A stretch of DNA of 64,000 bases, from the NCBI RefSeq assembly GCF_017305435.1, contig NZ_JAFKIP010000002.1, forward strand, positions 62,001-126,000, in the 5' to 3' direction. A program made the translations under genes and the position numbers. Positions 1 to 64,000 of this stretch are shown piece by piece. This DNA comes from Microbacterium sp. (lineage in GTDB: Bacteria > Actinomycetota > Actinomycetes > Actinomycetales > Microbacteriaceae). How positions within the stretch are numbered: position 1 is the stretch's first letter; every line of letters starts with the position of its first letter. The notes under the pieces are model-generated. The model was not told the origin of the DNA, did no database searches, and was given only the letters and a program-made list of their open reading frames with translations.

Positions 1-289
1 AGCCCTGCGAGAGCTGCTGGGCCAGGTCCGTCGCGGGAACGACGGATGCCTTCACGCCCGAGTCCTTCGACCAGGCCGCCACGGCGTCCTGGACGGCCTT
101 GGTCTCGGCGTCACCGCTCGAGCCGATCATGATCGTGAGGGCGTCGTCGGACGAGGTCAGCCCGCCGGCATCCCCCGATCCGCTGGGGCTTCCGGAATCG
201 AACCCTGAGCCGCAGCCCGTGAGGGTGAGCGCGGCCACGACCGCGAGTCCTCCCGTGGCGAGCAGCGCCCGTGCTGTGTGTCGCGTCAT
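1..289 (-). CDS. sugar ABC transporter substrate-binding lipoprotein (N-terminal part)
   Basis: Only the first 96 codons lie in the window; the rest is beyond base 1. The ATG at 289 has an AAGGAG ribosome site 5 bases upstream. Residues 1-26 form a lipoprotein signal: MTRH, a hydrophobic stretch and the lipobox LTGC with Cys26 as lipidation site. A Gly/Ser linker and a segment with LTIMIGSSGDAETKAVQDAV follow, typical of the start of a family 1 extracellular solute-binding protein. It should sit on the outer membrane face and pass a sugar to a permease pair encoded further left. It is divergent from a LacI regulator, with two operator-like sites between them, so control by that regulator is likely. 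The substrate cannot be told. Confidence 0.85.
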   Translation of the reverse strand, partial: MTRHTARALLATGGLAVVAALTLTGCGSGFDSGSPSGSGDAGGLTSSDDALTIMIGSSGDAETKAVQDAVAAWSKDSGVKASVVPATDLAQQLSQG

Positions 290-335
290 CGCATCTCCTT
301 CGAAACGGTGCGGGTCCGGCGGTGGACTCCGCGTC

Positions 336-348
336 TTGATCGTTCAAA
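336..348. promoter_or_regulatory. LacI-type operator, copy 1
   Basis: TTGATCGTTCAAA lies in the divergent region between the lipoprotein gene (start 289) and the LacI gene (start 439). The core TTGATCGTTCAA is an imperfect palindrome with a central CG, as is usual for LacI-family operators. An identical 13-mer occurs 32 bases further on. Confidence 0.65.
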
Positions 349-367
349 TGAACCGAGTCTCGGTACT

Positions 368-380
368 TTGATCGTTCAAA
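368..380. promoter_or_regulatory. LacI-type operator, copy 2
   Basis: Second exact copy of TTGATCGTTCAAA. With the base before it, the site reads TTTGA-TCGT-TCAAA. The 32-base offset is about three helical turns, so both sites face the same side of the DNA and could bind a LacI tetramer or two dimers. The neighbouring LacI gene product is the likely binder (inference). Confidence 0.65.
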
Positions 381-438
381 CTGTGGGATGCTGGACACCT
401 TACGGCGACGATGTCGCTGACGTCAAGATGGGGAGCCG

Positions 439-1440
439 ATGCACAGATCCGCGACGATCGAGGACGTGGCGCGGGCCGCGGGCGTCTCGCGGCAGACCGT
501 CAGCAATGTGCTCAACACCCCTGCGATCGTCCGCGACGAGACGCGCGAGCGCGTGCAGGACGCGATCCGTCGACTGGGCTATGCGCCGCACGCGTCGGCC
601 CGGCGCCTGCGCACGCGACGCAGCTCTACCCTCGGCATCCACCTCGATCCGTACGCCGGCGGGATCTCGGGCGTGGTCCTCGACCGGTTCGTGCACGCGC
701 TGACCGAGCGCGCGGGCGAGCGCGGGCTGCGCGTCATGCTCTACGCGGCCCGCTCGCCCGAGGAGGAGATCCGGCGCATGGCCGATCTCCGCGACGGCGG
801 CGACATCGACGCCGTCGTCATCACGGGCACGTTCCACGGCGACCCGCGGTCGCAATGGCTGACCGATCATTCCGTGCCGTTCGTCGCGTTCGGCCGGCCC
901 TGGGGCGAAGACGACGTGGGCGATCCGGCGCACCTCTGGGTCGACGTCGACGGCGCCGCCGGCACGGCCCAGGCGACCCGGCACGCGGTCGCGACGGCGG
1001 GACGACGCGTCGCGTTTCTCGGCTGGCCCGAGGGATCGGGCACGGGTGATGACCGTGAGCGCGGCTGGCGCGAGACCATCGGCGCCGACGGGCCGGCGCT
1101 GCGCCTCACGAGTCCCGAGAGCGTCGCTGCGGCACGTGAGGTCGTCGAGGGCGCGCTGGAGACCCACGAGATCGATGCGATCGTCTGCGCGAGTGATTCG
1201 CTCGCCGTCGGCGCGCATCTCGCTGCCGTGACCTCCGGCCGTCCGCGCCTGCCCGTCGTCGGGTTCGACAACACGCCCGCCGCAGAGGCGCTCGGCTTCT
1301 CGAGCATCGAACAGCTGCCCGAACGCGTGGCATCCGGAGCTCTCGACCTGCTCCTGGGCGGTGCACGCGACATCGTCTCGCGCGAGATCGTTCCGCGTGA
1401 GGCGCACGTGCTGGTGGAGCCGCGCCTCGTGGTCCGCTGA
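439..1440 (+). CDS. LacI family transcriptional regulator
   Basis: 333 aa. The N-terminal helix-turn-helix is clear: TIEDVARAAGVSRQTVSNVLN at residues 6-26, followed by the hinge-helix region around residues 45-60. The remainder is a periplasmic-binding-protein-like effector domain that would bind a sugar. GGGGAG 3 bases before the ATG serves as ribosome site. The gene is divergent from a sugar-binding lipoprotein gene, and two identical LacI-type operators lie between them, so it probably represses that transporter and itself. Length is normal for the family. The effector is unknown. Confidence 0.93.
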   Translation: MHRSATIEDVARAAGVSRQTVSNVLNTPAIVRDETRERVQDAIRRLGYAPHASARRLRTRRSSTLGIHLDPYAGGISGVVLDRFVHALTERAGERGLRVMLYAARSPEEEIRRMADLRDGGDIDAVVITGTFHGDPRSQWLTDHSVPFVAFGRPWGEDDVGDPAHLWVDVDGAAGTAQATRHAVATAGRRVAFLGWPEGSGTGDDRERGWRETIGADGPALRLTSPESVAAAREVVEGALETHEIDAIVCASDSLAVGAHLAAVTSGRPRLPVVGFDNTPAAEALGFSSIEQLPERVASGALDLLLGGARDIVSREIVPREAHVLVEPRLVVR

Positions 1441-1492
1441 GAGGACCGCAGGGAAGGGCCCAGCACCCGAGCACCCGGCCACCCGGTGGCCC

Positions 1493-2266
1493 TCAGCGGA
1501 TGCGGCGGGCGAGTTCGGCGGCGGCCGCGTGGGTCGCTGATGCGAGAGCGAAGACCTCGGGTGCGTCCCCCTGCCACGTGACGGCCATCGCCGCGACCGG
1601 CCAGCCCGCGTGATCGAGGATGGCCGCGCCGACCGAGCGGAAGCCGAGGGTCACCTCGCCGTCCTCGGTGGCGAACCCGTCCGCGCGAACGGCCCGCAGC
1701 ACTTCGCGCAGCTCGGTGGGCCGCTGCGGTCCGCGCCCGGTGCGGTCGGCGAAGGACGCGGCATCCGGATACAGCGCGCGCACCTGCTCGCGGGGGAGCG
1801 CGGCGAGCATCGCGCGCCCCGTCGCCGTCAGGTGCGCGGGCAGGCGCACGCCGACGTCGGTCACGAGCGCGGGCCGGCGCGGGGCGCGCTCCTCGACGAT
1901 GTACAGCACATCGCGCCCGGTCATGACGGCGAGATGCGCGCTCTCACCCGTGCGGTCGGCCAGAGCCGCCACGAGCGGGCGACCGAGTCGTGCCAGCGGC
2001 TGCTGCCGCGCGTACCCTCCGGCCAGCTCGAAGGCGGCCGTCCCGAGACCCCACCGGCCCTCCGCCTGCATGTGCACGACGAAGCCGTGCGCGACCGTCG
2101 CGTTCAGCAGGTGGTACACGCTCGAGCGCGGGATGCCGAGGTTCTCGGAGATCGTGCGCGCGGCCACCGGGCCCCGCTGGCGCGAGAGGAACGAGAGGAT
2201 GCGCAGCGTCTGATCGGCCGCCGGGACCTGCGGCGCGGGCAGGAGCCTGTCTGGGATCACAGACAC
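1493..2266 (-). CDS. IclR family regulator, probable hut regulator
   Basis: About 257 aa from the GTG at 2266. A second GTG at 2260 and an ATG at 2320, which would overlap the hutH start, are alternatives; 2266 gives the usual IclR length. Residues about 10-65 form the winged helix (ADQTLRILSFL to GIPRSSVYHLLNA). The rest is the IclR effector-binding domain, including HLTATGRAMLAALP and a C-terminal segment with DEVTLGFRSVGAAILD-like residues. It is divergent from hutH with only about 50 bases between them, so it most likely controls histidine catabolism, perhaps with urocanate as effector. That role rests on position only. Confidence 0.85.
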   Translation of the reverse strand: MSVIPDRLLPAPQVPAADQTLRILSFLSRQRGPVAARTISENLGIPRSSVYHLLNATVAHGFVVHMQAEGRWGLGTAAFELAGGYARQQPLARLGRPLVAALADRTGESAHLAVMTGRDVLYIVEERAPRRPALVTDVGVRLPAHLTATGRAMLAALPREQVRALYPDAASFADRTGRGPQRPTELREVLRAVRADGFATEDGEVTLGFRSVGAAILDHAGWPVAAMAVTWQGDAPEVFALASATHAAAAELARRIR

Positions 2267-2318
2267 AGGATGCCACGATCCCCTCGCGGCGTCATCGCCC
2301 ACGCGATGGAATCGGTGC

Positions 2319-3914
2319 ATGCTCCACACCGCACCCGCCGCCGCGACCGACACGATCGTCGTCGGCGCACGCCCGCTGACGCCCGCCGAGGTCGTCGCCG
2401 TCGCCCGTCGCGGCGCCCGCGTCGAGCTCGCCGCCGACGCGAGGGCGCGCGTCGCGGCATCCCGCGCCCTCATCGAGCGCCTCGCCGACGACCCCGAGCC
2501 GCACTACGGCATCTCGACCGGGTTCGGCGCGCTCGCGACGACCTTCATCGCGCCCGAGCGTCGCCGCCAGCTGCAGGCATCGCTCATCCGGTCGCACGCC
2601 GCGGGCACCGGCGCCGAGGTCGAGCGGGAGGTCGTACGGGCCCTCATGCTGCTGCGGCTGCAGACCCTCGTGACGGGGCACACCGGCGTCCGCCCCGTCG
2701 TGGTGGACACGTACGCGGCGATGCTCGACGCGGGCATCACGCCGATCGTGCGCGAGTACGGGTCGCTCGGCTGCTCGGGTGACCTCGCGCCGCTGTCGCA
2801 CGTCGCCCTCGCCGCGCTCGGCGAGGGGCGTGTGCGCACCGCGGATGGCACGGAGGCGGATGCCGGAGACGCCCTTTCCGCTGTCGGCATCGCGCCGCTC
2901 GTGCTCGAGGAGAAGGAGGGGCTCGCCCTCATCAACGGCACCGACGGCATGCTCGGGATGCTGCTCCTCGCCCTCGACGACCTCGGCGCCCTCCTCGACA
3001 CCGCCGACGTCGCCGCGGCGCTCTCGGTCGAAAGCCAGCTCGGCACGGATGCCGTGTTCGCGGCCGACCTCATGGCGCTGCGTCCGCAGGTCGGTCAAGC
3101 CGCGTCCGCCGCCCGGCTGCGCGGGCTCCTCGCCGGCTCGGAGATCATGGCGAGCCACCGCGACCCGGCCGTGTGCACGCGCGTGCAGGACGCCTACTCG
3201 CTGCGCTGCTCGCCACAGGTGCACGGCGCTGCCCGCGACACCGTCGATCACGCGACGCACGTGGCGTCGCGCGAACTCGCGTCGGCGGTCGACAACCCCG
3301 TCGTGACCTCGGACGGGCGCGTCGAGTCGAACGGGAACTTCCACGGTGCGCCGGTCGCGTACGTCCTCGACTTCCTCGCGATCGCGGTCGCCGACGTGGC
3401 ATCCCTGTCGGAGCGCCGCACCGACCGTGCGCTCGACCGCACCCGCAGCAACGGCCTGCCGCCCTTCCTCGCCGACGAGGTCGGGGTGGATTCGGGGCTC
3501 ATGATCGCGCAGTACGCCGCGGCGGGCATCGTCTCCGAGCTGAAGCGGCTCGCGGTGCCCGCGTCGGTCGACTCGATCCCCTCGTCGGCGATGCAGGAGG
3601 ATCACGTCTCGATGGGGTGGGCCGCCGCGCGCAAGCTCCGCCGCGGGATCGACGGCCTCGCGCGCGTCCTCGCGATCGAGATCGTCACGGGATGCCGCGC
3701 CCTCGACCTGCGCGCCCCCCTCGAGCCCGCCCCGGCCACCGGTGCGGTGCGCGATCTCGTCCGGAGGGCGGGTGTCGCCGGCCCCGGCCCCGACCGCTTC
3801 GTCAGCCCGGACCTCGAGACCGTGACCGAGCTCGTCCTTTCGGGCGAGATCGCGGGCGCGGTCGCGCGTGCCGCAGCATCCGTCACCGACACCACCGAAG
3901 GAGGACGCGCATGA
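2319..3914 (+). CDS. hutH: histidine ammonia-lyase
   Basis: 531 aa. Catalyses the first step of histidine catabolism, L-histidine to urocanate plus ammonia, in the cytoplasm. The segment that forms the MIO electrophile reads [14 protein letters not shown], with Cys152-Ser153-Gly154 in place of the commoner Ala-Ser-Gly. YGISTGFG near the N-terminus and [10 protein letters not shown] near residue 425 are further family signatures. Length is normal for HutH. First gene of hutHUI, with its stop overlapping the hutU start (ATGA). No strong ribosome site precedes the ATG at 2319. Function is secure from motifs and from the following genes. Confidence 0.96.
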
Positions 3915-5575
3915 GAGAGCCCGTCCGCGCACCCCGCGGCGCAGAGCGCACCGCGAAGAGCTGGGGCGCCGAAGCCGCCAAGCGCATGCTCATGAACAAC
4001 CTCGACCCCGAGGTCGCCGAGCATCCCGAAGACCTCGTCGTCTACGGCGGCACGGGCCGCGCGGCGCGCTCGTGGGAGGCGTACGACGCGATCGTGCGGA
4101 CGCTCGACGATCTCGAACCGGACGAGACGCTGCTCGTGCAGTCCGGCAAGCCCGTCGGCGTCTTCCGAACGCACGAATGGGCGCCGCGCGTGCTCATCGC
4201 GAACTCCAACCTCGTCGGCGACTGGGCGACGTGGCCCGAGTTCCGCCGGCTGGAGGACCTGGGCCTCACGATGTACGGCCAGATGACCGCCGGATCATGG
4301 ATCTACATCGGCACCCAGGGCATCCTGCAGGGGACGTACGAGACCTTCGCCGCCGTCGCGCGCTCGCTCGGGCGGGACAGCCTCGCCGGGACGCTCACCC
4401 TCACGGCGGGCGCGGGCGGCATGGGTGGCGCTCAGCCGCTCGCGGTGACCCTCAATGACGGCGTCGTGCTCATCGTCGACGTCGACGAGTCCCGCCTGCA
4501 GCGCCGTGTCGCCCACGGCTACCTCGACGAGTACACGACGGATCTCGACGCCGCCGTCCGGCGCGTCGGTGGGGCGAAGGTCGCGGGCGAGGCGCTGAGC
4601 GTCGGGGTCGTCGGCAACGCCGCCGAGGTCTTCCCGGAGCTCCTGCGCCGCCACCGAGCCGGCGAGATCGACGTCGACGTCGTCACCGACCAGACGAGCG
4701 CGCACGACCCGCTCGCCTACCTCCCGATGGGCATTCCGCTCGCGGAATGGAAGGATGCCGCGGCATCCGACCCGGCGTCGTTCACCGACCGGGCGCGGGC
4801 GTCGATGGCGGCCCACGTCGCCGCGATGGTCGGGTTCCAGGACGCGGGTGCGGCGGTGTTCGACTACGGCAACTCGATCCGGCGGGAGGCTGAGCTCGGC
4901 GGCTTCGAGCGGGCTTTCGCGTTCCCGGGCTTCGTGCCGGCGTACATCCGGCCGCAGTTCGAGGAGGGACGCGGACCGTTCCGCTGGGTCGCGCTGTCGG
5001 GAGACCCCGCGGACATCGCGAAGACCGACCGCGCCGTGATGGACCTGTTCCCGCAGGATGCCGCGCTGCACCGCTGGCTGACGCGGGCGGGCGAGACCGT
5101 GCACTTCGAGGGGCTGCCCGCGCGCATCTGCTGGCTCGGCTACAAGGAACGTCACCTCGCGGGCCTGCGCTTCAACGAGATGGTCGCGTCGGGCGAGCTG
5201 GCCGGGCCGATCGTCATCGGTCGGGATCACCTCGACTCGGGATCGGTCGCGTCGCCCTACCGCGAGACCGAGGCGATGGCCGACGGCTCCGACGCGATCG
5301 CCGACTGGCCGCTGCTCAACGCGCTGCTGAACACGGCGTCGGGGGCGTCGTGGGTGTCGATCCACCACGGCGGCGGCGTCGGCATCGGCCGCTCGATCCA
5401 CGCGGGCCAGGTCACGGTCGCCGATGGCACCGCGCTCGCCGCAGAGAAGATCGAACGCGTCCTCACGAACGACCCCGGCACGGGTGTCATGCGGCACGTG
5501 GATGCCGGCTACCCGCGCGCCCGCGAGGTCGCGCGTGAGCGCGGCCTGACGATCCCGATGCTGGATCAGCCGTGA
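3911..5575 (+). CDS. hutU: urocanate hydratase (urocanase)
   Basis: 554 aa. Converts urocanate to 4-imidazolone-5-propionate using tightly bound NAD+. The ATG at 3911 overlaps the hutH stop by four bases, and from there the protein begins [18 protein letters not shown]; the frame is open further upstream, but that part lies inside hutH. Family signatures: [58 protein letters not shown] (nucleotide loop) and [20 protein letters not shown]. Length matches the usual 550-560 residues. Its end overlaps the hutI start as GTGA, so the three genes are translationally coupled. Confidence 0.97.
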
Positions 5576-6816
5576 CGAGCCTCCTGATCACCGGCATCGG
5601 TGAGCTGACGACGAACGTCGTCGGCGCGGGCGACGACCCCGCCGACCCGACAGGCCTCATCCGGGGCGCCGCCCTCCGGATCGAGGGCGGTCGCGTCGCG
5701 TGGGTCGGGCCGGCCGACCCCCGCGAGAGAACAAGCCACCGCCGAGGCGACGGGTATCACCCGCACTCTCGGCGACCCACTGTTCTCTCGCGGGAGGGGG
5801 CGGATGTCGTCGATGTCGGGGGACGGGCGGTGATCCCCGGGTTCGTCGACAGCCATACGCACCTCGTGTTCGGCGGCGATCGCGCCGACGAGTTCGAGGC
5901 GCGGATGGCCGGGGTGTCGTATGCCGCGGGCGGCATCCGTCGCACCGTCGCCGCGACGCGTGCGGCGACCGACGACGAGCTGCGCGCGCGGCTGGCCGGA
6001 TTCGTCGCCGAGCTGCACGCGCAGGGCACGACGACGTTCGAGGTGAAGACGGGATACGACCTGACCGTGGCGGGAGAGGCACGTCTCGCGCGGCTCGCAG
6101 CGGAGGTCACGGACGAGGTCACGTTCCTCGGCGCGCACGTCGTTCCTGCAGAGTACGCGCACGACCGCGACGCGTACGTCGACCTCGTCTGCGGCCCCAT
6201 GCTCACAGCCGCTCTGCCGCACGCGCGCTGGATCGACGTGTTCTGCGAGACCGGGGCGTTCACGCCGGAGGAGACGCGCCGCATCCTCCTCGCCGGCATC
6301 GAGGCGGGCCTTCGTCCGCGGCTGCACGGCAACCAGCTCGGCTACGGCGCGGGCGCGCAGCTCGCCGTCGACCTCGACATCCGATCGATCGACCACTGCA
6401 CCTACCTCACCGACGCGGACGTCGCGGCGCTCGCCGCGAGCGACGTCGTCGCGACGCTGCTGCCGGGGGTCGAGTTCTCCACGCGGCATCCCTACCCCGA
6501 CGCGCGCCGTCTGATCGGCGCGGGCGTGACGGTCGCGCTCGCGAGCGACTGCAATCCCGGCTCGAGCTTCACGAGCTCGATGCCGCTCGTGATCGCCCTC
6601 GCGGTGCGCGAGATGGGCATGACCGTCGCCGAGGCCGTGTGGGCCGCGACGGCCGGCGGGGCGCGAGCGCTCGCCCGCGATGACGTCGGGCAGCTCGGCG
6701 TGGGCGCACGGGCCGACGTCGTCGTCCTCGATGCGCCGTCCCGCAGCCACCTCGCGTACCGACCTGGAGTGCCGCTCGTGCACGCGGTCTACTGCGAGGG
6801 GATGCCGCTCGGCTGA
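5572..6816 (+). CDS. hutI: imidazolonepropionase with an in-frame palindromic insert
   Basis: 414 aa from the GTG at 5572 (GTGA overlap with hutU). Opens the imidazolone ring to give N-formimino-L-glutamate. It is a metal amidohydrolase: metal ligands in [17 protein letters not shown], further histidines in [10 protein letters not shown] and HGNQLGYG, and the aspartate in ASDCNPGSS. Between [11 protein letters not shown] (residues about 40-50) and [13 protein letters not shown] it carries about 25 extra Arg/Ser/His-rich residues. These are encoded exactly by a 75-bp nested inverted repeat (5720-5794). The insert precedes the barrel, probably in a surface loop of the small beta-domain, so activity may survive. 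Last gene of hutHUI. Confidence 0.95.
5720..5794. repeat. 75-bp nested inverted repeat inside hutI
   Basis: Outer arms are a perfect 14-bp inverted repeat, CCCGCGAGAGAACA at 5720-5733 and its complement at 5781-5794. Going inward there are 7 unpaired bases on each side, then GCCGAG (5741-5746) with CTCGGC (5768-5773), 4 unpaired bases on each side, then CGGGT (5751-5755) with ACCCG (5759-5763) around a 3-base loop. The layout is fully symmetric. The length is exactly 25 codons and keeps the hutI frame open. This looks like a small mobile palindromic element inserted into a gene rather than ordinary coding drift. Confidence 0.8.
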
Positions 6817-6837
6817 CCGCCGTCCGGCGCGCCCCCG

Positions 6838-6853
6838 CGCAGCGCGCGCTGCG
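6838..6853. terminator. possible bidirectional terminator hairpin
   Basis: Perfect 16-base palindrome CGCAGCGCGCGCTGCG between the convergent hutI and SixA-like genes. There is no T-run on either side. The location fits a terminator, but the evidence is weak. Confidence 0.35.
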
Positions 6854-6879
6854 TCACCAGCCCGACATCCGGTGCGCCG

Positions 6880-7347
6880 TTACGGGCTGTCAAAGGTCCA
6901 GCTGTCGGGGTCGATCGCCTCCGCGACGTCCCAGTCGGCGGTCGCCCACACGAACGTCGCGACGGCACACGTCGTCATGTGGCCGATCCCGCCGCCGGAG
7001 AGGCGCTCGGCGAGGACCGTCATGCCCGGATCGTGCGCGACCACGGCGACGCGCTCGAGGCCGCGCGCGGCGGCGGCGCCGAGGATCTTCGCGGCGGGCG
7101 CGCCGTACAGCTCCGGATCGAGCTCGGGTTCGAGGCCGAGGGCCTCTCCGAAGAACGCGGCGGTCGTCCGCGCGCGGAGCGCCGTGGAGGACAGGAGCGC
7201 CTGCGGGCGCACGCCGGAGACCGCGAGGCGGCGCGCAAGCACGGGCGCATCGCGGAGCCCGCGGGCGTTCAGGGGCCGGTCGTGGTCGTCCAGGGCGGGG
7301 CTGCCCCAGTCGCTCTTCGCATGACGGATGAGGATGAGGGTCGTCAT
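6880..7347 (-). CDS. SixA-like histidine phosphatase
   Basis: 155 aa. Histidine phosphatase superfamily, SixA/YtjC-like: the N-terminal catalytic motif is LILIRHAKSDWG, where the RHA histidine would be phosphorylated. The second catalytic histidine is in VVAHDPGM, and LLSSTALRARTTA carries the conserved arginine. E. coli SixA dephosphorylates phosphohistidine proteins; the substrate here is unknown. The ATG at 7347 overlaps the stop of the hutG-like gene (ATGA), making it the last of three coupled genes. Nothing in the sequence ties it to histidine breakdown other than this coupling. Confidence 0.88.
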   Translation of the reverse strand: MTTLILIRHAKSDWGSPALDDHDRPLNARGLRDAPVLARRLAVSGVRPQALLSSTALRARTTAAFFGEALGLEPELDPELYGAPAAKILGAAAARGLERVAVVAHDPGMTVLAERLSGGGIGHMTTCAVATFVWATADWDVAEAIDPDSWTFDSP

Positions 7348-8300
7348 GCGTACTCCTGTCGGGTCTGCCCGGTCTGCCGCGCGTACCGGGCGTACGCGCC
7401 GGCGAGCAGGTCGAGGACGCACAGCGCGGCGAGCCGCACCGTACGCCCGTCGGGGGCATCGGCGGTCGCATCGACCTCGACGATGTCCGCTGATCGCACG
7501 CGCCCATCCGCGGAGAGAGCGCGGACGAGCGCGCGCAGCTCCCACGCGGCGAGGCCGCCCGGCACCGACGCGGGGCACCCGGGCGCCACGGCGCGATCGC
7601 ACACGTCGACGTCGATGTCGAGATGGATGCCGCGACGCACGTCGCGCGACGCCGTGCCACCGGGGTCGCCCGCGCCGGAGACCTTGTGCGCCTCGGCGAC
7701 CACGTCGTCGATGCCTCGGCGTCGCAACTCGTCGAGCGTGATGACCCGGATGCCGAGGTCAACGGCGCGCCGCGCGTACGCGGCCGAGTTGGCGAAGTCG
7801 GCGATGCCGATCTGCACGAAGCGGCGCGGGTCGAAACCGTCCTCGACGAGGCGCCGCACGGGGGAGCCGTTCGAGGCGCCGTCGCGGAGATCGAAGTGCG
7901 CGTCGAGGGTGATGAGCCCCGCGGCATCCGCGCCCTGCGCCACGGCGTACGTGATCGAGTTGTCGCCGCCGAGGGCGATGACGAGGTCGGATGCCGCGCT
8001 CAGCGCCCCGACGTGGGCGCGCAGCTCGGCCTCGCCGTCCGGCCCGTCGGGCTCGGCGACGTCGCCCGCGTCGGCGATCCGCAGCACCTCCGCGAGGTCG
8101 ACCGGGGGAGGTCCCATGAGCGTCGGGCTGTAGCGGCGCAGCGCATCGCGGATCGCGGCGGGCGTCGCGTGTGCGCCGGTCGGTGAGAGGGATGTGCGCC
8201 ACGCGGGGGCACCGAGGAGCACGGCATCCCACCGGTCGCCCCCGCCGGGCGCGGGCCAGCCGCCGGCGCGCGGCCAGAGGGGATCGTGGGAGAGCGCCAT
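7344..8300 (-). CDS. hutG: formimidoylglutamase-type ureohydrolase
   Basis: 318 aa, arginase/agmatinase/formiminoglutamase family. Mn-binding motifs: LGGDNS near residue 125 (Asn where arginases have His), DAHFDLRDG and DIDVDVCDRAVAPG. The DAHFDLR...SNGSPVRRL segment resembles formimidoylglutamases more than agmatinases, and hutHUI lies next door on the opposite strand. The likely reaction is N-formimidoyl-L-glutamate plus water to glutamate plus formamide, completing the pathway. Its ATG shares one base with the preceding stop (TGATG), and its own stop overlaps the next start. Agmatinase or guanidino-acid hydrolase activity cannot be excluded from sequence alone. Confidence 0.85.
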   Translation of the reverse strand: MALSHDPLWPRAGGWPAPGGGDRWDAVLLGAPAWRTSLSPTGAHATPAAIRDALRRYSPTLMGPPPVDLAEVLRIADAGDVAEPDGPDGEAELRAHVGALSAASDLVIALGGDNSITYAVAQGADAAGLITLDAHFDLRDGASNGSPVRRLVEDGFDPRRFVQIGIADFANSAAYARRAVDLGIRVITLDELRRRGIDDVVAEAHKVSGAGDPGGTASRDVRRGIHLDIDVDVCDRAVAPGCPASVPGGLAAWELRALVRALSADGRVRSADIVEVDATADAPDGRTVRLAALCVLDLLAGAYARYARQTGQTRQEYA

Positions 8301-8647
8301 CAGCCGACGTACACCCAGGCATCCCGACCGCTCGTGAGCGTCACCGAGATGCGGCGGTAGAGCGAGACCTCGTAGGCGTCGGCGGCGTCGAGCTCGGCGG
8401 CGCTCACGTGCAGCACGACGCCGGTGACCTTGTCGAGCGGGTTGCCGGTCGCCCGCAGCGCGGGGTGCACCGACAGTCCTGAGACATCCACGACACGTGG
8501 ATCCTCGATCTCGACGTAGTCGATCGTGTAGCCGGGCAGCGCATCGCGTTCACCGGCGACGAGGCGACCGAACGTGTCGAGCTGCACCTCGGCGTGTTGC
8601 AGCGTGCCGTATGTGAACAGCAGCTGGTCGGAGGGTTCCACGCTCAC
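8300..8647 (-). CDS. gamma-glutamylcyclotransferase-like (AIG2-type) protein
   Basis: 115 aa. The N-terminal LLFTYGTLQHAEVQ matches the YGTL substrate-loop signature of the gamma-glutamylcyclotransferase/AIG2 fold. A later acidic region, LDAADAYEVSLYRR, contains the position of the catalytic glutamate (DxYE). Such enzymes cleave gamma-glutamyl compounds to 5-oxoproline; the real substrate is unknown. The GTG at 8647 lacks a ribosome site, but TAGCGT lies 6 bases upstream, so the mRNA is probably leaderless. It is the first gene of the unit with hutG and the SixA-like gene. Confidence 0.8.
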   Translation of the reverse strand: MSVEPSDQLLFTYGTLQHAEVQLDTFGRLVAGERDALPGYTIDYVEIEDPRVVDVSGLSVHPALRATGNPLDKVTGVVLHVSAAELDAADAYEVSLYRRISVTLTSGRDAWVYVG

Positions 8648-8653
8648 GTCTCC

Positions 8654-8659
8654 ACGCTA
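8654..8659 (-). promoter_or_regulatory. leaderless -10 element for the 8647 gene
   Basis: TAGCGT on the minus strand, exactly 6 bases before the GTG at 8647. It fits the TAnnnT-N6-start pattern that recurs in this window. No good -35 is visible. Confidence 0.6.
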
Positions 8660-8685
8660 CCGCGGCGTCTGCGGACGAACCAGGC

Positions 8686-9957
8686 TCACACCAGCACGGC
8701 GTGCGCGATCGTGAAGATCACGAGGCCCGCGAGCGCACCGACGATCGTTCCGTTGAGACGGATGTACTGCAGATCGCGACCCACCATGAGCTCGATCTTC
8801 TCCGTCGTCTCGGCGGGGTCCCACTTCTCGACCGTGTCGGTGATGATCGACGCGATGTCGTGACGGTAGCGATCGACCAGGAAGACGGCGGCATCCGCGA
8901 CGCGGGCGTCGACGCGCGCCTGCAGCGCCGGGTCGTCCACGAGTCGGTCGCCGACCTCGATGAGGGCGGCGGTGACGCGTCGGCGCAACGCGCTGTCGGG
9001 GTCGGCGAGGCCCTTCAGAAGGCCCGCCTTCGCGGTGTTCCAGGCTTCCGCGGCGAGCTCGCGCACGCGCGGACTGTCGAAGATCGCGCTCTTGGCGTCT
9101 TCGAGGCGGCCGATCGTCGCCGGATCGTGCTGCAGGTTGCCCGCGAGCCGGGTGAGGTACCTGTCGATCGCGTGCCGGGCGGGGTGCTCGGCGTCGCGCT
9201 GGACGGCGTCGATGAACTTGACGGCCTCGTTGTAGACGGTGTCGTCCACGAGGCGCATCGCGACCGACGGGACCCACGACGGCAGGCGGCGCGAGACGAG
9301 CCCGGAGAACGATTCGCGGTTGGCGTGCAGCCACGTCGCGAGGCTGTCGACGCCGAGGTCGACGGCGCCGTGGTGCGCCCCGGCATCCACGACTCTCTCC
9401 AGCCACCCGCCGATCGTCGGTGCCCATTCGGGGCTCAGCAGGTGTTCGCGCGCGAGGTCGGTGATGAGATCCTGCACCTCGTCGTCGCTGAGAGCGCCCA
9501 GGATGCCGGTGGCGATCGCCGACGCCTCACGCGCGAGGAGTTCTGCGTGCTCGGGATCGCGCAGCCACTCGCCCGCGGTCGCGGCGATCTTCGTGGACTC
9601 GAGCTTCGCTCGCACGACAGAGCCCTCGAGGAAGTTCGTCTCGATGAACTCGCCGAGGCTGCGGCCGATCTCGTCCTTGCGCTTCGGGATGATCGCGGTG
9701 TGCGGGATCGGGATGCCCAGGGGGTGGCGGAACAGCGCGGTCACGGCGAACCAGTCGGCGAGGGCGCCCACCATGCCGCCCTCCGCCGCCGCGCGCACGT
9801 AGGCCATCGCGGGGATGCGCTCCTGCGTGATGAAAGCGACGACGAACAGCACCGCCATGAACACCAGCGCCCCGAGCGCGACGCCCTTCATCACCCGCAG
9901 CGACCGGCGCCGTTCCTGATCGGCGGGGCTGAGAAGCGCGGTGGGCGTGCGAGGCAT
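8686..9957 (-). CDS. DUF445 family membrane-associated protein
   Basis: 423 aa. One membrane segment near the N-terminus (GVALGALVFMAVLFVVAFI, about residues 25-44), then the DUF445 signature AAAEGGMVGALADWFAVTALFRHPLGIPIPHTAIIP, a long helical region, and a second membrane segment at the C-terminus (GTIVGALAGLVIFTIAHAVLV). Both ends are thus in the membrane with a large domain between them. YjiN-type proteins of this family have no settled biochemical role. Probably its own transcription unit with a leaderless start (CAGACT 6 bases before the ATG). Confidence 0.88.
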   Translation of the reverse strand: MPRTPTALLSPADQERRRSLRVMKGVALGALVFMAVLFVVAFITQERIPAMAYVRAAAEGGMVGALADWFAVTALFRHPLGIPIPHTAIIPKRKDEIGRSLGEFIETNFLEGSVVRAKLESTKIAATAGEWLRDPEHAELLAREASAIATGILGALSDDEVQDLITDLAREHLLSPEWAPTIGGWLERVVDAGAHHGAVDLGVDSLATWLHANRESFSGLVSRRLPSWVPSVAMRLVDDTVYNEAVKFIDAVQRDAEHPARHAIDRYLTRLAGNLQHDPATIGRLEDAKSAIFDSPRVRELAAEAWNTAKAGLLKGLADPDSALRRRVTAALIEVGDRLVDDPALQARVDARVADAAVFLVDRYRHDIASIITDTVEKWDPAETTEKIELMVGRDLQYIRLNGTIVGALAGLVIFTIAHAVLV

Positions 9958-9963
9958 GGGGTC

Positions 9964-9969
9964 AGTCTG
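9964..9969 (-). promoter_or_regulatory. possible leaderless -10 element for DUF445 gene
   Basis: CAGACT on the minus strand, 6 bases before the ATG at 9957. The spacing fits the local pattern, but the first base deviates from TAnnnT. Confidence 0.4.
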
Positions 9970-10016
9970 GCACGGGGTGCCCGCCGGGGCCCGGACCCCT
10001 TCGGCCGCACGGGGCG

Positions 10017-10022
10017 TATCCT
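10017..10022 (+). promoter_or_regulatory. leaderless -10 element for csoR-like gene
   Basis: TATCCT exactly 6 bases before the GTG at 10029, with no ribosome site between. Predicts a transcript starting at or within a base of the start codon. Confidence 0.6.
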
Positions 10023-10028
10023 GGCGGC

Positions 10029-10301
10029 GTGATCGACGACATCAAGAAGCGCGCCCTCCACCGCGCGGCCATCATCGAGGGTCAGGTGCGGGGGCTCGCA
10101 AAGATGATCGAGAACGAGGACTACTGCATGGACATCATCGCCCAGTCCCGCGCGATCCAGAAGGCACTGGCATCCCTCGACAAGCTCCTCGTCGAGAACC
10201 ACCTGCGCACCCACGTCGCGCACATGTTCGCCGAGGGCGGCGCCGAGCGCGACCAGGCCGTCGCCGAGCTGCTGAAGGCCTACGACTTCGACACGCGCTG
10301 A
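10029..10301 (+). CDS. CsoR/RcnR family metal-sensing repressor
   Basis: 90 aa, all-helical DUF156 fold (RxxxIEGQVRGL motif at residues 12-23). Candidate metal ligands are Cys33 (EDYCMDI), His58 and His62 (ENHLRTH). Copper sensors of the CsoR type have Cys-His-Cys at these places, so the second Cys is replaced by His here. That is closer to RcnR-type nickel/cobalt sensors, although the N-terminal His of RcnR is absent. The GTG start at 10029 has a -10 element 6 bases upstream. No metal transporter or chaperone gene adjoins it, so the target is not evident. A perfect 19-bp hairpin follows the gene. Confidence 0.88.
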   Translation: MIDDIKKRALHRAAIIEGQVRGLAKMIENEDYCMDIIAQSRAIQKALASLDKLLVENHLRTHVAHMFAEGGAERDQAVAELLKAYDFDTR

Positions 10302-10326
10302 CCCGCCGGCCCCGACGGCGTTCCGT

Positions 10327-10373
10327 TGGCGCTCGCGCCGGGAACTCCGCGTGGGTTCCCGGCGCGAGCGCCA
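10327..10373. terminator. strong bidirectional terminator
   Basis: Arms at 10327-10345 and 10355-10373 pair perfectly over 19 bp around a 9-base loop (left arm begins TGGCGCTCGCGCC). It lies between the convergent CsoR-like gene and the gene ending at 10394. There is no T-run, as is common for GC-rich actinobacterial hairpins. Confidence 0.8.
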
Positions 10374-10393
10374 TGTGAAAGTTGGATGCCGTG

Positions 10394-11356
10394 TCAGGGA
10401 GCGGTGTCGACGATCGACGATTCGACGGCGGTCAGGCTGACGACGTCGCCGAAGTTCCATCCGAAGACTCCGCCACCGCCGATCATGCGCTCCCCGATCA
10501 CGAGTCCCGTCAGAGGATCGATGATGATCTCCTGACGTTCACCGGCGCGCACCGGTTCGGCTCGACCGATCGCGACGCCGATGACGCCGTCGAAGTTCGC
10601 GACGCCCTCGGTGGCGCTCACGCCGGGGACGCGGGAGAGTGCGTCCAGAAGCGCGGCACGCTGCGGCGCCGGCACGAGGCCGGTGCGCAGGATGTCAGTG
10701 ATGCGGACGAAATCGTCCTCGTCGCGCGAGGCCGATCCTCCCGTGTACTGCGCGTCGATCCACGCATACGCCGCTGCACCGTCCGTCGGGATGTCCGCGT
10801 AGTCGAGACCGGCACCTATCCACGAGCTGTCCTGCCCGTAGAAGCGACCGCCTGGTTCTCGGATGGTCTCGACCGACGAACCGGTGACGCCGCTCATGGC
10901 GCCCCAGTCGCGCACGAGCACCCACGCGACATCCGGGTCTGCAGGCATGTACACGTCGATCGACTGGACGTTCGGTGTGCATCCCTGCTCGTCGCAGGCC
11001 TGCCATTGTGCGTGTGTGTGGGCCCGCAGGTACTGCCCCGATCCGGGCGCGAGGTCGACGTACTGCACGGTCGCTGCCGCGGCGCTGCGCAGAAGGTCCG
11101 AGGCATGCGCACTGGATGCATCGAGACTGATGTTCCCGACGATGAGCGCGCCGACGAGCGCGGCGGCCGCTCCGGTGGCTATCCATGTCGCGCGCCGCAG
11201 GCGACGGGCTGCCCCGCGGCGGCGAGGCGATTGCGCGCTCGCCGGCCCTGCGGCATCCGCCGTCCGTTCCAGGAGCGCCGCTCGTCCTCGATTCAGCGCC
11301 GCCTGCGGCACCTCGATGTCCTCACGCGCGCTGCGCAGCAGTGTCAGTTCGTCCAT
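10394..11356 (-). CDS. CU044_5270-type membrane protein, probable sigma-factor partner
   Basis: 320 aa from the ATG at 11356. A cytoplasmic N-terminus of about 50 residues (MDELTLLRSAREDIEVP...) is followed by one membrane segment (WIATGAAAALVGALIVG) and an external domain of about 245 residues with a possible disulfide pair in QACDEQGCTPN. This resembles the CU044_5270 family, often found right after ECF sigma genes. The start overlaps the sigma gene by 35 bases, so they are coupled. It may act as an anti-sigma factor, though no zinc-binding anti-sigma motif is visible and that role is inference. Confidence 0.75.
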   Translation of the reverse strand: MDELTLLRSAREDIEVPQAALNRGRAALLERTADAAGPASAQSPRRRGAARRLRRATWIATGAAAALVGALIVGNISLDASSAHASDLLRSAAAATVQYVDLAPGSGQYLRAHTHAQWQACDEQGCTPNVQSIDVYMPADPDVAWVLVRDWGAMSGVTGSSVETIREPGGRFYGQDSSWIGAGLDYADIPTDGAAAYAWIDAQYTGGSASRDEDDFVRITDILRTGLVPAPQRAALLDALSRVPGVSATEGVANFDGVIGVAIGRAEPVRAGERQEIIIDPLTGLVIGERMIGGGGVFGWNFGDVVSLTAVESSIVDTAP

Positions 11357-11915
11357 GACCGTTCTCCGTTTCCGTCTCGAGGGCTCCGGCCGCCTGCCGC
11401 AGCAGGCGGCGTGCCCGATTGAGGCGTGAGCGCACGGTGCCGATCGGCACCTCGAGGGCCTCGGCGATTCCCGCATAGTCGAGGTCGCCCCAGGCGTAGA
11501 GCAGCAGGGTGTCGCGGTCGGATGCCGACAGGCTCCGCAGCGCCGAAGCCAGGCGCCGGGTCACCTGTGCGGCATCCAACCGCGCTCCCGCCTGCTCGAT
11601 GAGGTCGGGCGCGAGGCTGGCCGCGAAGCCGGCGACCATCCCCTTCCACGCCCGCGCCTCCACCCGCACGTGCTTGCGCATCAGGCGGGTGGCGATCCCC
11701 AGCAGCCAGGGGCGAGCATCGACGACCGCGAGGTCGTACGCCGACCGCCGCTCGAAAGCGACGAGGAAGGTCTCGGACATGACGTCCTCCGCCCCGTCGC
11801 CGCCGATCCGCCGCGCCGCGTAGCGATAGATCGCCGGCGCGTGTCGGTCGTACAGCAGCGCGAACGCACCGGGCTCACCCGACGATCGTTCGATCACCTC
11901 GTTGTCAGTGCTCAC
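11322..11915 (-). CDS. ECF-type RNA polymerase sigma factor
   Basis: 197 aa from the GTG at 11915; the frame is open upstream, but no better start is seen. Region sigma-2: FALLYDRHAPAIYRYAARR and GGDGAEDVMSETFLVAFERR. Region sigma-4 at the C-terminus: YAWGDLDYAGIAEALEVPIGTVRSRLNRARRLL, the -35-recognising helix-turn-helix. It is followed by an overlapping membrane-protein gene, the usual sigma/anti-sigma arrangement. The stress or signal sensed is unknown. The GTG has neither a strong ribosome site nor the local leaderless pattern, so the exact start is less certain than the function. Confidence 0.88.
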   Translation of the reverse strand: MSTDNEVIERSSGEPGAFALLYDRHAPAIYRYAARRIGGDGAEDVMSETFLVAFERRSAYDLAVVDARPWLLGIATRLMRKHVRVEARAWKGMVAGFAASLAPDLIEQAGARLDAAQVTRRLASALRSLSASDRDTLLLYAWGDLDYAGIAEALEVPIGTVRSRLNRARRLLRQAAGALETETENGHGRTDTAAQRA

Positions 11916-11986
11916 GTTCTGTATTGCACGATCGAGCGCGACGAGTTCACGGATGCCGCTCAGACGGGCATTGCGGGCCGCGCGGG

Positions 11987-13147
11987 TCAGCTCGAGACGG
12001 GCCCGAGCCACGCTGCGGCGACGGTCGAATGCGCCGACTCGGGGTCTGACGGATGGAACATCCCGGCGAGGACGTCGCGGTAGAGACGGCTGAGCTCCGA
12101 GCGGGTGAAATAGGACGAGCCGCCGGCGACGAGCACGGCCTCATCGACGATCTGCTTCGCCGAGACGACGGCGCGATGCTTGAGCCCCGACAGCTTCGCG
12201 AACCACAGTGCGCTGTGGTCGGCACGCTCATCGACATCCTTCGCGAGCGCGGAGATCTGGGGGAGCAACGCGTCGTACGCGAGGGCCATCTCGGCGATGC
12301 GCCAGCGGATGTCGGGGTCGTCGCTGTACGAGAGTCCGGTCTTCTTCGAGCGTCGGCTCCTCGCCACCTCGATCGCGAGATCGAGCGCGCGCCGCGCTAC
12401 GCCGGTGTAGACGGATGCCAGGAGGATCTCGAACACGCTGAAGATCCCGAACACGATGGGGTCGGGGTTCGGCCCCGGTGCGACGCGTCGGACGACGCGT
12501 CCTGCGGGAGCCACCGCTCCGTGCAGCTCGGTCGTGCGCGACTGGGTGCCGCGCATACCCACGGTGTCCCAGTCGTCGCGGGTGACGACGGCATCCGTCC
12601 GCGGGACGAACGCGTAGACCATCTGCGGGCCGTCCGGCGACGTGGTGTCGAGCCCGTGCAGCCCGAGCTGCGTCCACACCGGCGCGAGCGACGTGAAGAT
12701 CTTCGTGCCCGTGAAGGCGTACGAGCCGTCCGGGCGAGGCTCGGCGACGGTGTCGCTGCCGAAGAGCACCAGGTCGTTGCCCGCCTCGCTGATTCCGAAC
12801 GCGAAGACCTCGCCCGCGGCGGCCCCCTCCTGCACGAACTCGAGGCCCGGGATGCCGCGGTCGCCGAATACCTTGGCCACGCCGGTCCAGACGAGGTGCA
12901 TGTTGATGGCGAGCGCGGTCGCCGGCGCCGCCGTCGCGAGCCGCTGCTGCAGAAGGGATGCCTCAGCGAGCCCCAGCCCGGCCCCGCCATGCTCGCGCGG
13001 GACGAGGATCGAGAGGTAGCCGGCATCCTTCAGCTCGGCGAGGTCCTCTTCCGGGAAGCGGTTCTCGGCGTCGACGGCGGCTGCCCGGGAACGGATGCGC
13101 TCCAGCAACTCGTCGGGCAGGTAGGCGGCGGGATCGAAAGCACTCAC
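11987..13147 (-). CDS. acyl-CoA dehydrogenase family flavoprotein
   Basis: 386 aa. Typical acyl-CoA dehydrogenase layout: N-terminal helical domain (FPEEDLAELKDAGYLSILVPREHGGAGLG), central beta-domain (FGISEAGNDLVLFG and FTGTKIFTSLAPVW) and C-terminal helical domain with SVYTGVARRALDLAIEVARSR. Residues that would hold FAD are present. The usual catalytic Glu could not be placed with confidence, and some family members act as flavin monooxygenases on sulfur or nitrogen compounds, so the substrate is open. GTG start at 13147 with CAGGAT 6 bases upstream. A palindromic element lies in the divergent region. Confidence 0.85.
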   Translation of the reverse strand: MSAFDPAAYLPDELLERIRSRAAAVDAENRFPEEDLAELKDAGYLSILVPREHGGAGLGLAEASLLQQRLATAAPATALAINMHLVWTGVAKVFGDRGIPGLEFVQEGAAAGEVFAFGISEAGNDLVLFGSDTVAEPRPDGSYAFTGTKIFTSLAPVWTQLGLHGLDTTSPDGPQMVYAFVPRTDAVVTRDDWDTVGMRGTQSRTTELHGAVAPAGRVVRRVAPGPNPDPIVFGIFSVFEILLASVYTGVARRALDLAIEVARSRRSKKTGLSYSDDPDIRWRIAEMALAYDALLPQISALAKDVDERADHSALWFAKLSGLKHRAVVSAKQIVDEAVLVAGGSSYFTRSELSRLYRDVLAGMFHPSDPESAHSTVAAAWLGPVSS

Positions 13148-13153
13148 CCGTCC

Positions 13154-13159
13154 ATCCTG
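13154..13159 (-). promoter_or_regulatory. possible leaderless -10 element for the acyl-CoA dehydrogenase gene
   Basis: CAGGAT on the minus strand, 6 bases before the GTG at 13147. It fits the recurring spacing, with C in place of T at the first position. Confidence 0.4.
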
Positions 13160-13198
13160 GCCCCGTTTCTCCGTGGGGCGGCCTGCCCCCGCTCACAG

Positions 13199-13272
13199 AA
13201 CTCCGGTGATCTCGCACGGAACGGCGCCGTTCGGCGGCCTACGGCCCGATCTGCGCACGGATCACCGGAGTT
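13199..13272. repeat. 74-bp nested palindromic element between divergent genes
   Basis: Outer arms AACTCCGGTGATC (13199-13211) and its exact complement (13260-13272). Inside are a perfect palindrome GAACGGCGCCGTTC (13219-13232) and a small hairpin GGCC-TAC-GGCC (13236-13246). It sits between divergently transcribed genes, so it is not a terminator for either. Size and nested design resemble the element inside hutI, but the sequences differ. Confidence 0.7.
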
Positions 13273-13305
13273 TCGTCACGCCCCTCACGCCGGGCGCGCG
13301 GAGGG

Positions 13306-13311
13306 CAGGAT
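13306..13311 (+). promoter_or_regulatory. possible leaderless -10 element for the 13318 gene
   Basis: CAGGAT 6 bases before the ATG at 13318. The intervening GGAGGC could also serve as a weak ribosome site, so the leaderless reading is uncertain. Confidence 0.35.
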
Positions 13312-13317
13312 GGAGGC

Positions 13318-13722
13318 ATGATCTCGACCGACCTCGCGCTCGCGCTCCGCGACGCGGGACTCGTGTGGCATCCGGCCTCCGGCGACCGGTTCCAGCTCGA
13401 CGAGCCGGAGTTCGAGGCCGACGTCTTCACCGTCAGTGAGATGACGATCGAGCCGCGACGCTATCCAACGGGGGTGATCCTCGCGTTCAACGGGACGACG
13501 GAGTGGGCCCTCGACTCGGTTGCTCTCGAGGACGCGCTGTGGCTGCCGCGCGAAGACCAGCTGCGTGAGCTCCTGCGGGGGACGTTCCGCTCCCTGACAC
13601 GACTTGGCGACGCGTTCCGGGTGGATGCCGTCATCCAGGGCGCGCCCATCTCGTTCGAGCATCCCGAACCGGCCGACGCCTACGCGCTCGCGCTCCTCGC
13701 CCTGCTCCGTCGTATCGCGTGA
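13318..13722 (+). CDS. small conserved-looking protein of unknown function
   Basis: 134 aa with no membrane segment, signal or recognised catalytic motif. It begins MISTDLALALRDAGLVWHP and contains VFTVSEMTIEPRRYPTGVILAFNGTTEWALDSVALEDALWLPREDQL, then a helical C-terminus ending in ALALLALLRRIA. Related actinobacterial proteins are, to my recollection, sometimes labelled pilus assembly CpaE, but no ATPase motif supports that name. It has its own promoter-like site and is flanked by a palindromic element upstream. The balanced, acidic composition and high-GC codon use mark it as a genuine gene. Confidence 0.75.
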   Translation: MISTDLALALRDAGLVWHPASGDRFQLDEPEFEADVFTVSEMTIEPRRYPTGVILAFNGTTEWALDSVALEDALWLPREDQLRELLRGTFRSLTRLGDAFRVDAVIQGAPISFEHPEPADAYALALLALLRRIA

Positions 13723-13755
13723 TCGAGGCGGCGTCCGGCTCCCGATACTCGATGC

Positions 13756-14511
13756 TCAGCCGAGGGCTGCCGCGAGGTGCGCGAGCGTGTCCTCGGGCTT
13801 GTCGCGGTGGGGCGAGTGGCCAGCGCCGGTGACGACCGACATCGTGACCACCGGGTTCTGAGTCACCTGGGCAGCGAGCTCTCCCTGGAAGATCGAGTAC
13901 ACCTTCGGGTCACTCGCGATGATGTGCGTGGGCACGGTCACGCGCGCCGCCGCCTCGCGCACGTCCCACGGCGTGTTCTGGGCGCTCGTCTGCTCGACCG
14001 CCCAGCGACTCGCCTGCTGGGCGGAGAGCGCTTTCAGCTCGATGTCCTGCTCGTGCCAGTGCGGATGCTCGGCACGCACGGCCTCGCGGGACGTGTCGGC
14101 GAACGAGCGCTGCTGGCTGTTCCCCACGACCGCGCGGTCGTGGTCGGACAGGTGGATCGCCGGGTCGATCAGGACGAGGCGGCGCGCCCACGCCGGTGAG
14201 GCGGCGCTCGCGGTCGTCGCCGCCGCGCCGCCGAGCGAGTGCCCGATGACGAGGTCCCACGGCTCGTCGTCGGGGGCGGCGGTGTGCAGGATGTCGGCGG
14301 CGTAGGCGCCGATCGTGTAGTCCAGCGCGCGTGGGGCCCTGCCGTGCCCGCGGAGGTCGACCGCGGTGGCGTGCCACCCGGCATCCGCGAGCCACGTCCC
14401 GTAGCGCCACATGAGTGCTCCGGTGGAGCCGAGACCGTGGACGAGCAGGGCGTGGCGCGGGGCGTGCGGTGCGCCCCAGGAAAGTCGCGGCAGCGTGACG
14501 GGAACGGGCAT
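13756..14511 (-). CDS. alpha/beta hydrolase
   Basis: 251 aa, single alpha/beta-hydrolase domain. The oxyanion region is HALLVHGLGSTGALMW, the nucleophile elbow is IGHSLGGAAA near residue 93, a catalytic Asp is probably in the HIIASDPKVYS region, and the histidine is in VVTGAGHSPHRDKP near the C-terminus. The typical cap region lies between. Substrate unknown; esterases, lipases and C-C hydrolases share this form. The ATG at 14511 has TAGGCT 6 bases upstream, so it can be expressed apart from the MFS gene that precedes it on the same strand by 20 bases. Confidence 0.88.
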   Translation of the reverse strand: MPVPVTLPRLSWGAPHAPRHALLVHGLGSTGALMWRYGTWLADAGWHATAVDLRGHGRAPRALDYTIGAYAADILHTAAPDDEPWDLVIGHSLGGAAATTASAASPAWARRLVLIDPAIHLSDHDRAVVGNSQQRSFADTSREAVRAEHPHWHEQDIELKALSAQQASRWAVEQTSAQNTPWDVREAAARVTVPTHIIASDPKVYSIFQGELAAQVTQNPVVTMSVVTGAGHSPHRDKPEDTLAHLAAALG

Positions 14512-14517
14512 GCGGCC

Positions 14518-14523
14518 AGCCTA
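14518..14523 (-). promoter_or_regulatory. leaderless -10 element for alpha/beta hydrolase gene
   Basis: TAGGCT on the minus strand, exactly 6 bases before the ATG at 14511, within the 20-base gap after the MFS gene. Confidence 0.55.
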
Positions 14524-14531
14524 AAGGGATG

Positions 14532-15755
14532 TCAGGTGATGGTCTGCACGGGCTCGGTGTCGGGGATCGGACTCGCGTCGCGACCGCGGAGGTCGAGGAA
14601 CCCGCGCACGAACACGACCGACACGACGGCGCCGACGAGGGCGAATCCGGCCGCCGAGGCGTAGGCGCCGATGGGTCCGACGCCGTCGATGAGGAAGCCG
14701 GCGACGGCGGAGCCGAGGGCCGCGCCGATCAGCTGGCCGGTTCCGATCCAGCCGTAGGCCTCGGCGGTTTCGCTGAACTTGACGGATGCCGAGGTCATCG
14801 CGAACATGACGGCGAGGGCGGGGGCGACGCCGACGCCCGCGATGAGCAGGCAGAGGCTGACCCACCAGGGGGTCGCCGGACTGATGCCGTCGACGAACAG
14901 GACGGCCGCCGCGAGACCGACCGTGACGATCGCGAGGCGTCGCGCCATCGCCCAGGGACCCATCGGGATGTGGCCGAAGGCGAGACCGCCCGCGAGGGAC
15001 CCGATCGAGAAGACCGCGAGGACGAGCCCCGCCTCGATGCCGCCGTGACCGAACGTCGCGACGACGGCCGCCTCGACGGCGGCGCACGCGCCGATCAGGA
15101 GGAAGCCGATGACGGTGCCGAGGAGCACCATGGGCTTGCCGAGGACCTTTCCGAACGCGCGCCGGCTGCGCGGGATGCGCACGCGGCCGACTTCGGGGGA
15201 GAGGATGAACCACGCGCCGCCCCCCACGAGGATGACGACGATGAGAAGGAGTGCCGGCACGGTGCCGACCTGCGTCGCGACGAGCGTGATGACGACGGGC
15301 GCGAGGATCCAGATGATCTCCTGCAGGCTCGCGTCGAGGGAGAAGAGGGCGGTCAGCTGCCGCGCGTTGACGAGCTTCGGGTAGATCGTGCGCACCGCCG
15401 ACTGCACGGGCGGGGTGGAGAGGCCGGCCAGGAGCCCGAAGATCATGTAGCCGACCACGCCCATCGGGATGAGCGCGAGGACGAGGACCGCCGCCGCGCA
15501 CACGGCCGTCGTGAGGGTCAGGACGCGGCGGATGCCCCAGATCCCCATCCACCTGCTCGTGACGGGCCCGGCGGTCGCCTGCCCGATGGATGCCGCCGCG
15601 AGAACGAGCCCGGCGGCACCGTACGAGCCGGTCTGCTGCTCGACGTGGAGGAGGATCGCGAGACTCGTCATCCCGTTGGGGAAACGTGCCGTCAGCTGTG
15701 CCGCGATGATGCGCGCGACCCCGGGGGTGCGCAGGAGCTCCCGGTATCCCGCCAC
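14532..15755 (-). CDS. MFS transporter
   Basis: 407 aa with about 12 predicted membrane segments and short loops, major facilitator superfamily. The first half starts GYRELLRTPGVARIIAAQLTARFPNGM; the loop after helix 2 carries SRWMGIWGIRRV, and PPVQSAVRTIYPKLV is a typical helix-5 region. The family includes drug and metabolite exporters; no substrate can be named. The GTG at 15755 has TAGCGT 6 bases upstream (leaderless). It is followed on the same strand by the alpha/beta hydrolase gene after 20 bases. Confidence 0.85.
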   Translation of the reverse strand: MAGYRELLRTPGVARIIAAQLTARFPNGMTSLAILLHVEQQTGSYGAAGLVLAAASIGQATAGPVTSRWMGIWGIRRVLTLTTAVCAAAVLVLALIPMGVVGYMIFGLLAGLSTPPVQSAVRTIYPKLVNARQLTALFSLDASLQEIIWILAPVVITLVATQVGTVPALLLIVVILVGGGAWFILSPEVGRVRIPRSRRAFGKVLGKPMVLLGTVIGFLLIGACAAVEAAVVATFGHGGIEAGLVLAVFSIGSLAGGLAFGHIPMGPWAMARRLAIVTVGLAAAVLFVDGISPATPWWVSLCLLIAGVGVAPALAVMFAMTSASVKFSETAEAYGWIGTGQLIGAALGSAVAGFLIDGVGPIGAYASAAGFALVGAVVSVVFVRGFLDLRGRDASPIPDTEPVQTIT

Positions 15756-15761
15756 CCCACA

Positions 15762-15767
15762 ACGCTA
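15762..15767 (-). promoter_or_regulatory. leaderless -10 element for MFS gene
   Basis: TAGCGT on the minus strand, 6 bases before the GTG at 15755. No ribosome site lies between. Confidence 0.55.
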
Positions 15768-15824
15768 CTCGCCCCGCCGCGGCCTCTGCGACACGCCGCG
15801 ACACGCCGAAGGCCCTCTCCACAG

Positions 15825-15947
15825 GCGGATTCGATGTCGGAGCCCCCGCGTAGCGTCCGAACTGTGGATGGATGCCGGCGGAGCGCGCGAGTTCGGCGTG
15901 AATCAGGTGTTTTCCAGGTTCGCGATCGCCTTCGAGACTGTGGATGA
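15825..15947. promoter_or_regulatory. three DnaA-box-like nonamers in the 350-base nrd leader
   Basis: The stretch 15768-16114 has no gene. Its upstream half holds CTCTCCACA (15825-15833), TGTGGATGG (15863-15871) and TGTGGATGA (15939-15947). Against TTATCCACA (either strand) they differ by two, two and one base. In E. coli, DnaA boxes help time nrdAB expression; here the resemblance is only by sequence. The rest of this stretch shows no ORF I would defend. Confidence 0.4.
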
Positions 15948-16005
15948 AACGGTGGAGAAGTTGTGTTGTACCTGGGGAGAGCGGTGAAAAACTACACGGA
16001 TGTAA

Positions 16006-16053
16006 CTACTAGCCCTTGTGGTGCTTCCGAGTGTCGGTACCCATATGTAGTAT
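16006..16053 (+). promoter_or_regulatory. nrdHIEF promoter with two NrdR boxes
   Basis: The promoter is TTCCGA (16025-16030), a 17-base spacer and TAGTAT (16048-16053). Two 16-bp sites resembling the NrdR-box consensus ACACwATATwTwGTGT flank or overlap it: 16006-16021 (keeps ACTA...TTGTG) and 16038-16053 (keeps CATAT...AGTAT). They are 32 bases apart, the usual three-turn spacing for NrdR pairs. One box sits just upstream of the -35 and the other covers the -10, consistent with repression by ATP/dATP-responsive NrdR. No nrdR gene is in the window. Confidence 0.65.
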
Positions 16054-16114
16054 TGGACTCCCGGCGAAGGACAGCTGGGCAAGTGGGCGAGAAGTGAGGG
16101 GAGAACGGATCGAT

Positions 16115-16345
16115 ATGGCGATCACGGTTTACACGAAGCCGTCGTGCGTGCAGTGCAACGCGACGTACCGGGCACTGGACTCGAAGGGCATCGAATACGA
16201 GGTCCTCGACCTGTCCGAGGACGCGGCCGCGCTCGAGCGCGTGAAGTCGCTCGGCTATCTGCAGGCACCCGTCGTCGTTACCGACGAGGACCACTGGTCG
16301 GGCTTCCGCCCCGACAAGATCGACGAGCTCGCGTCTCGTCTTTGA
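16115..16345 (+). CDS. nrdH: glutaredoxin-like NrdH electron donor
   Basis: 76 aa. The redox motif CVQC at residues 11-14 and the thioredoxin-fold ending (APVVVTDEDHWSGFRPDKIDELASRL) with the WSGFRPD signature are typical NrdH. It passes electrons from thioredoxin reductase to the class Ib ribonucleotide reductase. The ATG at 16115 begins MAITVYTKPS; a GAGGGGAG stretch about 12 bases upstream is a distant ribosome site. The frame is open further upstream, but those residues do not match the family. First gene of nrdHIEF. Confidence 0.96.
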   Translation: MAITVYTKPSCVQCNATYRALDSKGIEYEVLDLSEDAAALERVKSLGYLQAPVVVTDEDHWSGFRPDKIDELASRL

Positions 16346-16354
16346 TCTCGATAC

Positions 16355-16373
16355 GCCGGCGCTGAGCGCCGGC
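16355..16373. repeat. REP-like hairpin between nrdH and nrdI
   Basis: GCCGGCGC (16355-16362) and GCGCCGGC (16366-16373) pair over 8 bp with a TGA loop, inside the context TCTCGATAC...ACTCGACC. Similar TCTCGATAC-hairpin-CTCGACC units are, to my recollection, widespread in Microbacteriaceae intergenic DNA. Within an operon it may act as an mRNA stabiliser or processing site rather than a terminator. Confidence 0.5.
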
Positions 16374-16395
16374 ACTCGACCCGAAGGGGGTTGAC

Positions 16396-16808
16396 GTGCT
16401 CACCGCTACCGATTCACCCCTCCTGGTCTACTTCTCGAGCACGTCCGGGAACACGGCGCGCTTCATCGAGAAGCTGGGGCTTCCCGCCCGACGCATCCCG
16501 CTCTTGCCCACCGACCCCCGGATCGAGGTCGACGAGCCGTTCGTGCTCGTCACCCCGACCTACGGGGGCGGGCAGGGGCGCGGCGTGGAGAAGGGGGCCG
16601 TCCCCAAGCAGGTGATCCGCTTTCTCAACGAGGAGAAGCACCGTCACCTCATCCGCGGGGTGATCTCCGCGGGCAACACCAATTTCGGCGAGCACTTCTG
16701 CCTCGCCGGCGACATCATCAGCCGCAAGTGCACCGTGCCGCACTTGTATCGGCTCGAACTTTTCGGCACGCCTGAGGACGTCGCCCGTGTGAGCGACGGA
16801 TTGGAACG

Positions 16809-16827
<19 letters not shown>
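16396..16827 (+). CDS. nrdI: class Ib RNR flavodoxin-like protein NrdI
   Basis: 143 aa. Flavodoxin-like: the FMN phosphate loop is [11 protein letters not shown] near residue 15, with [11 protein letters not shown] and [16 protein letters not shown] as further flavin contacts. NrdI supplies the oxidant that assembles the Mn(III)2-tyrosyl radical cofactor of NrdF. The GTG at 16396 is preceded by AAGGGGG at good spacing. The end overlaps the nrdE start by 19 bases. Confidence 0.95.
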
Positions 16828-19974
<3,147 letters not shown>

Positions 19975-19987
19975 CGCGACGCGTCTA

Positions 19988-20034
19988 GACCACGGATGCC
20001 GCGGGGGAGCGATCCCTCCGCGGCATCCGTCGTC
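19988..20034. terminator. bidirectional terminator after nrdF
   Basis: A perfect 13-bp stem, ACGGATGCCGCGG (19992-20004) with 20018-20030, plus three further outer pairs after one mismatch. It lies between convergent nrdF and the gene ending at 20043. The arms contain GGATGCC/GGCATCC, a word abundant throughout the window. Confidence 0.75.
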
Positions 20035-20042
20035 TCAGCGAC

Positions 20043-20513
20043 TTACGCGAAAGCCCCGACGGCGACGCGAATGGCGAGGATCACGACGACCACTCCGACG
20101 ACGAGGTCGGTCCAGGTCGCCAGCGTCTCCTGGGCGTTCTTGCCCTTCTTCGCGACGTGCATGAGTCCGGCGAGCAGCAGGAAGACACCGCCGGCGAGGC
20201 CGGCGGGGAGCGCCCAGCCGGGCACGAGGGCGAGAAGGCCTGCCAGGCCCATGCCGATGTTGGCCGTTCCGAGCTCACGCGTCAGCTGCGTCTCCGCGAC
20301 CGAGCTCTCTGCCGACCCGAGGATGTGCGAGGTCTGTCCTTTGCCCGCCGTCTGCACGACGCCGGCGAGCAGGAGGCGCGTCCCGACGCCCCAGAACACC
20401 CACCAGGCGCCGAACACCAGGATCGGGTCGCCGCCCGCGGCGAGCAGCTGCCACGTGCCGCTCACGAGCGGCAGCACGACGGTCTGGGCGATGACGATGA
20501 TGAAGTAGCCCAT
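20043..20513 (-). CDS. integral membrane protein of unknown function
   Basis: 156 aa with four likely membrane segments: residues 3-24 (FIIVIAQTVVLPLVSGTW), 30-54 (ILVFGAWWVFWGVGTRLLLAG), about 88-115 (GLAGLLALVPGWALPAG to LLLAGLMHV) and 130-152 (TDLVVGVVVVILAIRVAVGA). A hydrophilic stretch with TSHILGSAESSVAETQLTRELG lies between the second and third segments. It may belong to a small DUF family of actinobacterial membrane proteins; I cannot name it safely. GAGGAG precedes the ATG at 20513. Neighbours give no functional clue. Confidence 0.75.
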   Translation of the reverse strand: MGYFIIVIAQTVVLPLVSGTWQLLAAGGDPILVFGAWWVFWGVGTRLLLAGVVQTAGKGQTSHILGSAESSVAETQLTRELGTANIGMGLAGLLALVPGWALPAGLAGGVFLLLAGLMHVAKKGKNAQETLATWTDLVVGVVVVILAIRVAVGAFA

Positions 20514-20580
20514 GGCGTCTCCTCGATGGTGTCCGGCGGCGTCACTCTATCGGTCGTGTGACCGCACTGCATGTTTCAGT

Positions 20581-20586
20581 TAGGCT
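20581..20586 (+). promoter_or_regulatory. -10 element for DUF3817 gene
   Basis: TAGGCT 6 bases before the ATG at 20593. GAAGGT between them could also act as a ribosome site, but the spacing matches the leaderless pattern. Confidence 0.5.
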
Positions 20587-20592
20587 GAAGGT

Positions 20593-21057
20593 ATGTTCCG
20601 CTCTCCCTTCACCCTTTTCCGCGCTCTCGCCATCGCTGAAGTCGTCTCCTGGACGCTCCTCATCGCCGGGCTCATCGTCCGTGCCACGACGGGGTGGGCG
20701 CCGGCTGTCACGATCGGCGGCGGGATCCACGGCTTCGTCTTCCTCTCCTACGGTGCGACGGTCGTGCTCGTCGCACTCAACAACCGCTGGCGGGTGGCAC
20801 CGACCCTCCTCGCGCTCCTCAGCGCGATCGTCCCCTACGCGACGATCCCCGCCGAGCGCTGGGCGCATCGCCGCGGAATGCTCGCGGGGGAGTGGCGCAC
20901 GTCATCGGATGCCTCGGCATCCGATGCGCGCTGGTACGACCGGCCGCTCGCGTGGTTCCTGCGTCGCCCGTGGGTACTGTTCCTCGCCCTCCTCGTGCTC
21001 GTCGCTGCGATCTTCGCCGTGCTGCTCCTCGTCGGCCCTCCCGGCGGCAGCCACTGA
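20593..21057 (+). CDS. DUF3817 domain membrane protein
   Basis: 154 aa. The DUF3817 core spans residues about 1-95: TLFRALAIAEVVSWTLLIAGLIVRATTG, GGGIHGFVFLSYGATVVLVALNNRWR and a third membrane segment, LLALLSAIVPYATIPAERWAHRR. A polar linker rich in Ser/Asp follows, then an extra C-terminal membrane segment (WVLFLALLVLVAAIFAVLLLVG). The family is actinobacterial with no established function, though related domains occur fused to transporters. Single gene with its own promoter. Confidence 0.85.
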   Translation: MFRSPFTLFRALAIAEVVSWTLLIAGLIVRATTGWAPAVTIGGGIHGFVFLSYGATVVLVALNNRWRVAPTLLALLSAIVPYATIPAERWAHRRGMLAGEWRTSSDASASDARWYDRPLAWFLRRPWVLFLALLVLVAAIFAVLLLVGPPGGSH

Positions 21058-21069
21058 CGGGGCGCGCCG

Positions 21070-21438
21070 TCACCGCGCGGGCAGCTGCTGCAGCGTCCAG
21101 GTGTTGCCGTCGGGGTCGTCGAACGTGACGAACCGTCCCCAGCTGAGGTCCTCGACGCCATCGGCCGCGACGCCCGCGTCGCGCAGTTGCGCCAGCGCGG
21201 CATCCGCATCGGGAACGACCACCTGGATCGTGTTCTGCTGACCCGGTTCGAGTGCGATCCCGAGCCCCTCGCCGATCGCGATCGAGCACGCAGACCCCGG
21301 CGGGGTGAGCTGGACGAACCGCAGGCCCGGCTCGGGGGTGCTGTCGTGATCGGCGTGGAAGCCGATGCGGGTGTAGAAGTCCTTCGCGCGGTCGACGTCG
21401 GTCACCGGCACGAAGATGAGCTCGATCTTCCAGTCCAT
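21070..21438 (-). CDS. VOC (glyoxalase/bleomycin-resistance fold) protein
   Basis: 122 aa, two beta-alpha-beta-beta-beta modules: IELIFVPVTDVDRAKDFYTRIGF (residues 5-27) and NTIQVVVPDADAALAQLRDAGV (about 68-90), ending FVTFDDPDGNTWTLQQLP. The final DPDGN/T-W-L signature is typical of the VOC superfamily. Possible roles include dioxygenase, glyoxalase-like or antibiotic-binding functions; the metal-ligand set is incomplete, so catalysis is uncertain. Starts at the ATG at 21438, preceded by AGGAGAT. Divergent from the MarR gene. Confidence 0.85.
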   Translation of the reverse strand: MDWKIELIFVPVTDVDRAKDFYTRIGFHADHDSTPEPGLRFVQLTPPGSACSIAIGEGLGIALEPGQQNTIQVVVPDADAALAQLRDAGVAADGVEDLSWGRFVTFDDPDGNTWTLQQLPAR

Positions 21439-21498
21439 GGCATCTCCTTCTGTCAGCTTGCACGGTACGCCGCACCTCCGACATCACCGACCCCTCGC

Positions 21499-21504
21499 TA
21501 GCAT
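21499..21504 (+). promoter_or_regulatory. leaderless -10 element for MarR gene
   Basis: TAGCAT 6 bases before the ATG at 21511. This decides the start over the upstream in-frame GTG at 21505, which would lie before the predicted transcript start. Confidence 0.55.
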
Positions 21505-21510
21505 GTGCCT

Positions 21511-21921
21511 ATGAGTCAGGACGCGCCCCGCTTCAGCCCCGTCATCGCGCTCCTCGCGGTGTCGGCGATGTGGGAGGGGCAGCTCTCCGCGATCCTGCGC
21601 GACCTCGGCATCACGACACGCAAGTTCGGGCTGCTCGGTCACATCTATGCCGAACCGGGCATCTCGTTCTCCGAGCTCGCCCGACGCTCGCACATCACGG
21701 TCCAATCCGCGCACACCGCGGTCCGGACTCTCGTCGACGACGGACTCGTCGAAGACGCGACGGCCCATGCCGGTGCCGCGAGCGATCTGCACGTGACGCC
21801 GAAGGGCGCGAAGATCCTCCGCGACGCACGGAACCGCCTGTTCGAACTCGACGAGGCCCTCGCCCAGCGTCTTCCGGATGTCGCCGCTTCGCTCGACGGC
21901 ATCCGGGCGGGCATCGTCTGA
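21511..21921 (+). CDS. MarR family transcriptional regulator
   Basis: 136 aa. Winged helix of the MarR type: LRDLGITTRKFGLLGHIYAEPGISFSELARRSHITVQSAHTAVRTLVDDGLVE spans the recognition helix (residues about 30-82), followed by the wing DLHVTPKGAKIL. Terminal helices would form the dimer interface. The next gene, a RibD-like reductase, starts 32 bases downstream with its own ribosome site and may be co-transcribed. Ligand and targets are unknown. Start chosen from the -10 element 6 bases upstream. Confidence 0.87.
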   Translation: MSQDAPRFSPVIALLAVSAMWEGQLSAILRDLGITTRKFGLLGHIYAEPGISFSELARRSHITVQSAHTAVRTLVDDGLVEDATAHAGAASDLHVTPKGAKILRDARNRLFELDEALAQRLPDVAASLDGIRAGIV

Positions 21922-21953
21922 CGGCGACGCGGTCACGACGCGGGAGGAAGACG

Positions 21954-22511
21954 ATGGGGATTCTCCGATACGCGATCAACGTCACGCTCGATGGCTGCTG
22001 CCATCACGAGGCGGGCCTCCTTCCCGACGCCGAATCGATGCGGTACTGGACCGACATGATCGAGGGCGCCCGAGCGCTCCTGTACGGGCGCGTGACGTAC
22101 GAGATGATGCGCGACGCGTGGCGCCGGCCCGCGTCGGGGCCGTGGCCGGAGTGGATGGATGCCGAGGAGCAGGCGTTCGCCCACGTCATCGACGCGGCGC
22201 GCAAGCACGTCGTCACCTCGTCATCGACCGACCTCGGATGGAACGCGGAGCGCGTCGAGGGCGACCTCGCGGCATCCGTCCGTCGCCTGCGGGATGAGAC
22301 CGATGGGATGATCCTCGTCGGCGGGGTGACGCTGCCGGCGGCGCTCGCCGACGCCGGACTCATCGACGAGTACGTCTTCGTCGTGCAGCCGGTCGTCGCC
22401 GGGCTCGGGCCGACCCTGCTCGCCGGTCTGCGTGAACGGATGACCCTCCAGCTGATCGACCGCCGCGACTTTTCATCGGGTGCCGTCGCGCTCCGCTACC
22501 GCCCGGCCTGA
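21954..22511 (+). CDS. dihydrofolate reductase-like (RibD C-terminal domain) protein
   Basis: 185 aa, single RibD_C/DHFR-fold domain. Signatures: YAINVTLDGCCHHEAG at the N-terminus, ALLYGRVTYEMM near residue 45, HVVTSSSTDLGWNAERVEGDLAASVRRLRDE and ILVGGVTLPAALADAGLIDEYVFVVQPVVAGLGPTLL. The last part is the NADPH/substrate region. These stand-alone proteins are probable NADPH reductases with unknown substrate, not true DHFR. The ATG at 21954 is preceded by GGGAGGAAG. It follows the MarR gene on the same strand. Confidence 0.85.
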   Translation: MGILRYAINVTLDGCCHHEAGLLPDAESMRYWTDMIEGARALLYGRVTYEMMRDAWRRPASGPWPEWMDAEEQAFAHVIDAARKHVVTSSSTDLGWNAERVEGDLAASVRRLRDETDGMILVGGVTLPAALADAGLIDEYVFVVQPVVAGLGPTLLAGLRERMTLQLIDRRDFSSGAVALRYRPA

Positions 22512-22520
22512 GCGCCGCGC

Positions 22521-23690
22521 TCAGCGCCGCGTCGTCACGGTCACGGTGAAGCGGGGATCGCGCGCGACCTGCCGGGTCGGCCCGACGAGGCGCTCGAGCG
22601 CCGTGCGGTAGCGCAGGGGCGAGTTCCACACGCACCACAGCTCGCCGCCCGGGCGGAGGACACGAGCGGCGTCGGCGAACAGCCGCGGCGCGATCTGGTC
22701 GGTGACGGCGGCGCCGGAGTGGAACGGCGGATTGAGCGTGATGAGGGATGCCGAGGCATCCGGCCGCCCTTCGAGCCCATCCGTGCGTTCGACGCGCACG
22801 CGGTGCTCGACGCCATTCGCGCGCATCGTCGCGCGCGCCGACGCGACGGCCGACGCCGACGGATCGCTCGACACGACATGCGCCGAGGGATGCCGGGTCG
22901 CGAGCCAGGCGCCGATGACGCCGTTGCCGCACGCGAGGTCGAGCCAGGGATCCTCCGGGGAGCCGCCGGGCAGTTCGCTCGGCAGGTGGGTGAGGAGCAG
23001 CCGGGTGCCCGCGTCGAGCGTCGCGCCGCCGAAGGTGCCGCCGTAGGCCCGCAGCTCGAGGCCGTCGATACGCGCTGCCGCCGGCGTCGGGTCGACACCG
23101 TCGTGCGGGCCGCGCGCGATCAGCACGCGCGACTTCTGGCGTGCGTGCGTCACGTCGACACGGGTGAAGAAGGCGCCGAGCACCTCGTTCATCGCGACCG
23201 TCATGTGCTTGATGCGTCCGCCCGCGAACACCGCGACGTCAGGAGCGGCGTGCGCGGCGATGAGCCCGCCCATGTCACGCAGGGCATCGAGCGAGCGCGG
23301 CAGCCGCAGGAGCACGACCCGAGCGTCGGCCACGAGAGCGGCGTCGAGGGTGGCGTGGGGCGCCGTCGTTCCGGCGAGATCCAGGCGGGCCGCGTTCGCC
23401 GCGGCTGCGCGCTCGCCCATCACGGCGTCCTGGTGCACGCGGATGCGGTCCGCGCCGCGCAGGTCGGCGCCCGCCGCGAGACCCCAAGCGGCACCGAGAG
23501 CGAGGGCGCCGTACCCGTCGCCGATGACGACGATCTCGCCAGGCGCGGCCGCTGCCCGAGCCAAGGCGGACTCATCGAGTATCAGCCGGTCCGCGGCATC
23601 CGCCGCGACGAGCCCGGGCGCCTCGACATCCGGCGCGCGCCGCAGTGCCTCGAAGGGGAACGCCGCGGGCACCTCACCAACCGGAGGCAT
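22521..23690 (-). CDS. RlmG/RsmC-type rRNA guanine-N2 methyltransferase
   Basis: 389 aa from the ATG at 23690; a GTG at 23672 is an alternative. The N-terminal half resembles a degenerate methyltransferase domain (VVIGDGYGALALGAAWGL). The C-terminal half has the working SAM domain: WLDLACGNGVIGAWLA (motif I), HVVSSDPSASAVASAR and the catalytic LNPPFHSG (N-P-P-F). This double-domain form fits RlmG or RsmC, which methylate guanine N2 in 23S or 16S rRNA. The start overlaps the preceding DUF4921 gene by 17 bases, so the two are coupled. Confidence 0.85.
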   Translation of the reverse strand: MPPVGEVPAAFPFEALRRAPDVEAPGLVAADAADRLILDESALARAAAAPGEIVVIGDGYGALALGAAWGLAAGADLRGADRIRVHQDAVMGERAAAANAARLDLAGTTAPHATLDAALVADARVVLLRLPRSLDALRDMGGLIAAHAAPDVAVFAGGRIKHMTVAMNEVLGAFFTRVDVTHARQKSRVLIARGPHDGVDPTPAAARIDGLELRAYGGTFGGATLDAGTRLLLTHLPSELPGGSPEDPWLDLACGNGVIGAWLATRHPSAHVVSSDPSASAVASARATMRANGVEHRVRVERTDGLEGRPDASASLITLNPPFHSGAAVTDQIAPRLFADAARVLRPGGELWCVWNSPLRYRTALERLVGPTRQVARDPRFTVTVTTRR

Positions 23691-24978
23691 CGCCGTCGGC
23701 GTAACGGAGGTGGGCGTCGGAGGCGACGCATTCGTCACCGATGCGGATGCCGGGGGCAAGGGCGCCCGCCGCCCGCAGCTCCTGCAGAGCGGCGACCGCG
23801 CGTCGGCGCAGCTCCCACGGATCGATCGTGTTGACGTGGATCTTCGTCCCGCCCTCGAACCCGGCCGGGTTGGAGATGCGCCACTTCAGTACGACGCGCC
23901 AGGGCATCGGCCACGGGGCGCCCGGCGGGCGGTAATGCCACTCCTCGTTGGTCGGTACGAGAGGGCCGGTGGCCGCGTGCAGCGCGTGCAGGAGATCGGA
24001 GACGGCGCGGATCCCGGCATCCGAGTGCTCTTGGGGGAGGTTCGCGTCGGAGGTCGAGAACACCTCGAACGCGGGGTAGCGGTGCCCGACGCCCGCGAAG
24101 GCGACGGCACCGTCGGTCGCGGCGACGAGGAAGCGTTCGGATAGGGCGAGGTCGGCGATCTCGCGCTGGTACAGCGCGCGGTCGTGGGCCAAGAGGCGCA
24201 GTTCGTGGTCGACCTGCGGGCCGTGCTCGTCGATCGCGACGAGCTGCTTGTGCAGGTGCTCGAACGAGGCGCCGGCGGGGCGGAGCCAGTTCTGGAACAC
24301 CGCGACGTAAGCGGCGTGCGGCTGTGCCGCCTGGATTTCCGCGAGCGCGCGGACGGTGAACGCGATGTAGGCGGCGTGCTCATCGGGGGTGAGGGTGCCC
24401 GACGACGCAAGCTGGTCGTCGGCCGTCGCGCCGTCGATGAGGTGGCGGCGCGCGACGATGACATCGTGTGACCCGCCCAGGAGGTCGAGCGCCGCCTCTT
24501 CGAGCGAGACCTCCTCCCCGCTCGCTGCCGCGCGGAGGGCGGCGAGCTCGGTGATGTGCGCTCGGCCCTCGGGGCTCGAGAGGTACTCCTGGGCCCACTC
24601 GACGATCGCGGCGGGCTGGCGGAAGCCGTGGTTCTCGCGCCAGTACTCGGCCGACACGATCTCGAAGAGGTTGCCGAAGCGGCGGAACTCCGCAACCGTG
24701 TCGAACAGGTCCGCGGCGGTCGTATGGCGTCGTTCCGTGAACTCCGGGCCCACCAGCCGGGACTTCTCCGGCGTCGTCTCGAGATAGCGGGTCGCGCAGA
24801 AGGCGCACAGGCGGTCGGCGTCGCCCGGAGCGACCGGGTGGGGTGCGTCGCGCGGTGCTGCGAGCGGCCGATTCGCTCGGCCCGGCACCGTCCACACTCG
24901 CGTGCCGGTGAGCGGCCCGATCTGCTTGACCGTACCGTCGGGGAGTCTTCGGATCGGGGATGGTGCAGCGCCGCTCAC
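23674..24978 (-). CDS. DUF4921 protein, GalT/HIT-like fold
   Basis: 434 aa. A CAFC pair near residue 60 may bind zinc, as in galactose-1-phosphate uridylyltransferases. FEHLHKQLVAI near residue 239 is an HxH-type HIT-superfamily active-site segment, and KWRISNPAGFEGGTKIHVNTIDPW is strongly conserved-looking near the C-terminus. The nucleotidyl or phosphorylase substrate is not known. The GTG at 24978 has TAGTCT 6 bases upstream. It overlaps the rRNA methyltransferase gene by 17 bases. Confidence 0.82.
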   Translation of the reverse strand: MSGAAPSPIRRLPDGTVKQIGPLTGTRVWTVPGRANRPLAAPRDAPHPVAPGDADRLCAFCATRYLETTPEKSRLVGPEFTERRHTTAADLFDTVAEFRRFGNLFEIVSAEYWRENHGFRQPAAIVEWAQEYLSSPEGRAHITELAALRAAASGEEVSLEEAALDLLGGSHDVIVARRHLIDGATADDQLASSGTLTPDEHAAYIAFTVRALAEIQAAQPHAAYVAVFQNWLRPAGASFEHLHKQLVAIDEHGPQVDHELRLLAHDRALYQREIADLALSERFLVAATDGAVAFAGVGHRYPAFEVFSTSDANLPQEHSDAGIRAVSDLLHALHAATGPLVPTNEEWHYRPPGAPWPMPWRVVLKWRISNPAGFEGGTKIHVNTIDPWELRRRAVAALQELRAAGALAPGIRIGDECVASDAHLRYADGDASGW

Positions 24979-24984
24979 CCGTCC

Positions 24985-24990
24985 AGACTA
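24985..24990 (-). promoter_or_regulatory. leaderless -10 element for DUF4921 gene
   Basis: TAGTCT on the minus strand, exactly 6 bases before the GTG at 24978. Confidence 0.55.
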
Positions 24991-25103
24991 CCGGCGTCAT
25001 CTCGGCGTGGTCCGTCGAGATCCCGGGCACCCCGACGCATACGGTCATGACGCGCACGGCGCAAGGGGGAGCGGATCGCGCGCCGCGGGAGCAGGATGTC
25101 ACC

Positions 25104-25484
25104 ATGAAGACGATCGCGCGCTGGCTGCTCGCCGGCGGAATGGTGTTCGCAGGTCTCAGCCACCTCTTCTGGGCCCGCAAGGAGTTCCAGTCGCAGGTAC
25201 CCGACATCGTCACCGAGGTCGTGCCGATCGATAAGGACGGGGTGGTCGTGGCATCCGGAGCAGTCGAGATCATGCTGGGCGCTGCGCTCGTCGTGCTCCC
25301 TCGCGAGCGTCGGCGCATCGGTGCGCTCCTGGCCGCGTTCTTCGTCGCGGTCTTCCCGGGCAACATCGCACAGGCGGTCGACAAGAGATCCGCGTTCACG
25401 CTCGACAGCGACCGCGCCCGCATCATCCGGCTCTTCTTCCAGCCGCTGCTCGTGGCGTGGGCGCTCTGGTCGACGCGCGACTGA
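25104..25484 (+). CDS. DoxX-like membrane protein
   Basis: 126 aa with about four membrane segments: IARWLLAGGMVFAGLSHLFW, VVASGAVEIMLGAALVVLP, IGALLAAFFVAVFPGNIAQAV and IIRLFFQPLLVAWALWS. The GLSHLFW and FVAVFPGNIAQ segments fit the DoxX/DoxD-like superfamily of small quinone-linked or uncharacterised membrane proteins. Function is unknown. The ATG at 25104 has CAGGAT 6 bases upstream and also a GGAG about 12 bases upstream. Convergent with the response-regulator gene, with only 2 bases between. Confidence 0.78.
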   Translation: MKTIARWLLAGGMVFAGLSHLFWARKEFQSQVPDIVTEVVPIDKDGVVVASGAVEIMLGAALVVLPRERRRIGALLAAFFVAVFPGNIAQAVDKRSAFTLDSDRARIIRLFFQPLLVAWALWSTRD

Positions 25485-25486
25485 CC

Positions 25487-26140
25487 TCAGCCCCGCCCGA
25501 CGGCGTACAGGTGCTCGGGGCGGCCGGTCGTCCCGTAGCGCAGCCGCACCTCGACGAGCCCACGCGTCGCGAGCGACGACAGGTGGCGCTGCGCCGTTGC
25601 GCGTGAGATGCCCGAGCGCTCCGCGATCTCGCTCGACGACGCCTCACCCCGGCCCAGCGACTCGAGGATCAGCTGCTCGGTCGCCGAGCGGGAGACCGAC
25701 GGCGTCGCATCACCCGCGAGGATGCCGCGCGCTCGGTCGATCTCTTCCTGCGCGAGGCCTCGATCTCCTGCCAGCACATTGCGGAAGCGCACGTAGCGGT
25801 CGAGCAGGGTGGTGAGGGCGCGGGCATCGAACGGCTTGACGAGGTAGCCGAGCGCACCCGCGCGGAGCGCCCGGCGTATGGTCGGGGCGTCGGCCGCGGC
25901 GGAGAGGACGATCGCATCCACGTCCGTCGCGCCGATGAATCCGATGCCGTCGCCGTCGGGAAGGTAGGCGTCGACGAGCAGGAGGTCGGGCGTCGCCGTC
26001 CGCACCGTCTCAGCCGCCTCCCGGAGCGTGCGCGCGGGCGGCAGCGTCACGAAGGCCGGATGCCGGTCGACGATTCCGCGATGCAGATCCGCGACGCGGA
26101 AGTCGTCGTCGATCACCAGGGTGCTCAAGGCAGTGGTCAT
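25487..26140 (-). CDS. CitB/DcuR-type response regulator
   Basis: 217 aa. The receiver domain has the acidic pocket IDDDFRVADLH and the phosphoacceptor Asp57 in LLLVDAYLPDGDG; Lys in YLVKPFDA completes the site. The C-terminal half has a helix-turn-helix, SSEIAERSGISRATAQRHLSSLATRGLVEVRLRYG, as in CitB/DcuR regulators of di- and tricarboxylate metabolism. The start overlaps the stop of the sensor kinase gene (ATGA), so it is the second gene of the pair. The CitMHS transporter gene divergent from the pair is the likely target. Confidence 0.92.
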   Translation of the reverse strand: MTTALSTLVIDDDFRVADLHRGIVDRHPAFVTLPPARTLREAAETVRTATPDLLLVDAYLPDGDGIGFIGATDVDAIVLSAAADAPTIRRALRAGALGYLVKPFDARALTTLLDRYVRFRNVLAGDRGLAQEEIDRARGILAGDATPSVSRSATEQLILESLGRGEASSSEIAERSGISRATAQRHLSSLATRGLVEVRLRYGTTGRPEHLYAVGRG

Positions 26141-27852
26141 GAGGTCGTGGTCTCCTTCTCGTCCGGCGTGCGGATCTCGTCGGGCGTGCGGATCACGTCG
26201 TTCAGGCGCGCGCCGAAGACGGCTCCTCCGAGGGCGCCCTCATCGCCGTCGGCGTGGTCGCTCCGGTGCCCGCCGCGGTCGATCACCCAGACATCGCCGC
26301 CGCGTCGCTGCGCGAGCTCCCGCGAGAGACGCAGTCCGATGCCCCACCCGTGCACGCCGTCGGCGTCACTCGCGGGCTCGTTCCCGCCGAGGAAGGGATC
26401 CTCGACCGCGATGCCCGTGCCCGAGTCGGCGACGGTCACGACGAGCGCCGTTCCGTCGCCGTAGCAGCCGATCTCGACGCGGCGCGGCTCCTCACCCCGG
26501 ACGGCCGCGGCGACCGCATTGCCGACGAGGTTGCCGAGCACGGCGGCGACGTCCTCGACATCCGCGACCTGACCGCCGAGCAGTGTGTCGGGGGCCACCG
26601 AAACGGCAACTCCGCGTTCGCCCGCCTCGATGGCCAACGCGCCGAGCAGGGCCTGCAGCACGGCATCCGACACGAGGTCGAGGTGCGCGACGGGGAAGTC
26701 GACGGGTCCGCGGGCCAGCTGCTCGCCGAGGAACTCCCGCGCGTCGGCGACGCGGTCGGCGTCGATGAGGCCGGCCGCGACATGCAGCCTGTTGGCGAAC
26801 TCGTGCCGCTGCACGCGCAATGCGCCGGTCATCGCCCGCACGGACTCGAGGCGCTCGGTGAGCGCCACGAGATCCGTGCGATCACGCACGATCAGCACGT
26901 CGCCGATGCCGCGCCCCTCGCGGGTCACGGGCCGGGAGTCGACGTACAGCACGCGATCACCCACCACGACGCCGTCGCGCGCCGTCCCCTCGGCGACCGC
27001 GGCGAGGACGACCGGTGGCACATAGAGGTCGCTCAAGGGCCGGCCGACGGGGTCTCGGAGCCCGAGCATCTCTGCCGCGGTGTTGTTGCACACCCGGACG
27101 ACGCCTCTCGTGTCGACGGCGACCACTCCGTCGCGGACGCCGTCGATGACCGCCGACTGGTTCTGCAGCAGCGCGACGAGGTCTTCGGGTTGGAGCCCCA
27201 GCGTGAGTCGCTCCCAGCGTCGCCGCAGGAGGGCGGCGGCGGTGACGCCGATTGCGACGGCGCCGATCGCGAGCGCGCCGACGGCGAGCGCGAGGGCCGG
27301 CAGATCGTCGAAGACGCTCGCGGGCTCGAATCCGACGCTGACCTCGCCGACGGGCGCCGCGCCGCTGCCGTCACTGCCTCGCGCGGTGCTCTCGGCGCCC
27401 GGCGGCAGGATCGGCACCTTGGCCCGGGCGGACACGCCCAGCGTGCCCTGCTCCCACGTCACGACCTCCTTGCCCGCGAGCACCTCGGAGTAGTCCGTGC
27501 TCACCTGCTGGCCGAGCAATGCCGGGTCGGGGTGGGCGAGCCGGATGCCGTGATCGTCGGCGATCACGACGAACAGCGTCCCGGTGCGGGCCGTGACCTC
27601 GCCCGCGTACGACTGGAGCGGACCGTGCCGCAGATCGGCCGCCGACGGCGTCCCCGGGTCGGCCGAGATCTCCGCGACGCGGGCGCGCACCTCCGGATCG
27701 GCGGCGATCGTGCGGGCGATGTTGAGCGCCGAGGTCTCGGCCTCGGCGCGCAGCTGCTGGACCCCCAGCAGCAGGAAGACGATGCAGCTGACGAGCACGA
27801 CGGCGACGATCGTCGCCACCTGAACCAGCAGGACCCGGGTTGCGAAACGCAC
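26137..27852 (-). CDS. CitA/DcuS-type sensor histidine kinase
   Basis: 571 aa from the GTG at 27852, preceded by GAGAGGGG; an upstream GTG at 27873 is in frame but poorly placed. Layout: membrane segment (residues 10-30), extracytoplasmic PAS-like sensor (about 35-170) with the ligand-type region FVVIADDHGIRLAHPDP, second membrane segment, cytoplasmic PAS, then the kinase. The histidine is in VQRHEFANRLHVAAGLI, with an N-box NLVGNAVAAAV and a G-box DSGTGI, matching CitA/DcuS kinases. The C-terminus bears a short direct repeat, IRTPDEIRTPDE. Coupled to the response regulator. Confidence 0.9.
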   Translation of the reverse strand: MRFATRVLLVQVATIVAVVLVSCIVFLLLGVQQLRAEAETSALNIARTIAADPEVRARVAEISADPGTPSAADLRHGPLQSYAGEVTARTGTLFVVIADDHGIRLAHPDPALLGQQVSTDYSEVLAGKEVVTWEQGTLGVSARAKVPILPPGAESTARGSDGSGAAPVGEVSVGFEPASVFDDLPALALAVGALAIGAVAIGVTAAALLRRRWERLTLGLQPEDLVALLQNQSAVIDGVRDGVVAVDTRGVVRVCNNTAAEMLGLRDPVGRPLSDLYVPPVVLAAVAEGTARDGVVVGDRVLYVDSRPVTREGRGIGDVLIVRDRTDLVALTERLESVRAMTGALRVQRHEFANRLHVAAGLIDADRVADAREFLGEQLARGPVDFPVAHLDLVSDAVLQALLGALAIEAGERGVAVSVAPDTLLGGQVADVEDVAAVLGNLVGNAVAAAVRGEEPRRVEIGCYGDGTALVVTVADSGTGIAVEDPFLGGNEPASDADGVHGWGIGLRLSRELAQRRGGDVWVIDRGGHRSDHADGDEGALGGAVFGARLNDVIRTPDEIRTPDEKETTTS

Positions 27853-28005
27853 GGCATCCCCTCTCGTGAGCACAATGCGCTGAACACACGCTACGCGCAG
27901 AACGCGACGGAATGCGAGATAGCGCGCGCCATGGCGCGGCTGCGCCTAGATTCGCTCAATCCGCCCCTTTCGAAACGGCCCGGGCGGACTGACGAAGGAG
28001 TCGAC

Positions 28006-29538
28006 ATGACCGCAACGCTCGCCGCGCTCGCCGCCGCGGAGGACGGCTACGCCGTGGCCTACACCCCGTCCGACGGCGTACTGGTCGTCCTGGGCTTCAC
28101 GATGGTGCTGACCTTCATGGCGCTCATCATGACGCGACGTCTCACCCCGATGGTCGCGCTCATCCTCGTGCCGACGGTGTTCGGCCTCTTCGCGGGCGCG
28201 GGATTCGGCCTCGGCGACATGATCATCGACGCGATCGGCACCATGGCGCCGACGGCGGCGCTGCTCATGTTCGCGATCATGTACTTCGGCATCATGATCG
28301 ACGTCGGACTGTTCGACCCGCTGATCCGGTTCATCACGCGCCTGCTGGGCGACGATCCCGCCAAGATCGTGCTCGGCACGGCGCTCCTCGCCGGCGCCGT
28401 CTCGCTCGACGGCGATGGATCGACGACGTTCATCATCACGACGTCGGCCATGCTGCCGCTGTACCTGCGCCTGGGGATGAGCCCCGTCGTGCTGACGTGC
28501 GTCGCGGGTCTGATGAACGGGACACTCAACATCGTGCCGTGGGGCGGACCGACGGTCCGCGCCGCGACCGCGCTGGGTCTTCAGCCCACCGACATCTTCG
28601 TGCCGATGCTGCCGTCGTTGGCCACCGGCCTCCTCATCACGCTGGTGTTCGCGTGGCTCCTGGGCCTCGGCGAGCGTCGCCGCCTCGCCGGCGTGATCGA
28701 CACGTCGAAACTCGACGCGACGCGCGGCGAGGGGATCCTGTCGGCCCCGCGTCTGTTCCGCGGCGCCGAAGCGAAGCCGGGTGCGGCAGCGACCCTCCGC
28801 ACGGGCAACGTGGTGACGGTGCGGGGCGGCGGCCGTGGCATCCCCGCCGCCGGCCTCGTGGACGTCGGCGACACGGCGATGGCAGACACGATGCTCGACC
28901 CGAACCGCCCGACGCTGCGGCCGAAGCTCATCTGGTTCAACCTCGCCTTGACGCTCGCGGTGATGGTGCTGCTGGTGCTCGACGTCTTCCCGCTGCCATA
29001 CGTCTTCATGGTGGGTGCCGCGGTCGCACTCATGATCAACTTCCCGAAGCTGAAGTCGCAAGCCGATGAGATCGTCGCGCACGCGCCCTCGATCGTCGGC
29101 GTCGTCTCGATGGTGCTCGCGGCGGGCGTCCTCGTCGGCGTCCTCAACGGCACCGGCATGGTCTCGGCGATGGCGTCGTGGATCACGACCGTCATCCCCG
29201 ATGCGATGGGGCCGTTCCTGGCCGTCATCACAGGCGTCCTGTCGATCCCGTTCACGTTCTTCATGTCGAACGACGCCTTCTACTTCGGCATCCTGCCGGT
29301 GCTTTCCGAGAGCGCCTCGCACTTCGGGATCGATCCGGTCGAGATGGCGCGCGCTTCGATCACCGGCCAGCCCGTGCACCTGCAGTCGCCCCTCGTGCCG
29401 GCGATCCTGCTGCTCGTCTCGCTCGCGAGCGTCAACCTCGGCGATCACCACAAGAAGGTGCTGTGGCGCGCGTGCATCGTCTCGCTCGCGATGCTGGCCG
29501 TCGGCGTCATCGTCGGAGCGATCCCGCTGGCGGCCTGA
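28006..29538 (+). CDS. CitMHS family citrate-metal/proton transporter
   Basis: 510 aa with about 12 membrane segments. Typical CitM features: LVVLGFTMVLTFMALIMTRRLTPMVALILVP, LDGDGSTTFIITTSAMLPLY, LNIVPWGGPTVRAA and FFMSNDAFYFGILPVLSE, the conserved transport motifs. The central loop (about residues 225-300) is soluble. The ATG at 28006 follows GAAGGAG; the long open frame upstream belongs to no protein. It lies divergent from the CitA/CitB-type two-component genes, which suggests citrate- or malate-induced expression. Ends at a perfect bidirectional terminator. Confidence 0.93.
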   Translation: MTATLAALAAAEDGYAVAYTPSDGVLVVLGFTMVLTFMALIMTRRLTPMVALILVPTVFGLFAGAGFGLGDMIIDAIGTMAPTAALLMFAIMYFGIMIDVGLFDPLIRFITRLLGDDPAKIVLGTALLAGAVSLDGDGSTTFIITTSAMLPLYLRLGMSPVVLTCVAGLMNGTLNIVPWGGPTVRAATALGLQPTDIFVPMLPSLATGLLITLVFAWLLGLGERRRLAGVIDTSKLDATRGEGILSAPRLFRGAEAKPGAAATLRTGNVVTVRGGGRGIPAAGLVDVGDTAMADTMLDPNRPTLRPKLIWFNLALTLAVMVLLVLDVFPLPYVFMVGAAVALMINFPKLKSQADEIVAHAPSIVGVVSMVLAAGVLVGVLNGTGMVSAMASWITTVIPDAMGPFLAVITGVLSIPFTFFMSNDAFYFGILPVLSESASHFGIDPVEMARASITGQPVHLQSPLVPAILLLVSLASVNLGDHHKKVLWRACIVSLAMLAVGVIVGAIPLAA

Positions 29539-29592
29539 ATACGAGGAGAAGGGCGGTGGATGCCGAGGCATCCACCGCCCTTCTCCTCGTAT
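29539..29592. terminator. perfect 25-bp bidirectional terminator
   Basis: Arms at 29539-29563 and 29568-29592 are exact complements over 25 bp with a CGAG tetraloop. The left arm starts directly after the transporter stop, and the right arm ends 10 bases before the convergent MFS stop. A-rich and T-rich patches in the lower stem serve both directions. Confidence 0.88.
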
Positions 29593-29601
29593 CGCGCCCG
29601 G

Positions 29602-30984
29602 TCAGCGCTGCGCGGCAACCTTCACCGCACCGGTCTCGGCGACGAGGCGCTCACGGTCGACGCGGTCGATCTCGTACAGCGAGATGCCCTTCGTCTCGCG
29701 CATCGAGAACACCGCGACCAGGGTCACCGCGGCGGCAGCCGCGAGGTAGATCGCGATGCCCTCCCACGACCCGGTGCCCGAGAGGATCGCTGTCGCGATG
29801 ATCGGCGCCAGCGAGCCCGCGAAGATCGACGTCACCTGGTAGCCGAGGGAGACGCCCGAGTAGCGCATGCGCGTCGGGAACATCTCCGACATGATCGCCG
29901 GCTGCGGCGCGTACATGAAGGAGTGGATGACAAGGCCGAGGCAGATCGCCAGGATGATGACGACCGGGTCCTTCGTGTTGAACATCGGGAAGGCGACGAA
30001 GCCCCAGCCCGCGGCCGCGATCGCGCCGATCGCGTAGACGGGCTTGCGGCCGAGGCGGTCGGCGAGCCCGCCGACGAGCGGGATGACGATCATGTGGACG
30101 ACGTGCGCGATCGCGATCATGCCGAGGATCTCGGCGGTGTCCATCTCGAGGGCGATCTTCAGGTACGTGATCGAGAACGTCACCACGAGGTAGTACATGA
30201 TGTTCTCCGCGAAGCGGAGCCCCATGGCGGTGAGGACCCCGCGGGGGTAGCGGCGCAGCACCTCGAAGACGCCGTAGCGGACGTGCTCCTCCTCGGCCAC
30301 CTCCTTCTGGGCCTCGAGGAAGATCGGGGCGTCGGAGATCTTGGTGCGGATGTAGTACCCGACGGCGACGATGACGACGGAGAGCCAGAACGCGACGCGC
30401 CAGCCCCAGCCGAGGAAGGCCTCCGGCGAGAGGGAGCGGCTGAGGATCAGGAGGACGATCGTCGCGATGAGGTTTCCGATCGGCACCGCCGCCTGCGGGA
30501 AGGACGCCCAGAAGCCACGGCTCTTGTCGGGGGAGTGCTCGGCGACCAGCAGGACGCCGCCGCCCCACTCGCCGCCGACCGCGAAGCCCTGCGCGAAGCG
30601 GAGGAGGACCAGGAGCACGGGCGCGAGGTACCCGACCTGCTGGAAGGTCGGCAGGCAGCCCATGAGGAAGGTCGCGACACCGACGAGGACGATCGCGACC
30701 TGGAGGAGCTTCTTGCGACCGTACTTGTCGCCGAAGTGCCCGAAGACGATGCCGCCGAGCGGGCGGGCGACGAAGCCCACCGCGTAGGTCACGAACGCCG
30801 CGATGATGCCGGCGTACGGATCGTCGGACGGCGGGAACATGATCGGCCCGAAGACGAGGGTCGCGGCCGTGGCGTACAGGAAGAACTCGTACCACTCCAC
30901 GACTGTGCCCGCCATCGACGCCGTGACGACGCGGCGGAGACTGGACTTCTGGTATGTGCCGTCGGTTGCAGGGGCTGAAGCCAT
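29602..30984 (-). CDS. MHS family MFS metabolite:proton symporter
   Basis: 460 aa with 12 membrane segments. Metabolite:H+ symporter signatures: VVEWYEFFLYATAATLVFGPIMFP near the N-terminus, FGHFGDKYGRKKLL (the MFS loop 2-3 motif), RFAQGFAVGGEWGGGVLLVAEHSP, and GGLADRLGRKPVY in the second half. Relatives carry shikimate, alpha-ketoglutarate, citrate or proline/betaine. GAGGAGG precedes the ATG at 30984. A promoter with a palindrome between -35 and -10 lies upstream. Position beside the citrate-type genes hints at an organic acid. Confidence 0.92.
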   Translation of the reverse strand: MASAPATDGTYQKSSLRRVVTASMAGTVVEWYEFFLYATAATLVFGPIMFPPSDDPYAGIIAAFVTYAVGFVARPLGGIVFGHFGDKYGRKKLLQVAIVLVGVATFLMGCLPTFQQVGYLAPVLLVLLRFAQGFAVGGEWGGGVLLVAEHSPDKSRGFWASFPQAAVPIGNLIATIVLLILSRSLSPEAFLGWGWRVAFWLSVVIVAVGYYIRTKISDAPIFLEAQKEVAEEEHVRYGVFEVLRRYPRGVLTAMGLRFAENIMYYLVVTFSITYLKIALEMDTAEILGMIAIAHVVHMIVIPLVGGLADRLGRKPVYAIGAIAAAGWGFVAFPMFNTKDPVVIILAICLGLVIHSFMYAPQPAIMSEMFPTRMRYSGVSLGYQVTSIFAGSLAPIIATAILSGTGSWEGIAIYLAAAAAVTLVAVFSMRETKGISLYEIDRVDRERLVAETGAVKVAAQR

Positions 30985-31050
30985 GCGCTGATACCTCCTC
31001 GTCGAGCGCGGGACGACACCGTCATCGGTGCCGCTAGGTGACGTTCCGCG

Positions 31051-31079
31051 ACGTTACCTGAAACATGATTCAGGTTCAA
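31051..31079 (-). promoter_or_regulatory. promoter with palindromic operator for the MHS transporter
   Basis: On the minus strand, TTGAAC (31079-31074), a 17-base spacer and TAACGT (31056-31051). The palindrome ACCTGAA-6-TTCAGGT (31056-31075) fills the spacer and touches both hexamers, a classic repressor position. Which regulator binds is unknown; none is adjacent. Confidence 0.6.
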
Positions 31080-31088
31080 GGAGGTGGT

Positions 31089-31107
31089 CCGCACACGCGC
31101 TGTGCGG
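31089..31107. terminator. possible terminator after the NYN gene
   Basis: CCGCACA (31089-31095) and TGTGCGG (31101-31107) pair over 7 bp around a 5-base loop, 15 bases after the stop of the NYN protein gene on the minus strand. No T-run. Confidence 0.4.
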
Positions 31108-31121
31108 TGATGCACACGTCG

Positions 31122-32021
31122 TCAGTCGGACGACTCCGCGCTGTCGAGGCTGTGCAGACGCACCCGCACGATGTTCGTCGACTCGTCGATGTCGGCGACG
31201 GCGGGATAGGCCTTGACGAAGTCGGAGAACGATCGGTGACCGAGCGCCTTCTCGCTGAACGAGGGGTCCATGCGCTTCAGGAGGTTCTTCACCGCCGACA
31301 GGTGCACCCACTCGTCGTCGGTGCGCTCGCGTTCCAGGATGAGCGCACGGCGCAGCAGCTCCGCGGTCGGGTCCTCGGTCTTCTTGCGCCGGCGCGAGCC
31401 GCTCGACGCGGTCGCGGGTGCCGCGGCATCCGTCTTCTTCTGCGGCGTCGGATCCGGCGTCACGCCCGGCAGCGAATCGTAGGAGTCGAACTGGTCGCAC
31501 GCGGCGGCGAGCGATTTCGCAGTGGATCCCGCGACGCCCACGCCGACCACGACGCGTCCGAGCCGCTTGCAGCGCTGCGCGAGCGGGACGTAGTCGCTGT
31601 CGCCGGCGACGATCACGACGTGGGTGAGGTCCGGCAGCCGGAACATGTCCTCCACGGCGTCGACCGCCAAGCGGATGTCGGCGCCGTTCTTCGCGTAGGC
31701 CGCCGCCGGGAAGAGCTGCACGAGATCGACCGCGCGCGCCACGAGCTGCGAGCGGTAGAGCGCGTTGACGGGCGAGGACCAGTCGGCGTAGGCGCGGGTC
31801 AGGACGAGTGTGCCGAAGGATGCCGCGTAGTCGATGATCGCGCCGACATCGATCGTCGCGTCCTTGAGCTTCTGAGCGATCTCGGGCTCGTCGGGGTTCG
31901 CGATGATCTTCTGGCGGTCGCCGGCGTAGGCGTTGCGCCCGTGCACGCGGTCGTACCAGCTCATCACGATGTTGTCGAAGTCGAGGTAGACGGCGACGCG
32001 GGGGTTCTGGAGGTCGGGCAC
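31122..32021 (-). CDS. NYN domain protein with C-terminal OST-HTH/LOTUS domain
   Basis: 299 aa from the GTG at 32021, with GAGGAG upstream. The N-terminal NYN (PIN-like) nuclease domain covers residues about 5-170: VAVYLDFDNIVMSWYDR with the first aspartates, NGADIRLAVDAVEDMF and VIVAGDSDYVPLAQRCKRLG with the DxD. These acidic residues would hold metal for RNA cleavage. After a charged linker (KKTD...SRRRKKTED), residues about 220-290 match an OST-HTH/LOTUS RNA-binding domain (AELLRRALILE to SFSDFVKAYPAVADI). Probable ribonuclease in RNA turnover. The stop of the oxidoreductase gene is 2 bases upstream. Confidence 0.85.
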   Translation of the reverse strand: MPDLQNPRVAVYLDFDNIVMSWYDRVHGRNAYAGDRQKIIANPDEPEIAQKLKDATIDVGAIIDYAASFGTLVLTRAYADWSSPVNALYRSQLVARAVDLVQLFPAAAYAKNGADIRLAVDAVEDMFRLPDLTHVVIVAGDSDYVPLAQRCKRLGRVVVGVGVAGSTAKSLAAACDQFDSYDSLPGVTPDPTPQKKTDAAAPATASSGSRRRKKTEDPTAELLRRALILERERTDDEWVHLSAVKNLLKRMDPSFSEKALGHRSFSDFVKAYPAVADIDESTNIVRVRLHSLDSAESSD

Positions 32022-32023
32022 GG

Positions 32024-33019
32024 TCAGCGCTCCTCGGCGGTGCGGATCGGGTAGGTGACGCCCAGCTGGGCGCGGATGTCGTCGAGCGTCTGCATGATGC
32101 GGATCGATTCGTCGAAGCCGAGCAGCGCGCTGTCCGTGCGGCCGGTGCGGAGCAGTTCTTCCGCATAGAGCGCCTGGAACTGCATGCCGCGCCCCTCGAC
32201 CCGGCTCGTGTACTCCTCCAGCACGCTGCCGTCGGTCGCCGTCACGCGGAAAGAGGTGGGGGTGTACCAGACCCGATCGATGTCGATGCGGGCGTCGGTG
32301 CCGACGATGTGGGCGGTGTTCGGCCCCGCACCGCGCGAGCTCGTCGCGAGCGACGAGACCCCTCCGCCGGCGTGCGCGAGCGCGATCGCCACCTCCGTGT
32401 CGGCGCCGGTCTCGCCGAGGCGGCCGAGCGCCTTCGCCGCAGTGACGGGGCCGAGGATGTCGAACGCGAACGAGACCGGGTAGATCCCGAGGTCGAGGAG
32501 CGCGCCGCCGCCGAGCTCCAGGGCGTTCAGCCGGTGGGCGGGGTCGGTGGGCAGCGCCTGCGTGTGGTCGGCGATCACCGTGCGCACGTCGCCGAGGGCG
32601 CCGGCGGCGATGATCTCGCGGATGCGCACCATGTGCGGCAGGTACCGCGTCCACATCGCCTCCATCGCGAGGAGGCCCCGCGAGGTCGCGGCGGCACGGA
32701 TCTCGGCCGCCTGCGCGGCATCCAGCGTCACCGCCTTCTCGATGAGCACGTGCTTGCCCGCCTCGAGCGCGAGGAGGACGTGATCGCGGTGATGGCTGTG
32801 CGGCGACGCCACGTAGACGATGTCGACGTCGGGGTCGGCGACGAGGCTCTCGTACGTGCCGTGCGCGCGCGTGACGCCGTACTCGGACGCGAAGGCGTCG
32901 GCGGATGCCTGGCTGCGCGAGCCGACCGCGGCGAGGTCCAAGCCCGCCGTGCGGAGGTCCTGCGCGAACGCGTGGGCGATGCCGCCCGTGGCGAGGATTC
33001 CCCAGCGGATGTCGGTCAT
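32024..33019 (-). CDS. Gfo/Idh/MocA family oxidoreductase
   Basis: 331 aa. The N-terminal NAD(P)-binding domain starts IRWGILATGGIAHAFAQDL; YVASPHSHHRDHVLLALEAGKHVLIEKAV (residues about 70-100) includes the conserved EK. The C-terminal domain (GGGALLDLGIYPVSFAFDILG) carries the catalytic-type His-less GxxxDLGxY segment. This family oxidises or isomerises sugars and inositols; it looks closest to trans-dihydrodiol or glucose-fructose oxidoreductase-like members. Substrate unknown. The ATG at 33019 has TAGGCT 6 bases upstream and is divergent from the M20 peptidase gene. Confidence 0.87.
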   Translation of the reverse strand: MTDIRWGILATGGIAHAFAQDLRTAGLDLAAVGSRSQASADAFASEYGVTRAHGTYESLVADPDVDIVYVASPHSHHRDHVLLALEAGKHVLIEKAVTLDAAQAAEIRAAATSRGLLAMEAMWTRYLPHMVRIREIIAAGALGDVRTVIADHTQALPTDPAHRLNALELGGGALLDLGIYPVSFAFDILGPVTAAKALGRLGETGADTEVAIALAHAGGGVSSLATSSRGAGPNTAHIVGTDARIDIDRVWYTPTSFRVTATDGSVLEEYTSRVEGRGMQFQALYAEELLRTGRTDSALLGFDESIRIMQTLDDIRAQLGVTYPIRTAEER

Positions 33020-33025
33020 GGTCCG

Positions 33026-33031
33026 AGCCTA
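33026..33031 (-). promoter_or_regulatory. leaderless -10 element for the oxidoreductase gene
   Basis: TAGGCT on the minus strand, 6 bases before the ATG at 33019. The same hexamer serves the divergent gene 34 bases away. Confidence 0.55.
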
Positions 33032-33064
33032 GCCGTGACGCCTGTGGGTGCGCGGTGCGCGTCG

Positions 33065-33070
33065 TAGGCT
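33065..33070 (+). promoter_or_regulatory. leaderless -10 element for the M20 peptidase gene
   Basis: TAGGCT 6 bases before the GTG at 33077. No ribosome site lies between. Confidence 0.55.
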
Positions 33071-33076
33071 CGACGC

Positions 33077-34426
33077 GTGACTCCTGACGACGACGCCGCG
33101 CTCGCGCGATTCCGCGCCCTCCTGCAGATCCCGACCGTCTCGCACACCGATGAGGATCTCATCGAGTGGCGTCACTTCGACGACTTCCTCGCCGAGGTCG
33201 TCCGGCTCTACCCGCGCCTGCACGACACGCTCGACCGCGAGGTGATCGACGGGCACGCGCTGCTGTACCGGTGGCCGGGGTCGGCGCCGGCGGCGGAGTC
33301 CGATCCGCTCGTCCTCATGGCGCATCTCGACGTCGTCCCGGTCGTGGAGGAGGAGTGGGCGCACCCGCCGTTCGCCGCCGAGATCATCGGCGAAGGGGAG
33401 GATGCCGAGCTCCACGCGCGCGGCGCGATCGACGACAAGGGCTCGCTCGTCGCGATCCTGGAGGCCGTCGAGCAGCTCGTCGCGAGCGGGTTCACCCCCG
33501 CGCGCGACGTGTACCTCTCCTTCGGGCACAACGAGGAGACCGCGGGCGGCGGTGCACGGGCGATCGTCGACGTGCTGCGCGGTCGCGGCATCCGGCTCGC
33601 GCTCGTCATCGACGAAGGGGGAGCGGTCGTCGACGGGGTCGTTCCCGGGGTGAGCGTGCCGACGGCGATGGTCGGCGTCGCGGAGCGCGGTGTGATGACG
33701 GTGCTGCTCACGGCGCGCGAGAACGGAGGGCACGCCTCGACGCCGCCCGCGATGCCGGCGACCGTCCGCCTCGCGCGCGCCATCGACCGGCTGCACCGGC
33801 ACCCGTTCCCGACGCGCATCGCACCGCCCGTGCGTGCGCTGTTCGCCACGATCGCGCCGCACACGCCGCAGCCGCTGCGCTGGGTGTTCCAGAACCTCGC
33901 GGTGACGGGGCCGCTCCTCGCGAAGGTGTTCCCGCACCTCGGCCCCGAGATGAACGCGCTCGTCCGGACGACGGCGGTCGCCACCGAGCTGTCCGGCGCA
34001 CCGGGCGAGAACGTCCTCGCCACGACGGCGCGCGCCTCGATCAACATCCGGCTGCTCACGGGCGACACCGTCGAGAGCGCGGCGGCACGCGTGCGACGGG
34101 TCGTCGGCGACCCGCAGATCGAGGTCGAGGTGCGTCACGGCTCGGATCCCTCGCCCGTCTCGCCGTGGCGCGGCGAGCCGTGGCAGCGGATCGCGACCGC
34201 CGTGCGCGACGCGCTCGGCGACGAGATCGTCACGACGCCGTACATCCAGCTCGGCGCGAGCGACAGCCGGTGGTTCACGGCGATCTCGGAGAACGTCTAC
34301 CGGTTCACGCCGTTCCACCTCACCCGCGCCGAGCGCGACGCGCTGCACTCGCACAATGAGCGCATCCGCGTCGGCGTGTGGCTGCGCGGCATCGGCTTCT
34401 ACCGCGCGCTCGTCGCCGCCAGCTGA
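33077..34426 (+). CDS. M20 family metallopeptidase (carboxypeptidase S-like)
   Basis: 449 aa. Zinc sites of the M20 family: LMAHLDVVPV (first His/Asp), GAIDDKGSL (bridging Asp), HNEETAGGG (Glu general base and ligand), IDEGG, and a C-terminal histidine in YRFTPFHLTRAERDALHSHNE. The lid domain lies between residues about 200 and 330. The form resembles carboxypeptidase S/PM20D1-type enzymes that cleave N-acyl amino acids or dipeptides. GTG start at 33077 with TAGGCT 6 bases upstream. Convergent with the quinone-oxidoreductase gene. Confidence 0.9.
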   Translation: MTPDDDAALARFRALLQIPTVSHTDEDLIEWRHFDDFLAEVVRLYPRLHDTLDREVIDGHALLYRWPGSAPAAESDPLVLMAHLDVVPVVEEEWAHPPFAAEIIGEGEDAELHARGAIDDKGSLVAILEAVEQLVASGFTPARDVYLSFGHNEETAGGGARAIVDVLRGRGIRLALVIDEGGAVVDGVVPGVSVPTAMVGVAERGVMTVLLTARENGGHASTPPAMPATVRLARAIDRLHRHPFPTRIAPPVRALFATIAPHTPQPLRWVFQNLAVTGPLLAKVFPHLGPEMNALVRTTAVATELSGAPGENVLATTARASINIRLLTGDTVESAAARVRRVVGDPQIEVEVRHGSDPSPVSPWRGEPWQRIATAVRDALGDEIVTTPYIQLGASDSRWFTAISENVYRFTPFHLTRAERDALHSHNERIRVGVWLRGIGFYRALVAAS

Positions 34427-34471
34427 CGCGTTCGGCCGGTTCGGTGGTTGAGGCGCGGCGCGGCGGGTGGG

Positions 34472-35413
34472 TCAGGGCAGGAGCACGACCTTGCCGTCGG
34501 CACCCTTCTCGACGAGGCGGTGGGCTTCGGCGGCCTCGGCGAGCGGCAGCTCGGGGCCGATCTCGACCGTGAACGCGCCCGCGGCGATGAGCGCCGCCGC
34601 GACGGGGATCGCCTCGCGACGCCACGCCTTCTCCTGTGCGGTGAGCGGCTCGGGACTGCCGCCGCTGAACGCACGGATGCCGAGGCCCGCGGCATCCGCG
34701 CCGCGCACGAGCGTTGCGATGCGATTCTTGTCGGACACGAGCGCGATCGACTGCTCGAGTGCCTCGTCGGTGCCGACGAGATCGATCGCCACCGTCACGC
34801 CCTGCGGCGCGAGTGCGCGCACGCGGTCGACGACGCCGGGGCCGTAGGAGAGCGGCACCGCGCCGAGCGCGCGGACGCGATCGGCGCGGCGATCGCTCGT
34901 CGTGCCGAGCACGGTGGCGCCGAAGAGGCGCGCGAACTGGACGACGGCCTGACCGACGGAGCCCGACGCGGCGTGAACGAGAACGGTGTCCTCGGCCGAG
35001 ATCGCGAGCGAATGCACGGTCTGGTAGGCCGTTCCGATCGGGATGCCGAGGGCTGCGCCCTGCGCCGCGCTCACCTTCTCGGGGCGGCGGACGACGTGGG
35101 TCGCCGGGACGACGAGGTCCGTGGCATACGCGCCCTGCGCGCCCGTGACGATCACGGGGTCTCCGGGCCGGTATCCCTCAACGCCCGGTCCGACCGCCGT
35201 GACGATGCCCGCGGCATCCGACCCGACGCGACGCGGTTCGGTGATCGGCGGGAAGGGGCGCAGCCTCGCACGGAGCTTCAGATCCAGCGGGTTCACGCCG
35301 ACGGCTTCGACCCGGACGGCGACCTCGCCCGGCCCGGGGGCGGGCACGTCGATGTCGATCAGGGTGAGGACCTCCGGCCCTCCGAAGCGGGTGTACGCGA
35401 TCGCGGTGCTCAT
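34472..35413 (-). CDS. zinc-independent NADP-dependent quinone oxidoreductase (MDR family)
   Basis: 313 aa. GroES-like N-terminal half (FGGPEVLTLIDIDVPAPGPGEVAVRVEAVGVNPLDLKL, then RRVGSDAAGIVTAVGPGVEGY) and a Rossmann domain with VLVHAASGSVGQAVVQFARLFGATVLGTT, whose AASGSVG loop binds NADPH. No catalytic-zinc cysteines are present, matching quinone or enal reductases. C-terminal GADGKVVLLP is typical. The natural substrate is unknown. The GGGACC before the ATG at 35413 is a fair ribosome site. Convergent with the M20 gene; the hrpA gene follows the other way round, upstream on the same strand. Confidence 0.88.
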   Translation of the reverse strand: MSTAIAYTRFGGPEVLTLIDIDVPAPGPGEVAVRVEAVGVNPLDLKLRARLRPFPPITEPRRVGSDAAGIVTAVGPGVEGYRPGDPVIVTGAQGAYATDLVVPATHVVRRPEKVSAAQGAALGIPIGTAYQTVHSLAISAEDTVLVHAASGSVGQAVVQFARLFGATVLGTTSDRRADRVRALGAVPLSYGPGVVDRVRALAPQGVTVAIDLVGTDEALEQSIALVSDKNRIATLVRGADAAGLGIRAFSGGSPEPLTAQEKAWRREAIPVAAALIAAGAFTVEIGPELPLAEAAEAHRLVEKGADGKVVLLP

Positions 35414-35441
35414 ATCGGTCCCAACACGAGGACGCGTGCAT

Positions 35442-38400
35442 TCAGTCCCGCTCGGCGAGAACCTTCGTGATCCGCTGCGGCGATACGGGCTCGGCCGTGC
35501 CGAGCTGCTGGGCGTAGAGGCTCACGCGGTACTCCTCGAGGAGCCAGCGGGCACGCACGAGGGCGGCGGGTGCATCCGCCGGCGCGGGGATCGTCCCGCC
35601 GGCCTCCGCGAACGCGGCGGCGGCCCGCTCGAACTCGGTCATGCGCTGCCGGTCGCGCCCGGGCGCATCGCCGAGGGCGAGGGCGCGCTGCAGCGCGCCC
35701 TCGAGATAGCGCGGAAGGTGCGCGAGGCGCGCGAGGCCCGTCCGGGCGATGAATCCGGGGAAGACGAGCCCGGCGAGCTGGACCTTCACATCGCCGAGGG
35801 CGGCGAGGAGCGTCATGGAGTTCTGCGCCTTGACCGCCCGCTCGACATCGCGCTGCAGCGTCAGGATGCGCGCGGCGAGCGAGACGGCGGCGAAGAGGTC
35901 GTCGACGACAGCAGCCGAGAGGGCGTCGCGCACGGCGGCGAACTGCTCGGGGGTGCGCACGCCGTCCGGTGCCGTGCGCGCCATGACGGCGTCGGCGACG
36001 GCGACGCGTGCGTCCTCGATGAGCGCTTTCGCGGACGGGTACGGGGATGCCGCGAGCGACAGCTTCTCCGCGGCGGTGAGATGCTCGAGCACGTACGCGC
36101 TCGGAGACGGGACAGCGAGGAGCAGCAGTCGCCGCACGCCCGCGTGCGTGAGGCGCGCCGCACGCTCGGGCGTCGCCTCGATGCGCAGGGCCACGGCATC
36201 CTTCTCGTCGACGAGTGCCGGATAGCCGCGTACGACGCCGCCCGCGACGCGCGTGTCGACGACCTCCGGCAGCGTGCCGACGTCCCACGAGGTAATCCCC
36301 GAGCGCTCCGCGATCCCGCCGCCGCTGGTAGCGCTGGGCGCGCCGGGTGCGCCGGGCGCGCCGGGTGCGTGGGGCGCGCGGGGTGGGCGGGATGTTGTCC
36401 CACTCTGGGCGGTGTGTGTCCCACTTGTGGCTGTTTCTGCGCCCCCGGAACGACCGTTTGTGGGACGCGGTCCCGTGGAATCCGGCAGAGGGCGGGATGC
36501 CGTGAGCGTGCGCGCGACCTGCTCGCGGGCGCGTCCGGCCAGGGCGCGCTGGAGCTCGGTGAGATCGTGCGACGACGAGGCCGTGCGTCCGCGGTGATCG
36601 ACGGCGCGGAATGTCACCGTGAGATGGGCGGGCACCCGCTCGAGTTCGAAATCGGCGGCCGAGACGGGCTGGTTCGCGACACGCTGGATCCGGGTCGCGA
36701 GCGCCGCCGCGAGCGACTGCGCGGGGAGCCCGTCGTGGTCCTCCGGGCCCGCACCGCGCAGGTCGTCGCCGAGCTTCGCCGCCCAGTCGGCCGCGGGAAC
36801 GACGTGGCGCCGGATCGATTTCGGCAGCGCGCGCAGGAGCGCCGTGATGAGCTCGGCCCGCAGGCCCGGTACCTGCCAGTCGAACCCGTCGGGGCGGAGC
36901 GAGGCGAGGAGGGGCAGCGGCACGACGACGCTCACGCCGTCGTCGGGCGCGCCGGGTTCGAACCGGTAGGCGAGCGAGAGGACCTGATCGCCCTGCTGCC
37001 AGCGGCCCGGGAAGTCGCGTTCATCGGAGCGTCCCGTCCCCTCGCGAAGGTCGTCCTCACTGAGATCGAGAAGGCGCGGCGTGCGGGCGGAGGCGTCGCG
37101 CCACCAGGTCTCGAACGATCGCACGTCGACGACGTCCTGCGGGACGCGCGCGTCGTAGAACGCGAACACGGCCTCGTCGCCCGCGAGGATGTCGCGGCGC
37201 CGCTCGCGCTCCTCCACCTTCTCCAGCCGACGGCGCAGTTCGAGGTTCCGGCGCTCGAACGCGGTGAGCCTCTTGTCGAGGTGCGCCGAATTCCACTCGC
37301 CGTCGGTGAGGGCGTGACGGAGGAACAGCTCGCGGGCGAGCGGCCGATCGATGCGCGCGAGCTGCACGCGCCGCCGCGGGATGATCTCGACGCCGAAGAG
37401 GGTCACCTTCTCGGCCGCGACGGCGGCCCCGGCATCCTTCGACCAGTGCGGATCGCTGAGCGAGCGCTGCGCGAGCTCGCCCGCGGGCTCCTCCGCCCAC
37501 GCGGGATCGATGACGGCGACGGTCCGGGCGTAGAGGCGCGACGTCTCGACCAGCTCGGCGGCCATGAGCGCGTCGGGCGAGGCCTTGCGCAGCGCCGACC
37601 CGGGGAAGATCGCGAACGTCGCCCCGCGTGCGCCGCGGTAGCTCGCCTGCGGCCGGCGCTTGTCGCCCGGCTTCGCCTTGGCGAGGGAGCGGGTGTCCAG
37701 GATGCCGATGTGCGACAGGAGACCCGCGAGGATCGCGCGGTGCACGACGGCCGGATCGGCGGTCGCGTCAGCCGGGCAGGGGTGCCCCTTGACACCGAGG
37801 AGCTGGCGCAGCTGACGATGCACGTCGAACCACTCCCGCACCCGCACGTAGTTCAGGAACTCGGCGCGGCACGCACGACGGAACGCGCTCGAGCCGAGGT
37901 CGCGCTGCTGTTCCTGCAGGCGGTTCCACAGATTCAGCAGCGTCAGGAAGTCGCTCGTCGGGTCGGCGAAGCGCGCGTGCAGGCGGTCGGCCTGCTCGCG
38001 TGCGGCGCCCTCTTCCGCCGAGGGCCGCTCGCGCACGTCCTGGATGGACAGGCCCGCGACGATCGCGAGGACGGGCGCGAGGACGTCGAGGCGCCGCGCC
38101 TCGAGCAGCATGCGCGCGAAGCGGGGATCGATGGGCAGCCGCGCGATCTCCCGCCCGAGCTTCGTGAGGCGGCGTCCGCCGCTGCGCGCGCTCTCGACCG
38201 CGCGCAGCTCGAGGAGCAGCTCGAACGCCGCCTTCACGCCGCGGCCGTCGGGCTTCGTGAGGAACGGGAACTCCTCGATGTCGCCGAAGCCGAGCGCCAG
38301 CATCTGCAGGATCACCGAGGCGAGGGACGTGCGCAGGATCTCCGGCTCGGTGTACTCCGGGCGGGCGAGGAAGTCCTCTTCCGCGTACAGCCGGATCGCG

Positions 38401-39470
38401 ATGCCAGCGGACGTGCGGCCGGCCCGTCCCGACCGCTGCTGCGCCGATGCCTGCGAGATCGCCTCGATCGGGAGCTGCTGGATCTTCGTGCGGACGCTGT
38501 AGCGCGAGATGCGGGCGGTGCCGGCATCCACCACGTAGCGGATGCCGGGGACGGTGAGGCTCGTCTCGGCGACGTTCGTCGCGAGGATGACGCGGCGCCG
38601 CAGCCCCGCGACGGCGGACGACTCGAACACACGGTGCTGCTCCGCGGCGGACAGGCGCCCGTACAGGGGGAGCACCTCGGTGGGGCGGGCGTCCTTCGCG
38701 TACATGCCGCGCACGGCATCCATCGCATCGCGGATCTCCGCCTCGCCCGGGAGGAAGACGAGCACGTCGCCGTCGGGTTCGCGGTCGAGCTCGCGCAGCG
38801 CCGCGGTGAGGGCGTCGACGTCGTCGCCGCCGTTCGCGGCGCCATCGCCGGCCGCGCCCTCGACGGGACCCCGATAGCGGATCTCGACGGGGTAGGTGCG
38901 TCCGGAGACCTCGACGATCGGGGCGGGCCGGTCCGCGGCATCCGCGAAGTGCTTCGCGAAGCTCTCCGGGTCGATCGTGGCCGACGTGATGATGACCTTG
39001 AGGTCGGGGCGCTCCGGGAGGATCCGGGCGAGGTAGCCGAGCAGGAAGTCGATGTTCAGCGACCGCTCGTGCGCCTCGTCGACGATGATCGTGTCGTAGC
39101 GTCGGAGGAGCCGATCGCGGTGGATCTCGTTCAGCAGGATGCCGTCGGTGACGAGAGCGATCTTCGTGTCGGCCGACACCTGATCGGTGAAGCGCACCTT
39201 GTATCCGACGGCGCCGCCGAGGGGCACCTGGAGCTCGTGCGCGATGCGCTCGGCGATCGTGCGCGCGGCGATGCGGCGGGGCTGCGTGTGCGCGATGGAG
39301 GTGCGGCCCAGCTCGAGGCAGATCTTCGGCAGCTGCGTCGTCTTGCCCGACCCCGTGGCGCCCGCGACGATGACGACCTGGTGGCCCTCGATCGCGCGCG
39401 CGATCTCGTCGCGCGCGGCACTGACGGGCAGCTCCGGCGGATAGGAGATCACGGGAACGGGGGAAGGCAT
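35442..39470 (-). CDS. hrpA: ATP-dependent RNA helicase HrpA
   Basis: 1342 aa from the ATG at 39470, with GGAGGG upstream. DEAH-box helicase: Walker A GATGSGKTTQLPK, DEAH in VDEAHERSLNIDFLLGYL, SAT in IITSATIDPESF, and motif VI QRSGRAGRTSAG. The helicase-associated, OB and C-terminal DUF3418 regions follow as in bacterial HrpA. Residues about 1001-1048 (SGGAETATSGTHTAQSGTTS, then Pro/Ala/Gly repeats) look like an inserted linker, encoded by a repeat-rich stretch at 36325-36466. HrpA acts on structured RNA and stalled ribosomes. Ends at 35442, just past the quinone oxidoreductase start. Confidence 0.93.
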   Translation of the reverse strand: MPSPVPVISYPPELPVSAARDEIARAIEGHQVVIVAGATGSGKTTQLPKICLELGRTSIAHTQPRRIAARTIAERIAHELQVPLGGAVGYKVRFTDQVSADTKIALVTDGILLNEIHRDRLLRRYDTIIVDEAHERSLNIDFLLGYLARILPERPDLKVIITSATIDPESFAKHFADAADRPAPIVEVSGRTYPVEIRYRGPVEGAAGDGAANGGDDVDALTAALRELDREPDGDVLVFLPGEAEIRDAMDAVRGMYAKDARPTEVLPLYGRLSAAEQHRVFESSAVAGLRRRVILATNVAETSLTVPGIRYVVDAGTARISRYSVRTKIQQLPIEAISQASAQQRSGRAGRTSAGIAIRLYAEEDFLARPEYTEPEILRTSLASVILQMLALGFGDIEEFPFLTKPDGRGVKAAFELLLELRAVESARSGGRRLTKLGREIARLPIDPRFARMLLEARRLDVLAPVLAIVAGLSIQDVRERPSAEEGAAREQADRLHARFADPTSDFLTLLNLWNRLQEQQRDLGSSAFRRACRAEFLNYVRVREWFDVHRQLRQLLGVKGHPCPADATADPAVVHRAILAGLLSHIGILDTRSLAKAKPGDKRRPQASYRGARGATFAIFPGSALRKASPDALMAAELVETSRLYARTVAVIDPAWAEEPAGELAQRSLSDPHWSKDAGAAVAAEKVTLFGVEIIPRRRVQLARIDRPLARELFLRHALTDGEWNSAHLDKRLTAFERRNLELRRRLEKVEERERRRDILAGDEAVFAFYDARVPQDVVDVRSFETWWRDASARTPRLLDLSEDDLREGTGRSDERDFPGRWQQGDQVLSLAYRFEPGAPDDGVSVVVPLPLLASLRPDGFDWQVPGLRAELITALLRALPKSIRRHVVPAADWAAKLGDDLRGAGPEDHDGLPAQSLAAALATRIQRVANQPVSAADFELERVPAHLTVTFRAVDHRGRTASSSHDLTELQRALAGRAREQVARTLTASRPLPDSTGPRPTNGRSGGAETATSGTHTAQSGTTSRPPRAPHAPGAPGAPGAPSATSGGGIAERSGITSWDVGTLPEVVDTRVAGGVVRGYPALVDEKDAVALRIEATPERAARLTHAGVRRLLLLAVPSPSAYVLEHLTAAEKLSLAASPYPSAKALIEDARVAVADAVMARTAPDGVRTPEQFAAVRDALSAAVVDDLFAAVSLAARILTLQRDVERAVKAQNSMTLLAALGDVKVQLAGLVFPGFIARTGLARLAHLPRYLEGALQRALALGDAPGRDRQRMTEFERAAAAFAEAGGTIPAPADAPAALVRARWLLEEYRVSLYAQQLGTAEPVSPQRITKVLAERD
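36397..36466. repeat. repeat-rich insert within hrpA
   Basis: GTCCCAC occurs at 36397-36403 and 36418-36424, and its complement GTGGGAC at 36460-36466, giving a 7-bp inverted repeat 35 bases apart plus a direct copy. Just beside it (about 36325-36385) is a tract of near-repeats of GCGCCGGGT. Together they encode the low-complexity Ser/Thr- and Pro/Ala-rich linker of HrpA and are compositionally unlike the flanking helicase sequence. Confidence 0.55.
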
Positions 39471-39513
39471 AGCCCTCCATCGTATGCGCTCGCCGACATC
39501 GGCGGCGTCGACG

Positions 39514-41115
39514 CTAGACCCAGCCCTGCATCCAGTTGTGCAGGCGATAGAACTCGTACGGCACCTGCATCGCCGACCAGAGCGGGTACCAGAAGATCGA
39601 GAGAAGGGCGGCGACCGCGAGGAAGACGAGGACGACACGCTGGCCCGCGATGCGACGCGGGATGGCTGTCGCCGTGGCGCCCGCGACGTGCTGCAGCGCG
39701 AAGGTCAGGGCGAGCAGCAGGAACGGCCAGATCGCGATCGTATAGAACTGGAAGATCGTCCGCTCGGGGTACGCCAGCCAGGGCAGCCACGTCGCGGCGA
39801 TGCCGACGAGGACGACCGCGTACCGCCAATCGCGCACGAGCACGAACCGATATACGAGGAAGAACGTCGCGACGATGCTCGCGTACCACAGGAGCGGGTT
39901 CGGCATGCTGTAGAGGATGTCGAGGCATCCCGCGTCGCCGCCGGCGCACCCCGACTGCCCGTCCGCCGTCGCCTGCGCGTACATCGACGTCGGCCGCAGC
40001 AGCAGGGCCCACTGCCACGCCGGGCTCGCGTAGCTGTGCGGCGAGGTCATCCCCGTCATCGAGCCGTAGATGGTCGTGTGGTACTTCCAGAGACTCTGCA
40101 GCGACAGCGGCACCCAGGAGAAGAATCCCGTCGCGGGGCTCGCGTCGGCGGCGTGGCGGTCGTAGCCGCCGTCGGTGACGAGCCATCCCGTCCAGGAGGC
40201 GAGGTACACGACGAATGCGATGGGAACCAGCAGGACGAAGGATGCCGCGCCCTGCCGCACCGCGTCGGTGGGCCAGAACGTGATGCCCAGGCGCCGGCGC
40301 TCCAGCGCGTCGGTCACGACGACGTAGAGGCCGATCGCCGCGAGCACCCAGACTCCCGACCACTTGACCGCGGTGGCCGCCCCCGCTGCCGCGCCGGCGG
40401 CGAGGAGCCACGGCCGATTCCACAGGATCGGGCCCCAGGGCTGTGGTTCTCCCTCTCGTGAACGCAGGGCGGTCAGCGTCGCGAGCCGGTCGAGCGCCTT
40501 CGCGCGGTCGAGGATCACGAACCAGAAGGCGAGGAGGACGAAGAACGCGAGGAACGTGTCGAGGAGCGCGACCCGGCTCATGACGATGCCGAGGCCGTCG
40601 ATCGCGAGCAGGCCCGAGGCGATCGTGGCGAACACCGTCGAGCGGGTGAGCGAGCGCGCGACGAGAAAGAGGAGGAGCACGAGCGCGGTGCCGAACAGCG
40701 CGGTCGCGAACCGCCAGCCGAACGAGTCGTCCGGGCCGAACAGCCACATGCCCGCGCCGATCAGGTATTTGCCGAGTGGCGGGTGTACGACGAAGCTCGG
40801 GTCCGTCGTGAAGATGTCGGTCTCACCGGCCGCGAAGCGGGCGTCGGCGCCGTCGGGCCAGGTCGCGGCGTAGCCGAGGTTCCACTGGCTCCAGGCATCC
40901 TTCACGTAGTACGTCTCGTCGAAGACGAGGCTGTGCGGATGCCCGAGGTTCCAGAACCGCAGGATGCCGGCGAGCAGAGTGACGAGGAGGGGAGCGAGCC
41001 ATCCGTAGAGGCGCGCGAGGCGCGGGTCCGCCGCGACGCGCAGACGCCAGCGGTCGTAGCGGGATGGTCGCTCAGCGCCGGGCGCGGGCGGCAGCAGCGC
41101 ATCGGTCGTCGTCAC
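39514..41115 (-). CDS. pmt: dolichyl-phosphate-mannose-type protein O-mannosyltransferase
   Basis: 533 aa from the GTG at 41115; a GTG at 41121 is two codons upstream. PMT family GT39, multi-pass membrane protein with about 10 segments. The signature is in the first external loop: LRFWNLGHPHSLVFDETYYVKDAWSQWNLGY, including the catalytic DE pair, then VVHPPLGKYLIGAGMWLFG. The C-terminal region has WLPWLAYPERTIFQFY. It transfers mannose from polyprenyl-phosphomannose to Ser/Thr of exported proteins, as in mycobacteria. Divergent from rsmI with overlapping -10 elements. Confidence 0.92.
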   Translation of the reverse strand: MTTTDALLPPAPGAERPSRYDRWRLRVAADPRLARLYGWLAPLLVTLLAGILRFWNLGHPHSLVFDETYYVKDAWSQWNLGYAATWPDGADARFAAGETDIFTTDPSFVVHPPLGKYLIGAGMWLFGPDDSFGWRFATALFGTALVLLLFLVARSLTRSTVFATIASGLLAIDGLGIVMSRVALLDTFLAFFVLLAFWFVILDRAKALDRLATLTALRSREGEPQPWGPILWNRPWLLAAGAAAGAATAVKWSGVWVLAAIGLYVVVTDALERRRLGITFWPTDAVRQGAASFVLLVPIAFVVYLASWTGWLVTDGGYDRHAADASPATGFFSWVPLSLQSLWKYHTTIYGSMTGMTSPHSYASPAWQWALLLRPTSMYAQATADGQSGCAGGDAGCLDILYSMPNPLLWYASIVATFFLVYRFVLVRDWRYAVVLVGIAATWLPWLAYPERTIFQFYTIAIWPFLLLALTFALQHVAGATATAIPRRIAGQRVVLVFLAVAALLSIFWYPLWSAMQVPYEFYRLHNWMQGWV

Positions 41116-41122
41116 GGGCACC

Positions 41123-41132
41123 AGCCTATGCT
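41123..41132. promoter_or_regulatory. overlapping divergent -10 elements for pmt and rsmI
   Basis: AGCCTATGCT contains TATGCT (41127-41132) on the plus strand, 6 bases before the rsmI GTG at 41139, and TAGGCT (41128-41123) on the minus strand, 7 bases before the pmt GTG at 41115. The two hexamers share two base pairs, so polymerase can occupy only one at a time. Confidence 0.6.
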
Positions 41133-41138
41133 GGGGCG

Positions 41139-41954
41139 GTGATCATCCTGGCCGCGACCCCGATCGGAAATCTCGGCGATGCGTCGGCGCGCCTCGTCGC
41201 GGCTCTCGAGGACGCGACGGTCATCGCGGCGGAGGACACGCGCACGACCCAGCGGCTGCTGCAGGCGCTCGGCGTCGCGAACCGCCCGCGCCTGATCGCC
41301 CTGCACGACCACAACGAGCGCCAGCGCGCCGCCGAGCTCGCCGGGCGTGCGCGCGACGAAGACCTCCTCGTGCTCTCCGACGCGGGGATGCCGACGGTCA
41401 GCGATCCGGGCTACGCCCTCGTCGCGGAGGCGATCGCCCAAGGCGTCCCGGTCACCGCGATCCCCGGGCCGAGCGCCGTCGTCACAGCGCTCGCCGTCGC
41501 AGGGCTGCCGACCGACCGCTTCACGTTCGAGGGCTTCCTGCCGCGCAAGGACGGCGACCGCCGCCGCGCGCTCGACGCGCTCGGCGGGGAGCCGCGCACG
41601 ATGGTGTTCTTCGAGGCGCCGTCGCGGCTGGCGGAGACCCTCGCGGCGATGGCGGACGCCTTCGGCGCGGAGCGCCGCGCCGCTGTCTGCCGCGAGTTGA
41701 CGAAGCTGCACGAAGAGGTCGTCCGAGGCGGACTCGGCACCCTCGCCGCGTGGGCGGGGGAGGGCGTCCGCGGCGAGATCGTCATCGTCGTGGAAGGCGC
41801 CCCCGAGCGTACGGTGTCGGAGGGCGACGCGCTCGCGCAGGTGCAGCAGCTCGTGGCATCCGGCGTGCGCCTGAAGGATGCCGCGGCCGAGGTCGCCGCA
41901 CAGACCGGCCTGCGCTCGCGCGACCTCTACCAGGCCGCGCTCGCCGCGCGCTGA
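41139..41954 (+). CDS. rsmI: 16S rRNA 2'-O-methyltransferase RsmI
   Basis: 271 aa from the GTG at 41139; the frame is open upstream, but the leaderless -10 element fixes the start. Motifs of the tetrapyrrole-methylase-fold RsmI: LAATPIGNLGDAS at the N-terminus, AAEDTRTTQRLLQ, LLVLSDAGMPTVSDPGYALV, AIPGPSAVVTALAVAGL, FEGFLPRK and ELTKLHEEVVRG. It methylates the ribose of C1402 in 16S rRNA (E. coli numbering). Divergent from pmt and convergent with the sugar permease gene, 19 bases away. Confidence 0.95.
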   Translation: MIILAATPIGNLGDASARLVAALEDATVIAAEDTRTTQRLLQALGVANRPRLIALHDHNERQRAAELAGRARDEDLLVLSDAGMPTVSDPGYALVAEAIAQGVPVTAIPGPSAVVTALAVAGLPTDRFTFEGFLPRKDGDRRRALDALGGEPRTMVFFEAPSRLAETLAAMADAFGAERRAAVCRELTKLHEEVVRGGLGTLAAWAGEGVRGEIVIVVEGAPERTVSEGDALAQVQQLVASGVRLKDAAAEVAAQTGLRSRDLYQAALAAR

Positions 41955-41973
41955 ACGCCTGCCGTGGCGCGAC

Positions 41974-42897
41974 TCAGCCCTTCACGGAGCCGGCCGTCAG
42001 GCCGCCGATGATGTAGCGCTGCAGCGACAGGAAGAGCACCAGCACCGGGATGGACGCGAGGATCGCGCCCGCGGCGAACAGGCCCCAGTTGCTCGCGAGC
42101 TGATTCGAGACCCACTGGAACATCCCGACGGCGAGCGTCCAGTTGTCCTCCGAGACGAGGACGATCTTCGAGATGATGTAGTCGCCGAACGATGCGATGA
42201 AGGCGAGCAGGGCCACGACCGCGAGGATCGGCGTCACGAGCGGCATGATGATGCGCCAGAAGATCTGCGCGTGCGAGGCGCCGTCGATCTTCGCCGACTC
42301 GTCGAGCTCCTTCGGGATCGTGTTGAAGAACCCGTACATGAGGAACGTGTTGACCCCCAGCGCGCCGCCGAGGTACACGCAGATGAGCGCGATCTTGGAG
42401 TTCAGCCCGAGCAGCGGGAACACCTCGCCGAGCGCGAGCAGCATGAGGAAGATCGCGACGAAGGCGAGCGCCTGCGGGAACATCTGGATGATGAGGAGTG
42501 CGGTGAGCCCGACGCGGCGGCCACGGAAGCGGAAGCGCGAGAAGGCGTACGCCGCCGCCGCGCCCATGAGGACCGCCCCGACCGCCGCCGAGATCCCGAC
42601 GACGAGGGTGTTGCCGTACCACGTCCAGTAGCGGGTGCTCGAGAGCGCCGCGTAGTTGGACAGGTCGAACGCGGCGAAGAGGCTGTTGCTCGCGGCGAGG
42701 CTCCCGCCGGGATTGAATGAGGCCGACAGCACGTAGACGAGCGGGAACATCGCGTAGAAGAGGATGACGAGGGCGACGAGGTACTTCCAGCCGACGTCGA
42801 GCAGCCAACGTCGACGGACGGCGCCGCGGCGACTGGCATCCAAGACGACGGCCGAGCGCGCCTGGCGCGCCGTGGGGGTGTGCGTGGGAGCGGACAT
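41974..42897 (-). CDS. malG: MalG-type ABC transporter permease
   Basis: 307 aa with six membrane segments. The EAA loop EAA-like segment ELDESAKIDGASHAQIFWRIIMPLVTP contacts the ATPase. N-terminal polar region (about 35 residues) then VALVILFYAMFPLVYVLSASF. MalG features include GVNTFLMYGFFNTIPKELDE and a C-terminus ending in SLQRYIIGGLTAGSVKG. It forms the inner-membrane channel with the MalF-type subunit. Its ATG overlaps the malF stop by one base. No ATPase gene adjoins the operon, so a shared MsiK-type ATPase elsewhere is likely (inference). Confidence 0.93.
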   Translation of the reverse strand: MSAPTHTPTARQARSAVVLDASRRGAVRRRWLLDVGWKYLVALVILFYAMFPLVYVLSASFNPGGSLAASNSLFAAFDLSNYAALSSTRYWTWYGNTLVVGISAAVGAVLMGAAAAYAFSRFRFRGRRVGLTALLIIQMFPQALAFVAIFLMLLALGEVFPLLGLNSKIALICVYLGGALGVNTFLMYGFFNTIPKELDESAKIDGASHAQIFWRIIMPLVTPILAVVALLAFIASFGDYIISKIVLVSEDNWTLAVGMFQWVSNQLASNWGLFAAGAILASIPVLVLFLSLQRYIIGGLTAGSVKG

Positions 42898-44489
42898 CAC
42901 TGGTACTCCTCGAGCTTCTTGGTCTGACGGAACGCGATCGCCGAGATGACGCCGACCACGATGAACACCAGGATCGACAGCGCGCTCGCGAGGCCGTAGT
43001 CGGCCTTGCCCCCCGAGACACCGGAGATGTCCCAGATGGCGGAGATCAGGATGTCTGTCGCGCCCAGCGCGTACGGAGCCCCGGGTATCGCGGGTCCGCC
43101 GTTGTTGAACATGTAGATGATCGTGAAGTTGTTGAAGCTGAACGCGAACGACGAGATCAGCAGGGGCGCGGTGGCGACGAGCACGAGGGGGAGGATGATG
43201 GAGCGGAGCTGGCGCGTGCGGCCGGCACCGTCGATGGACGCCGCTTCGAGCGCGTCCGCCGGAAGCGCCTGGATGGCGCCCGTGCAGACGAGGAAGTAGT
43301 ACGGGTACGTCAGCCAGACGTTGACGAAGAGCACCGCCAATCGGGCGAGCCACGGATCTCCGAGCCAGTCGATGGTCGCGCCGCCGAAGAACACCTGGTT
43401 GATGACGCCGAACTCGCTGTTGAACATGCCGCGGAACAGCAGCGCGGACATGAACGCGGGGAAGGCGTAGGGGAGGATGAACAGCGTCCGCAGGAGCTTC
43501 CGCCCCTTGACGCGCTCGTCGTTGAAGATGATCGCGAACAGCAGGCCCAGGGCGAACGGGATCGCGACCGACAGGAACGCCCAGACGAAGGTCCAGATCG
43601 TCACCATCGCGAGCGGCTGGAACATCGCCGGGTCGGTGAACAGGCGCGCGAAGTTGTCGAAGCCGACGTTGACCGTCCACCCGGTCGGGAGTGCCGTGCC
43701 GTCGTCCGCGACGAAATTGCCGCCGGCCGTGGCGCGGTAGACCGTGCCGGTCGCGGTATCGGTGATGGTCTGCGCCCCGGCATCCCAGGTCAACGTCGAG
43801 AGGTACACGGAGGCGCTCGTGGCGTCCCGGGTGCGCAGCGATCCGTCGTTCGGGTCGTCGGAGAGCGGGACGCGCAGGTCGATCACCCGCTGCTGCATCG
43901 CCTGGTCGCCGATGAGCTGGTTGCGGGGGACGATGGTCCAGCCGGGCACCTCCTTCGGTGCGCCGGCGCCGGAGGCGTCCCCGACCGCCTCGAGGGGCTG
44001 ATCCGCGGATCCCGCCTTGATCTCACCGTCGTCGACGATCGCGAAGCCGAGCTCGCCGCCGCGTTCGACGACGCTCAGCGGGTAGGTGGGGGAGCCCTCG
44101 ACGACGCGCTCGCCCTGCGCGAGAGCGGCCTGCACGGCCTGCTCCTGCGAGCCGACGTGGCCCGCGCCGTAGTTCGTGAAGGCGATGTACGCGGTGTAGC
44201 CGAAGATGAACACCTGGAACACGAGCAGGAACGCGAGCCCGGGCAGCAGATACTTGAGCGGCAGCGCACGCTTGGTGAAGTAGACGATGTCCGCTGCGAC
44301 GAGCAGGAGCACCGCCGCCGCGAGGATCAGCCAGGACTGCGCCTGGAAGGCGGCGAAGATGCCCATGAGGCCGAACGCGTTGATCACGGCCATGAGGAGG
44401 AGCTTCACGAGGAAGCCCCAGCCGATCCCCTGCCAGCGTCGGGCATGGGATTCGGTGCGGGTGTCGGGCCTCGGCTGCACGGCCGTCAT
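42897..44489 (-). CDS. malF: MalF-type ABC transporter permease
   Basis: 530 aa. The ATG at 44489 follows AAGGAG by 6 bases; an ATG two codons upstream touches the ribosome site and is less likely. Two N-terminal membrane segments, then a large external loop between about residues 95 and 290 (P2 loop, as in MalF), then the core permease with LPYAFPAFMSALLFRGMFN, EAASIDGAGRTRQLRSIILPLV (EAA loop) and FNNFTIIYMFNNGGP. It handles maltose/galactoside-like oligosaccharides with the neighbouring binding protein. The preceding malE-malF gap holds a strong hairpin. Confidence 0.93.
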   Translation of the reverse strand: MTAVQPRPDTRTESHARRWQGIGWGFLVKLLLMAVINAFGLMGIFAAFQAQSWLILAAAVLLLVAADIVYFTKRALPLKYLLPGLAFLLVFQVFIFGYTAYIAFTNYGAGHVGSQEQAVQAALAQGERVVEGSPTYPLSVVERGGELGFAIVDDGEIKAGSADQPLEAVGDASGAGAPKEVPGWTIVPRNQLIGDQAMQQRVIDLRVPLSDDPNDGSLRTRDATSASVYLSTLTWDAGAQTITDTATGTVYRATAGGNFVADDGTALPTGWTVNVGFDNFARLFTDPAMFQPLAMVTIWTFVWAFLSVAIPFALGLLFAIIFNDERVKGRKLLRTLFILPYAFPAFMSALLFRGMFNSEFGVINQVFFGGATIDWLGDPWLARLAVLFVNVWLTYPYYFLVCTGAIQALPADALEAASIDGAGRTRQLRSIILPLVLVATAPLLISSFAFSFNNFTIIYMFNNGGPAIPGAPYALGATDILISAIWDISGVSGGKADYGLASALSILVFIVVGVISAIAFRQTKKLEEYQ

Positions 44490-44524
44490 GGTCATCTCCT
44501 TCGATGAAGGTCCAGAGGAGGGGT

Positions 44525-44556
44525 CCGAGGGCGGGCGAGCGGACGCCCGCCCTCGG
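44525..44556. repeat. intra-operon hairpin between malE and malF
   Basis: CCGAGGGCGGGCG (44525-44537) and its exact complement (44544-44556) form a 13-bp stem with a 6-base loop. It begins 6 bases after the malE stop on the minus strand. Lacking a T-run, it probably stabilises the malE end or partly stops transcription, giving more binding protein than permease, as with REP sequences after malE in E. coli. Confidence 0.65.
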
Positions 44557-44562
44557 AGGGGA

Positions 44563-45801
44563 TCAGCCGATCGCGGCCTGGAGGTCGCTGACCATCTTCT
44601 GCCACGTCGACGCGGGGTCGGCGCCCTTGATGATCTGCACCTGGGCGGCGTTCCAGAGGTCCCAGACCGAGCCCATCTCGGGGATGTTCGGCATCGGGAC
44701 GCCGGTCTTCGCCGATGCGACGAACCCGGCGATGATCGGGTCGGAGGAGACCTCGTCGGCGAGCGCCGTCCATGCCGGGATGCGCGGGTCGGCCTCGTAC
44801 AGCGCCTTCTGCGCGTCGTAGGTCGCGAGGTACTTGGTGAGGAACTCCTGGGCCACCAGCGCGTTCTTCGACTGCGAGGAGATGTAGAAGCCCTGCACGC
44901 CGACGAACGGCGCGGCGGTCTCGCCACCCGCGGACGGGATCGGGTTGACCTTCACCTTCACGCCCTGCGCCGTCAGTGTCTCGATCGCCCACGGACCCTG
45001 GATCGTGTACGCGGCCTGGCCGGACGCGAACAGCTCGTTGTTGGTGTCGTAGTCGATCGTCGTGGAGAGGAAGCCGGTGCCGGTCTCGCCGTTCGCGCCG
45101 AGCCACGCCGCGAACGCGTCGCCCGCCGCTCCGCCCATGCCGACCTCGCTCGTGTAGCTGCCCGAGTCGTCCTGGACGAACACCGGGGCGCCGAAGGACG
45201 TCTGGAAGCCGTACATCGTGTAGGCGTCGCCCGTCTGGCCGGCCGTGTTGATGACGAACGGGCGGGCGGCCCCGGCATCCTGCGCCTTCTTGATCATGTC
45301 GTCGAAGGTCGCCGGAGCGTCTTCGCCGACGAGGCCCGTGTTCTGCACGAGTGCGATCGTCTCGAGCGAGTACGGCAGCGCGTACAGCTGGCCGTCGTAG
45401 GTGAACGCGTCGAGGGAGACCTTCTCGAAGTTGCTCGCGACGTCGCCGAGGTCGATCGTCGAGACGACGCCGGCCTGCACGAGGCTGCCGAGCCAGTCGT
45501 GGGCGCCGATCGTGATGTCGGGACCCTCTCCGGTCGGGACCTGGTTGGTGAAGTCCGTGCGGATGTCCTCGAAGTTCTTCTGGACGAGCTCGATCTTGCC
45601 GCCGGTCTCGTCCTCGAACGCCTTGGCGGCCGCCTCGATGGCCGGCTTGCGGTTCTCGTCGGTCCAGATCGTCAGGGTGACGCCCGACGCGTCGATGGCG
45701 TCGCCATCGCCGGAGGGCGCTGTGGTCGTGCCGCCGGAGCAGCCGGCGAGCAGAACGGTGGTCGCGGCCAGGGCGGCCACGCCGATGCCCATCTTGCGCA
45801 T
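44563..45801 (-). CDS. malE: MalE-type sugar-binding lipoprotein
   Basis: 412 aa. Lipoprotein signal ends in LLAGC with Cys21, followed by a Gly/Ser/Thr linker. Family 1 solute-binding core: VTLTIWTDENRKPAIEAAAKAFEDETGGKIELV, DITIGAHDWLGSLVQAGV, YALPYSLETIALVQN, AAYTIQGPWAIE and GVQGFYISSQSKN. Strong resemblance to MalE-type maltodextrin/galactoside receptors. The ATG at 45801 follows AAGGAAG. Between the beta-galactosidase gene upstream and malF downstream, so the sugar is likely a beta-galactoside or galactooligosaccharide rather than maltose. Confidence 0.93.
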   Translation of the reverse strand: MRKMGIGVAALAATTVLLAGCSGGTTTAPSGDGDAIDASGVTLTIWTDENRKPAIEAAAKAFEDETGGKIELVQKNFEDIRTDFTNQVPTGEGPDITIGAHDWLGSLVQAGVVSTIDLGDVASNFEKVSLDAFTYDGQLYALPYSLETIALVQNTGLVGEDAPATFDDMIKKAQDAGAARPFVINTAGQTGDAYTMYGFQTSFGAPVFVQDDSGSYTSEVGMGGAAGDAFAAWLGANGETGTGFLSTTIDYDTNNELFASGQAAYTIQGPWAIETLTAQGVKVKVNPIPSAGGETAAPFVGVQGFYISSQSKNALVAQEFLTKYLATYDAQKALYEADPRIPAWTALADEVSSDPIIAGFVASAKTGVPMPNIPEMGSVWDLWNAAQVQIIKGADPASTWQKMVSDLQAAIG

Positions 45802-45830
45802 GTTCTTCCTTCTTCCTTGGTGGGGTGTTT

Positions 45831-47852
45831 CTACTGCTGTTCCTGCTGCGGGTGCGATGTGCGGACGACGGCGACGGCGCCGGCTTCCACCGTGAGCACA
45901 CCCTCGAGGTCCGCCTGCGCGAGCAGATCGGTCCCCGACATCTCGAGCGAGACGCGCTCGCCGGAGTGGTTGATGACGACGCGATAGTCGGCGTCGGCTC
46001 CGCGGCGCGTGATCGCCTCGACTCCCGCCGGGAGTCCGGCGGGACGGAGGCCGGCGTCGCGGTAGACGGATGCCAGGATCGCCGCGAGTCCCGCGGCATC
46101 CGGCCGCGTGCTGACGTACCAGCCGACGCCGTCGCCGTGCACGTTGCGCGTCACGGCGGCGCCGCCGGCGGCGGGGCCGGCGGTGTACGCGGCGCGCACC
46201 TCGGCGGACGTCACGACGAGGTCTTCCTGCCAGACGTCCACCGCGAGCGCTGCGCCGTCGAGGACGATCTCGCCGGCCTGGGAGTGACGCAACGGCAGGT
46301 GCTCCTCGACACGTACGCCGAGGGCCGGCTCGAGGGGCGCGCCGAAGCCACCCGGGTGGACCGCGTCGTTCTCGTCGACGACGGCCGAGAAGAACGACGT
46401 GACGAGCACACCGCCGGAGGCGACGTAGGCGGTGAGGTTCGCGGCATCCGCCGCGCTCAGGAGGTACTGCGCCGGCGCGATGACGAGCCGGTACGGCGAC
46501 AGGTCGTGCGAGGGAAGGGCGAAGTCGACCGTGATGCCGTCGCGCCACAGCCGTTCGTAGTAGGCGCGGACACGCTCGGAGTGGTCGAGGTCCTCGCTCG
46601 GGCGCCACTCGAGGCCCTGCGCCCAGAACGACTCGAAGTCCCACAGAATCGCGACGTCGGCCACGACGCGTGAACCCCGCACCTCGCCGAGACGCCCGAG
46701 GTCGCCGCCGAGGGCCGTCACCTCGCGGAAGACGCGCGACGACGTGCCCGCGTGCGGGATCATCGCGGAGTGGAACTTCTCCGCACCGGAGCGCGATGCG
46801 CGCCACTGGAAGAACAGGATGCCGTCGGCGCCGCGGCCGAGATGGGAGAAGGAGTTCCGGGCCATCTCGCCGGCACGCTTGGCGATGTTGCGCGGCTGCC
46901 AGTTGACCGCCGACGTCGAATGCTCCATGAGGATCCAGGGGGCCCCGCGCCCGACCGAGCGGGTGAGGTCGGCTGCGATCGCGAGTCCGATCTCGGCATC
47001 CTCGTCGGCGGCCCAGAGATAGTGGTCGTCCGACACGACATCGACCTCCGCGGCCCACTTCCACAGGTCGCAGCCGCCATGCTGATTGGCCATGAAGTTC
47101 GTCGTGATCGGGCGGTCGCTGTGCGCGCGAATCGCGTCGCGCTCGGCGATGAAGCACGCGCGCAGCTGGTCGTCGGTGAAGCGTGCGAAGTCGAGGAGTT
47201 GAGCGGGGTTGATCGTGCTGGGAGCGGTGGCCGGCGCGCCGATGTGGTCCCACTCGCCGTAGTGCTGGCCCCAGAACGCGGTGCCCCAGGCCGCGTTGAG
47301 CGCATCGAGCGTGCCGTAGCGGCGCTCGAGCCAGCGTCGCCACTCGCGGACGGCGTGCGGGGAGAAGTCCTCGCCGACCGGGACGCCGTACTCGTTGTGC
47401 ACGTGCCAGAGGACGACGGCAGGGTGATCGCCGTAACGCGCGGCGAGGGCGGTCGCGATGCGCACGGATGCCTCGCGGTACGCCGGGGCGGAATGCGACG
47501 CCATCCCGCGCGCCCCGAATCCGAGGGGCACACCGTCGCGGGTGACGGCGCGCGCGTCCGGGTGGTTCGCGAAGAACCACGCGGGCGGGGAGGCGGTCGG
47601 AGTGCCGAGGTCGACGCGGATGCCGTTGGCGTGCAGGAGCGCGATGACCTCGTCGAGCCAGGTGAAGTCGAACTCACCCTCCCGGACCTCGATCAGACCC
47701 CACGCGAAGATCCCGATGCTGACGAGATTCACGCCCGCCTCGCGCATGAGTGCGACATCCTCGTCCCAGACGTCGCGCGGCCACTGCTCCGGCGTGTAAT
47801 CGCCGCCGAACGCGATGCCGGGGAGGTCGGGCCAGCGGGGGGTCGCATGCAT
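45831..47852 (-). CDS. GH42 beta-galactosidase
   Basis: 673 aa. Glycoside hydrolase family 42: TIM barrel from PGIAFGGDYTPEQWP, with acid/base Glu154 in WHVHNEYGVPV and nucleophile Glu310 in WILMEHSTSAVNW. The trimerisation domain follows (SAADAANLTAYVASGGVLVTSFFS), then a C-terminal beta-domain. No signal peptide, so it works in the cytoplasm on imported galactosides, releasing galactose. First gene of the operon with malE-malF-malG. Its promoter region holds a perfect 20-base operator, and the LacI gene reads away from it. Confidence 0.95.
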   Translation of the reverse strand: MHATPRWPDLPGIAFGGDYTPEQWPRDVWDEDVALMREAGVNLVSIGIFAWGLIEVREGEFDFTWLDEVIALLHANGIRVDLGTPTASPPAWFFANHPDARAVTRDGVPLGFGARGMASHSAPAYREASVRIATALAARYGDHPAVVLWHVHNEYGVPVGEDFSPHAVREWRRWLERRYGTLDALNAAWGTAFWGQHYGEWDHIGAPATAPSTINPAQLLDFARFTDDQLRACFIAERDAIRAHSDRPITTNFMANQHGGCDLWKWAAEVDVVSDDHYLWAADEDAEIGLAIAADLTRSVGRGAPWILMEHSTSAVNWQPRNIAKRAGEMARNSFSHLGRGADGILFFQWRASRSGAEKFHSAMIPHAGTSSRVFREVTALGGDLGRLGEVRGSRVVADVAILWDFESFWAQGLEWRPSEDLDHSERVRAYYERLWRDGITVDFALPSHDLSPYRLVIAPAQYLLSAADAANLTAYVASGGVLVTSFFSAVVDENDAVHPGGFGAPLEPALGVRVEEHLPLRHSQAGEIVLDGAALAVDVWQEDLVVTSAEVRAAYTAGPAAGGAAVTRNVHGDGVGWYVSTRPDAAGLAAILASVYRDAGLRPAGLPAGVEAITRRGADADYRVVINHSGERVSLEMSGTDLLAQADLEGVLTVEAGAVAVVRTSHPQQEQQ

Positions 47853-47883
47853 CGAGATCGGTTCCTCATCGTCCGTGTGTCAA

Positions 47884-47903
47884 GGCTGTGACCTGTCACA
47901 GCC
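47884..47903. promoter_or_regulatory. LacI-type operator of the galactosidase operon
   Basis: GGCTGTGACCTGTCACAGCC is a perfect palindrome with 9-bp arms. It lies 32 bases before the galactosidase start, just downstream of a plausible -10 (TATCAT), where a bound repressor would block initiation or elongation. Confidence 0.75.
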
Positions 47904-47912
47904 GTTGCGACG

Positions 47913-47918
47913 ATGATA
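47913..47918 (-). promoter_or_regulatory. probable -10 of the galactosidase operon
   Basis: TATCAT on the minus strand with TCGACG 16 bases upstream as a poor -35. The start point would fall next to the operator at 47884-47903. Confidence 0.4.
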
Positions 47919-47957
47919 CGCACGGCGATACTGCCGTCGACGGCTTCGTTATCGAAC

Positions 47958-47971
47958 TGTGACCGGTCCCA
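47958..47971. promoter_or_regulatory. second LacI-type operator, at the regulator's own promoter
   Basis: TGTGACCGGTCCCA differs in one arm position from the TGTGACCNGTCACA core of the first operator. It covers the -35 region of the LacI gene, whose -10 begins at 47982, fitting autoregulation. Centre-to-centre distance between the sites is 71 bases. Confidence 0.6.
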
Positions 47972-47981
47972 GGTGGGGGTA

Positions 47982-47987
47982 TAGAGT
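47982..47987 (+). promoter_or_regulatory. leaderless -10 element for the LacI gene
   Basis: TAGAGT exactly 6 bases before the GTG at 47994. Confidence 0.6.
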
Positions 47988-47993
47988 CTCGTC

Positions 47994-49007
47994 GTGGCAT
48001 CCGCGAACACTCCCCGCAAGCCGACCATCCGCGATGTCGCGCGGGTCGCCGGGGTGTCGCACGGCACGGTGTCCCGGTACCTCAACGGCGGTCACTGGGT
48101 GTCACCCGATGCACGGTCGGCCGTCGAGGATGCGATCCGCACGACGGGCTACACGACGAACCACGCCGCGCGCAGCCTCGCGACGGGGAAGTCCGGGTCG
48201 ATCGCGTTCCTCCTCACCGAGCCGCAGCATCTGCTGTTCTCCGACCCGACGTTCGCGCTGCTGCTGCGCGGGGCGACCGAGGCGCTCGCGGAGCGGTCGA
48301 TGACTCTCGTGCTGCTCATCGCCGACACCGAGCAGGAGCAGGCCAACGTCGAGCGATTCGTGCGTGCCGGGCACGTCGACGGGGTGCTGCTGGTGTCGTC
48401 GCACGAGTCGGACTCGCTGCTCGCATCGCTCGTCGACGCGGGCGTCCCGGTGGTCTGCACGGGCATCCCGCTCGGCCGCGGGGCATCCGTACCGAACGTC
48501 TCGGTGGACGAGGTCGCCTCGGCGCGCATGATGACCCGCTACCTCCTCGAGCGCGGGCACGAGCGCATCGCGCTCATCACGGGGCCGAACGACACCCCAG
48601 GCGGACGCTTCCGGCTGGTCGGATTCCGTGAGGAGCTCGGCGACCGCTTCGACGAGACCCTCGTCGAGCAGGGGAGCTACGAGCGCGCCAGCGGGGATGC
48701 CGCGATGACGCGCCTGCTCGAACGCGCGCCCGACATCGACGCGGTCTTCGCCGCGAGCGACGTGATGGCGGTCGGCGCGATCGAGGCGCTGCGCCGAGCC
48801 GGCCGACGCGTGCCCGACGACGTCGCCGTGGCGGGCTTCGACGATTCCGGCCTCGCCGAGACCCACACCCCGCCGCTCACGACCGTGCGACAGCCCTGGT
48901 CGGAGATCAGCTCGACGATGGTCGACATGGTGCTCGACGTCGTCGATGGGCGGCCTCGCGACGCCGTCATCCTGCCGACGACGCTCGTCGTCCGCGCCAC
49001 CGCGTAA
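47994..49007 (+). CDS. LacI family regulator of the galactosidase operon
   Basis: 337 aa. Helix-turn-helix TIRDVARVAGVSHGTVSRYLN near residues 9-29, then the hinge HAARSLATGKSG and a sugar-binding domain (IAFLLTEPQHLLF, VDGVLLVSSHESDS, DIDAVFAASDVMAVGAIEALRRAGRRVPDDVAVAGFDD). Divergent from the GH42/transporter operon with two related operators between them, so it is the probable repressor, released by a galactoside. GTG start, leaderless. Confidence 0.93.
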   Translation: MASANTPRKPTIRDVARVAGVSHGTVSRYLNGGHWVSPDARSAVEDAIRTTGYTTNHAARSLATGKSGSIAFLLTEPQHLLFSDPTFALLLRGATEALAERSMTLVLLIADTEQEQANVERFVRAGHVDGVLLVSSHESDSLLASLVDAGVPVVCTGIPLGRGASVPNVSVDEVASARMMTRYLLERGHERIALITGPNDTPGGRFRLVGFREELGDRFDETLVEQGSYERASGDAAMTRLLERAPDIDAVFAASDVMAVGAIEALRRAGRRVPDDVAVAGFDDSGLAETHTPPLTTVRQPWSEISSTMVDMVLDVVDGRPRDAVILPTTLVVRATA

Positions 49008-49138
49008 CGACGCGCGCATCTCGGGCGTGGTCGCCGGGTCGGTGGGGTGCGACGCAAGAGGCCGGGTCGGCCACTGCGCCCCGGCATGCGCGGGTGCCCG
49101 CCGTCGACACACGCACGGCGCGCGGTGACCGCCCCACC

Positions 49139-49144
49139 TAGAAT
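49139..49144 (+). promoter_or_regulatory. leaderless -10 element for metG
   Basis: TAGAAT, the closest to TATAAT of these sites, 6 bases before the GTG at 49151. Confidence 0.65.
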
Positions 49145-49150
49145 CGATGG

Positions 49151-50716
49151 GTGAGCACCGGCGACTCCTTCTACATCACGACCCCGATCTACTATCCGTC
49201 CGATCTTCCGCACATCGGCCACGGATACACGACGGTCGCCGTCGACGCGCTCGCGCGCTGGCACCGCCAAGCGGGCGATGACACCTGGATGCTCACCGGC
49301 ACCGACGAGCACGGCCAGAAGATGCTCCGTGCCGCCGCGGCCAACGGCGTGACGCCGCAGGAGTGGGTCGACAAGCTCGTGACCGAGTCCTGGTTCCCGC
49401 TTCTGGAGACCCTCGACGTCGCCAACGACGATTTCATCCGCACCACGCAGCCCCGCCACGAGGAGCGCGTGCAGGAGTTCGTGAAGGCGCTCTACGACCG
49501 CGGCTACATCTACGCGGGCGAGTACGAGGCGCTGTACTGCGTCGGCTGTGAGGAATTCAAGCCCGAGGCCGAGATCGTCGACGGGACGGGCGCCTTCGAG
49601 GGACTCAAGGTCTGCGCCATCCACTCGAAGCCGCTTGAGCTGCTGCAGGAGAAGAACTACTTCTTCAAGCTGAGCGAGTTCCAGGAACGGCTCCTGGAGC
49701 TCTACAAGACCGAACCCGACTTCGTGCGGCCCGAGTCGGCGCGCAACGAGGTCGTCTCGTTCGTCCGGTCGGGCCTGAAGGACCTGTCGATCTCGCGGTC
49801 GGCGTTCGACTGGGGCATCACGGTGCCGTGGGACCCGTCGCACGTCATCTACGTGTGGGTCGACGCGCTGCTGAACTATGCGACCGCCGTCGGCTACGGC
49901 ACCGATCCCGAGCAGTTCGCGCGCCGGTGGCCCGCGTACCACATCGTCGGCAAGGACATCCTGCGGTTCCACGCCGTCATCTGGCCCGCGATGCTCATGG
50001 CGGCAGGCCTCGACGTGCCCCGCGGGGTCTTCGCGCACGGCTGGCTGCTCGTCGGCGGCGAGAAGATGTCGAAGTCGAAGCTCACCGGCATCGCGCCGAC
50101 GGAGATCACCGACACGTTCGGGTCGGATGCCTACCGGTTCTACTTCCTCTCCGCGATCGCCTTCGGGCAGGACGGTTCGTTCTCTTGGGAGGACCTCTCG
50201 GCCCGGTACCAGGCGGAGCTCGCGAACGGATTCGGCAACCTCGCCTTACGCACCACCGCGATGATCGAGAAGTACTTCGAAGGCGTGGTGCCCCCGGCAT
50301 CCGCCTACACGGACGGTGACCTCGTCATTCAACAGACCGTCGCGGATGCCGCCGCCGCGGCCGATCAGGCGATGGAGCGCTTCCGCCCCGACGAGGCGAT
50401 CGCGGCGATCTGGACGATCGTCGACGCCCTCAACGGCTACATCACCGACAACGAGCCCTGGGCACTGGCGAAGGACGACGCGCAACGGGCGCGCCTCGGC
50501 ACCGTGCTCTACACGGCTGCGGAGGGGCTCCGTGCCCTCGCGGTGCTCCTGAGCCCGTTCATGCCGCAGGCCACCGCCAAGCTCTGGATCGCGCTCGGGC
50601 ACGCGGGACGCCTCGTGGACCAGCCGATCCGTGATGCGGGCGCCTGGGGTGTCCTGGTCCCCGGAACGTCGGTCAACGGCCTCGCCCCGCTGTTCCCGCG
50701 CATCGAGCAGGCCTGA
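49151..50716 (+). CDS. metG: methionyl-tRNA synthetase
   Basis: 521 aa. Class I synthetase: HIGH-type motif PHIGHGYTT, KMSKS motif GGEKMSKSKLTG at residues about 300-311, LYCVGCEEFKPEAEIV with zinc-type cysteines, and an anticodon-binding helical domain (ALNGYITDNEPWALAKDD). There is no C-terminal tRNA-binding dimer domain, which gives the short actinobacterial form. GTG start at 49151, leaderless. Followed after 5 bases by tatD and then a Nudix gene, forming one unit. Confidence 0.97.
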   Translation: MSTGDSFYITTPIYYPSDLPHIGHGYTTVAVDALARWHRQAGDDTWMLTGTDEHGQKMLRAAAANGVTPQEWVDKLVTESWFPLLETLDVANDDFIRTTQPRHEERVQEFVKALYDRGYIYAGEYEALYCVGCEEFKPEAEIVDGTGAFEGLKVCAIHSKPLELLQEKNYFFKLSEFQERLLELYKTEPDFVRPESARNEVVSFVRSGLKDLSISRSAFDWGITVPWDPSHVIYVWVDALLNYATAVGYGTDPEQFARRWPAYHIVGKDILRFHAVIWPAMLMAAGLDVPRGVFAHGWLLVGGEKMSKSKLTGIAPTEITDTFGSDAYRFYFLSAIAFGQDGSFSWEDLSARYQAELANGFGNLALRTTAMIEKYFEGVVPPASAYTDGDLVIQQTVADAAAAADQAMERFRPDEAIAAIWTIVDALNGYITDNEPWALAKDDAQRARLGTVLYTAAEGLRALAVLLSPFMPQATAKLWIALGHAGRLVDQPIRDAGAWGVLVPGTSVNGLAPLFPRIEQA

Positions 50717-50721
50717 CACGC

Positions 50722-51609
50722 ATGAGCGACGCCGCCGACCCCTCCACCTATGTGCGGCAGCGGGAGAAGGGTGCGCGCGACCTCTCGTACCCGGTCTCGC
50801 CGCCGCCGCTGAGCGTGCCGGTCTACGACAACCACGCGCACCTCGAGATCGAGGACGGCGGTGGGATGTCGCTCGACGAGCAGCTGCTGCGCGCCGGCGA
50901 GGTCGGGGTCGCCGGTGTCGTGCAGGCGGGTGGCGACATCGAGTCGAGCAGGTGGTCGGCGTGGGCCGCGGCGTCCCATCCGCGCGTTCTCGCCGCCGTC
51001 GCGATCCACCCGAACGAGGCCCCGGCGTATGCCGCGCAGGGAATGCTCGACGAGGCCATTGCGGTCATCGATGAGCTGGCCGCCGAGCCGCGTGTGCGAG
51101 CGATCGGGGAGACGGGGCTCGACTTCTTCCGCACCGAGGGAGAGGGGCTGCCCGCGCAATTCGAGAGCTTCGAAGCCCACATCGCACTGGCGAAGAAGCA
51201 CGACATCGCGATGCAGATCCACGACCGCGACGCGCACGACGCCGTCCTGGAGACCCTCGAGCGCGTCGGCGCCCCGGAGCGCACCGTCTTCCACTGCTTC
51301 TCCGGCGACGAGGCGATGGCCCGCATCGCGGCGGACCGCGGCTACTGGTTGAGCTTCGCCGGCAACGTGACGTTCAAGAACGCGCAGAACCTGCGCGACG
51401 CGCTCGCCGTGACCCCCCGCGAGCGGATCCTCGTCGAGACGGATGCCCCGTTCCTCACTCCCGCTCCGTTCCGCGGCCGCCCCAACGCGCCGTACCTCGT
51501 GCCGGTGACGGTGCGCTTCATGGCCGAAGAGCTCGGGATGCCGCTCGACGAGCTGTGCGCGCAGATCGCCGCGAACACGCTCGAGGTCTACGGGGCGTTC
51601 GAGGACTGA
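50722..51609 (+). CDS. tatD: TatD family metal-dependent hydrolase
   Basis: 295 aa. TatD-type DNase: HAH metal pair in YDNHAHLEIEDGGG, AVAIHPNEA, AIGETGLDFF with the bridging Glu, AMQIHDRDAHD, VFHCFSGDEAMA and ILVETDAPFLTP with the catalytic Asp. About 35 extra N-terminal residues precede the barrel. The family acts as 3'-5' DNA exonuclease or in DNA repair and quality control. Position after metG is a common actinobacterial order. The ATG at 50722 follows the metG stop by 5 bases. Confidence 0.93.
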   Translation: MSDAADPSTYVRQREKGARDLSYPVSPPPLSVPVYDNHAHLEIEDGGGMSLDEQLLRAGEVGVAGVVQAGGDIESSRWSAWAAASHPRVLAAVAIHPNEAPAYAAQGMLDEAIAVIDELAAEPRVRAIGETGLDFFRTEGEGLPAQFESFEAHIALAKKHDIAMQIHDRDAHDAVLETLERVGAPERTVFHCFSGDEAMARIAADRGYWLSFAGNVTFKNAQNLRDALAVTPRERILVETDAPFLTPAPFRGRPNAPYLVPVTVRFMAEELGMPLDELCAQIAANTLEVYGAFED

Positions 51610-51611
51610 TC

Positions 51612-52124
51612 GTGGCGGGCGACGAGCTCTGGGACCTCACCGACGAGTCTGGGGCCGCGATCGGGCGGACGCATCGACGCGCCGATCCGGTGCCGGCGGG
51701 GTTGTTCCACGTCGTGGCATCCGTCTGCGTCGTGCGGGGTGACGGGCTCGTGCTCATGTCGCGGCGAGCCGCGATCAAGGACTGGCCGTTGAGCTGGGAG
51801 CTGCCTGCCGGCAGCATCCTGGCGGGCGAGTCCAGTGCGGAGGGCGCGAGCCGCGAGCTCGCCGAGGAGGTCGGCGTGCGAATCCTGCCTGCGTCGCTGG
51901 TCCCGGTCGGGCGCGTCCGGGAGGAGTCGGCGCTGTTCGATTTGTATGTCGCGCGTGCCGACGGCACACCTGCGATCACGATCGACCCCGAGGAAGTGTG
52001 CGAAAGCGCATGGGTGCCCCTGGAACAGCTCTTCGCGCGCGCCGCGCGGAATGAGATGGCCGGCCCGTGGGTCTCCCGCCTCGACCGGCTCGGGGACACG
52101 CTGCGGGCGGCCGTGCGGGTCTAG
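51612..52124 (+). CDS. Nudix hydrolase
   Basis: 170 aa from the GTG at 51612, 2 bases after tatD; an upstream frame extension lies inside tatD. The full Nudix box is GSILAGESSAEGASRELAEEVGV (G-x5-E-x7-RE-x-x-EE-x-G), which binds Mg2+. N-terminal DESGAAIGRTHRRADP resembles the IDI-like/YfcD Nudix group, whose members hydrolyse nucleoside diphosphate-linked compounds. Substrate unknown. Last gene of the unit. Confidence 0.9.
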   Translation: MAGDELWDLTDESGAAIGRTHRRADPVPAGLFHVVASVCVVRGDGLVLMSRRAAIKDWPLSWELPAGSILAGESSAEGASRELAEEVGVRILPASLVPVGRVREESALFDLYVARADGTPAITIDPEEVCESAWVPLEQLFARAARNEMAGPWVSRLDRLGDTLRAAVRV

Positions 52125-52168
52125 CAAAGGGCCAGCGATCTCGGGCTGGCGGGCTCGGGAGGACTTCT

Positions 52169-52229
52169 GCGTTCGGGAGGACCCCTGGGCGCGTTGCGCC
52201 CTCCTGAGTGCGGTTCTCCTCCCGAATGC
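52169..52229. repeat. 61-bp nested palindrome between convergent genes
   Basis: Outer arms at 52169-52181 (GCGTTCGGGAGGA) and 52217-52229 pair over 13 bp with one G-T wobble. Inside, GGGCGC (52187-52192) pairs with GCGCCC (52196-52201). A further CGGGAGGAC copy lies just upstream near 52156. Between the Nudix and MFS genes it could terminate both, but its nested design resembles the elements at 5720 and 13199. Confidence 0.65.
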
Positions 52230-52238
52230 CGGGCGACC

Positions 52239-52268
52239 CAGGCCGATCCAGGGCGATCCAGGCCGATC
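52239..52268. repeat. three tandem 10-bp repeats at the MFS stop
   Basis: CAGGCCGATC, CAGGGCGATC, CAGGCCGATC in tandem at 52239, 52249 and 52259. The last copy runs into the stop codon of the MFS gene. The 10-base period equals one helical turn. Confidence 0.7.
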
Positions 52269-53535
52269 AGTCGGGCGCGGGGCCCGCTACGTCATCGAGC
52301 ACGGGTGGAGCGGCGGCGATCGCCGACAGTGACCGCCAGACGATCAGCAGCGTCAGCGCGGAGCCGCCGAAGGCGAACCACCACGGCGCCGTGAGCCCCC
52401 ACGTCTGTGCGATGACGCCGCCGAGCGCCTGGCCGATCACGAGCCCGCCGAACACGCCCACCATGTTGACCGACGCGATCCGACCCTGCAGCGGCAGCGG
52501 CACGAGGCGCTGTCGCACGGTGGTCGAGATCGTGCCCCACACGAACGCGTACGCCCCGAAGCCGAACATGATGAAGAACGCGACGACGGGCGAGGTCGTC
52601 AGGGCGAACGACACGTGCATGAGCACCTCGAGCGTTAGGCACACGCGCATGATCGCCGCGAACGAGAACCGCTTCTCGAGCCAGCCGAAGCTCGCGACGC
52701 CGACGAGCCCGCCGAGGGCGGATGCCGTGGTCAGCGCACCGTAGCCGACGGGCCCCATGCCGAGGTGCTCGGTCGCGTAGAGGACGAGGATGCTCCACGG
52801 CGCCGCCCACGTGACGTTGAACACGAGGATGATGACGACGAGCGTCCGCACGGGCGGGTTCTGCCGCAGCCACCGCAGGCCCTCACGGATGGGGTGGCGC
52901 GGCTCGGTCTCCCCGTCGGCGCTGTCGGCAGGCACGGGCACGGGCGTGCGCGCGATCCGCGAGATGAGGATCACGGCGAGCGAGACGCAGAGGATCTGCG
53001 TGAGGAACGGCCAGAACGACCCGACGGCGAAGAGGAACGCGCCCAGCGGGGGACCCGCGAGCTGGTTCGCGACGAGGTAGCCCGCCTGCAGTCGCGCGTT
53101 GCCGATCCCGAGGTCAGCGGGGCGCACGAGCATCGGGAGGAGCGTCGACCCCGCCGAGTCGGCGAACACTTCGGCGGTGCCGTACAGGAACGCCGTCGCC
53201 AGCACGATCCAGACGGTCGCCGCGCCTGTCACGAGGAAGACGACGAGGCCCGCCACGACGACGGCGCGGGCGGCGTTCGCGATCATGACGAGTCGCCGCC
53301 GATCGCGGTGGTCGGCGACGGAGCCGGCGAGAAGCCCGAAGAGGAGCCACGGCAGGAACTGCATCATGGCACCGGATGCCACGAGGATCGGCGACGTCGT
53401 CATCGAGGCGATCAGGAGCGGCGCGGCGGAGAGTGCGATGCCGTCACCGAGGTTGCTCGTCCACGACGACGCGAGCAGCCAGCGGAAGTTGACCCCGAGG
53501 CGGCGCGGAGCGATGAGCTCACCGGGGGAGGGCAT
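52267..53535 (-). CDS. MFS transporter (MFS_3/enterobactin-exporter-like)
   Basis: 422 aa with about 12 membrane segments. N-terminal FRWLLASSWTSNLGDGIALSAAPLLIASMTTSP is typical of the MFS_3/EntS-like group. The helix 2-3 loop reads AGSVADHRDRRRLV, and middle and late features include TLLPMLVRPADLGIGNARLQAGYL and RQRLVPLPLQGRIASVN. These are often drug or metabolite exporters; the substrate is unknown. The ATG at 53535 has TAGGAT 6 bases upstream, separating it from the LacI-type gene before it. Confidence 0.88.
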   Translation of the reverse strand: MPSPGELIAPRRLGVNFRWLLASSWTSNLGDGIALSAAPLLIASMTTSPILVASGAMMQFLPWLLFGLLAGSVADHRDRRRLVMIANAARAVVVAGLVVFLVTGAATVWIVLATAFLYGTAEVFADSAGSTLLPMLVRPADLGIGNARLQAGYLVANQLAGPPLGAFLFAVGSFWPFLTQILCVSLAVILISRIARTPVPVPADSADGETEPRHPIREGLRWLRQNPPVRTLVVIILVFNVTWAAPWSILVLYATEHLGMGPVGYGALTTASALGGLVGVASFGWLEKRFSFAAIMRVCLTLEVLMHVSFALTTSPVVAFFIMFGFGAYAFVWGTISTTVRQRLVPLPLQGRIASVNMVGVFGGLVIGQALGGVIAQTWGLTAPWWFAFGGSALTLLIVWRSLSAIAAAPPVLDDVAGPAPD

Positions 53536-53541
53536 CCCGTC

Positions 53542-53547
53542 ATCCTA
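53542..53547 (-). promoter_or_regulatory. leaderless -10 element for the MFS gene
   Basis: TAGGAT on the minus strand, 6 bases before the ATG at 53535. Confidence 0.55.
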
Positions 53548-53579
53548 GATGCGATGACCCGGCAGCTTCGGACGCCTCC

Positions 53580-54563
53580 TCAGCGCGTGGTCGACCCGCG
53601 CACGAGCTCCCACGGCAGCTCGACCGGCGCGGTGAGCACCCCGTCGCGGACGTGGTCCATCACGGGGCCGCGGTCGAACGCCCGGAACATCTCGTCGGGC
53701 GCGCGTTCGGGATGCAGGCACACGTGACTGACGCCGAGCCTGTCGTTGAGCGCGCAGTCGATCGTGCACAGCGCCAGGAGCTGCAAGTCGCGGGGGAGGA
53801 CGACCCCGATCTCCTCCAGATGGAGGTAGATCTCGGGTCCTTCCTCGCAATAGGCGAAGATCGCATCGACCCCGGCGTCCAGCAGGGCGTGCACCGCAGT
53901 GATGAGGCGTCGTCGCCCGGCATCCACGCGCGAGACGACGGGGGTGCGGCCGTTCACGGCGCTCCACGCGAGGTAGGCGCTCTCGCCGAGCTGGTCGCGC
54001 GGCACTTCGCTCTCGTCGACGAGGAAGCCGATGCGCTCGGCTCCCGCCGCTGCGAGGTGGGCGAGGCCCGCGCGCACGGCGGCGGCGTAGCCCGTCCGGA
54101 TCGTGACGCCCCCCAAGGCCACGGTGAGGTCGACGGCGGCGACGGGGATGCCACGGGCTTGCGCCTCGCGCAGGATCGCGCGGTCATCGGAGGGGTCGGG
54201 GAAGTAGAGCCCGTCCAGCTGCGCGCCGGCGAGGAGGTCGGGGCGGGAGTCGGGCAGGACCGTCACGGTGAACCCGCGCACGGAGCCCGCGCGGACGAGC
54301 GCGTCGAGCTGGCGGGCGCGCTGGAGGGCGCGACGCCCGTCGTGGAGGGAGTTCGTCGCCATGACGAACCCGATCGACATGGTCCGGCCGCTGCGGAGGG
54401 CCGCCGCGCTCTTGTTCGGCGTGTAGCCGAGGGATGCCGCGATGGCCTTGATGCGGTCGCGCGTCTCGGGGCGGAGGTTCCCGCGGTCGTTGAGGGCCTG
54501 GCTCGTGGCGGCGGTCGACACCCCGGCGCGCTCGGCGACGTCGCGCAGGGTGACGCGGCTCAT
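53580..54563 (-). CDS. LacI family regulator overlapping hemA
   Basis: 327 aa. Helix-turn-helix TLRDVAERAGVSTAATSQALN at residues 5-25, hinge LRSGRTMSIG, then an effector domain (IGFLVDESEVPRDQLGESAYLAWSAV, DAIFAYCEEGPEIYLHLEEIGVVLPRDLQ). The recognition helix carries STAATSQ instead of the commoner SxxTVSR, so its operator may differ. Its ATG overlaps the hemA stop as ATGA, so it is coupled to hemA. An adjacent sugar gene is absent, and its target is not clear. Confidence 0.9.
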   Translation of the reverse strand: MSRVTLRDVAERAGVSTAATSQALNDRGNLRPETRDRIKAIAASLGYTPNKSAAALRSGRTMSIGFVMATNSLHDGRRALQRARQLDALVRAGSVRGFTVTVLPDSRPDLLAGAQLDGLYFPDPSDDRAILREAQARGIPVAAVDLTVALGGVTIRTGYAAAVRAGLAHLAAAGAERIGFLVDESEVPRDQLGESAYLAWSAVNGRTPVVSRVDAGRRRLITAVHALLDAGVDAIFAYCEEGPEIYLHLEEIGVVLPRDLQLLALCTIDCALNDRLGVSHVCLHPERAPDEMFRAFDRGPVMDHVRDGVLTAPVELPWELVRGSTTR

Positions 54564-55864
54564 TCGGCGTCCTGCGCGGATGGGCCCGCGGCGGGGGAGG
54601 CGGCCTCGGGTGCGGGCGCGTCCGCGCCGGACGCGGCGGGGAAGACGGTCCGCACGGCATCCGCCCAGTCCGGACCCGTGCCCGCGGCCGCGAGGCCGTG
54701 CCCGCGGGCGATGAGACCGTGCAGGAGCGCTCCGGAGAAGTGCCGCAGCGCCGCTTCGGTCTCGGCGTCGCCGCCGCGCGCACGGGCGCGGGCGATCTCG
54801 GCATCCATCACGTCGTGCACGTATCCGCGCATCGCGACGACCGCCGGGGACACTTCGTGCACGCGGCGCGCCATCGCGTGCCGATGCGCCGCCGTCGCCA
54901 CGATCAGGCGGGCCTCGTCGATCGTCGCGAACTCGTCGATCGGCGCGTGCACGCGGATCGTGTCGAGATCGAGCACGTCGATGCCCGGGAGCGACCGCAG
55001 CCCCGGATCGACGTTCCGCGGCATGCCGAGGTCGATGATGAGCTGGCCAGTCGTCCGCCTGCCCCGGGCCGCACGGTGCCCTTCGGTGGTGAGCGCGAAC
55101 GCGTCGGTCGTCGTCGTGCACGTGACGACGACGTCGGCGAGGGCGGCCTCGGCCGCGTAGTCTGCGGCGGAGACGGGGACGAGGTGCTCGCGCTGGGCGA
55201 AGCGCGAACGTCCCGACCGGGAGTGCACGCGGATGTCCTGCGCTCCGACGGTGCGGAGGGCGGCGAGGGATGCCGCGGCGTAGCGCCCCGTCCCGACGAG
55301 GAGCACGCGCGCGTCCTCCCACGCACCGACACGAGAGCCGGCGAGCTCGACCGCGAGGCGCACGAGCGACCGCCCGGATTCGCCCAGGCGCGTGGAGTTC
55401 TTCACGGCGCGCGAGGTCTCGGTCGCGCGCTGGAAGAGGTGTTCGAGCGGGGCGGTCGTGACCCCCGCGCGCCGCGCGGATTCGAGGGCGCGCTTGACCT
55501 GACCGGCGATCTCGTCCTCCCCGACGGCAACGGAGTCGAGCCCGGCCGTCACGGCGAACAGGTGCTGCGCGACCCCGTTCCCGTGCGCGAAGTCGACCGT
55601 GTCGCGGACGCGGCGGAACCCCAGCTCGGACAGATCCGCGATCCGCTCCATCGCGGCATCCATCGCCGGCAGCGGCGACGGATCGCGATGGTCGTCGACG
55701 TCGAAGTAGGCCTCGAAGCGGTTGCAGGTGGCCAGGACGACGGCGCCGCGGATGGCGTCGTGCGCCCCGGTGAGCTCGGATGCCGCGGCGTCGCCCAGGA
55801 CGGAGAGGCGCTCCAGGTCCTCGAGGGACGTGGTGCGCTGGTGGGCGGCGAGACAGACGAGCAT
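54560..55864 (-). CDS. hemA: glutamyl-tRNA reductase
   Basis: 434 aa. Starts 5-aminolevulinate synthesis by reducing glutamyl-tRNA(Glu) with NADPH. The catalytic Cys47 is in VLATCNRFEAYFDV, QHLFAVTAGLDSVAVGEDEIAGQVKRAL is the family signature, and VLLVGTGRYAAASLAAL starts the NADPH domain. The C-terminus has a Pro/Ala-rich tail of about 30 residues beyond the dimer domain. The ATG at 55864 has TATACT 7 bases upstream. Divergent from the hemE operon and coupled to a LacI-type gene. Confidence 0.96.
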   Translation of the reverse strand: MLVCLAAHQRTTSLEDLERLSVLGDAAASELTGAHDAIRGAVVLATCNRFEAYFDVDDHRDPSPLPAMDAAMERIADLSELGFRRVRDTVDFAHGNGVAQHLFAVTAGLDSVAVGEDEIAGQVKRALESARRAGVTTAPLEHLFQRATETSRAVKNSTRLGESGRSLVRLAVELAGSRVGAWEDARVLLVGTGRYAAASLAALRTVGAQDIRVHSRSGRSRFAQREHLVPVSAADYAAEAALADVVVTCTTTTDAFALTTEGHRAARGRRTTGQLIIDLGMPRNVDPGLRSLPGIDVLDLDTIRVHAPIDEFATIDEARLIVATAAHRHAMARRVHEVSPAVVAMRGYVHDVMDAEIARARARGGDAETEAALRHFSGALLHGLIARGHGLAAAGTGPDWADAVRTVFPAASGADAPAPEAASPAAGPSAQDAE

Positions 55865-55870
55865 CGTGGG

Positions 55871-55877
55871 TAGTATA
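55871..55877. promoter_or_regulatory. shared divergent -10 region of hemA and hemE
   Basis: TAGTATA reads as TAGTAT (55871-55876) on the plus strand for hemE and as TATACT (55877-55872) on the minus strand for hemA. Five base pairs are common to both. hemA would be leaderless; hemE would have a leader of about 30 bases with a GAAGG ribosome site. -35 elements are weak. Confidence 0.6.
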
Positions 55878-55910
55878 ACGATTAACTCCCGCCGATCCGA
55901 AGGTGTCCCG

Positions 55911-57053
55911 TTGCGTCTCGCGCTGTCCCACGCTCATCCGCTCGCTGCCGCCGACGGCACTTCCCGAGACACGTCGACTTCGCGTCTGGTCCGGGCGCTG
56001 CGCGGTGACCGGCCCGACGTGACGCCCGTGTGGTTCATGCGCCAGGCCGGCAGATCGCTGCCCGAGTACCGCGCGCTGCGGGAGGCTGGGGGAACCATGC
56101 TCGAGGCGTGCCTCGATCCGGCGACCGCGAGCGAGATCACCCTCCAGCCGGTGCGCCGACACGGCGTGGATGCCGCCGTCTTCTTCAGCGACATCGTCGT
56201 GCCGTTGCGGCTCGTCGGCGTCGAGGTCGAGATCGCCGCCGGCCGCGGCCCCGTCTTCCCCGAGCCTGTGCAGACGGCGGCGGACGTCGCCCGCCTCGTG
56301 CGGATCGATCCGTCCCTCGTCGAGGAACGCGGCGAGAGCATCGTCGACGCCGTGCAGCGGACGACCGCGATGCTCGCGGAGGAGGGCGAACGCCGCGGTG
56401 AGGCCCTCCCGCTCATCGGCTTCGCGGGGGCGCCGTTCACGCTCGCGGCGTACCTCGTCGAGGGCGGCCCGTCGAAGGATCATCTCGGAGCGCGCAGCCT
56501 CATCCACTCCGACCCGTCGGCGTGGCACGACCTCACGCACTGGCTCGCCGAGGTCACGGGGCGCTTCCTCGCGCTGCAGGTGCGGGCGGGCGCGAGTGCG
56601 GCGCAGCTGTTCGACTCGTGGGCGGGCGCGCTGGCCCCCGCCGACTACCGTCGCGCGGTGCTCCCGGCATCCGCCGCGGCCCTGGAGCCCGTGCGTGCGC
56701 TGACGGTCGGTGGGGATCGGGCCGTGCCTCTCATCCACTTCGGCGTCGGGACGGGCGAGATCCTCGCCGACATGGCTTCGATCGGCGTCGACGCGCTCGG
56801 CGTGGACTACCGGGTGCCGCTGGATGCCGCGGCCGCCCGCGTCGGATCGCACCTGACGCTGCAGGGCAACCTCGACCCGGCGCTCCTGTTCGCGCCCACA
56901 GAGGTCCGTCGCGCGGCCGTGCACGAGACGCTCGCGGCGGGTCTCGCGGCACGCGCGCACGTCTTCAACCTCGGCCACGGCGTGCCGAAGGACACTGACC
57001 CGGACGTCCTCACCGACCTCGTCCGCACCGTCCACGCGTGGCGGGCTTCGTGA
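55911..57053 (+). CDS. hemE: uroporphyrinogen decarboxylase
   Basis: 380 aa from a TTG at 55911 with GAAGG 7 bases upstream; no ATG or GTG suits the N-terminus, and the open frame further up runs into hemA antisense. Family signatures: TPVWFMRQAGRSLPEYRALR with two conserved arginines, AVFFSDIVVP, IGFAGAPFTLAAYLVEGG, VRAGASAAQLFDSWAG and LQGNLDPALLFAP, ending FNLGHGVPKDTDPD. It decarboxylates uroporphyrinogen III to coproporphyrinogen III. First gene of hemEYQHCDBL. Confidence 0.95.
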   Translation: MRLALSHAHPLAAADGTSRDTSTSRLVRALRGDRPDVTPVWFMRQAGRSLPEYRALREAGGTMLEACLDPATASEITLQPVRRHGVDAAVFFSDIVVPLRLVGVEVEIAAGRGPVFPEPVQTAADVARLVRIDPSLVEERGESIVDAVQRTTAMLAEEGERRGEALPLIGFAGAPFTLAAYLVEGGPSKDHLGARSLIHSDPSAWHDLTHWLAEVTGRFLALQVRAGASAAQLFDSWAGALAPADYRRAVLPASAAALEPVRALTVGGDRAVPLIHFGVGTGEILADMASIGVDALGVDYRVPLDAAAARVGSHLTLQGNLDPALLFAPTEVRRAAVHETLAAGLAARAHVFNLGHGVPKDTDPDVLTDLVRTVHAWRAS

Positions 57054-58462
57054 CCGTCGTCGTCATCGGCGGCGGCGTCGCGGGCCTCACGGTCACGCAC
57101 GACCTCGCCCGCTCCGGGGTGCGCGTCGTGCTGCTGGAGGCCTCGGACCGTCTCGGCGGTCTCCTGCGCCGCGGCACCGTCGCGGGCGTCGACATCGACC
57201 TCGGGGCGGAGTCGTTCGCGACGCGCACCGACGCCGTGCCGCGGCTGATCGCGGACGCCGCGCTGCCGCTCGATCTCGTCACGCCGGAACCGGGCGGCGC
57301 CGCGCTCGTCGTCGAGGACGCGTCCGCGCCGGACGGCGTCGCCCGCGGCCCGTTGCCGCGCCGCACCGTCCTCGGCATCCCGGCCGACCCTCTGGCGAGC
57401 GACGTCGTCGCGCTCATCGGCGCGGATGCCGCGACACGGGCCGCCCGGGAGCGGGAGCTGCCCGCCTTCGACGCGGCATCCGCATTCGAACCGCCCCTGT
57501 ACGACCTCGTCGCCGCGCGGCTCGGCCCGGTCATCGCCGACAGACTCGTCGACACCCTGTGCCGGAGCATCTACTCGCGCTCGGCGCACGACGCACGGCT
57601 CTCCGACCTGCATCCCGGCCTGTGGCGCGCGCTCTGCGCGACCGGATGGCTGACGGATGCCGCGGCGCAGCTCGCCGCGCAGGCTCCCGCCGGTTCGGCG
57701 GTCGGCGGGATCGCCGGCGGTATGTGGCAGCTGCCCATCACGCTCGGGCGCGCCGCGCAGCAGCACGGCGCCGTCATCCGGACGGGTGTCGCGGCGCAGC
57801 GAATCTCGGGCGATTCCCACGCGACCTCGGGCGATGACGACGCGCTCGTCGTGGAGACGGCGGACGGCCCTCTCCCAGCGCGCCGCGTCGTCGTCGCGAC
57901 AGGCGCGCGCGGCGCCGCCGCGCTGCGCCCGGGCCTCCGCGCCGACGGCGGGGCAGGCAGTGTGGCCGACACGGTCCGCGTCGTCGCCGCCGCCATCGAC
58001 CGGCCGGACCTCACCGCGCTCCCCGTGGGGTCGGGCGTCATCGTCGATCCCGCTGTGCGCTCCGGCGCGAAGGCGCTGACGCAGACCACCGCGAAGTGGG
58101 CCTGGACGCGCGCCGCGACGCCGGCGGGGCGCCATCTCGTCCGGCTCTCCGCGCGCGATGCGGGCGACGGAGGCCTCGACACACCGACGGCGATCGCGCG
58201 CGAGGTGACCCTCCTCACCGGAGTTCCGATCGCCCCGGGCGACGTCGTCGACATCGCCGTTCAGGAGTGGACGGATGCCGTGGCCGCAGCCCCCGTTCCG
58301 AACGCCGTCCGAGCGGACGCGGCTCGCGGCATCCATCACACGGGCGCGGCCGTCGCCGGCACCGGCCTCGCCTCCGTCATCCCGCACGCCCGTGCGCTCG
58401 CCGCCCGCCTCGCGGGCGAGCTCGCCGTCCCATCCGCCCATCCCACGAGGAGTCACGCATGA
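57050..58462 (+). CDS. hemY: coproporphyrinogen III oxidase (HemY/CgoX type)
   Basis: 470 aa from the GTG at 57050, overlapping hemE as GTGA. FAD-binding motif VVVIGGGVAGLTVTHDLARSGVRVVLLEASDRLGGLL at the N-terminus, and a C-terminal region with GIHHTGAAVAGTGLASVIPHARALAARLAGEL that closes the FAD site. In actinobacteria this flavoenzyme oxidises coproporphyrinogen III to coproporphyrin III. The N-terminal segment GAESFATRTDAVPRLI is typical. Its stop overlaps the hemQ start. Confidence 0.94.
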   Translation: MTVVVIGGGVAGLTVTHDLARSGVRVVLLEASDRLGGLLRRGTVAGVDIDLGAESFATRTDAVPRLIADAALPLDLVTPEPGGAALVVEDASAPDGVARGPLPRRTVLGIPADPLASDVVALIGADAATRAARERELPAFDAASAFEPPLYDLVAARLGPVIADRLVDTLCRSIYSRSAHDARLSDLHPGLWRALCATGWLTDAAAQLAAQAPAGSAVGGIAGGMWQLPITLGRAAQQHGAVIRTGVAAQRISGDSHATSGDDDALVVETADGPLPARRVVVATGARGAAALRPGLRADGGAGSVADTVRVVAAAIDRPDLTALPVGSGVIVDPAVRSGAKALTQTTAKWAWTRAATPAGRHLVRLSARDAGDGGLDTPTAIAREVTLLTGVPIAPGDVVDIAVQEWTDAVAAAPVPNAVRADAARGIHHTGAAVAGTGLASVIPHARALAARLAGELAVPSAHPTRSHA

Positions 58463-59148
58463 CCGAATCCACGCCTCTCGGCTACACCCTGTTCGCCGTG
58501 CTCGCCGGCCCCCGCCCGCGCGTCGCGGCTCCCGATGCCGCCGCACTCGCCGAGCTCGATGTGGCGGTCGCGGCGCTCGCGGCGGACGGCGTGACGCTGC
58601 GCGGCCTCTACGACGTGACGGGCATGCGCGCGGAGGCCGACCTGATGGTGTGGATCCACACGACTCCGGGGTCGGCCGACGACCCGGCATCCCTGCAGAA
58701 GGCGCTGCGGGCGCTGCGGCGCACGCGCGCCCTCGCGGACTTCCAGATCGTCTGGAGCGTCATGGGCGTGCACCGCGAGGCGGAGTTCAACAAACGGCAC
58801 GTCCCCGGCTACCTGCGCGGCGAGCACGCGCGCGGCTGGCTTTGCCTGTATCCCTTCGTGCGCAGCTACGAGTGGTATCTGCTGCCCGATGAGGAGCGCT
58901 CCGGCCTCCTCGCCGAGCACGGCCGCAGGGGAGCCCGGTTCACCGAGGTCGTCGCGAACACCGTGTCGACGTTCGGGTTGAGCGACTACGAATGGCTGCT
59001 CCCGCTCGAGAGCGACGACCCCATCCATCTCGTCGACATGATGCGCGACCTCCGCGCGACGGGCGCTCGGCGCCACGTGCGCGAGGAGGTGCCGTTCTAC
59101 ACGGGTCGCCGCATCGAGATCGCCGAGCTCGCGGAGGTGCTCGACTGA
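58459..59148 (+). CDS. hemQ: coproheme decarboxylase
   Basis: 229 aa, chlorite-dismutase fold. The ATG at 58459 overlaps the hemY stop (ATGA). It removes two propionate carboxyls from coproheme III to give heme b. Key residues by comparison with actinobacterial HemQ: Tyr131 in the YPFVRS segment as catalytic tyrosine, His114 in FNKRHVPGY as distal base, and His154 in AEHGRRGAR as likely heme-iron ligand. The C-terminal DYEWLLPLESDDPIHLVDMMRDLR is also conserved. Ends one base into the hemH start. Confidence 0.94.
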   Translation: MTESTPLGYTLFAVLAGPRPRVAAPDAAALAELDVAVAALAADGVTLRGLYDVTGMRAEADLMVWIHTTPGSADDPASLQKALRALRRTRALADFQIVWSVMGVHREAEFNKRHVPGYLRGEHARGWLCLYPFVRSYEWYLLPDEERSGLLAEHGRRGARFTEVVANTVSTFGLSDYEWLLPLESDDPIHLVDMMRDLRATGARRHVREEVPFYTGRRIEIAELAEVLD

Positions 59149-60410
59149 TGGCCGCGCAGAACATCGGCGCCGTGGATGCCACGGCCTTCCGGCCCAAGCC
59201 TCCGCGCGCGACGGGCGTGCCGCCGTGCGCCTCCGCGCCGGACGGATCGCCGTGCGTCGTGCCGGGAGCGACCGCCGCCGCCGCGAGCGGGGCGCCGCAC
59301 GTCACGGAGCCCACGGCGTACGACGGCGTGCTGCTGCTCGGCTTCGGCGGCCCCGAGGGGCAGGACGACGTCATCCCGTTCCTGCGCAATGTCACGGCCG
59401 GCCGCGGCATCCCCGACGAGCGCCTCGAAGAGGTCGCCCACCACTACCGCCACTTCGGCGGCGTCTCGCCGATCAACGATCACAATCGCGAGCTGAGGGC
59501 GGCGCTGGATGCCGAGCTGCGGGCGCGGGGCCTCGACCTCCCCGTCTACTGGGGCAACCGGAACTGGATGCCGTACGTCACGGACGCGCTGGAGTCGGCC
59601 GTCGCCGACGGCCGCACGCGCCTGCTCGCCCTCGCGACGAGCGCGTACTCGTCGTACTCCTCGTGCCGTCAGTACCGCGAGGACCTCGCCGACGCCGTCG
59701 AGGCCACGGCCCTCGGCGGCCGGGTCGAGATCGACAAGGTGCGCCAGTTCTTCGACCACCCCGGATTCGTCGCCCCCTTCGCCGAGGGCCTGCGCGACGC
59801 GCTCGCGGGTCTCCGCGCTGACGGGTTCGCCGACGACGAGATCGAGATCCTCTTCTCGACGCACTCGATCCCGTACTCCGACGCCGACCGGTCGGGGCCG
59901 CCGGATTCGTCGGGCGCCGGCTTCGGCCCCGGCGGCGCGTACGTCGCGCAGCACGTCGCGGTCGCCGAGGCGATCCTCGAGAAGCTCGGCGCGACCTCGC
60001 CCTGGCAGCTCGTCTTCCAGAGCCGCTCCGGCCCGCCACAGGTGCCGTGGCTCGAGCCCGACATCAACGACGTGATCGCGGAGTTGCCCGCCGAGGGTCG
60101 CCGCGCCGTCGTCATCGTGCCCCTCGGGTTCGTCAGCGACCACATGGAGGTGCTCTGGGACCTCGACACCGAGGCCATGGAGACCGCCGCCGAGCACGGC
60201 ATCACGGCCGTGCGCACCCCGACCCCCGGCATCCACCCTGCGTATGTCGCGGGGCTCGTCGACCTCATCGTCGAGCGCCTCCGGGGCACGGATGCCGCCG
60301 ATCGCCCCCACGAGACGGAGCTCGGCCCCTGGTACGACGTATGCCGTCCGGGCTGCTGCGAGAATAAGCGGCTCGGGTTCCAGCCGGCCCTCGCGGGGGC
60401 GGGGGCGTGA
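59148..60410 (+). CDS. hemH: coproporphyrin ferrochelatase with likely [2Fe-2S] cysteines
   Basis: 420 aa. The ATG at 59148 shares one base with the hemQ stop (TGATG). A 55-residue Ala/Pro-rich N-terminal extension precedes the family core (YDGVLLLGFGGPEGQDDVIPFLRNV). Fe2+ insertion region: WGNRNWMPYVTDAL, FSTHSIPY and VVIVPLGFVSDHMEVLWDLD. Cysteines 173 (SSCRQYRED) and 399, 403, 404 (VCRPGCCENKR) fit the [2Fe-2S] cluster of actinobacterial ferrochelatases. It inserts iron into coproporphyrin III to give coproheme. Followed by hemC with overlap. Confidence 0.94.
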   Translation: MAAQNIGAVDATAFRPKPPRATGVPPCASAPDGSPCVVPGATAAAASGAPHVTEPTAYDGVLLLGFGGPEGQDDVIPFLRNVTAGRGIPDERLEEVAHHYRHFGGVSPINDHNRELRAALDAELRARGLDLPVYWGNRNWMPYVTDALESAVADGRTRLLALATSAYSSYSSCRQYREDLADAVEATALGGRVEIDKVRQFFDHPGFVAPFAEGLRDALAGLRADGFADDEIEILFSTHSIPYSDADRSGPPDSSGAGFGPGGAYVAQHVAVAEAILEKLGATSPWQLVFQSRSGPPQVPWLEPDINDVIAELPAEGRRAVVIVPLGFVSDHMEVLWDLDTEAMETAAEHGITAVRTPTPGIHPAYVAGLVDLIVERLRGTDAADRPHETELGPWYDVCRPGCCENKRLGFQPALAGAGA

Positions 60411-61351
60411 TGACCGCTGCCCCGCTGCGGCTCGGTACGCGCGCGAGCCTGCTCGCGACGACGCAGTCGGGCCTCGTCGCCGACGCGCTGCGCGCCGCGA
60501 CGGGCCGCCAGGTCGAGCTCGTCCGCATCACGACGGACGGGGACGTGCTGACGGGACCGCTCGCCCAGCTCGGTGGCACGGGCGTGTTCGTCGCGGCGCT
60601 GCGCGACGCGCTGCTGCAGGGCGCGTGCGATCTCGTCGTGCACTCGATGAAGGACCTGCCCACCGGCGACGTCCCGGGGCTCCGCATCGGTGCGGTACCG
60701 CCGCGCGCGTCGGTGCGCGATGTGCTGTGCGCCCGCGACGGGATGTCGCTCGCAGACCTGCCGCGGGGTGCGGTCATCGGCTCGGGCTCGCCACGGCGGG
60801 TCGCGCAGCTGCTGCGCGCACGGCCGGACCTCGATGTCCGCGGCATCCGCGGCAACGTCGACACGCGGCTGCGCAAAGTCGACGACGGCGAGTACGACGG
60901 GATCGTGCTCGCCGAAGCCGGGCTGTCGCGTATCGGCCGCACCGACCGCATCACCGACGCCTTCGACGCCGCGCGGTGGCCCGCGTCGGCGGGCCAGGGC
61001 GCGCTCGCCGTCGAAGTGCGCACGGACGACGGCGTCGCACCGCTCGTGGACCTCCTCTCCGACCCGGATGCCGAGGCGACGGCCCTCCTCGAGCGCGCTG
61101 TGCTGCGCCGGCTCGAGGCCGGATGCGCGGCTCCCGTCGGCATCACGGCGCGCGTCGACGGCCCGGGCATCGCGCTCGTCGCCGAGGTGTATGCCCTGGA
61201 CGGGACGCGTGCCGTGCGCGTGGAGCGTGCCTTCGCACGCGTGGCCGTCGCTTCGGAGGCGGATCGTGCGCATGTCGCGGCGACGGTCGTGCGCGAGCTC
61301 CTCGACGCCGGGGCCGGTGACCTCGCCGACCTCGCCGGGAGCGGACGATGA
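60410..61351 (+). CDS. hemC: hydroxymethylbilane synthase
   Basis: 313 aa from the ATG at 60410 (TGATG overlap); a GTG one codon upstream is also possible. Signatures: LRLGTRASLLATTQSGLVADAL, LVVHSMKDLPT, GSGSPRRVAQLL, ASAGQGALAVEVR and RRLEAGCAAPVG, whose Cys holds the dipyrromethane cofactor. It polymerises four porphobilinogens into hydroxymethylbilane. Its stop overlaps the hemD start as ATGA. Confidence 0.96.
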   Translation: MTAAPLRLGTRASLLATTQSGLVADALRAATGRQVELVRITTDGDVLTGPLAQLGGTGVFVAALRDALLQGACDLVVHSMKDLPTGDVPGLRIGAVPPRASVRDVLCARDGMSLADLPRGAVIGSGSPRRVAQLLRARPDLDVRGIRGNVDTRLRKVDDGEYDGIVLAEAGLSRIGRTDRITDAFDAARWPASAGQGALAVEVRTDDGVAPLVDLLSDPDAEATALLERAVLRRLEAGCAAPVGITARVDGPGIALVAEVYALDGTRAVRVERAFARVAVASEADRAHVAATVVRELLDAGAGDLADLAGSGR

Positions 61352-62202
61352 CCGCGTCCGCGCCCTCCGGGGGGTTGCGCGGCGCGCGTGTGCTCGTGCC
61401 ACGCGGCGGCGCGTGGGGCGCCCACGTCGCGGCGGCGATCGACGCGCGCGGGGGCGACCCGATCGTCGCGCCGCTCATCGCCTCGGCGCCGCCCCGCGAC
61501 GAGGCGGCCCGCGACCGCGCGTTCGCGGCGCTCGCGGCGGGGGAGTACTCCTGGCTCTTCGTGACGAGTGCGGCGAGCGTCGAGCAGCTCGCCCTCCACG
61601 GCGTGGCGATCCCGGCGGCCACCCGCATCGCGGCGGTGGGCCCCGCGACCGCGCGCGCGGCCCGGCACGCCGGCTACGAGGTCGCGTTCGTGCCCGACGG
61701 GCACTCGTCGGCGAGCGCGCTCTCACTGCAGTGGTGCGCCGCGCACGCGCCGAGCGAGGCCGGTCGTGCGCTCGTCGTGCGATCCGACCTCGCAACGGCG
61801 ACCGTCAGCGACGAGCTCCAGCTGCGGGGCTTCGCCGTCGACGTGTGCATCGCCTACCGCACGGTCGGCGTCGACCTCGATCCGGCGATCGCTGCGGCGC
61901 TGCGCAGCGAGGAGTTCCGTGCCCCAGCGCCCGAACCCGGCGATGCCGAAGCACCGGAACCATCCGATGAGGCCCGCGTGGATATCGTCCTCCTCACGTC
62001 CCTGAGCGTCGCGCGCGAGCTGCGCCGCCAGGTCGGGACGCTCCCCCCTCGTGTGCGAGTAGCCTCGATCGGGCCCGGAACGACGCACGACGCCGAGCGC
62101 CTCGGCTTCACCGTCGCCCATACCGCCCGCACGCAGTCGATCGACGCTCTCGTCGCCGAGCTCGACAGCCGCCCAGATCATCCCCGGGAGGACACCCCGT
62201 GA
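61348..62202 (+). CDS. hemD: uroporphyrinogen-III synthase
   Basis: 284 aa. Bilobed HemD fold with low sequence conservation: [35 protein letters not shown] at the start, [39 protein letters not shown] and [20 protein letters not shown] short acidic, Pro-rich insert ([16 protein letters not shown]) lies near residue 195. It closes hydroxymethylbilane to uroporphyrinogen III. Identity rests on motifs plus its place between hemC and hemB. Confidence 0.93.
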
Positions 62203-63206
62203 CCGCATTCCCCACGCGCCGGCCACGCCGGCTCCGGCAGAGCCCGGCGCTGCGTCGCCTCGTCGCCGAGCACGACCTCACGCCGCGCCGGCTCGTCCTG
62301 CCCGTCTTCGTCAAAGAGGGCATCGACGTCGCGCAGCCGATCGCGAGCATGCCGGGGGTCGCCCAGCACCCGGTCGAGGCCGTGGCCGACCTCGTCGAGC
62401 AGGCGGTCGCCGCCGGCATCGGCGGCATCATGCTGTTCGGCGTCCCGGCCGTCCGCGATGCCGTCGGCAGCGGAGCGACCGACCCCGGCGGCATCCTGAA
62501 CCGCGCCATCGCCGCCGCCGCGGGGGCCGCCGCAGGGCGCATCACGGTGCAGGCCGACCTGTGCCTGGACGAGTTCACCGATCACGGCCACTGCGGCGTC
62601 CTCGCTGCGGACGGAAGCGTCGACAACGACGCGACGCTCGAGGTCTACGCGCGCATGGCCCTGGCGCAGGCCGACGCGGGGGCCGACATCCTCGGCCTCT
62701 CCGGCATGATGGACGGCCAGGTCGCGGCGTGCCGCGCGGCGCTGGATGCCGCGGGGTATGGCACGACGCGCGGCGATGTCGTCCTTCTCGCCTATTCCGC
62801 GAAGTACGCCTCGGCGTTCTACGGCCCGTTCCGCGACGCCGTCGAGTCGACGCTGCAGGGCGACCGCCGCACGTATCAGCTGGACGCGGCGAACGGGCGC
62901 GAGGGCGTGCAGGAGGCACTCATCGACATCGACGAGGGCGCCGACATCGTGATGGTGAAGCCGGCGGGGCCCTACCTCGACGTCCTCGCCGAGGTCGCGG
63001 CGGTGTCGTCGGTGCCCGTGTGGGCGTACCAGGTCTCCGGCGAGTACGCGATGATCGAGCACGCGGCATCCGCCGGGCTCATCGACCGCGACCGCGCGAT
63101 CGGCGAGTCGCTCGTCGGCATCCGCCGCGCGGGGGCCGAGGCGATCCTGACGTACTGGGCCCTCGAGGTCGCCGGCTGGCTTCGGGGCGGGAGGGACCTC
63201 GCATGA
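62199..63206 (+). CDS. hemB: porphobilinogen synthase (5-aminolevulinate dehydratase)
   Basis: 335 aa from the GTG at 62199 (GTGA overlap). Signatures: [25 protein letters not shown], the metal-region [16 protein letters not shown], active-site lysines in [19 protein letters not shown] and [15 protein letters not shown], and [22 protein letters not shown] is the Mg- rather than the fully Zn-ligating form. It condenses two 5-aminolevulinate molecules into porphobilinogen. Its stop overlaps the hemL start. Confidence 0.96.
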
Positions 63207-64000
63207 CGACCAACGACGAACTCTTCGCGCGCGCGCAGGCCGTCATCCCCGGCGGGGTCGATTCGCCCGTGCGTGCGTACGGCTCGGTCGGCGGCACGCC
63301 GCGTTTTCTGACGAGCGCGTCCGGCGCGTACGTGACGGATGCCGAGGGCCGCCGCTACATCGACCTCGTCGCCAGCTGGGGCCCGGCCCTCCTCGGTCAC
63401 GCCCACCCCGAGGTCGTCGCGGCCGTGGTCGACGCCGCCGGGCGCGGGCTGTCGTTCGGCGCTCCGACTCCGGCCGAAGCCGAACTCGTCGAGGAGATCG
63501 TGCGGCGCGTTCCGGCGGTCGAGAAGGCACGTCTCGTCTCCACCGGCACGGAAGCCACGATGACCGCGATCCGGCTCGCCCGCGGGGCCACCGGGCGCGA
63601 CCTCCTCGTGAAGTTCGCGGGGCACTATCACGGCCACTCCGACGGACTGCTCGCCGCCGCCGGGTCGGGGCTCGCGACCTACGCCCTGCCGGGATCGGCG
63701 GGCGTCCCCGAGGCGATCGCGGCGCAGACCCTCGTCGTGCCGTACAACGATCGCGCCGCCCTCGAGCAGGTGTTCGCGGCGCACGCGGGCCGCATCGCCG
63801 CCGTCATCACCGAGGCGGCCGCGGCCAACATGGGCGTCGTGGCCCCGGCATCCGGATTCACGACGTTCCTCGCGGAACTCTGCCGGCGGGAGGGCGCGCT
63901 CCTCATCAGCGACGAGGTGCTCACGGGCTTCCGCGCCGCAGCGGGCGGTTACGCGCAGGTGCTCGCCGAGGCGGGGGAGGACGTCGTTCCCGACCTCGTC
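63203..64000 (+). CDS. hemL: glutamate-1-semialdehyde 2,1-aminomutase (3' end cut off)
   Basis: The first 266 codons lie in the window; the gene runs past base 64000, so the PLP lysine is not seen. The ATG at 63203 overlaps the hemB stop. Visible signatures: [69 protein letters not shown] and [12 protein letters not shown], as in class III aminotransferases of the HemL type. It converts glutamate-1-semialdehyde, the HemA product, to 5-aminolevulinate. Eighth gene of the operon. Confidence 0.95.

Follow-up and report, generated by a model that had tools for sequence, protein, structure and literature searches.

A nested palindrome in hutI of Microbacterium, probably a copy of a small dispersed repeat family

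The hutI Locus and Its Nested Palindrome

The window, that is, the whole 64,000 nt stretch of DNA under analysis, belongs to a Microbacterium sp. genome represented by a 3.50 Mb assembly of 10 contigs, in which it occupies positions 62001-126000 of contig C6 (G000; G numbers denote genomes, G000 being the window's own, and L numbers denote loci), and its nearest HutI relatives are mostly Microbacterium. Two called genes precede hutI on the same strand and, from their sequences and place, we take them to be hutH and hutU, respectively. The features of the locus are:

2319..3914, plus strand: gene upstream of, and codirectional with, hutI
3911..5575, plus strand: upstream gene overlapping hutI
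5572..6816, plus strand: hutI, open reading frame for imidazolonepropionase, 414 aa (TIGR01224 hutI, 362.9 bits against a cut-off of 298.15)
5719..5796, plus strand: HutI codons 50-75, 26 residues spanning the element (open reading frame, structure model)
5720..5794, no strand: nested palindrome, 75 bp, within the limits of the first-pass annotation (checked position by position; fold test)
5721..5793, no strand: 73-bp element of the GAA dialect, the unit common to copies aligned without gaps (alignments)
5721..5733, plus strand: outer left arm with the motif CGAGA-GAA-CA at 5724-5733 (alignment, covariation)
5740..5755, plus strand: inner left arm, comprising the second unit CGAGGCGAC (5743-5751, 19 nt past the first unit) and the central stem (alignment, covariation)
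5759..5774, minus strand: inner right arm (alignment, covariation)
5781..5793, minus strand: outer right arm, with the CGAGA-GAA-CA motif on the opposite strand (alignment, covariation)

All positions of the stems and loop described in the first-pass annotation were confirmed. The outer arms are CCCGCGAGAGAACA (5720-5733) and TGTTCTCTCGCGGG (5781-5794), the inner 7-bp stem is formed by 5740-5746 and 5768-5774, and the center consists of a 5-bp stem (5751-5755/5759-5763) closed by a 3-base loop. When a 116-nt stretch carrying the palindrome was folded as DNA, the predicted energy was -37 kcal/mol, whereas shuffled sequences averaged -25.5 (z -4.4), and 0/200 shuffles were as stable. The hutI frame passes through the element, its entry being read as CGC GAG AGA ACA. 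The annotation had also credited the insert with exactly 25 extra residues; 75 bp do correspond to 25 codons, but the net gain cannot be fixed exactly, as the length of this loop ranges between 20 and 93 aa among relatives, and the length of the element itself is revised here from 75 to 73 bp, the unit common to all aligned copies.

An architecture scorer gave the hutI palindrome 60 of a possible 61, whereas the best scores from null sequences were 41.6 (three 64-kb Markov sequences) and 40.8 (1.23 Mb of randomized sequence, with no match at ≥44 and thus none at the strict score). A palindrome arising by chance in ordinary loop sequence could draw on the hypervariable length of this loop, yet with nine other copies present in this genome its probability is practically nil, and a chance origin is excluded.

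Copies Elsewhere in the Same Genome

A covariance model search found 10 copies in the genome, including that in hutI, a count that is a lower bound with few candidates scored; BLAST with an 86-base query recovered four of the others at full length. Five copies are of the GAA type and align without gaps across 73 nt, and the remaining five carry the triplets CTG, CTT, CCG and, once, CAG. The GAA copies share only 77-82% identity with the hutI copy and yet retain the motif, which is not predicted by a plain recent burst. None of the nine copies outside hutI lies within a called gene, although two overlap gene ends (by 37 and 6 nt), and their neighbors include pgi, malQ, an O-acetylhomoserine sulfhydrylase gene with metX, and glyA with folD. 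An arm-to-arm pattern allowing a gap of 10-40 nt gave 0 matches in this genome, because the motifs stand 47 nt apart.

Architecture, Covariation and Spread of the Family

Thirty-eight copies from several genomes could be aligned without gaps across 73 columns. Each arm of this core contains two 19-nt units (CGAGA-NNN-C-N10), and the arms are inverted about a 24-nt center. CGAGA and its partners are near-invariant, while columns 9-11 and 63-65 covary, with changes on both sides in 24/35 pairs (0/500 shuffles as high). The covariation score was 0.266 and fell to ≤0.116 after the partners were slid by 1-3 columns; the input copies had been selected by a scorer that rewards pairing, which favors structure, a bias limited by these slid controls and by the Markov nulls. 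The stem does not extend measurably into the flanks, pairing at positions 1-10 being near expectation, and the Rfam search returned three weak matches, the best reaching 19.8 bits where the gathering score is 71.

The covariance model matched at E ≤ 0.01 in 48/50 Microbacterium genomes (those of 50 of the 80 hutI loci described below); both strands are counted, so that copies number about half of the matches, and any genome with just a few weak matches is an uncertain case. By comparison, a BLAST search using the hutI copy of the window hit only 6/59 genomes of the genus at E ≤ 0.001, one of them through 30 nt alone, because the sequence dialects differ. In wider searches with the model, matches were found in 17/249 genomes of the family at E ≤ 1e-4, distributed over 12/85 genera, and in 6/296 genomes of the class at E ≤ 1e-6, all of them Microbacterium (1/114 genera), both counts being lower bounds with few candidates scored per genome.

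Longer unit arrays are rare, and the clear ones are in G013, where three loci have arms expanded at 19-nt steps (L335, 5+2 units; L336, 3+4; L337, 3+2). Extra 19-nt units occurred in 3/195 copies, which does not exceed the frequency at some control spacings, and two loci from other genera (L348 and L349) retain the 19-nt step by eye. At L352 (G584), the whole element and its flank are present in three tandem copies with a period of about 132 nt.

Genomic Positions of the Copies

From 36 genomes (two of another genus), 196 distinct copies were sampled, best-scoring first and so not exhaustively, and 195 had enough flank to be placed. Using script-made gene calls, under which one hutI copy (L088) came out as intergenic, 92 copies were assigned to codirectional spacers, 68 to convergent and five to divergent spacers, one to an edge, 15 to hutI and 14 to other genes. 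As background, these loci contain in total 317 codirectional, 125 convergent and 46 divergent pairs of neighboring called genes. The 165 copies between two called genes typically lie shortly past a stop codon, and 160 of them are in convergent or codirectional spacers; the distance from a stop codon to the facing copy has a median of 40.5 nt, and 159/228 such distances are within 60 nt. The hutI copies were mostly fetched for being in hutI, so a less biased in-gene share is 14/180. The glyA-folD spacer is occupied in two species and the 3' side of gcvP in three (copies outside the window's own genome, and gcvP, were named by eye).

This distribution gives weight to an alternative in which the palindromes are mainly functional sites of the host maintained by selection, either as 3' RNA hairpins, active in both directions, which terminate or protect transcripts, or as arrayed binding sites of a DNA-binding protein, with the in-gene copies being incidental. 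The scarcity of divergent spacers and the proximity to stop codons fit it, as do the shared glyA-folD and gcvP positions, the retention of motif positions while the remainder has diverged, the abundant changes on both sides of the stem, and the single double, silent change that separates the outer arms of six orthologous hutI inserts (see below). However, the six bases before a copy are C-rich and the six after it G-rich, with no T-tract; copies lie within open frames such as hutI and mazG, which speaks against a terminator role; presence is scattered among close relatives; and the same 3' distribution is shared by mobile REP-like repeats (PMC3733652). We consider a host-site origin possible but rather doubtful, while the mobile-repeat reading that we prefer is compatible with selection on intergenic copies for a role as RNA hairpins or protein sites.

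Two further observations concern intergenic repeats. Past gcvP (a by-eye name) there are two copies in each of three species (L002, L171 and L177), each pair in the dialect of its genome (GAA, ATC and CTG). At 29539-29592 of the window, a perfect 26-bp inverted repeat with a 2-nt center lies between convergent genes; it is terminator-like and has partial matches elsewhere in the genome.

Copies Within Other Genes

Besides hutI, nine kinds of gene host copies through which the frame stays open, accounting for 14/195 sampled copies. One member of each kind was tested against Pfam and further members were assigned by eye:

MazG (G013, G102, G060): copy outside or between Pfam domains
DNA methylase (G104 and G073, both at residue 68): copy within the domain span
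circularly permuted ATP-grasp protein (G060, G076, G077): copy in the C-terminal tail, outside or between Pfam domains
MFS sugar transporter: in-gene copy, frame runs through
LuxR-type response regulator: copy between the receiver and GerE domains
triosephosphate isomerase: copy in the tail, outside or between Pfam domains
lactonase: in-gene copy, frame runs through
carboxyltransferase fusion: copy between its two domains
PF00144 serine hydrolase of another genus: copy within the domain span

The copy is thus outside or between Pfam domains in 5/9 host kinds (MazG, ATP-grasp, regulator, isomerase and carboxyltransferase). In-gene status required an open frame through the copy, so that the in-frame condition is partly met by construction and frame-breaking insertions are missed. 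All 29 in-gene copies, counting those in hutI, are read at codon offset 1 or 2 and never at 0, while offset 0 is open in 288/392 copy-strands; many of the 29 are orthologous, making the effective number smaller. In the mazG gene of M. timonense (L317, at about 1362), the right arm is altered and the MazG frame stops running through the copy, reflecting either a damaged gene or an assembly error.

The HutI Loop among Relatives

The best 80 of 321 HutI relatives were kept for comparison. The element lies in a loop between a conserved WVG-like motif and PGFVDSHTH, which measures 20-93 aa in the 79/81 sequences (the window and 80 relatives) in which it could be delimited. At the strict score, the palindrome is present in the hutI loop of 15/80 relatives, and these 80 loci contain no strict match elsewhere. 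L102 (43.8) and L091 (42.4) fall just below the strict score, and L099 has a shortened copy (score 35). The pattern that would have undermined the first-pass reading, an insert shared by most orthologues with no other copies of the element, is therefore not the one found.

On a tree of HutI sequences from which the loop was left out, presence requires 10 label changes for the strict set and 12 for a looser set (18 rows including the window), and sister rows differ, with L070 and L082 carrying the element and their respective sisters L084 and L094 lacking it. As 41/78 inner branches are weakly supported, the tree leaves the number of insertions unfixed. A single ancestral insertion into hutI, inherited vertically with many losses and with arms drifting in concert, finds some backing here: 14 of the 15 called hutI copies share codon offset 1, apparent degenerate relics are seen by eye in the loops of L071, L086 and L091, one double change has occurred in place, and when compared with six long decayed loops the presence label (looser set) is no more clustered than in shuffles (194/500 as low). 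Set against it are the M. paulum copy (L054), which has codon offset 2, the distance between element and conserved flank, which varies between species, a second, weaker palindrome (score 39) in M. flavescens (L103) that resembles the L071 loop by eye, the ten label changes, and the tendency of the arm triplet to track the genome (next section). We regard descent from one insertion as improbable.

In an AlphaFold model of HutI (36 sequences; pLDDT 84.6, pTM 0.87), residues 53-74 have pLDDT <50 and lie between strands 41-47 and 77-89, and local alignments with four solved HutI sequences start only at query residue 64, 64, 75 or 80. The residues added to HutI most likely form a hydrophilic loop extension that is tolerated and has no function of its own.

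Other repeats were noticed at the same position. In L058 (2136-2264), a palindrome of another type (TTTCGTCTCGCTTCGCTCGCTCAACGACC...) occupies the loop by eye, and the loops of L106 and L107 contain stretches resembling CTCGACAGGCTCGGGGACC or TTCGACGGGCTCAGGGACC, also by eye. HutI of Glaciibacter flavus (L127, 2130-2291) has a poly-Ser tract there that derives from TCATCC repeats. The HutI loop looks like a sink for repeats. One relative, L063, is a short contig labelled Stenotrophomonas maltophilia whose hutI groups with Microbacterium, a probable case of contamination.

Genome-Specific Arm Triplets

The NNN triplet of the sampled arms tends to be a genome-specific dialect. It is GAA in 24/24 arms of G013 and 34/34 of G090, CTT in 20/24 of G104 (the rest being CTC), CAC and AAC in G059, CGA in 9/18 of G071 and GTG in 12/14 of G073. 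Copies in hutI and mazG tend to follow it. The test for hutI covered 13 genomes in which the hutI copy was scored and two or more further copies were available; the low-scoring hutI copies of G074 and G075 did not enter it. On average, the hutI triplets accounted for 0.496 of the remaining arms in their own genome, compared with 0.121 after genomes were shuffled (1/10,000). For mazG the values were 0.460 and 0.127 (36/10,000; seven genomes), both arms agreeing with the dialect in G061, G074 and G013, one arm in G060 and G071, and neither in G095 and G092, while G102 had no other sampled copy for comparison. M. oleivorans P10 (G063) is a counter-case, with CAG in hutI and CTG in 11/12 other arms, and G064 and G065, which lie outside the test with one other copy each, show a similar mismatch. 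A single hutI arm has a triplet seen in other copies in G062 and G073, and in G060 the right-arm triplet is rare in the genome.

Six hutI inserts of the oleivorans clade are plainly orthologous, and their outer arms carry CAG in four cases and CTG in two (L069 and L072), on both sides. The two differences are silent and amount to one double change. Elsewhere in the genomes sampled for this clade, CTG is the usual triplet. At L065 a single outer base is left unpaired, and variation among these inserts is greater in the spacer and the inner pairs. The triplet can therefore change in place, and since an orthologous copy can differ in triplet between strains, a match to the dialect is by itself no proof of fresh insertion.

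A further possibility, which we offer tentatively, is that a trans-acting DNA- or RNA-binding factor reads the 19-nt CGAGA-NNN-C units, and that when its NNN preference shifts in a lineage, sites throughout the genome follow, including those in hutI and mazG. If so, protein loops across the genus would be changing together under the control of a non-coding DNA signal, with each species using its own dialect.

Search for a Mobilizing Factor

The family shares several traits with REP/BIME elements mobilized by RAYT transposases, being palindromic, dispersed, located 3' of genes and species-specific in sequence. However, no RAYT or Y1_Tnp domain (PF01797) was detected in 16 genomes, although the control search was positive in 5/14, the end tag GTAG/CGTC is missing, and the element is 73 bp compared with the 20-40 bp of the REP definition in PMC3733652. 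A RAYT-mobilized origin is very improbable.

A Mu/TniA-type domain (PF09299) was found in only 3/16 genomes and not in the window's own, and in 0/14 controls, sensitivity being indicated by those three genomes alone. Target-site duplications of 2 to 7 nt were near chance over 195 copies (2 nt, 11 against 12.7 expected; 4 nt, 2 against 0.75), and old copies might have lost one. No near-identical, recent copies came to light. No parent element was apparent in G090, where 35/35 arm motifs belong to complete elements. Motifs outside complete elements were found in G000 (3/11) and G013 (some of 35), and those inspected were lone motifs or altered or extended elements; a backward control pattern gave 0 matches in G000, G013 and G090. 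A gene flanked by two copies was considered as a composite mobile unit and rejected, as both copies are present in M. hibisci and the space between them contains no called gene.

Origin of the hutI Insert

The copies are dispersed and of constant length, their arms covary and carry a genome-specific triplet, their presence in hutI is scattered, further copies lie in frame in nine other kinds of gene, and the HutI loop has a disordered appearance. Taken together, the insert in hutI is probably a copy of a small, non-autonomous palindromic repeat family of Microbacterium that resembles the RPEs of Rickettsia and lands in permissive loops. New copies would be inserted with the help of a trans-acting factor that reads the CGAGA-NNN-CA arms, and insertions that break needed genes would be lost by selection. 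Those that survive would then lie either shortly past a stop codon or, if the frame stays open, in protein linkers, loops and tails. On this model, hutI would have received the element more than once, and the lineage of the present strain would have received it as the GAA version.

The first-pass annotation had proposed a small, RPE-like palindromic element that jumped into a tolerated loop and kept the frame, and the comparisons above support this picture, the jump being deduced rather than observed. Beyond its reach were the genus-wide spread, the modular build, the genome-specific triplet, the mostly 3' location of copies, and the use of the same few protein loops across species.

Comparison with Known Systems

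In a review (PMC10969869), RPEs are described as palindromes of about 150 bp placed in frame in Rickettsia genes. The Microbacterium element is likened to them by features and not by sequence, both being palindromic, dispersed and, in many instances, in frame in unrelated protein genes according to that text. It is multi-copy, and it is in frame in hutI and nine other gene kinds, a trait that is partly by construction and has L317 as a counter-example. It differs from RPEs in its length (73 bp), its 19-nt units, its occurrence in a high-GC actinobacterial genus, its genome-specific triplet and its mostly 3' intergenic copies.

As described in PMC3733652, REP/BIME elements are short palindromes located 3' of genes in convergent or codirectional spacers, forming organism-specific families of which some members are intragenic; such cases occur in several species, and recB is affected at about the same site in two Xanthomonas. 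The placement of the Microbacterium copies (160/165) is that of REPs, but the 38-copy consensus lacks the GTAG/CGTC tag, the element is about twice the size and nested, with two direct units per arm, and no RAYT was found in 16 genomes. MITEs that give rise to in-frame fusions (ERIC, BOX and others, as listed in PMC10969869) are likewise non-autonomous inverted repeats near or in genes. Unlike these, the present element has no visible target-site duplication (195 copies), and no parent transposon with the same ends was found in G090. Searches of an open-access library turned up no description of this element, as judged by title or abstract start, and the word Microbacterium is absent from PMC3733652.

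The direct 19-nt units at inverted ends also recall transposons. The ends of Tn5090/Tn402-type elements contain arrayed 19-bp transposase sites, begin with 5'-TG and are associated with 5-bp duplications. In contrast, PF09299 is absent from 13/16 genomes, and neither 5'-TG ends nor 5-bp duplications are seen in the Microbacterium element.

In-frame palindromes are therefore an already known kind of insertion, reported chiefly from Rickettsia, and intragenic REPs occur in some other species (PMC10969869 and PMC3733652). What appears to be new, as far as we have seen, is the family itself and the host group that carries it, together with the modular construction from 19-nt units, a triplet specific to each genome, and the fact that the same loops are occupied repeatedly across a genus. 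With many sequenced and cultured species and shared insertion sites, Microbacterium should allow insertion, change of dialect and decay to be traced at one protein loop across dozens of species, and a mobilizing factor could be sought through its coevolution with the triplet. The family also bears on how small repeats lengthen the loops of bacterial proteins, and on the annotation of lineage-specific insertions.
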